This document shows positions 1 to 20,608 of a stretch of 20,608 nucleotides of DNA, in pieces (position 1 is the stretch's first letter; each line of letters starts with the position of its first letter). The notes under the pieces were generated by a model. The model worked only from the letters and a program-made list of their open reading frames with translations. It was not told the origin of the DNA and ran no database searches. The position numbers were made by a program, and so were the translations under genes. The stretch is from a virus. The DNA is taken from the IMG/VR virus record IMGVR_UViG_3300003324_000061, positions 4,053 through 24,660 of that record; one strand, written 5' to 3'.

Positions 1-31
1 GGTGCAGGTTCGAGTCCTGCCGTGGGCACCA
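1..31 (+). tRNA. tRNA gene, 3' part only (cut by window edge)
   Basis: The first 31 bases form the end of a canonical tRNA. A perfect 5-bp T stem (GCAGG/CCTGC) encloses the 7-base loop TTCGAGT. The 3' acceptor strand CGTGGGC, discriminator A and an encoded CCA follow. The missing 5' end should therefore begin GCCCACG. The anticodon lies outside the window, so the amino acid cannot be named. A tRNA at the edge suggests that a phage tRNA gene or cluster continues upstream. Confidence 0.85.
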
Positions 32-40
32 TAACATATA

Positions 41-70
41 AGCCTGATAAGCCATCCGGCCTACCAGGCT
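41..70 (+). other. Hairpin just downstream of the tRNA
   Basis: AGCCTG (41-46) pairs with CAGGCT (65-70), and GCC (51-53) pairs with GGC (58-60) inside it. No U-tract follows, so it does not look like an intrinsic terminator. It could be a processing or stability element at the end of the tRNA transcript. Apart from this hairpin and a micro-gene at 172, nothing recognisable lies between the tRNA and 270. Confidence 0.4.
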
Positions 71-171
71 GTTAGATACATCATACTAAAAGAAAAAGGG
101 AAAAGAAAGCGGATGCTTTACAGCTAAAAATACCCCTTGTCAAGTACTTTCTTTAGAATAGGAGAAGAAAA

Positions 172-243
172 ATGGAAGATCGTTCAGAGTCTTTCATCTA
201 TTTAGTGATCTTTCTATTCTTAGTATACAAGCTATTCGCTTAG
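172..243 (+). CDS. 23-residue single-span membrane micropeptide
   Basis: An ATG at 172 is preceded by GGAGAAG (161-167) at good spacing and opens a 23-codon frame ending in TAG. The product has an acidic N-terminus (MEDRSES) followed by an almost uninterrupted hydrophobic helix (FIYLVIFLFLVYKLFA). It is therefore predicted to be a one-pass inner-membrane micropeptide with its N-terminus probably outside. The function is unknown. Tiny membrane proteins of this shape are common in phage early regions and are often missed by gene callers. It lies 26 bases upstream of another membrane-anchored protein and may share its transcript. Support is only the ribosome site and the hydrophobic pattern; there is no family match. 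Confidence 0.5.
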   Translation: MEDRSESFIYLVIFLFLVYKLFA

Positions 244-269
244 TCTATAACGAGGGAGAGGGGTCTTCG

Positions 270-788
270 ATGGAAGAAACCTTTAAGAACTGGGCAGAGT
301 ACGCGTTACGTGCGTGGCAGGGAACCGAGTGGGGCTCCATTGTGGTTGCAGGATTTATGTTCCTGCTAATCTGTTTGGTGGCTCACTACCGAAGCAATCG
401 GTACCAGGAGCAGATGGTGTCGAAACGCAGCATGAAGGCCCGTAACAAGGCCGAAGATGAGAAGATCGAACAGACAATCACCGAGGCATTGGAGGCCAAG
501 TTCAAGGCTGGAGAAATCCGGCGTGAGGCTGTTGATAATGCTTATGTGGAATTGAAGCGTAATACCAAGTTCCGTTCCGTGGGTACTGAGCCCACGTACG
601 GTGCGCCTTGGTATGAGCCTGTGAAGAGCAAGGCTGCGGATGTCAAGAAGGGCATCTTTCGGCGATTGCAGAACGCAGGCGTCAACGTCAAGGCGGCAAT
701 CCAAGCAATGAGGCAACACAAGGAGGCGCCCCCCAAGATCAAAACCGGACTGAAGTCTCTCAAGAAACATTCCATCCCAACTGCGTGA
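270..788 (+). CDS. Membrane-anchored basic protein of unknown function
   Basis: This 172-residue protein starts at an ATG preceded by the purine-rich GAGGGAGAGGGG (252-263). Residues about 22-41 (GSIVVAGFMFLLICLVAHY) form one transmembrane helix. A long, charged, Lys/Arg/Glu-rich cytoplasmic region with helical character follows (residues about 45-95), then a lysine-rich tail. I do not recognise the family. Codon use is GC-rich and C/G-ending, like the next gene (816-2288) and unlike the AT-richer replication genes. The gene ends 27 bases before the next start, so the two are probably co-transcribed. A role in remodelling the host membrane or tethering a phage complex is possible but unproven. 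Confidence 0.85.
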   Translation: MEETFKNWAEYALRAWQGTEWGSIVVAGFMFLLICLVAHYRSNRYQEQMVSKRSMKARNKAEDEKIEQTITEALEAKFKAGEIRREAVDNAYVELKRNTKFRSVGTEPTYGAPWYEPVKSKAADVKKGIFRRLQNAGVNVKAAIQAMRQHKEAPPKIKTGLKSLKKHSIPTA

Positions 789-815
789 CAGGTTCAAACG
801 AGGAGCACATACGTC

Positions 816-2288
816 ATGAGAAGCGGACTAATCGTCCACAAATCGAAGGGCAAACTCATCGGCGAGGACTACGTCAAGGTCCTGCTAGATACCCATAAGA
901 CTGCAATGGGTATTGCAATCGCCTCGGATGGTGTGGTAGATAATACCACCTATCTGAGCGATGAGGTGGTTCTCGCAGACCAGTTCAAGGATGCGCAGAA
1001 CACCTACAAGGACTACGATGTCTTCTTCTACTTCCAGAACTGCGAAGACCTGGACAAGGAATTCGACATCGACAGTGTCCAACCGTTCAACGTCCTGACC
1101 CGCTCAGGGCAGGGCAAGGAAGACGATGTCACGCTTCTGTCCGTGATGCTGGACATCGACTACACCAGGTTTGCCAAGGGTGAGGAAGGGTCTGCATGGC
1201 CAGAGTACCACCTGATGGCCAAGTACCTGGCCGAGAAGATTCGTGCTTGCTACAAGAGGAATGGGGAGGACCTTGCGAGCACGCTCAAGGAACTGAACAC
1301 GGACATTGCCAAGACGGAAGTCCTGGCTATGATCGACAACCGGGGGGATATTTTAATTATTCCCGGCACCGGCGCTGCCTTCGCCTACACGGATAACAAT
1401 CTGGGCAGGCGGTACAGTTGGGGCTATGCTTCCAAGCACTTGGGAGTGGCCTCCGATCTGGAACAGAAGGAGCCTCCGAAGGTGGTTGACGTTGCTGTCA
1501 AGCCACTCTCTCTCCGTGACCGGAAGAAGGGGCTGACTACTGGTACTGCACCCGTAACGCCCGTGGAGAGCAAGCCGGAGCCAACCAAGGAACCGGTCAA
1601 GGAAGAGCCTAGGCTCAATCCTGAGAAGGTCAACCCCGAAGACAAGTCCGGTCCAGGGGCGTCGTTCAAGATCATCGACAAGGACGGGATGAAGTGGGTG
1701 GAGTTCACGTCCAACGTGTTCACACATCTCAAGACCGCCTGGAACCGGAACACTGCTGCGCCTCGGCCCAGTGATGAGAAGAAGGTCAAGGAAGGCTTCC
1801 CGGTCGCTGCATTGAGGGTGGGTTCGCCCATCTTCATGTACCTGGAGGACCTTGCCAAGGCTTCGGGTACACAGGTCACTGCCTTCCGTGATGCCATGGC
1901 CAAGGCCAAGAAGGAACTGGAGGACAAGGAGGCCAAGGCAAAGGCCGCCGTGGACAACCCTCTGGTGCTCGGTGTCGAAGACCGGAAGAAGGCAATCGAG
2001 CTGGACAAGGACAATGGTTTGTTCGGTTACACCGCCGAGCAGATCAAGGAAGAGATCAAGGAAGCTGCTTCGTTCTCGGAGCAGACCGGTCTCAAGCTCG
2101 ACCGCTGGATGACCATGGCGACAAGGGGCCTTCAGAAGGTTCCCAAGTTCGTGCTCATCGCATTGCTTAACCAATATCGGTTGCAGCAACTGGAAGCTGC
2201 AGCCCCAGCGGAGCAGACGAAGACAGAAGAAACTCCCACTGCTACCGCAACCAAGCCGTCTCTCCGGGATCGGAAGAGGGCGGCTTAG
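816..2288 (+). CDS. GC-rich two-domain protein with a repeated SLRDRK peptide; possible Ntn-hydrolase-like N-terminus
   Basis: This 490-residue protein has AGGAG (801-805) upstream of its ATG. Residues 1-210 look like one globular domain. The opening MRSGLIVHK, the block around KTAMGIAIASDGV and the late segment LAMIDNRGDILIIPGTG then SWGYASKHLG loosely recall the class II glutamine amidotransferase/Ntn fold. The catalytic Cys expected at position 2 is absent (Arg), so any such domain would be inactive; this is a weak suggestion. A Pro/Glu/Lys-rich linker (about 240-280) leads to a second, helical, Lys/Ala/Glu-rich domain (285-465). The peptide SLRDRK occurs at residues 232-237, at the end of domain 1, and again at 482-487, at the C-terminus. 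Codons are strongly G/C-ending, and a terminator follows at 2360. This suggests an abundantly made protein, perhaps one that binds a partner through the repeated basic peptide. Confidence 0.85.
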   Translation: MRSGLIVHKSKGKLIGEDYVKVLLDTHKTAMGIAIASDGVVDNTTYLSDEVVLADQFKDAQNTYKDYDVFFYFQNCEDLDKEFDIDSVQPFNVLTRSGQGKEDDVTLLSVMLDIDYTRFAKGEEGSAWPEYHLMAKYLAEKIRACYKRNGEDLASTLKELNTDIAKTEVLAMIDNRGDILIIPGTGAAFAYTDNNLGRRYSWGYASKHLGVASDLEQKEPPKVVDVAVKPLSLRDRKKGLTTGTAPVTPVESKPEPTKEPVKEEPRLNPEKVNPEDKSGPGASFKIIDKDGMKWVEFTSNVFTHLKTAWNRNTAAPRPSDEKKVKEGFPVAALRVGSPIFMYLEDLAKASGTQVTAFRDAMAKAKKELEDKEAKAKAAVDNPLVLGVEDRKKAIELDKDNGLFGYTAEQIKEEIKEAASFSEQTGLKLDRWMTMATRGLQKVPKFVLIALLNQYRLQQLEAAAPAEQTKTEETPTATATKPSLRDRKRAA

Positions 2289-2359
2289 TTTCTCCAATAC
2301 CAGGCAGGCACCCGTGGCTAGTCGTAGCCCACCTCCCTAACTCTGTCTGGTATACTTGG

Positions 2360-2396
2360 CCCCAGGGTCCCCCCGGGCTCTGGGGTTCTTTTGTTT
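2360..2396 (+). terminator. Intrinsic terminator after the 270-2288 block
   Basis: CCCCAGGG (2360-2367) pairs with CTCTGGGG (2378-2385), an 8-bp stem with one G-U pair. The T-rich run TTCTTTTGTTT (2386-2396) follows. It closes the GC-rich block and is followed within 25 bases by a candidate promoter. Confidence 0.85.
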
Positions 2397-2420
2397 ATGC
2401 TTTATAAACAGTTTATTCCT

Positions 2421-2446
2421 TTTCATTAGAGAATTAATACGGGGAG
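2421..2446 (+). promoter_or_regulatory. Candidate phage promoter, copy 1 of a shared motif
   Basis: TTTCATTAGAGAATTAATAC (2421-2440) lies between a terminator and the 2454 gene. A near copy (TTTCATTAGCGAGTACTAA) lies at 10389, also just after a terminator. The shared pattern is TTTCATTAG-N-GA-N-TA-N-TA. It resembles the left half of SP6-type promoters (TTTAGGTGACACTATAG), which hints at a single-subunit phage RNA polymerase, but no such gene is in the window. GGGGAG (2441-2446) next to it is also the ribosome site of the 2454 gene, so transcript start and translation signals may be close together. Confidence 0.4.
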
Positions 2447-2453
2447 TACCTCC

Positions 2454-3095
2454 ATGGAAAAGACGCTCTATACTCCGGACTACCAAACCTTGGATGAGTT
2501 CCACTTGGTTCTGGAGTGTGGTCCCATTCAAAAGGACATGCCTGCTTACGGTTCTGCTTTCACGGTGGAGAAGATGGCCCTATGGGTGACCGATGGGCAG
2601 GCCATTCCTATTCGAATGGCTGGCGCAACTAGAGTTCGCGTCTCTGGAACCTTATACAGATTGGACAGAGACCAGCTGATGGCGCTTGACAAGCGCAAGC
2701 AGAATGGTGTATGGTTCCAACGTGAACGTATCCGTGCTTGGTACAAGCCCGAGACGGAAGTGTTTGTTTGGTTCTACGTGGGGTGTAACGAGTACTGGGA
2801 AGAACGCCTCCGTTGGAACCTGGGCTTCAGAGAAGACAAGCGGCTTTATAAGCCCGCTCCCCGGTTCCTGGACAACGACCCGTTGTTCAATCGAGCTGCC
2901 CGGTACAGCAGCGAGCGTATTGAGGACCACGATCCTCCGCTTCGCAAACCACAACCCCCCATCAAAATCATTGAGGTCGCCTGCAAGACCAAGAATGAAG
3001 CCGAGATCAAGCGGCTTCATGATGAATACGAGCAGAAGCAACGTGTTCTCCGTCGGGCTCAGGCACCTTGGTACAAAAGAATGCTAATGGCCTAG
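2454..3095 (+). CDS. Gamma-glutamylcyclotransferase (AIG2)-like fold protein
   Basis: This 213-residue protein has GGGGAG (2441-2446) before its ATG. Residues about 30-110 carry the pattern of the GGCT/AIG2-like fold. YGSAF stands near the nucleotide/substrate loop. A strand run around AGATRVRVSGTLYRLDRDQL leads to LDKRKQNGVWFQRERI, matching the family's LD-x-E-x(n)-Y-x-R signature, and the hydrophobic strand VFVWFYVGC follows. In active cyclotransferases the segment after LD holds a catalytic Glu. Here it is replaced by Lys/Gln residues, so enzyme activity is doubtful. The remaining C-terminal 100 residues are basic and Pro-rich with no recognised domain. The stop codon directly abuts the primase-helicase start (TAG then ATG), so the two are translationally coupled. 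Fold assignment is by motif reading only. Confidence 0.7.
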   Translation: MEKTLYTPDYQTLDEFHLVLECGPIQKDMPAYGSAFTVEKMALWVTDGQAIPIRMAGATRVRVSGTLYRLDRDQLMALDKRKQNGVWFQRERIRAWYKPETEVFVWFYVGCNEYWEERLRWNLGFREDKRLYKPAPRFLDNDPLFNRAARYSSERIEDHDPPLRKPQPPIKIIEVACKTKNEAEIKRLHDEYEQKQRVLRRAQAPWYKRMLMA

Positions 3096-4655
3096 ATGAG
3101 TAGTAAGGTTACCGAATACAGATTACCGTGCCCGTCATGTCCTAGCTCGGATGCTTATCACATCTACGATGATGGGCACGGTTACTGTTTTAGCTGTCAA
3201 TATTATAAACATCCAATTAGTAAGTTTGAAGAGGATATGTTTACATACGAATACATTCCACACCGAGGTCTTAACAAAGAGACCTTGAAGTTTTACGACA
3301 TCAAGACGAAGGTGGATTCAGATGGAGCACCCGTTTCTATTGGGTTCCAATATCCTAACGGATCGTTCAAAGTTAGAAGCCTCTCTGAGAAAGACTTCCG
3401 ATGGGAAGGAGAGGCCATACCTGGGCTTTTCGGAAGAGACAAGTTCACAGCAGGGAGCAATGAAAATGTCGTTATCACCGAAGGAGAATACGATGCAGCC
3501 AGTCTATATCAATGCCTCCGGGGGACGGTTCCTTGCGTTTCTGTCCGGAGCGCTACTAGTGCTGTTGGTGACGTCAGTAACGATCGATCCTGGCTTGCAA
3601 GCTTCAGGACGATTTATCTTGCATTCGACGCAGACGCTGTGGGCCGCGATGCCACACGTCAAGTAGCCCGTCTATTCGATTACAACAAGGTACGCGTCCT
3701 AGATTTCGACAGACGTAAGGATGCTAACGAATATCTCCAGGCAGATGAAGCGGACGAGCTGAGAAACATATTCAAAAATGCCAAGCGATATCTGCCTGAG
3801 ACTATCGTTAGCTCTTTCTCTGAGTTCAAGAAGATACTGTCTGAAACACCAAAACAGGGGACACCTTACCCGTTCCCTATGTTGAATGCGATGACATACG
3901 GAATTAGGAGGGGGGAGTCAGTACTCCTAACTGCCCAAGAAGGTGTGGGTAAGACAGAGATAATGCACTCCATCTTGCACAAATGTCTCAAGGAGACTGA
4001 CGATGCAGTCGGCGCTATCTTTCTTGAAGAGCCAAAAGGACACCTTCTCCGCAGCTTGGCGGGGCTTGAACTCCGCAAGCCAACACATCTACCAGAGAGC
4101 GGAGTATCTGAAGAGGACGTACTCAGCGCAGTTACTTCCTGTTGTAAGAAGGACGAGCGCCTACACGTATATTCTCACTTTGGATCAGATGATCCAGACG
4201 TTCTTCTTGACACCATCCGCTTCATGGTTACTGCCCGTGAAGTTGTTTATGTCTTTCTGGATCACATTAGTATGGTTGTATCTGGCTTGGCCGGAGAAGA
4301 CGAACGGCGAGCCCTCGATTACATCTCCACCCGCCTCGAAATGATGGTCAAGGAATTAAATTTCGCCTTGATCTTCGTCTCCCATGTGAATGATAACGGT
4401 CAGACCCGCGGTTCGCGTTATATCAGTAAGATTGCGGACATCCGGGTTAACCTTTTCCGAGACCTCCTAAACCCGGACGAAAAGGTCCGTAACACCCTAG
4501 GTCTGACCGTCTCTAAGAACAGGTTCTGTGGTAAAACTGGCGCTGCCGGGGAGTACCTGTTTGATCCTTATACTAGACAATGGACGGAGCTGGAGTCGAG
4601 CAATGACAATCTCCCCGGAAGTATTCAGCCTAAACCTGAATTTAAAGCAGCCTAA
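3096..4655 (+). CDS. DNA primase-helicase, T7 gp4-like
   Basis: This 519-residue replication protein should synthesise RNA primers and unwind DNA at the phage fork as a ring (T7 gp4A is 566 residues). A zinc-binding domain opens the protein, with Cys at 12, 15, 31 and 34 (CPSC then CFSC). The TOPRIM primase core follows with ITEGEYDA near residue 128 and FDADAVGRDA near 177. The RecA/DnaB-type helicase half has Walker A EGVGKTE near 283, a conserved glutamate segment (IFLEEPK), the Walker B-like VYVFLDHIS, the motif FVSHVND and the late RGSRYISKIAD segment that contacts DNA and nucleotide. All key elements are intact. It starts immediately after the preceding stop codon without its own strong ribosome site, consistent with coupled translation. 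Its likely partners are the polymerase at 7316 and the SSB at 9443. Confidence 0.97.
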   Translation: MSSKVTEYRLPCPSCPSSDAYHIYDDGHGYCFSCQYYKHPISKFEEDMFTYEYIPHRGLNKETLKFYDIKTKVDSDGAPVSIGFQYPNGSFKVRSLSEKDFRWEGEAIPGLFGRDKFTAGSNENVVITEGEYDAASLYQCLRGTVPCVSVRSATSAVGDVSNDRSWLASFRTIYLAFDADAVGRDATRQVARLFDYNKVRVLDFDRRKDANEYLQADEADELRNIFKNAKRYLPETIVSSFSEFKKILSETPKQGTPYPFPMLNAMTYGIRRGESVLLTAQEGVGKTEIMHSILHKCLKETDDAVGAIFLEEPKGHLLRSLAGLELRKPTHLPESGVSEEDVLSAVTSCCKKDERLHVYSHFGSDDPDVLLDTIRFMVTAREVVYVFLDHISMVVSGLAGEDERRALDYISTRLEMMVKELNFALIFVSHVNDNGQTRGSRYISKIADIRVNLFRDLLNPDEKVRNTLGLTVSKNRFCGKTGAAGEYLFDPYTRQWTELESSNDNLPGSIQPKPEFKAA

Positions 4656-4672
4656 CGAACAGGAGAGAAAAC

Positions 4673-4876
4673 TTGTCAACACTCGTAGAGACATTCCTTG
4701 GTCTATCCGAGCTAGAGTTGTTAATACTTTTCGGAGGAATTTACGTTGCAGCGGTGGCGTGGCTCGTGTGGCTCATCCAGCGTCCACACACTCAAGACGA
4801 CGAGACCGAGAAGTCCTCAGGAAGAAACAAGCAGCAGCATCCGCGCGATTTAGACGTACATCCGTCAGACCAATAG
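4673..4876 (+). CDS. 67-residue single-span membrane protein, TTG start
   Basis: The frame opens with TTG at 4673, 7 bases after AGGAG (4661-4665); no ATG offers a better start. Residues about 13-35 (LELLILFGGIYVAAVAWLVWL) form a single transmembrane helix. They are followed by RPH and a hydrophilic, charged tail of about 30 residues (DDETEKSSGRNKQQH). Orientation is probably N-out with a cytoplasmic tail. I do not recognise a family. Size and topology would fit an accessory lysis or membrane-remodelling protein, but no lysis genes flank it. A larger frame at 4528-5055 overlaps it, but runs antiphase through the primase-helicase end and has no ribosome site. Confidence 0.65.
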   Translation: MSTLVETFLGLSELELLILFGGIYVAAVAWLVWLIQRPHTQDDETEKSSGRNKQQHPRDLDVHPSDQ

Positions 4877-5047
4877 CTGGACCCGGGAGCAGGCATAATT
4901 GGTATACAGTTAATGTTGTTCGACTTGGACATACAGTTTGTTTGTCTACCGGAAGAGAACGCCCCTCTAAAAGGCGGGTAACTTTGTGGGTTCAAAAACA
5001 TGTGCGTAAACATCTCAAAGGCACCTGCAATCAATGGAGTGAGCAAC

Positions 5048-5254
5048 ATGGCTGATATCGAAGTTATCCGAGGTAGGCATAAAAGCTATATCTATCCCAG
5101 AACTACAGCAGGTAAGAAGTTTGTTCTTGAAACCTGGGACGCTCATTTGATTATGGAACCAGAATGCTGTGTAGGTTTTAGAAACGAGTTTATTGAAGAG
5201 GTTATAGAGTTTTTACGTAATGAAGAAATCGGATTGGATGTCGAAGTTAGGTAA
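5048..5254 (+). CDS. Small hypothetical protein upstream of ung
   Basis: This 68-residue protein starts at an ATG 8 bases after GGAG (5036-5039). An upstream ATG at 5000 in the same frame lacks a ribosome site and would run through an odd RNA-like stretch, so 5048 is preferred. The sequence is mixed alpha/beta with an acidic C-terminal half (FIEEVIEFLRNEEIGLDVEV) and two cysteines (PECC). No family is recognised. Its 3' end overlaps the annotated start of the uracil-DNA glycosylase by 35 bases, implying coupled translation. The 171 bases before it (4877-5047) hold no convincing gene, only a degenerate tRNA-like fold. Confidence 0.7.
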   Translation: MADIEVIRGRHKSYIYPRTTAGKKFVLETWDAHLIMEPECCVGFRNEFIEEVIEFLRNEEIGLDVEVR

Positions 5255-5945
5255 TTGGAGCCACCTCAATTACTGGTCATCTGGTGAGTGGCAAGTCGTA
5301 GAAGAGAGGTTGACCGATTATGAGAAAGCTGGTCGTACTTACTGCCCTTCTCGCGATCTACTCTTCAGGAGTCTCGAGCTTATTGCTCCTGGAGAGGTTC
5401 GGGTATGTATCTTGGGACAAGACCCTTACCCCAATCCCGCCCATGCAAGTGGTGTCGCCTTCAGTGTGCCTCCGAGTATACGAGCAGGAAGCTTGCCTCT
5501 TCCCGCGACACTAAAGAATATCTTTGCCGAGTATTCTAGTGATCTCGGGTACCCCACACCTAAGAATGGGGATTTAACCAAATGGGTGAGCCAGGGCGTA
5601 TTGTTGTGGAATGTATACCCTTCGTGCTCCAAGGGTCGTCCTGGTTCACACCATTGGCCTGAATGGGAACTACTCACACAGGAGATTCTCCATGAACTCA
5701 CCAGGGTTTCGCCGAGACCGGTCACTTGTTGCCTTGGGGGCGCTAGCCGGAAGTTCCTTAACCATTGTAGCCATAGAGATGCTTGCTCCCCGGACCCTCT
5801 ATCTGGTGGCTCTCAAACTTCAGATTTGGTCATTGCAACTTCTCATCCTGCTCCGAGGGGGGTAGAACACGGGTTCAGAGGTTCCAAGATTTTCTCTAGG
5901 ATCAATGCGTTACTGGATAAACCCATAGACTGGAGGCTCGAATGA
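5220..5945 (+). CDS. ung: Uracil-DNA glycosylase, family 1 (UNG)
   Basis: This enzyme should remove uracil from DNA by base excision. Family 1 signatures are present in order. GQDPYP (about residues 66-71) holds the water-activating Asp of the family GQDPYH box. A SGVAFSVPPSI segment and QGVLLWNVYPSC correspond to the uracil-binding GVLLLN box. CLGGAS corresponds to the LWG box, and TSHPAPRGVEHGF-RG to the HPSPLS box with its catalytic His. The ending PIDW is also typical. Substitutions relative to cellular UNG are Pro for the final His of the first box and RGVEHGF after the HP-P core, typical of a divergent phage copy. Translation may start at 5220 or at a second ATG at 5238 (MSKLGNW); the latter better matches family N-termini. 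Two hydrophobic frames are nested in the +1 phase. Confidence 0.93.
   Translation: MKKSDWMSKLGNWSHLNYWSSGEWQVVEERLTDYEKAGRTYCPSRDLLFRSLELIAPGEVRVCILGQDPYPNPAHASGVAFSVPPSIRAGSLPLPATLKNIFAEYSSDLGYPTPKNGDLTKWVSQGVLLWNVYPSCSKGRPGSHHWPEWELLTQEILHELTRVSPRPVTCCLGGASRKFLNHCSHRDACSPDPLSGGSQTSDLVIATSHPAPRGVEHGFRGSKIFSRINALLDKPIDWRLE
5320..5514 (+). CDS. Nested ORF in ung, signal-peptide-like (uncertain)
   Basis: A 64-codon ATG frame lies wholly inside ung in another phase. Its start (MRKLVVLTALLAIYSSGVSS) has the basic-then-hydrophobic shape of a signal peptide or signal anchor. A soluble stretch with two cysteines follows. AGAGG (5304-5308 region) lies upstream at slightly long spacing. There is no lipobox, so it is not a clear outer spanin. 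Overlap with a conserved gene and the lack of a family make this a candidate only; it could be a chance frame. Confidence 0.2.
   Translation: MRKLVVLTALLAIYSSGVSSLLLLERFGYVSWDKTLTPIPPMQVVSPSVCLRVYEQEACLFPRH
5692..5865 (+). CDS. Nested ORF in ung with strong ribosome site, membrane-like (uncertain)
   Basis: This ATG lies 7 bases after a perfect AGGAG (5680-5684), inside ung in the +1 phase. The 57-residue product has a basic N-terminus (MNSPGFRRDR) and two hydrophobic stretches (SLVALGALAGSSLTIVAIEML; LYLVALKLQIWSLQLLILL) before RGG. Phages do embed small membrane proteins in other genes, and the ribosome site is better than ung's own. Chance cannot be excluded from sequence alone. Confidence 0.3.
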   Translation: MNSPGFRRDRSLVALGALAGSSLTIVAIEMLAPRTLYLVALKLQIWSLQLLILLRGG

Positions 5946-6214
5946 GGAAACCCTGCAAGCACAGACCTCCTCGTCCAAAGCTTGACGTGGAGATTGTTCG
6001 AGTTACAACCAGATGCCGCGCCGTGCAGATTTGTAATGATCTGCAGTTAAAGGGTTACCGTACCCTAATCCTAGGTGGTTCTGGTTACACAGTGAAATTC
6101 TGGAGTACACCATGGCAATCAAACCATACAGATACTCCTGGACTTATGCCTGGGTCTCCGAAGACACTCCAATCCGAGAACGCTTCTGCCCACAGCACCC
6201 TAAACAGCAGCTAA
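5942..6214 (+). CDS. Small hypothetical protein overlapping the ung stop
   Basis: The ATG overlaps the ung stop codon (ATGA) and follows GGAGG (5932-5936). The first 55 residues look protein-like: a basic start (MRKPCKHRPPRPKL), then VEIVRVTTRCRAVQICNDLQLKGYRTLILGG-type alternation of strand and helix. This resembles a small alpha/beta domain that adjusts to read or bind something. The last 35 residues overlap the next gene in another phase and are low in complexity (Ser/Asn/Thr), so they may be unstructured. No family is recognised. Confidence 0.6.
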   Translation: MRKPCKHRPPRPKLDVEIVRVTTRCRAVQICNDLQLKGYRTLILGGSGYTVKFWSTPWQSNHTDTPGLMPGSPKTLQSENASAHSTLNSS

Positions 6215-6402
6215 TCAACAGCAACGCTGCCGCCCACAAATCCTTCTGTCCTCTCTGCCTACAGGAACGGAAGCAGAGGGCAAATAACATGACCATCTAC
6301 AAGGTGGAATGTGGGTTTGTAAAGTATCATTGGAGGAGGAAAAGGAGCATACATAAAAAAGTTAAAATTGGGGTTACCCACCCTACCGGGGTGAAAAAAT
6401 AA
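6112..6402 (+). CDS. Small zinc-finger-like protein
   Basis: This 96-residue frame has GGAG (6102-6105) 6 bases before its ATG and overlaps the preceding gene by about 100 bases. The middle holds C-P-Q-H then, 17 residues later, C-P-L-C (FCPQH ... FCPLC), a plausible Cys2-His/Cys2 zinc knuckle. The C-terminus is strongly basic (YHWRRKRSIHKKVKIG), consistent with nucleic acid binding. The family is unknown. A possible recruiting or regulatory role near repair and nuclease genes is inference. The 25 bases between its stop and the next start are GC-rich with no clear signal. Confidence 0.6.
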   Translation: MAIKPYRYSWTYAWVSEDTPIRERFCPQHPKQQLINSNAAAHKSFCPLCLQERKQRANNMTIYKVECGFVKYHWRRKRSIHKKVKIGVTHPTGVKK

Positions 6403-6427
6403 CGCACTCCCCACGTTCCGCACGCGA

Positions 6428-6751
6428 TTGAGAGGCTATTTAAAATTGATCGAAGCTCCAATTAAACACCGTGGTTCTGTTGCAGAACTATCTGTTTGTA
6501 CGTATCTACTAAGAAAAGGTTATGAAGTATTTAGAAACGTAAGCCCTTCTGGCTTATGTGATATCGTTGCTTGGAACCCAAGTACGGGCGAGAAATTGCT
6601 TTACGATGTTAAATCTTCTACAAGAATGTATTTAAGAAAAGATGGTACAAAGAACCCCGGTGCACGCAAGAACCTATCTACCGAACAAACCGCTTTAGGT
6701 GTTCGCCTTATTGAGTATGATCAAGAAACAGGAGACGTGACCGAACACTGA
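6428..6751 (+). CDS. PD-(D/E)XK endonuclease, I-SspI/PDDEXK_5-like
   Basis: This 107-residue protein shows the full PD-(D/E)XK nuclease pattern. HRGSVAELSVCTYLLRKGYEVF supplies the helix with its conserved Glu. SGLCDIVAW supplies the catalytic Asp, and LLYDVKSST supplies the D-x-K active-site strand. The arrangement G-x-AE ... SG-CD ... VKS matches the small family whose founder is the group I intron homing enzyme I-SspI. Related stand-alone copies occur in phages, where homing or branched-DNA roles are possible. No intron is evident around it. The frame opens at TTG 6428. A second TTG at 6446, with AGAGG (6431-6435) upstream, would give MIEAPIKHRG and may be the true start. Confidence 0.8.
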   Translation: MRGYLKLIEAPIKHRGSVAELSVCTYLLRKGYEVFRNVSPSGLCDIVAWNPSTGEKLLYDVKSSTRMYLRKDGTKNPGARKNLSTEQTALGVRLIEYDQETGDVTEH

Positions 6752-6789
6752 AGCTGGGGAAATGGCATTCTAAATGCGGAGGTAGGTCA

Positions 6790-7182
6790 ATGGGTACGGG
6801 GCAATTAAACATAGAAGAAGAACAAGAGAAGGATAAGAAGATTGTGGCTTTGAAACTTATTACTGGTGGGAAGGATAGTGGTGGAGGAACTGGGAACTAT
6901 TTGCTGGATATGGAAGTAGGTACGGTTTTCTTCGTACAGGAAAATAGAGGTACAGATTTCGTTCTGGGAATGTTTCACCTAGTAGCGAAAGATGGCAAGG
7001 TAATTGCCCTGGAAGGACCTGCTACTCAGGGACAACGCCTCTACGTAGACCCTTACCGATTTGCATTAAAGTATAATCTGTACTACACTGTAGGAATGAT
7101 TGGTCCAAACCAAGAAGAACAAGAAAGTAAAGACCATGAGCAAAGTGATCGGGCTGAAGGGGACGGAAACGGAGCGGCGTAA
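6790..7182 (+). CDS. Hypothetical protein, beta-rich with charged tails
   Basis: This 130-residue protein has GGAGG (6778-6782) 7 bases before its ATG. The core (about residues 18-108) alternates hydrophobic strands with glycine-rich turns (GGKDSGGGTGNY), suggesting a small beta-barrel or sandwich. Both ends are highly charged: EEEQEKDKK at the start and EEQESKDHEQSDRAEGDG at the end. The acidic C-terminal tail recalls proteins that mimic DNA or that interact with replication proteins, but no family is recognised. It lies just upstream of the DNA polymerase and overlaps the next small gene by 47 bases. Confidence 0.75.
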   Translation: MGTGQLNIEEEQEKDKKIVALKLITGGKDSGGGTGNYLLDMEVGTVFFVQENRGTDFVLGMFHLVAKDGKVIALEGPATQGQRLYVDPYRFALKYNLYYTVGMIGPNQEEQESKDHEQSDRAEGDGNGAA

Positions 7183-7315
7183 GGACTGGCTCTCGATGAT
7201 CGAGTTGCGGAAGAACTACGATTATTTTCGGAACATCGATGTTTCTATTGCAACTATCGATAAAAACAGGTATAATTACTTCCTAGACAAATATGTAAAG
7301 GAGGGGGTACATTGA
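7136..7315 (+). CDS. Small basic protein upstream of DNA polymerase
   Basis: This 59-residue protein is taken from the ATG at 7136 (MSKVIGLKGTETERRKDWL). An in-frame TTG at 7100 would add a lysine-rich leader but has no ribosome site. The sequence is helical and charged, ending KYVKEGVH. The stop is directly followed by the polymerase TTG start (TGA then TTG), so it probably couples translation of the polymerase. GGAGGGGG near its end serves as the polymerase ribosome site. No family is recognised. Confidence 0.6.
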   Translation: MSKVIGLKGTETERRKDWLSMIELRKNYDYFRNIDVSIATIDKNRYNYFLDKYVKEGVH

Positions 7316-9301
7316 TTGAGACTAGTAATTGATATTGAGTGTAATGCTCTTAGGAACCCTACTAAGATTTGGGTGATTGCGTGTAAGAATATTGACACGG
7401 GTGAACTCAATATCTTCAGGAGGGTGAGTGATGATCTTCATCAGAAACAAGAGGCTATTGATCTGTTGTCTAGGGCTGTCCTATTCGTTGGCCATAATTG
7501 GCTTGAGTATGACTATCCCGTTCTTAATAGGCTACTTGGTTTTAGCCATCCCAATATTTCTGATGTATCTATTGATACGCTCATTCTATCGAGGCTTGTT
7601 GATTATTCTAGGAAGGGCGGACACTCAATAGAACAGTACGGAGTAGAGTTTGGATTAGAGAAGGGGAAGTTTAATGACTGGTCCAAATACTCTCAAGAGC
7701 TGGAAGACTATTGTGTTAGAGACGTTGAGATCTGCAGTAAGATTTACGATAAGTATCTTAGGATTATCACTGATCCTGATTGGCAGCAATCAATCCGGCT
7801 TGAGCATCGCTTTCAGCTGGTTGCCAACGATCTGCATAATAACGGGTTCGGCTTTGATGTTGGATCTGCTACTAGATTACTTGCGAGAGTAGAGAAGGAA
7901 CTTAAAGAATTAGATGATAAAATCCTTAAGGCTTTCCCTCCTAGAGAAGTTCTTATTCGGGAGTTCTGCCCAAAAGCAACTAAATTTGGTACAATTAACC
8001 GATCCTCAGTCCCAAGGTCGCTACACACTAAAATTCACGAATTCGAAGTGGGTAAGACTTATCGACATACAAGACTGGAAGATTTTAATCCTTCGTCCCA
8101 CAAACAATTAATTGAGGTATTGAACAATGCAGGATGGCGACCAACAGATAAAACCACAACCCATATTGATACAGAGCGTCAGTTATCCATACTGGGCCGC
8201 TCTAATAGAAGCGGGAGCGTCGATAGCAGTATCAGCGACGTTGATATATCTGCTCTTAAAGCTAAGTTGGAAGTTCTTCGGGTAACAGGTTGGAAGATTA
8301 ACGAAGATAACTTAAGTACTTTACCGGACACTGCTCCGGAACCTGCTAGGCTCCTAGCCAAGAGAATACTCCTGGAAAGTCGGCGTCGGTCGCTCACAGA
8401 ATGGTTATCTCTGTGTTCCGAGGATGGCCGCATACACGGTAAATTCCAAGGCATAGGAGCCTGGACACATCGGATGTCCCATCAGCAGCCTAACACTGCA
8501 AACATCCCGAGAGAGTTAAAAGAGGATGGTTCTCCTAAGCTTCTAGGCAAGGAGATGCGTGAGTTATGGTGTGCTCCCCGTAATAGGTTGCTGGTGGGCG
8601 TCGATGCAGAGGGTATTCAGCTTAGAGTGTTTGCGCACTACATCGAAGATCAGGAGTTTACCGATGCGCTCGTCCACGGTAAGAAATCAGACAAAACTGA
8701 TCCGCATTCGCTCAACCAGAGAGTACTTGGTTCTAACTGTAAGACCCGCCAAGCTGCAAAACGATTTGTCTACGCGCTACTATTGGGCGGAGGCATTACA
8801 AAACTTAGTCAAATTCTTGGAGCGTCAGAGTCCGACACAAAAGAAGCTCTTAATCGTTTACTTCGAAAGTACACTGGGTTTGCGAGGCTCAAAAAGGAAA
8901 CTTTTCCGCGCGATGCTCGAAGAGGCTATTTCGTGGGACTGGACGGTCGTAAGGTATCCATACCGGGAGAGTCTCAGCGAGACAGAGAACACCTCGCAAT
9001 GTCTGGATACTTACAAAATGGAGAGGCTATCATTGTTAAGCGGGCAGCAATCATTGTCGATACTGCCCTTCATGAAGAAAAGAACTTGAAGAAGTGGATG
9101 TTCGTTGATATAGTCCATGATGAATTACAGTCAGAGGTTAGGCATGACTGGCATCTGGCAGAAAGGGTGGCGAAGATTAAAGCTCAAGCAATCGAACAAG
9201 CAGGTAAAGATTTGAATTTAAAATGTCCTATGGCCGGAAGCTATTGGAATGACGATCACAATAAACCTACGATAGGGAAGAATTGGTATGTCACTCACTG
9301 A
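7316..9301 (+). CDS. DNA polymerase, family A, T7 gp5-like
   Basis: This is the replicative polymerase with proofreading (661 residues; T7 gp5 is 704). The exonuclease domain has Exo I IDIECNAL (Asp 6, Glu 8), Exo II VGHNWLEYD (about 58-66) and Exo III YCVRD (132-136). The polymerase domain has motif A VGVDAEGIQLR (about 427), motif B AKRFVYALLLGGG (about 480) and motif C VHDE (about 600). Motif B keeps the Lys and the Tyr that in T7 (Y526) allows dideoxynucleotide use. The ending GKNWYVTH parallels T7's GPNWAICH. The start is TTG at 7316, 8 bases after GGAGGGGG, giving MRLVIDIEC, which aligns with T7's MIVSDIEAN; no ATG fits. It is somewhat shorter than gp5, so a full T7-type thioredoxin-binding loop cannot be confirmed. 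It should work with the helicase at 3096 and the SSB at 9443. Confidence 0.97.
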   Translation: MRLVIDIECNALRNPTKIWVIACKNIDTGELNIFRRVSDDLHQKQEAIDLLSRAVLFVGHNWLEYDYPVLNRLLGFSHPNISDVSIDTLILSRLVDYSRKGGHSIEQYGVEFGLEKGKFNDWSKYSQELEDYCVRDVEICSKIYDKYLRIITDPDWQQSIRLEHRFQLVANDLHNNGFGFDVGSATRLLARVEKELKELDDKILKAFPPREVLIREFCPKATKFGTINRSSVPRSLHTKIHEFEVGKTYRHTRLEDFNPSSHKQLIEVLNNAGWRPTDKTTTHIDTERQLSILGRSNRSGSVDSSISDVDISALKAKLEVLRVTGWKINEDNLSTLPDTAPEPARLLAKRILLESRRRSLTEWLSLCSEDGRIHGKFQGIGAWTHRMSHQQPNTANIPRELKEDGSPKLLGKEMRELWCAPRNRLLVGVDAEGIQLRVFAHYIEDQEFTDALVHGKKSDKTDPHSLNQRVLGSNCKTRQAAKRFVYALLLGGGITKLSQILGASESDTKEALNRLLRKYTGFARLKKETFPRDARRGYFVGLDGRKVSIPGESQRDREHLAMSGYLQNGEAIIVKRAAIIVDTALHEEKNLKKWMFVDIVHDELQSEVRHDWHLAERVAKIKAQAIEQAGKDLNLKCPMAGSYWNDDHNKPTIGKNWYVTH

Positions 9302-9443
9302 TTTGACTATTGACGAGAAGAAAGATTTGTACTACGATCTTGTAGAAGGAGACAGCATTCCTTGGGGCTTTAGCCAAGCAGAGCTGGACTATCTGAAAGA
9401 ACTTGTAGTGACTGATATTGACGCGGAGGAAAAGCGTAGCTAA
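9288..9443 (+). CDS. 51-residue acidic protein between polymerase and SSB
   Basis: An ATG at 9288 inside the last codons of the polymerase gene, after GGGAAG, opens a 51-codon frame ending in TAA. The TAA overlaps the SSB start (TAATG). The product (MSLTDLTIDEKKDLYYDL...) is acidic and helical, with no membrane span or known motif. Tight coupling at both ends suggests a role linked to polymerase or SSB dosage, but this is inference from position only. Confidence 0.65.
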   Translation: MSLTDLTIDEKKDLYYDLVEGDSIPWGFSQAELDYLKELVVTDIDAEEKRS

Positions 9444-9955
9444 TGGCGAATAAGACGTATTATTTTAGTGGTAAAGCTAAGTTCGGACCTAGGCTTATTA
9501 AGCCTGACTTAGAATACCGATGTTGGAATGTTGTCCTTTACTTAGATGATAAATCCTTAGAGCAGTTCAGGAAGCTCAAGGATGGGGCAGACGGTATCGA
9601 AGGGATCATGAATGAACTCAAGCAGGATGAAGATGGGTTCTACGCAACCTTCAAGAGACCTATGTCAAGAACTTACAATGGAAAGGAACAAGCATTTACT
9701 CCGCCTGTGGTCATTGGCGCAGACAACATGCCATGGCAAGATCACCGATTGATTGGTATCGGTTCTGATCTCACCGTTAAGTGTGAATGGTATTCGTTTA
9801 ACAAACCTTTCAAGAAGAATACGAAGGGTTCTGCCATTAGGCTGGTATCAGCTAGGGTTGACAACCTAGTTGAATATACTCCTCAGAAGGATTACTCTGA
9901 GGAAGAGGTCAAGATGGTTAAAGGATTGCCTGAACAACCTAAGCAGTACTTTTGA
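9443..9955 (+). CDS. Single-stranded DNA-binding protein, T7 gp2.5-like
   Basis: This 170-residue protein fits the phage gp2.5-type OB-fold ssDNA-binding family in length, placement after the polymerase and ending. It opens with beta-rich sequence (KTYYFSGKAKFGPRLI). Aromatic and basic residues suited to ssDNA contact are spread through RCWNVVLYLD and ATFKRPMSRTYNG. DLTVKCEWYSFNKPF and IRLVSARVDNLVEY are typical late strands. A short acidic segment (DYSEEE) precedes the C-terminus, which ends in Phe as in T7 gp2.5, where the terminal Phe and acidic tail contact polymerase and helicase. The tail here is less acidic than in T7. The start overlaps the previous stop (TAATG), with GGAGG (9425-9429) slightly far upstream. 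Confidence 0.85.
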   Translation: MANKTYYFSGKAKFGPRLIKPDLEYRCWNVVLYLDDKSLEQFRKLKDGADGIEGIMNELKQDEDGFYATFKRPMSRTYNGKEQAFTPPVVIGADNMPWQDHRLIGIGSDLTVKCEWYSFNKPFKKNTKGSAIRLVSARVDNLVEYTPQKDYSEEEVKMVKGLPEQPKQYF

Positions 9956-9969
9956 CAAGGAGGTTGACA

Positions 9970-10092
9970 ATGGATGAAAACAAAACCAAAACATATACAA
10001 TCCAAGGTTGGAAAGCTGGATTGCTCTTCGCGTATCTTCTAACGTGTGTTTTAGCAATGCCTATTCTGGTATACAAAGTTTTCTTTCATTAG
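9970..10092 (+). CDS. 40-residue single-span membrane micropeptide
   Basis: AGGAGG (9958-9963) stands 6 bases before the ATG, one of the best ribosome sites in the window. The 40-residue product has a polar N-terminus (MDENKTKTYTIQG) and one transmembrane helix (AGLLFAYLLTCVLAMPILVYKVF) ending in FFH. The function is unknown. It is one of several tiny one-span membrane proteins here (172, 4673, 11871, 13459), each with its own good ribosome site. Confidence 0.7.
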   Translation: MDENKTKTYTIQGWKAGLLFAYLLTCVLAMPILVYKVFFH

Positions 10093-10126
10093 GTACATTC
10101 CGTACCCAATAAGAAGGAATCCTAAC

Positions 10127-10318
10127 ATGGACAAGAAGTTCTCTGCTTTGGCTAAGGGTGGTGTTACGTGGAAAGCCACCTATGAGGAAGCTGAAGAGGC
10201 CGCTAAGCGGGCGGTCAGCCAGCACGCTTACAACGGCGGCTCGGCCGAAGTGATCGTCATTCAGGCGGTCTCTGTGGTTAAGGCGCCCGTGCCTCAAGCC
10301 GAAGTGACGAAGCTCTAA
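10127..10318 (+). CDS. Small, likely highly expressed Ala-rich protein
   Basis: This 63-residue protein has AAGGA (10114-10118) 8 bases upstream of its ATG. The middle is an alanine/glutamate-rich helix (YEEAEEAAKRAVSQHAY), followed by a hydrophobic strand (AEVIVIQAVSVV). Third codon positions are strongly G/C, unlike the AT-rich flanking genes, and a near-perfect terminator follows 37 bases after the stop. This points to heavy expression of a small soluble protein. The family is unknown. Confidence 0.75.
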   Translation: MDKKFSALAKGGVTWKATYEEAEEAAKRAVSQHAYNGGSAEVIVIQAVSVVKAPVPQAEVTKL

Positions 10319-10355
10319 TAGCTGACGGTTAGCGCCTCAGCAAGGGTTGGGTTCT

Positions 10356-10391
10356 GCGGAGCTTTCCCTGCACAAAAGCTCCGCTTTATTT
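10356..10391 (+). terminator. Strong intrinsic terminator before the RNA locus
   Basis: GCGGAGCTTT (10356-10365) pairs perfectly with AAAGCTCCGC (10375-10384) around a 9-base loop. TTTATTT (10385-10391) follows. It should end transcripts from the 2454-10318 block and so insulate the RNA locus, which must have its own promoter or receive read-through. Confidence 0.93.
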
Positions 10392-10411
10392 CATTAGCGA
10401 GTACTAACCAC
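10389..10411 (+). promoter_or_regulatory. Candidate phage promoter, copy 2 of the shared motif
   Basis: TTTCATTAGCGAGTACTAA (10389-10407) repeats the pattern at 2421 (TTTCATTAG-N-GA-N-TA-N-TA). It sits on the T-run of the terminator and directly in front of the ORF-free structured tract. By analogy with SP6-type promoters, transcription would start near 10408-10412. Evidence is only the shared motif and shared context. Confidence 0.45.
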
Positions 10412-10476
10412 AGACGCTACAAGTAAGGTAGCTCAGCGCCCTAACTCGGCTGTTTACCGTAACGGGCAGTCCAGAC

Positions 10477-10558
10477 TTCCCAATGGCGGCGACGGTGTTC
10501 CCCACAGTGGGACCAATAGGCCGTAATCTGAGGTTCGATACCCTCACGTCGAAGGGAA
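10477..10558 (+). other. tRNA-like module in the RNA locus
   Basis: TTCCC (10477-10481) pairs with GGGAA (10554-10558), and inside it CGACG (10490-10494) pairs with CGTCG (10547-10551). A 5-bp hairpin with a 7-base loop (10497-10513) sits where an anticodon arm would be. TGAGG (10529-10533) and CCTCA (10542-10546), around a loop starting TTCGATA, mimic a T arm that stacks directly on the acceptor-like helix. There is no D arm and no CCA, and the T-like loop has 8 bases, so this is not an ordinary tRNA. Confidence 0.5.
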
Positions 10559-10714
10559 ATGGCTCGGGAGTTGTGTACCCGACTCGCATGAGCCTGCCTA
10601 GGATCGTTCCTACGTCCAAAGTAGGTAGGCTGTGGCTCAACCAGCCTGAAGACACGATAGCCGGACACTGGACTGGTGGACACCCGGCACTATGTTGGAA
10701 GGACTGAAGAAATA

Positions 10715-10822
10715 ATCCCGAACGGTGAGGGTCACTCCGACGGCGTCCTGACTACCCGCTTCGAGCAAGATACCCTCCAATGTGAAGGCAGGCAACCGTA
10801 CTCTTAGAGTATCATTCGGGAT
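10715..10822 (+). other. Multibranch RNA domain closed by an 8-bp stem
   Basis: ATCCCGAA (10715-10722) pairs with TTCGGGAT (10815-10822). Inside are CGGT/ACCG (10723/10795), GAGGGT/ACCCTC (10727/10772) and the hairpin TACTC-TTA-GAGTA (10799-10811). The nesting is consistent, with no clashes. Confidence 0.65.
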
Positions 10823-10856
10823 CAAATTCCCTAAGCCTGACAGATAGCTTAGGTCT

Positions 10857-10880
10857 CGCAGAGCCCTAACTGCGAAGGCT
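10857..10880 (+). other. H-type RNA pseudoknot
   Basis: The hairpin CGCAG (10857-10861)/CTGCG (10870-10874) has the loop AGCCCTAA. Its AGCC (10862-10865) is complementary to GGCT (10877-10880), two bases after the stem. This gives a compact H-type pseudoknot next to the 7-bp hairpin at 10830-10853. Confidence 0.55.
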
Positions 10881-10990
10881 AAAAACAAACTAGGCGAATA
10901 CAAGGTGAACCGCTCTATCCACCCAATCCGGTGACAGACGTGATCAGTCCTGGCATATCGCAGCACTTGCGGCTAAGTGCCCTACTGCGG

Positions 10991-11273
10991 GGAAAGTCCG
11001 ACTGCGACGGTGGCGCACTCCTTAGATGGAGGACAAATTGGGAGAGGAAGAAGCCGAACCAACCAGCTAACTGCTGGAGAGCAACCGAACCATACTCCGT
11101 TCCCCGAATGTGCAGAGGATTAAAGGATGGTATGTGATTCCATCGGCAAGCGGGAGAGAGGAGTAAGCTAGGTCCTAACTGACGCGACAATAGACAAGGG
11201 ACTTCTGTAGTACGGAAGACTCCCGGCTGTGTAACCTGTACGAGGTTCGATCCCTCTGAAAGATCCAAATAGG
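10991..11273 (+). other. RNase P-like sequence blocks within the RNA locus
   Basis: GGAAAGTCCG (10991-11000) is identical to the universal CR-I block of bacterial RNase P RNA. AGGATTAAAGGATGG (11116-11130), with the hairpin GATGG/CCATC, resembles the CR-III region GGGTGAAAGGG plus hairpin, and lies at about the E. coli distance from CR-I. GATCCAAATAGG (11262-11273) resembles GGCCAAATAGG after a short hairpin (GAGG/CCTC, 11242-11256). The order is correct. The P4 partner of the first block (expected AGTCGGCT) was not found, so a complete RNase P RNA is not supported. Confidence 0.35.
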
Positions 11274-11410
11274 TGGCGGGAAAGTTACATGGCTAAATGG
11301 TGGGTGCAACCACGCTGTCGTTAAGTTGCCGTTAGGGAAGCACGTGATGCAAAGACGTGCCGTCTGTAGGTGCCATCATCCTAAGGAGGATTGAAGCCTA
11401 CGAATAGACG

Positions 11411-11495
11411 GTTCTCGTTGGGGAGAGTATCCTAGAAATCCCCGTGGAGGTTCAAATCCTCATAGACTGGCGGAAATGGCATACGCGACGAGAAC
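11411..11495 (+). other. RNA domain closed by a perfect 8-bp helix
   Basis: GTTCTCGT (11411-11418) pairs with ACGAGAAC (11488-11495). It encloses GGGGA/TCCCC (11420/11439) and a T-arm-like hairpin GAGG-TTCAAAT-CCTC (11447-11461). It stacks directly on the helix CGTCT/AGACG (11361/11406) with its inner helices GTAGG/CCTAC and ATCCT/AGGAT. Confidence 0.65.
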
Positions 11496-11746
11496 CCGAC
11501 CCGTAATACCCGGATCAAGAAGGGCCTTCTGAAGGTATCCAGAAGTCCGGAGCAGCTCTGATGTAAAGCATGAAGCGCTTAATCCTTGAGGAATAAGGAT
11601 GAACTGAGTAAGGAGCGCATGAGTGTGAAGGGCCGCCCTCCCTTAGTAGCCTTTGAAAACCTCTTGATACATAAGAGGTGAGTATGCGAAGGGGACAGCT
11701 GCGTAAGACCATCACATCGGAGTACCTACCCTCAAGTTATGTAAAT

Positions 11747-11795
11747 GGAGGTGGAGCATGCTGAAACTACCTGGCCCACAGGTACAGCAACCTCC
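11747..11795 (+). other. Three-helix 3' terminal RNA domain
   Basis: GGAGGT (11747-11752) pairs with ACCTCC (11790-11795). GCTG/CAGC (11760/11785) and TACCTG/CAGGTA (11768/11779) nest inside. It is the last helix of the dense tract, so it may mark the RNA's 3' end; no U-tract follows. Confidence 0.6.
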
Positions 11796-11810
11796 TTAAC
11801 AAGAAGAGGG

Positions 11811-11847
11811 TGGGGGCAGAGACCTCAATAGAAAGAGGGAGCCCCCA
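11811..11847 (+). other. GC-rich leader hairpin before the 11871 gene
   Basis: TGGGGGC (11811-11817) pairs with GCCCCCA (11841-11847), and CCTC/GAGG (11823/11835) pairs inside. It ends 13 bases before the ribosome site of the 11871 gene (AGGAGAG). No U-run follows, so it is more likely a processing, stability or translation-control hairpin than a terminator. Confidence 0.5.
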
Positions 11848-11870
11848 CAAACCTCCAACAGGAGAGTCCC

Positions 11871-12089
11871 ATGAAGAACCACAGTCTTTTGCGGGAGTTC
11901 CTTGAGTTCAAGCAGCTTATGGCTGCAGACGATTTGTTCAAGAAGAAAGAAGAGAAGAAGGAAGAAAAGAAGCCTTGGCACGCTAGTATTAAGCCGAATA
12001 CATTCTTCAAGATTTACCTCATTCTGGTGATCCTGTATCCGGTAATTGGTAAGCTGTATACGATGCTTCTCCTCAAATTATGGCAGTGA
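11871..12089 (+). CDS. 72-residue membrane protein with charged linker
   Basis: AGGAGAG (11860-11866) precedes the ATG. The N-terminal 40 residues are helical and end in a run of alternating Lys/Glu (FKKKEEKKEEKKPW). A transmembrane helix follows (FFKIYLILVILYPVIGKLYTMLLL). The predicted topology is one or two membrane passes with a cytoplasmic charged coil. No family is recognised. The 3' end overlaps the start of the nuclease gene at 12080, coupling the two. It is the first gene after the RNA locus, so its mRNA may begin within that RNA. Confidence 0.7.
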   Translation: MKNHSLLREFLEFKQLMAADDLFKKKEEKKEEKKPWHASIKPNTFFKIYLILVILYPVIGKLYTMLLLKLWQ

Positions 12090-12973
12090 AATCAATATAC
12101 AATCTAATTCCAGACATCTACGATCTAGTTCAACACAAGAAGGGGTGGTTCGATGAAGCTTGTTCCGATGCCCTTCGAACTAATCTTGCTTCACGGCTTA
12201 CTGAGCATTTCAACAAAGAGAGGTACAATACCGGATCAGGTACTCTTCGTCTATCAGGCATGGGACCGAAGTGTCCAAAGGCGCTTTGGTACAGCGTGCA
12301 CCATCCAGACTTGGCGGAACCTCTACCTCCGTGGGCTGAGGTTAAGTTCGCGTATGGCCACGTACTGGAAGGACTAGTCATCACATTTGCTAAAGCAGCA
12401 GGACATGAAGTCGTAGGAGAGCAAGATGAACTTGTCCTCGATGGCATCACAGGTCACCGTGACTGCATCATTGATGGGTGTATTGTTGATGTCAAGTCTG
12501 CTAGCAGCATTGCCTTTGGCAAGTTCAAGAGTGGGGCTATTGAACAAAATGATAGTTTTGGTTATCTGGATCAACTTGACGGGTATGTGGTCGCGAGCCG
12601 TGGAGATGCTCGTCTTCGGGTACAAGACCGAGGGTATCTATTGGCAGTTGATAAAACACTGGGCCATATGACCCTTCATGAACATCAGGTGACATATGAA
12701 CGAGAGAGAACTCTCAGAGATCGCATCTCATATTATAAAACAATTGTCGGACGAAACACTCCTCCAAGCTGTGAATGCGGAACTAAGGCAGAGGGGGCTT
12801 CGGGAAATATCAAGCTTGACACTGTTGCCTCCTACTCCCCCTTCAAGCACTGTTGCTTCCCCAACCTTAGAACATTTATCTACCAATCAGGACCCGTCTA
12901 CCTCACCAAAGTAGTACGTAAGCCTGATGTTAAAGAGGTTGACAAGCACGGTAAAACCGTGTATACTTACTAG
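12080..12973 (+). CDS. Cas4/RecB-like PD-(D/E)XK exonuclease with probable Fe-S cluster cysteines
   Basis: This 297-residue protein has the layout of Cas4-type 5'-3' nucleases used by many phages for end processing or recombination. GPKCPKALWYSVHH (about residues 62-75) supplies the first Cys and the conserved aromatic segment. YGHVLEGLVITFAKAAGHEV is the helix with the nuclease Glu. GITGHRDCIIDGCIVDVKSAS (about 122-142) holds the catalytic D ... D-x-K core. The late region has CECG (about 232) and CCF (about 258), giving Cys spacing suited to a 4Fe-4S site. It may fill the role of T7 gp6 exonuclease, which is not seen here. The start overlaps the previous gene by 10 bases. Confidence 0.8.
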   Translation: MAVKSIYNLIPDIYDLVQHKKGWFDEACSDALRTNLASRLTEHFNKERYNTGSGTLRLSGMGPKCPKALWYSVHHPDLAEPLPPWAEVKFAYGHVLEGLVITFAKAAGHEVVGEQDELVLDGITGHRDCIIDGCIVDVKSASSIAFGKFKSGAIEQNDSFGYLDQLDGYVVASRGDARLRVQDRGYLLAVDKTLGHMTLHEHQVTYERERTLRDRISYYKTIVGRNTPPSCECGTKAEGASGNIKLDTVASYSPFKHCCFPNLRTFIYQSGPVYLTKVVRKPDVKEVDKHGKTVYTY

Positions 12974-12982
12974 GAGTGAGCG

Positions 12983-13189
12983 ATGGAATACGAGCGAGAA
13001 GTCGGGGTCCCGCGGCCTGAGCGTACTTATCGGTGGTGGAGGAGAAATAATTCTATACTGAACCGGGATACCAAGAACTGGCTCGGTACTGATGCAAGAT
13101 ATGTAGGTCATCCTAAAATTGAAGAAAAGATTGCCAAGAAACAAATTCGAGATCAAGCTCGAAAAGCAGCTAAAGAAAGCCAAGGTTAA
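12983..13189 (+). CDS. Small basic protein overlapping endonuclease I
   Basis: AGGAG (12972-12976) lies 6 bases before the ATG. The 68-residue product is very basic (PRPERTYRWWRRNNS near the start, then a Lys/Arg/Ala helix at the end), suggesting nucleic acid binding. No family is recognised. Its last 70 bases overlap the endonuclease I start in another phase, so translation of that gene is probably coupled. Confidence 0.65.
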   Translation: MEYEREVGVPRPERTYRWWRRNNSILNRDTKNWLGTDARYVGHPKIEEKIAKKQIRDQARKAAKESQG

Positions 13190-13469
13190 GTTCAGCTACG
13201 AAAATGCTCGTATTCCTTACGTTATTGCTGGTCATTATATCCCTGACTTCATTGTTGATACACCACGAGGTCGTGTCTACATTGAAGCGAAAGGGTATCT
13301 TAGACCCGAACATAAACGAAAGATGGTTGCAGTTAAAAAACAACATCCAGAAATAGATTTGCGTATCCTGTTCTATGCCCCCAATGAGAAAAATATAAGA
13401 TGGGCAGAGAGGAACAGCTTCCGATACGCATTTTCTGATATTCCCGAGGAGTGGTTAAATGGCTTATGA
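13119..13469 (+). CDS. Endonuclease I, T7 gp3-like Holliday junction resolvase
   Basis: This 116-residue nuclease should cut branched DNA and resolve junctions during recombination and packaging. It follows T7 endonuclease I (149 residues) closely: FEIKLEKQLKKAKVKFSYE (catalytic Glu), PYVIAGHYIPDFIVDTP (catalytic Asp in YTPDF), VYIEAKGYLRPEHKRK (Glu-x-Lys), QHPEIDLRILFY and IPEEWL near the end. All active-site residues are kept. It lacks the T7 N-terminal extension and basic tail. The frame opens at TTG 13119, with another in-frame TTG at 13131; there is no ATG and no strong ribosome site, so it likely depends on coupling to the gene at 12983. Confidence 0.95.
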   Translation: MKKRLPRNKFEIKLEKQLKKAKVKFSYENARIPYVIAGHYIPDFIVDTPRGRVYIEAKGYLRPEHKRKMVAVKKQHPEIDLRILFYAPNEKNIRWAERNSFRYAFSDIPEEWLNGL

Positions 13470-13602
13470 ATTTGAGCCGGATTATGACGACCGTAAGACC
13501 TATGGTGATGGTATGTGGTGGGGAGGCTTGTTGATTGGAATGGTAATAGGCGCCTTCGTGGCTACCGTAGCCATCTCCATATTATTGACTTATGGACCTT
13601 AA
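13459..13602 (+). CDS. 47-residue single-span membrane micropeptide
   Basis: GAGGAG (13446-13451) sits 7 bases before the ATG, inside the last codons of endonuclease I. The acidic N-terminus (MAYEFEPDYDDRKTYGDG) leads into a glycine-spaced transmembrane helix (GGLLIGMVIGAFVATVAISILL). The small-residue spacing in that helix suggests helix packing or oligomerisation. The function is unknown. Its stop overlaps the next start region by 11 bases. Confidence 0.7.
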   Translation: MAYEFEPDYDDRKTYGDGMWWGGLLIGMVIGAFVATVAISILLTYGP

Positions 13603-13741
13603 TAAAGTATTAAATACATATTCCTTAGAGGAGATACTGGAATACAATGACGTAGAGGACAGCGAAGCCTTACTACTGCTTATGGAGTCCCTGAGGCTTC
13701 GTTTACCTCCCATTCCTGTAGATGCTTATTATGAACATTGA
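13592..13741 (+). CDS. 49-residue acidic protein of a common phage type
   Basis: The ATG lies inside the end of the preceding gene, with no separate ribosome site, so translation is presumably coupled. The acidic helical product holds SLEEILEYNDVEDSEALLLL then LRLPPIPV. Small phage proteins with the pattern LEEILE-YND-x-E-E ... P-P are widespread but uncharacterised, by recollection. No function is assigned. Confidence 0.65.
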   Translation: MDLNKVLNTYSLEEILEYNDVEDSEALLLLMESLRLRLPPIPVDAYYEH

Positions 13742-13756
13742 TTTGTACCAAATACA

Positions 13757-13918
13757 ATGATACATCCTACGAATAAGATTGAAAGAGCTAAGTTAGGTGA
13801 AAAGAAAGCACAGAGGCGGGCTAAGAAAAACTCGTACAGACAGCACGCCAAGGACGAACTCAGGGCACGGGAAGCGGAAGATGAACTCCAAAGCGCTCGC
13901 AGTTATATCGAGAGATAA
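13757..13918 (+). CDS. 53-residue basic helical protein
   Basis: An ATG at 13757 opens a frame rich in Lys, Arg, Glu and Ala (KIERAKLGEKKAQRRAKKNS then KDELRAREAEDEL). It is predicted to be one long amphipathic helix or coiled coil. The ribosome site is weak. The last 38 bases overlap the following gene. It could bind nucleic acid; no family is recognised. Confidence 0.5.
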   Translation: MIHPTNKIERAKLGEKKAQRRAKKNSYRQHAKDELRAREAEDELQSARSYIER

Positions 13919-14078
13919 TCTTGTGGCTGCCATTGCTCAATGGATGTACTCTCTGTCTCTGACTGATAAAGTTATAGAAGATATTCGGATCATCAAGTTT
14001 GGAGACCCCATCGAACTTGAGATTACTTATGAAGGGGAAGGAGGTAAGATCATTCACTTTGGCCAAGAGGAAGCGTAA
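13881..14078 (+). CDS. 65-residue hypothetical protein
   Basis: The ATG at 13881 (MNSKALAVISRDN) follows GGAAG within the previous gene. The longer open frame from 13797 lacks a ribosome site and reads as an antiphase of the upstream gene. The product has an N-terminal helix (DNLVAAIAQWMYSLSLTDKV) and C-terminal strands (IRIIKFGDPIELEITYEG), a compact alpha/beta pattern with no known family. It overlaps the HNH-like gene start. Confidence 0.6.
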   Translation: MNSKALAVISRDNLVAAIAQWMYSLSLTDKVIEDIRIIKFGDPIELEITYEGEGGKIIHFGQEEA

Positions 14079-14301
14079 TTACGCAAAAGAGAATGCTTGG
14101 GAAGATACACCTGAGCAAGTCAGACGACGGGTAGCGCGCAATAGAGCCCGACGTAAGGCAATGAAAGAAGGACGTGTACACAAAGGCGATGGTAAAGAGC
14201 TAGACCATGTTGGTTACCACAGAAAAGGTTCATTAGATAATGTTCCTACGAGAGTTGTATCTCGTCATGCAAACAGAATTAGACAACCTAAGAGGAGTTA
14301 A
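14059..14301 (+). CDS. Small HNH-type nuclease-like protein
   Basis: Read from TTG 14059, this 80-residue protein begins MAKRKRNYAKENAW, the usual start of a small phage HNH-like family. It continues with a basic helix (RRRVARNRARRKAMKEGRV), then KGDGKELDHVGYHRKGSLDNVPTRVVSR. The core D-H pair, central Asn (LDN) and final His (RHANR) match a minimal HNH fold. GGAGG (14040-14044) lies upstream with long spacing. A longer in-frame start at 13999 is less like the family. HNH proteins of this size near replication genes may act in recombination or packaging; the role here is not known. Confidence 0.75.
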   Translation: MAKRKRNYAKENAWEDTPEQVRRRVARNRARRKAMKEGRVHKGDGKELDHVGYHRKGSLDNVPTRVVSRHANRIRQPKRS

Positions 14302-14303
14302 TA

Positions 14304-14435
14304 TTGAACGAACAAGTTAATGAACAAGCGTTGCTTGAAGCTAAGAAGAACTTAGCAGAGGGCAAGCACATTCATTCAGTTGAACAGGCGATGGCGTTGC
14401 AGGCTGAAGAAGAAAAAGCCAATAAGCCTAGCTAA
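14304..14435 (+). CDS. 43-residue acidic helical protein, TTG start
   Basis: AGAGGAG (14291-14297) stands 6 bases before TTG 14304. The product (MNEQVNEQALLEAKKNL ... VEQAMALQAEEEKANKPS) is glutamate- and alanine-rich and helical. No family is recognised. It is the last gene of its block, with a terminator 9 bases after the stop. Confidence 0.65.
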   Translation: MNEQVNEQALLEAKKNLAEGKHIHSVEQAMALQAEEEKANKPS

Positions 14436-14443
14436 ACAAACTT

Positions 14444-14483
14444 AGGGCCCCGTCAGTCTTTCGAGCAGGGGCCCTATTCTTTT
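14444..14483 (+). terminator. Intrinsic terminator ending the 11871-14435 block
   Basis: AGGGCCCC (14444-14451) pairs perfectly with GGGGCCCT (14468-14475), followed by TATTCTTTT. It is strong and oriented for the + strand. Confidence 0.9.
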
Positions 14484-14493
14484 GGACACAACT

Positions 14494-15171
14494 ATGTCAG
14501 ATACTTGGTTAGATACTCCGCAGTTTGAACTATTGATGTCCCTCGCAGAAAAGGATCAAACGACCTTCCAACAGCAAATGGCTTCAACTTTCTACCGTGC
14601 AGCAGGTTACTTACAAAGACAAGTCTATGATAAAAAGAGGAATGAATTTCTAATGCAGTCCACTGTCTCTTTAGCTGATTGCCCTCCGGCACACAGCCAC
14701 GGGTGCACGGCGATAAAGCCAAGCCCCTGTAAGAAGAAGAACAAACAGGAGAGTAAGATGTTCTACGACGAGGACACTGACGACTACGTTGAGCGCACTG
14801 AAGCTGAGCGGACCAAGGACTATCTGTTCACGCGCCTCCGCAACGAGCACAGCTCCAAGCAGTACGACCTGCGCAAGGCATTCTACATGATCGACGACGA
14901 TGCGCCGGTTACGCCTGCGGAACTGGTAAAGCGCATTCAGGACGGCAAGTTCATCCTGAACGACAAGACCAAGGATGAGTACCAGGGCTGCTACAGCGCC
15001 CAGTACATCACCTGGCGTGACCCGGCCAAGCCGGCGGACACTGAGAGCTTCGAGGCTGCCAACGATAAGCTGACGAAGGCCTATTGTTCTGCCAAGGACG
15101 AGATCAAGGTCTTCGCTCCTGAGAAGGGTCTGGAGACGCTCAAGGCGTTCCAGGCTGCTACGTTCCACTAA
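14494..15171 (+). CDS. Hypothetical protein, 225 residues, containing a strong internal start
   Basis: The frame opens at ATG 14494 with only a weak ribosome site and runs without a stop to TAA at 15169. Two unlike halves are joined. Residues 1-88 (AT-richer codons) are Gln/Ser-rich, include ADCPPAHSHGC and end in a Lys-rich stretch (CKKKNKQESK). Residues 89-225 are GC-rich and resemble a separate protein. At codon 89 a perfect AGGAGAG and ATG (14758) allow independent translation. The first half could be a separate small gene joined by chance, a fusion, or a longer isoform made from the same frame. Confidence 0.5.
   Translation: MSDTWLDTPQFELLMSLAEKDQTTFQQQMASTFYRAAGYLQRQVYDKKRNEFLMQSTVSLADCPPAHSHGCTAIKPSPCKKKNKQESKMFYDEDTDDYVERTEAERTKDYLFTRLRNEHSSKQYDLRKAFYMIDDDAPVTPAELVKRIQDGKFILNDKTKDEYQGCYSAQYITWRDPAKPADTESFEAANDKLTKAYCSAKDEIKVFAPEKGLETLKAFQAATFH
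14758..15171 (+). CDS. Acidic 137-residue protein, likely highly expressed
   Basis: AGGAGAG (14747-14753) precedes the ATG at ideal distance. The product is soluble, acidic and helical (MFYDEDTDDYVERTEAERTK at the start), with no known domain. Codons are strongly C/G-ending, as in the genes at 816 and 10127, and a structured leader-like tail and a strong terminator follow. This combination suggests an abundant early or structural accessory protein. Its function is unknown. I favour this as the main product of the 14494-15171 frame. Confidence 0.7.
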   Translation: MFYDEDTDDYVERTEAERTKDYLFTRLRNEHSSKQYDLRKAFYMIDDDAPVTPAELVKRIQDGKFILNDKTKDEYQGCYSAQYITWRDPAKPADTESFEAANDKLTKAYCSAKDEIKVFAPEKGLETLKAFQAATFH

Positions 15172-15193
15172 GCGGGGCCGAAAGGCTGTTAAG

Positions 15194-15227
15194 CCCAGAG
15201 TCGCTATAAATAAATCTGGGTGAGCGA
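15194..15227 (+). other. Possible RNA pseudoknot in the 3' untranslated region
   Basis: CCCAGA (15194-15199) pairs with TCTGGG (15215-15220), and TCGCT (15201-15205) pairs with AGCGA (15223-15227). The two helices interleave, giving an H-type pseudoknot between the 15171 stop and the terminator. A GCC-GAAA-GGC hairpin precedes it and GGAACC/GGTTCC (15229-15254 region) follows. The role may be mRNA 3' end protection; this is inference. Confidence 0.4.
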
Positions 15228-15263
15228 GGAACCTGCTTTCAGTAGGAACGGTTCCAAAGAAGA

Positions 15264-15305
15264 AACCCCCGATAGCCCTAGGGCCGTCGGGGGTTTTTCT
15301 TATTT
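15264..15305. terminator. Bidirectional terminator between convergent arms
   Basis: AACCCCCGA (15264-15272) pairs perfectly with TCGGGGGTT (15287-15295). The + strand continues TTTTTCTTATTTT, and the minus strand continues TTTCTTCTTT. It should stop both the + arm and the minus-strand virion arm. Confidence 0.93.
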
Positions 15306-15322
15306 TGTATTTGGTTGGTGCT

Positions 15323-15997
15323 TTACAGGTTCAAATCCTTGTACGGGATTACTGTAGCTGTGAACTCAAAGGTAGGATTACCTATCCACCTAGGATCAGA
15401 CTTACAGATGACCATGAATTCTTTATGTCCCTTGGTAGACCTACCCACAAGACAACCGGCAGAGGATGTGCCTAAGTCATCCTTAGAAAGGTCATAGCCC
15501 CAATGGTGATGAACTCCGAACATCCCTGTATCCTCTTTATCACCTGTTCTTACGAAGTCCTTATTGAGATCACGATAGACTGTGATCGGACTAGATTGGA
15601 TAAGGGCTTCATAGTTATGGTATATACCGGTGACCCAAGCCTTGTATTGTCCAAACTTGATTCGGGCAGCACCTTTAGGGTTCATTGGGTTCAAGGTCCA
15701 GTATCTCCCTGGTTCCGTCGTCGCATCCCAAATTCCCCTGATGACAGGTCTTTTATCTTCATAACTGAAGACAAGCCTGACATCATTGAATTTATTGGGC
15801 GCATTATCGTTGGGTGTGCAATCGGTATTCATCCCTTCAATGTACCAGATATTAACCTCACCAGGATTCTTAAAAAGCAGGTATCCCTTGATTTTAGATA
15901 CCCTCTCAATCGCCTTTAGAAGGTCACTGGTGCGTTTATTTAGGGGGGCCGGTAGGGTAGTACCGGGGGTGTTTTGCTCTTCGTAAGCCTTAGCCAT
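15323..15997 (-). CDS. L,D-transpeptidase (YkuD)-like cell-wall protein
   Basis: This 224-residue protein closes the virion-gene arm. Residues 163-182 carry a His cluster (GVHHHWGYDL) followed by GTSSAGCLVG, matching the YkuD-type catalytic pattern His ... Ser-x-Gly-Cys with nucleophile Cys 182. Related phage proteins with SAGC motifs are cell-wall acting enzymes, either endolysins or virion-associated peptidoglycan hydrolases. The preceding region is strand-rich (RYWTLNPMNPKGAARIKFGQY, KAWVTGIYHNY). There is no signal peptide or membrane span. Its start overlaps the previous gene's stop (TAATG), so it is made with the internal virion proteins. A lytic or entry role is therefore likely, but substrate and direction (cutting or joining) are unknown. 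Confidence 0.75.
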   Translation of the reverse strand: MAKAYEEQNTPGTTLPAPLNKRTSDLLKAIERVSKIKGYLLFKNPGEVNIWYIEGMNTDCTPNDNAPNKFNDVRLVFSYEDKRPVIRGIWDATTEPGRYWTLNPMNPKGAARIKFGQYKAWVTGIYHNYEALIQSSPITVYRDLNKDFVRTGDKEDTGMFGVHHHWGYDLSKDDLGTSSAGCLVGRSTKGHKEFMVICKSDPRWIGNPTFEFTATVIPYKDLNL

Positions 15998-17994
15998 TAT
16001 TCATCATCCAAACTAATGTTAACAGGAATGCCTTTACCCTTTTTATTAGGGACTACTTTTCTACCTATAGCAGCAGCTAAGTGGTATGGATCAGCGACAA
16101 ATGCTAAAGCCTGCAATAAGCTATTGTTATCGTGTTCTGTAAACTTGCCGCCGGTATTGAAGTCATAAGTATCCTCTACAGTTATCTTACCGTTTTTGAT
16201 TGAATACTTGAAACCGCCAAGAATATCTGTAGTTAAGGTAGGATTGTTCCATTGATCTTTATAAGATCGCGAGGCGGTATAATCTTGATAATCCTTATAA
16301 TCTACTTTGCCACTAGACTTACCACTACGTTCTGCTTTGAAACGAACCAACTCTTTGAGCTGACGCAACTCATCTGAACTTAAATCCTTTTCAGTAATAG
16401 GTTCTGTGCGGCCACGTTGAACGATGTCGTTGTATAAACGAACTCTAGTACTTGCAAGTCCAGTTTTCTCATAGGTATCTAAAACCTTCAAAAACGTTTT
16501 CTCTACAGAAGTTAATGAAGAATTATTAGATTCAGCAGCTTTACTATCAGTTGGCGCCGCTGCTAGGCCTGCTCCAATTGCAGCAACAGCTCCTGCACCT
16601 TCAGGCCCAGGACCTTCCATGAACTTGAGCTTAGGCAGGCTCGGTACTCCCCTCTGTTGAGTCTGAGCCTGTTTAACTTCTTCAGCAGAGCCTCCGCGTC
16701 TACCTGTAGGATTAGGAGAACCTCTGCCAGATGAACCGAAGTATCTAGCTACGAGTCCTGCAACGGCATCTCTAGTAATGCCATGTTCCTCCGCAATCTG
16801 AGCATAGGTTTTATCATTATCTAAACCTGTTTTAATTGCATTGACTAATTCAGGGTCAACACCTTCTTGCCTTGATGGACGTGTTTCAATCCCTGCTTCC
16901 TTGAGAGCCCTAAGGACTGGTTTCTGAGAAATCTTAAGCTCTTTAGCAATATCTGTAGCACTCATTTCTTGGTTGACATACATATCGCGCAGTCTATCGA
17001 AATCTATCGCAATCTTCTGTCTACCGCCTTTAAGGACAGAAGGCGTCTTAGCCCCGCCTGTCGGTAAGGTGTTAATCCCTTCTAGGAGGTCATAGACCAT
17101 TCCTTGCCAAACGAACTTACCTTCCTTATCCACACCCATAGGTGGGTTACGCATAGACTCTAGGAAGCCTACAGTCTTGTCGTACCAATTCTTATGAACA
17201 GAGACAGTCTCAGGATTTGGTTCACTCTTTAGGTACTTCATCATTTCATCAAATGATGCTCTTTGCTCGGGAGTATAGGCAGTGTCATTGAACTCTTGTG
17301 GCCATTGCTTGAAAGCATAGCCTCTGAAGTAAGCAGGAAGCCCAGTAGCCGTCTTCCAATCTTCGAAAGGACGGGTCTCTCCTTCGTTCTTTTGTGCCCA
17401 TTCATACTGAGACTTAAGACGATCATTCTGTTCTGGAGTTAATGATTTCTGAAAATCTGAGTAGTACTTTTTAATTACAGGGTCTGTCCCAACCATATGG
17501 TGGGAAACAATATCACCTAAGACATCTAGAGATGTGGCCTTATTTCCATAGAGTTCTACTCCAGGTTTGTTTATGTCAAACTCTTTAGGACGAGGACGAT
17601 CTGTAGTACCCGGTTCTCCGGCAGGCCAGAACTCAAGCATGTTTGATCCGCTGGCTGGACTTTGTTTAGAAGTTAAACCTAAACCTTTGAGCCTAGGATA
17701 TTCTTCTAGAGTTTGGTCGAAAACAGATTGTTGAGTGTTAGAAGTAGGACCTGTAATACTGGCAGTCTTCACCTGGACAGGAGTAGTCGCAAATAGACTA
17801 TCTCCTTTACCAGTTCCTACTATTCCTGTTTCTGCATAGAATGAAGGATGGTAATTAGATCCTGATGCATCCATAGCGCCGGAAGAGAAAGCATCTTGGA
17901 CATCTTTAAATGCTTGGTCTACATAGACATTCGGAGCCACTAACATATCGTAGTGAGTCTCGAAGTAATCACCATCTGAAGTACCAATAGGCAT
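15997..17994 (-). CDS. Probable internal virion protein with tandem helix-turn-helix repeats
   Basis: This 665-residue protein is placed in the virion block by its position between the 780-residue protein and the cell-wall enzyme, and by its size. The N-terminal 300 residues are mixed, with a helical stretch (EQNDRLKSQYEWAQKNEGE) and LPAYFRGYAFKQWPQEF. Residues about 330-420 hold two helix-turn-helix units: MSATDIAKELKISQKPVLRALKEAG and TYAQIAEEHGITRDAVAGLVARY. A Gly/Pro/Ser-rich linker (420-455) and an Ala-rich segment (AGAVAAIGAGLAAAP, possible membrane-active helix) follow. The C-terminus has VEDTYDFNTGG, a motif I recall from other phage virion proteins. DNA-binding units inside a virion protein are unusual. 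Start and stop overlap the neighbours as TAATG. Confidence 0.75.
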   Translation of the reverse strand: MPIGTSDGDYFETHYDMLVAPNVYVDQAFKDVQDAFSSGAMDASGSNYHPSFYAETGIVGTGKGDSLFATTPVQVKTASITGPTSNTQQSVFDQTLEEYPRLKGLGLTSKQSPASGSNMLEFWPAGEPGTTDRPRPKEFDINKPGVELYGNKATSLDVLGDIVSHHMVGTDPVIKKYYSDFQKSLTPEQNDRLKSQYEWAQKNEGETRPFEDWKTATGLPAYFRGYAFKQWPQEFNDTAYTPEQRASFDEMMKYLKSEPNPETVSVHKNWYDKTVGFLESMRNPPMGVDKEGKFVWQGMVYDLLEGINTLPTGGAKTPSVLKGGRQKIAIDFDRLRDMYVNQEMSATDIAKELKISQKPVLRALKEAGIETRPSRQEGVDPELVNAIKTGLDNDKTYAQIAEEHGITRDAVAGLVARYFGSSGRGSPNPTGRRGGSAEEVKQAQTQQRGVPSLPKLKFMEGPGPEGAGAVAAIGAGLAAAPTDSKAAESNNSSLTSVEKTFLKVLDTYEKTGLASTRVRLYNDIVQRGRTEPITEKDLSSDELRQLKELVRFKAERSGKSSGKVDYKDYQDYTASRSYKDQWNNPTLTTDILGGFKYSIKNGKITVEDTYDFNTGGKFTEHDNNSLLQALAFVADPYHLAAAIGRKVVPNKKGKGIPVNISLDDE

Positions 17995-20336
17995 TACTTA
18001 GGTTTACCTTTCCACTTTGCAGCCTTTTCTTCAGCGCCCTCTCTGGCTTTACGTATTGCTTCGATCATTCCGGCAGGGATGCCTGAAGCTTTAGTAAGGT
18101 CCACACCTGCGCTCTTAAAGCTCTGGAGTAGATAACCTTCGACATCAAATCCAGGGTTCTTAGCAGCCACACCAACTATTGGTTGCAGTCCAGAGTTAAG
18201 GTTGTTGACAACTCGCTGGGCAGTCTGAACTTGTTCGATGCCCGTAATGCCAGCAACGCCTCCTTCTGCAACTCCACGACCTCGTCGGAAGCCACTGATG
18301 AGTGGGTCTCGTAGATCTTTCTGGGTAATATCTTGTCCATTGAGCCACAGTCTCCAACCGTAGTTGTTATTGCTTGGGTCACTGTGCCAGTGAAGACTCA
18401 TGCCTGGGTATGCTTGGATATCCTTTAGGGTATTCATTTCTTTAGAGAACTGAATCTTGAAAGACTGATCTACCCAATCATTATACAATCTAGTCAAGGA
18501 TTGATCTTGCCTCCCTAAACGATAGATTTCATCTCTAATGTCTGGCTGAGTCATCCTCTGAAGGATAGTATAAGACATATCTTGTTTATTACGGTCAACC
18601 CAAGGCATGTTGAGAATGTTCTTCTCAAACATAGCTCGAATGAGATTCTTCTTAATCTCATCAGGCGGACCACCATCAGTAGATTTCTGTCCAATAGCTT
18701 TCACCATTCCGACGAACCTATCCACTACCTGTGGGGTAGCAACGCCTTTACCTTGGGCATCTTTGATCAGTTCATCGACAGTAAAGGTTACTCCTGTATT
18801 ATCTTTATCAGGTTGCGTAGCCATACGTTGCATGCCATGAGTCATGTAAGACTGAACGGCGGCATTCAATCCTGCCACTGTAGATGCAGATGTAACCAGA
18901 GATTGGACGAATTGATCCCCACCTGTGAGCTTACCAATCTGAGCCATGCGTACGTGCCTGGCCAAGACTTGTTCTTTACTGTCCGTGGATGTTAACAGCT
19001 TGTAAGTATCATCTTTGCCCACCGCAGCAATGAACCTAGTTGTTGCGCCAGCGGCACCGAAGTCTCCGTTGTTGATCTGCGCTAAGAGCGGTCCAAAAGT
19101 AATGGCTGCTTGAGCATCAACTTTCTTCTTAATCTCTTCAGGGTCTGTGTAACCTACCGCTAGAGCGGCTTGTCTAAGTTGAGCTTTGTATTGTTCTTGC
19201 TTAGCGCCCACTAACTGGTTGAGCTGTTGGATTGTAGTATCATCTGGCTTAGGCTGTTTCCCCGAAGCAACGTCTGTTAGATAGTTCATTAACTTCTGAG
19301 GAGACCCTCCAGACACAGCTAATTCTAGATCAGAGAATGTTGCAGAAGAAATCTTGGAAGACAACTCATCGAATTGCTTTCCTTGCATAAAACCTTGAAA
19401 CTCTACGTTACCTTTAGCATCTTCTCGCTGAAGTTTTGCTAATTCCAGAGAATGCTTAATCGCCATCTGCGTTCCTGCAGATTGATAGACCTGGGCAGCT
19501 GTATATCTCCCAGACGAATACCCATTGATCAAGTCGTATCCGTTGGGGAGACTTATAACAGAATCTCTCCGTAAAAAGGACAGCACATGCTCACGCTCTG
19601 TCTGAGCGTTAGTGATGCCTGTATTTATCCTCTGCGTGAGTGAAGTGATGTACGCATTAGCAGGGGTGACGCCAGTGATCTGATGTACCTGCTGATCTAT
19701 GTAATCTCTGTAGCCTGGATACTGTTGCCTGAATTGTTTAGCTATTTCATTTAATCTACCGTAGTAGAAGGTAGGGCTGATCTTACCATTAGCCATAGCA
19801 TCAGATAGAGTATTCAGTTGCTGTGGTAGTTCAGACTGCAGGACAGCAGGCGGAGGAGAACCTCCGGGAGCACCTGCAGGAATTTCAGTAGTCACCGGAG
19901 TATTGCCAGATAGTTGATTAACATTGGCAATCATAGGTGCAGTTTGTTTAGTAGTAGTATTGGTTATATCCGGTTGAATGCTACTGCCAGCAACTGGAGT
20001 TGTCCCCGGTGCAAGTGCTTTCTCTAAATCCGCAGTATACCTGAGTCGTTCTGCATCTATGGATTGGAACAGACGCTTATCAATATCCTGTTTGATTAGA
20101 GTATCTGAAACCTTACCAGCGAAATCTATCTCAGTAGCTACCCCAGAGATTGCTGCTGCAATAGCTTTGCCTGCATATTCTCCAGATTGATCCGCTACTT
20201 GGACACCTTGAGGTCTGATTGTATTAGGTTCTACACCCTTGGGTTCAATAACACCGGTAGGCTTATAGGGACCACCAATATATCCGAAGGGATTGAAAGC
20301 ATTGGTTTCCGGTATCTGTGGATTAACTGGAGCCAT
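17994..20336 (-). CDS. Probable internal virion protein, T7 gp15-like in size and place
   Basis: This 780-residue protein is predicted to be largely helical, Gln/Ala-rich and free of signal peptides. The N-terminus is Pro/Gly-rich (IPETNAFNPFGYIGGPYKP). The long middle part (about 190-720) is a chain of amphipathic helices. There is a WRLWLNGQDITQKDLRDP segment near residue 690. The C-terminus is basic (AREGAEEKAAKWKGKPK), similar in kind to T7 gp15 (747 residues), which also ends in a basic tail. T7-like podoviruses eject such proteins to build a DNA channel. The homology is inferred from length, composition and gene order, not from a recognised domain. Confidence 0.7.
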   Translation of the reverse strand: MAPVNPQIPETNAFNPFGYIGGPYKPTGVIEPKGVEPNTIRPQGVQVADQSGEYAGKAIAAAISGVATEIDFAGKVSDTLIKQDIDKRLFQSIDAERLRYTADLEKALAPGTTPVAGSSIQPDITNTTTKQTAPMIANVNQLSGNTPVTTEIPAGAPGGSPPPAVLQSELPQQLNTLSDAMANGKISPTFYYGRLNEIAKQFRQQYPGYRDYIDQQVHQITGVTPANAYITSLTQRINTGITNAQTEREHVLSFLRRDSVISLPNGYDLINGYSSGRYTAAQVYQSAGTQMAIKHSLELAKLQREDAKGNVEFQGFMQGKQFDELSSKISSATFSDLELAVSGGSPQKLMNYLTDVASGKQPKPDDTTIQQLNQLVGAKQEQYKAQLRQAALAVGYTDPEEIKKKVDAQAAITFGPLLAQINNGDFGAAGATTRFIAAVGKDDTYKLLTSTDSKEQVLARHVRMAQIGKLTGGDQFVQSLVTSASTVAGLNAAVQSYMTHGMQRMATQPDKDNTGVTFTVDELIKDAQGKGVATPQVVDRFVGMVKAIGQKSTDGGPPDEIKKNLIRAMFEKNILNMPWVDRNKQDMSYTILQRMTQPDIRDEIYRLGRQDQSLTRLYNDWVDQSFKIQFSKEMNTLKDIQAYPGMSLHWHSDPSNNNYGWRLWLNGQDITQKDLRDPLISGFRRGRGVAEGGVAGITGIEQVQTAQRVVNNLNSGLQPIVGVAAKNPGFDVEGYLLQSFKSAGVDLTKASGIPAGMIEAIRKAREGAEEKAAKWKGKPK

Positions 20337-20608
20337 TATTGTCCTTGTTTCATACGTTGAATATTTTCAAACTGTTGTAGTTTAGGTTCTCTCTGACTTT
20401 CGAGTACATCCTTCAGGAGGAATTTCTCGTTCATCCGATCAATGTAGGTCTCGTAACCTTTTGAAGCGATAGAATAAGCATCCGCCCATTTCTCTCTGGG
20501 GTAATCTGAGGAGAGAAGCCAAGCCTTAGCATTACGATAATAGACAGTACCATCTTGATTATCAGCCTCTGCTCGAATGGCTCTACGGTACTCTTTGATG
20601 AATTGTTG
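20336..20608 (-). CDS. C-terminal part of a virion-block gene (5' end beyond the window)
   Basis: Reading the minus strand from the window edge gives 90 codons without a stop, ending in TAA (20336-20338), which overlaps the start of the 780-residue gene as TAATG. The visible part is helical and charged (FIKEYRRAIRAEADNQDGTV ... YPREKWADAYSIASKGYETYID ... LKDVLESQREPKLQQFENIQ, ending RMKQGQ). By position it could be a gp14-like internal virion protein, but too little is visible to name it. Confidence 0.8.
   Translation of the reverse strand, partial: QQFIKEYRRAIRAEADNQDGTVYYRNAKAWLLSSDYPREKWADAYSIASKGYETYIDRMNEKFLLKDVLESQREPKLQQFENIQRMKQGQ

Follow-up and report, generated by a model that had tools for sequence, protein, structure and literature searches.

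By comparing related phage loci, we confirm that the region from 10.4 to 11.8 kb of the window (the 20,608-nucleotide stretch of viral DNA analyzed here) is a genuine structured RNA locus. We propose, with a probability of about 0.5, that it represents a new class of giant, ribosome-capturing phage RNA. The locus occupies a conserved genomic position, is present in some phages and absent from others, and combines a covarying secondary structure and a circularly permuted tRNA-like domain with a short reading frame at its 3′ end. A more specific reading, which we put forward tentatively, is that of a hitherto unknown kind of viral RNA machine that takes hold of bacterial ribosomes and retains them. 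This kilobase RNA would carry an uncharged, inside-out tRNA mimic and a stall site at a Pro-Pro-stop, would possibly be attached to the membrane via the neighboring protein, and would enable lytic phages to commandeer or disable translation.

Distribution and structure of the RNA locus

The virus record from which the window derives is 50.8 kb long and includes virion genes of the podovirus type. Its plus strand encodes a primase-helicase, a DNA polymerase, and a Cas4-like exonuclease, and the RNA tract lies in a slot bordered by small genes following the polymerase on the left and by a small gene preceding the exonuclease on the right. A 170-amino acid protein (9443–9955, + strand) and the Cas4-like exonuclease (12080–12973, + strand) serve as left- and right-hand syntenic anchors. 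We gathered relatives by scanning IMG/VR with the exonuclease and the polymerase, which returned more than 100 related loci; removal of duplicates left 89 tracts, with ∼85 independent syntenic contigs. A long non-coding tract fills the same slot in 83/83 independent phage contigs that are legible to the 3′ end of the tract. The carriers form a clade of uncultured soil phages, in which the RNA is roughly 1.1–3.5 kb long and the interval from the 170-amino acid protein to the exonuclease measures 1.5–4.2 kb in nearly all related loci. The same interval is just 63–192 nt in four outgroup loci (L080–L083), and only 54 nt separate the corresponding genes in the cultured relative Roseobacter phage CRP-13; the RNA locus is absent from all of these genomes and was therefore gained or lost as a unit. 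By polymerase, the nearest cultured relatives are phages of marine Rhodobacteraceae. A DNA search of the window tract against 50,697 phage records (cultured phages) gave no match, the polymerase profile found nothing in bacterial genomes, and a literature search found no description of such an RNA.

Tract length and sequence differ strongly from subgroup to subgroup, and iterated nhmmer joins 38/89 tracts by sequence. All matches in a pairwise BLAST comparison of a first set of 61 tracts (464/464) are on the plus strand. Some relatives carry an extra gene with a GDTHFFHTNMLKF motif, metallophosphoesterase-like by eye, which has the RNA cassette on one side and the exonuclease on the other (L002 5484–6020 and L004 2118–2663). 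Elsewhere in the window, a 665-amino acid protein (15997–17994, − strand) contains an HNH-endonuclease/HTH-like segment and has no overall family match.

The RNA body extends from 10401 to 11757 on the plus strand, with an approximate 5′ end. It contains T-arm-like element 1 (GGTTCGATACCCT, 10532–10544), the conserved core motif AATCCGGTGACAGACGTGATCAGTCC (10925–10950), and T-arm element 2 (GAGGTTCGATCCCTC, 11242–11256), all on the plus strand; the core motif GGTGACAGACGTGATCAG recurs within one large group of tracts. In six subgroups of 59–80% identity, RNAalifold returns far lower energies and 2–5 times more covarying pairs (pairs with two-sided changes) than in column-shuffled alignments (103 versus 27–47, 85 versus 34–50, 50 versus 9–16, 96 versus 32–39, 62 versus 24–38, and 96 versus 50–60, real versus shuffled), and a longer-tract alignment yields 151 versus 29–41. 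The whole-group alignment of the window's own subgroup (43–48% identity) gives a modest signal (alifold −190 versus −147 to −162), and the covariation case thus rests on the better-aligned subgroups and on the permuted domain described below. Whole-RNA alignment across subgroups is unreliable, and hence we do not claim a single consensus structure.

The body has no conserved reading frame: of 683 frames of at least 50 codons in the ∼1.1-kb regions upstream of the 3′ mini-ORF, each has relatives in 6 other tracts at most, and the majority of those with relatives in other tracts lie on the minus strand. An earlier note, made from the window sequence by itself, had described an ornate RNA locus without a credible coding frame at this position. 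The locus is borne out, and spread more widely than had been proposed, by the syntenic tracts, the excess of covarying pairs, and strand-specific T-arms; the statement on coding holds for the body and fails for the last 42 bases (11758–11799), which form the mini-ORF. Homologous tracts with compensatory changes, which the note had suggested looking for, were found, the changes exceeding shuffled controls in six subgroups, and a frame conserved across tracts, which it had regarded as evidence against an RNA, is missing from the body. Its count of ∼20 perfect helices in one sequence was weak evidence, as folding energies of single sequences are uninformative (z = −2.3 for the tract versus −3.9 for a polymerase-gene segment of equal length); the structure is confirmed by comparison and not by folding energy.

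That unremarkable folding energy, and the resemblance of the T-arms to tRNA remnants, could be taken to mean that the tract is no RNA at all, and that a tRNA array in decay, a protein-coding region that has diverged, or helices accumulated by chance account for it. Such a reading is barely credible, and already contradicted by the comparative data, which reveal compensatory changes in six subgroups, a permuted topology with covarying stems, a conserved 3′ mini-ORF, and no conserved frame in the body.

Upstream of the body lies a perfect 10-bp, GC-rich hairpin with a T-rich tail that resembles an intrinsic terminator (10356–10384, + strand, z = −4.0). The strong terminator proposed earlier is thus present in the window but does not qualify as a general boundary, since a counterpart is found in only a minority of relatives; a transcript defined by a terminator therefore finds no support among them. 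An accompanying promoter-like motif was not supported, and we found no promoter for the RNA tract. No terminator was found between the mini-ORF and the next gene either, and the RNA may thus be part of a longer operon transcript.

The circularly permuted tRNA-Leu-like domain

Across 202 kb of tract sequence, we counted 135 copies of the T-arm motif GGTTCRA-NN(N)-CC on the sense strand and 0 on the antisense strand; 644 kb of flanking DNA contained 8. Many of the sense-strand copies belong to one domain, in which the T-arm is followed by a hairpin with its stem directly adjoining the T-stem, in the manner of a tRNA acceptor, and then by TGGCGNAANNGGNANACGC, a tRNA-Leu-type D-arm. The anticodon stem closes outside the domain, with one strand before the T-arm and the other after the D-arm. 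The full order is anticodon-stem 3′ strand, variable region, T-arm, closed acceptor, D-arm, and anticodon-stem 5′ strand, which is that of a circularly permuted tRNA-like fold. In relatives, the acceptor stem is usually closed by a short loop.

In the window, the domain spans 11410–11496 (+ strand), and the permuted tRNA shape is its minimum-energy structure. The anticodon-stem 3′ strand GGTTCTCGTTG (11410–11420) comes first and pairs with the 5′ strand CGACGAGAACC (11486–11496), which comes last; enclosed between them are a long, class II-like variable arm GGGG..GTATCCTAGAAA..CCCC (11420–11443), T-arm element 3 (GGAGGTTCAAATCCTCA, 11446–11462), a 5-nt linker (11463–11467), and the tRNA-Leu-type D-arm TGGCGGAAATGGCATACGC (11468–11486). 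The linker takes the place of the closed acceptor stem of most relatives, which in this copy has been lost and reduced to five bases. Among the tRNA-like modules previously noted in the tract, one hence amounts to an entire tRNA-like fold in permuted order, supported by compensatory changes. The GTATCCTAGAAA segment is near-invariant in the variable arm of the window's subgroup (window 11424–11438; L144, L131, L122, and L102).

With a strict descriptor, the permuted domain was matched 26 times, in 23 loci, and neither the minus strand nor the flanks gave a match. A covariance model (E < 1e-5) located the domain in 32 loci, 17 of them outside the model-building set and all inside tracts; it is detected confidently in only part of the loci and may be diverged or absent elsewhere. 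Covariation in the domain amounts to 0.476 versus 0.134 in shuffled alignments, with 0/500 shuffles reaching 0.476. Its anticodon stems are complementary in many different sequences (CGACGAGAACC/GGTTCTCGTTG in the window, TGTCAGTG/CACTGACA in L118, GTGAGTTG/CAACTCAC in L125, CGGCTAGG/CCTAGCTG in L144, and ATGGGTT/AGCCCAT in L104), its D-stem changes pairwise from GCG/CGC to GTG/CAC, and T-stem pairs likewise change on both sides.

Descent of the permuted domain from a tRNA-Leu is plausible because the phage carries an ordinary tRNA-Leu(UAA) gene. The window starts inside this gene (window 1–31; G000:C1:3973–4083), which has its variable arm masked as N and was therefore missed by ARAGORN; its D-arm resembles the D-arms of the permuted domains. 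Large phages also carry permuted tRNA-like elements, within their tRNA clusters or close by (L183, L199, L201, L208, L212, L245, L197, and L181; some contigs are 74–354 kb long), as seen in a pattern scan that mostly caught neighboring ordinary tRNA genes. Several of these elements have a closed acceptor; they match nothing in Rfam besides tRNA and lack the Pro-Pro-stop mini-ORF of the main family, L181 carrying just a single short VEPGPP frame.

Conceivably, the domain is a tRNA decoy or sponge that ties up an enzyme of the host or a tRNA nuclease directed against phages, with the mini-ORF being secondary. T-arms that are numerous and strand-specific, a closed acceptor that cannot be charged, a real tRNA-Leu(UAA) encoded just left of the window, and the permuted elements in large-phage tRNA clusters would agree with this role, for which, however, ∼80 nt and not 1.4 kb would suffice. 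As the mini-ORF is also more universal than the permuted domain, we consider a decoy very improbable.

The Pro-Pro-stop mini-ORF and a model for ribosome capture

At the 3′ end of the RNA, the Shine-Dalgarno sequence GGAGG (11747–11751, + strand) leads a mini-ORF of 13 codons (11758–11799, + strand), which encodes MLKLPGPQVQQPP and ends in Pro-Pro-UAA. A Shine-Dalgarno-led mini-ORF ending in Pro-Pro-stop is present in 83/83 tracts legible to the 3′ end, the 6 tracts without it being two outgroup contigs and four contigs that apparently stop short; it is also carried by L238, a locus found only via the permuted-tRNA pattern. The mini-ORFs are 11–33 codons long and end in UAA in 81/83 cases, and Gln or Arg precedes Pro-Pro in 65/83, the peptide being otherwise unconserved across groups. 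G follows the UAA in 39/83 mini-ORFs. Shine-Dalgarno-led short ORFs ending in Pro-Pro number 84/531 on the plus strand of the tracts, 2/266 on the minus strand, and 2/736 in flanks, and 1/430 flanking control ORFs of at least 100 amino acids ends in this way.

Codons of the penultimate proline (CCT 37, CCA 31, CCG 18, and CCC 13%) follow the phages' own usage (39, 32, 17, and 13% in the exonuclease genes), which indicates that the amino acid is selected at this position. The last proline codon is CCU in 71/83 and never CCG, a bias that is an added constraint beyond an amino-acid-only account. We rejected two nucleotide-level explanations, namely that CCTCCTTAA at the RNA 3′ end is an anti-Shine-Dalgarno copy of the 16 S tail and that the Pro-Pro codons mask the Shine-Dalgarno sequence of the next gene, because the third base of the penultimate proline codon varies freely and Pro-Pro is invariant. 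A C-terminal Pro-Pro before the stop codon and a Shine-Dalgarno-led start are the sequence features of a stop-codon arrest ORF. Pro-Pro-stop is listed among the strongest termination-stalling, SsrA-tagging ends in a passage of PMC7246954 that cites Hayes 2002, and the same source gives an odds ratio of 0.44 for its depletion in bacterial genomes. Stalling at Pro-Pro-stop differs between bacteria.

A GC-rich hairpin with a perfect 8-bp stem and no U-run starts 10 nt past the stop codon (11810–11848, + strand, z = −3.8). It is followed by the gene of a 72-amino acid protein (11871–12089, + strand) with a KKKEEKKEEKK stretch and a hydrophobic C-terminal segment. The same type of protein follows the mini-ORF in most relatives, starting at a median of 67 nt downstream; these proteins, mostly 70–118 amino acids long, usually combine a stretch rich in lysine and glutamate with a hydrophobic C-terminal segment, and 60/83 are above and 23/83 below our hydrophobicity cut-off. 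No family match above threshold was found for the small protein, which is plausibly a membrane-anchored partner of the RNA.

This arrangement would also suit a giant regulatory leader, in which the mini-ORF is a leader peptide acting in a tnaC-type manner and the upstream RNA a sensor, and in which a stall at Pro-Pro-UAA refolds the downstream hairpin region and thereby acts as an on/off switch for the next gene (and the exonuclease). The short distance to the next gene and the 60 nt past the stop codon, which are more stable than random tract segments (−16.7 versus −12.5 kcal/mol), speak for this reading, and the lack of a terminator in front of the next gene makes it a serious rival. We nevertheless judge it unlikely: the Pro-Pro codons vary, and the next Shine-Dalgarno sequence thus cannot be masked consistently, and the covarying structure and the tRNA-like domain lie upstream of the mini-ORF and not around it. 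The RNA, at 1.1–3.5 kb, also far exceeds any leader known to us.

We favor ribosome capture by the RNA. Since the only invariant product is a Pro-Pro-stop end with a Shine-Dalgarno sequence for loading, the RNA would, most simply, park a ribosome on itself. The locus would be transcribed into an RNA that folds into many covarying helices, including the permuted tRNA-Leu-like domain, which may present a tRNA-shaped elbow without a free acceptor end for charging. A ribosome would load at the 3′-end Shine-Dalgarno sequence, translate 11–33 codons, and arrive at Pro-Pro-UAA, where peptide release is predicted to be slow, often with a GC-rich hairpin just downstream, and the RNA would thereby become tethered to the stalled ribosome. 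The purpose is probably to redirect or disable host translation, or to occupy rescue factors, during lytic growth. As for the giant body, it could sequester the ribosome, bring it to the membrane or to phage RNA, or occupy rescue factors; alternatively, the ribosome may protect the RNA's own 3′ end. Known RNAs of such size are very few, and no role has been settled for GOLLD, ROOL, or OLE; here, the tRNA mimic and the invariant stall peptide provide two sequence clues to mechanism, and dozens of diverged homologues make structure and function directly testable. If ribosome capture is true, the locus would represent RNA-based viral control of host translation and would offer a compact setting for studying why giant RNAs are retained by phages.

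Comparison with known RNAs

Rfam searches of the window tract returned no gathering-score match, and only chance matches at lax thresholds; ARAGORN found no tRNA in the tract. We rejected membership in GOLLD, ROOL, or OLE (no match to the family covariance models), RNase P RNA (no covariance-model match even at E ≤ 10), tmRNA (ARAGORN and Rfam are negative, the acceptor is closed or lost, and the ORF has its own Shine-Dalgarno sequence and start codon), and canonical tRNA (no ARAGORN tRNA, and an element order permuted versus the cloverleaf). By the tests run, the RNA belongs to none of these families. The earlier note is partly supported in its interpretation: no described family is matched, as it had stated, and neither its RNase P-like blocks nor the suggested kinship with GOLLD and ROOL found a counterpart in these searches.

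Size, helix density, and phage location are nonetheless in the style of GOLLD and ROOL, which form RNA-only cages and, in the case of GOLLD, bind ribosomes in pull-downs (PMC12286853). The new RNA could accordingly be architectural, forming a multimeric particle or cage in which the tRNA-like elbow would be a module for folding and the stalled ribosome would do no more than protect or delimit the 3′ end. We think this improbable, given the missing Rfam match to either family, the strong variation in length and sequence among subgroups, and the invariant Pro-Pro-stop end, which a cage by itself leaves unexplained. GOLLD and ROOL occur near tRNA islands, and tRNAs are sometimes found inside the GOLLD linker (PMC12286853). 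Like these RNAs, ours is hundreds of nucleotides long, highly structured, phage-encoded, and linked to tRNA biology; unlike them, it is longer, is not located beside a tRNA island, contains a permuted rather than an ordinary tRNA, and has an invariant Pro-Pro-stop mini-ORF and a different kind of neighbor gene.

The most common gene immediately downstream of OLE encodes a membrane protein with a positive-charge cluster (PMC12265935). OLE and OapA thus resemble the phage locus in pairing a large ornate RNA with a putative membrane-protein neighbor. OLE, however, is bacterial and ∼600 nt long, and OapA has four predicted transmembrane helices, whereas the neighbor of the new RNA has one hydrophobic C-terminal segment after a Lys-rich stretch. 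To our knowledge, OLE has no such mini-ORF.

A tRNA-like domain is combined with a short ORF in tmRNA as well, including its permuted two-piece forms. The acceptor of the new RNA is usually closed or lost, precluding charging, and its ORF, positioned downstream of the domain, has a Shine-Dalgarno sequence and a start codon to itself. In permuted tRNA genes of algae and archaea, the 3′ half precedes the 5′ half, as in our domain, and the products become working tRNAs; the anticodon stem of the phage domain instead leads into a kilobase-long RNA, with an acceptor that is either closed or lost. Finally, stop-codon arrest leaders of the TnaC type are short Shine-Dalgarno-led ORFs with a C-terminal proline that stalls at termination. 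The phage mini-ORF shares this layout, with a proline at the stop codon and a predicted stall, but its peptide is unconserved beyond Pro-Pro and is attached to a giant structured RNA.
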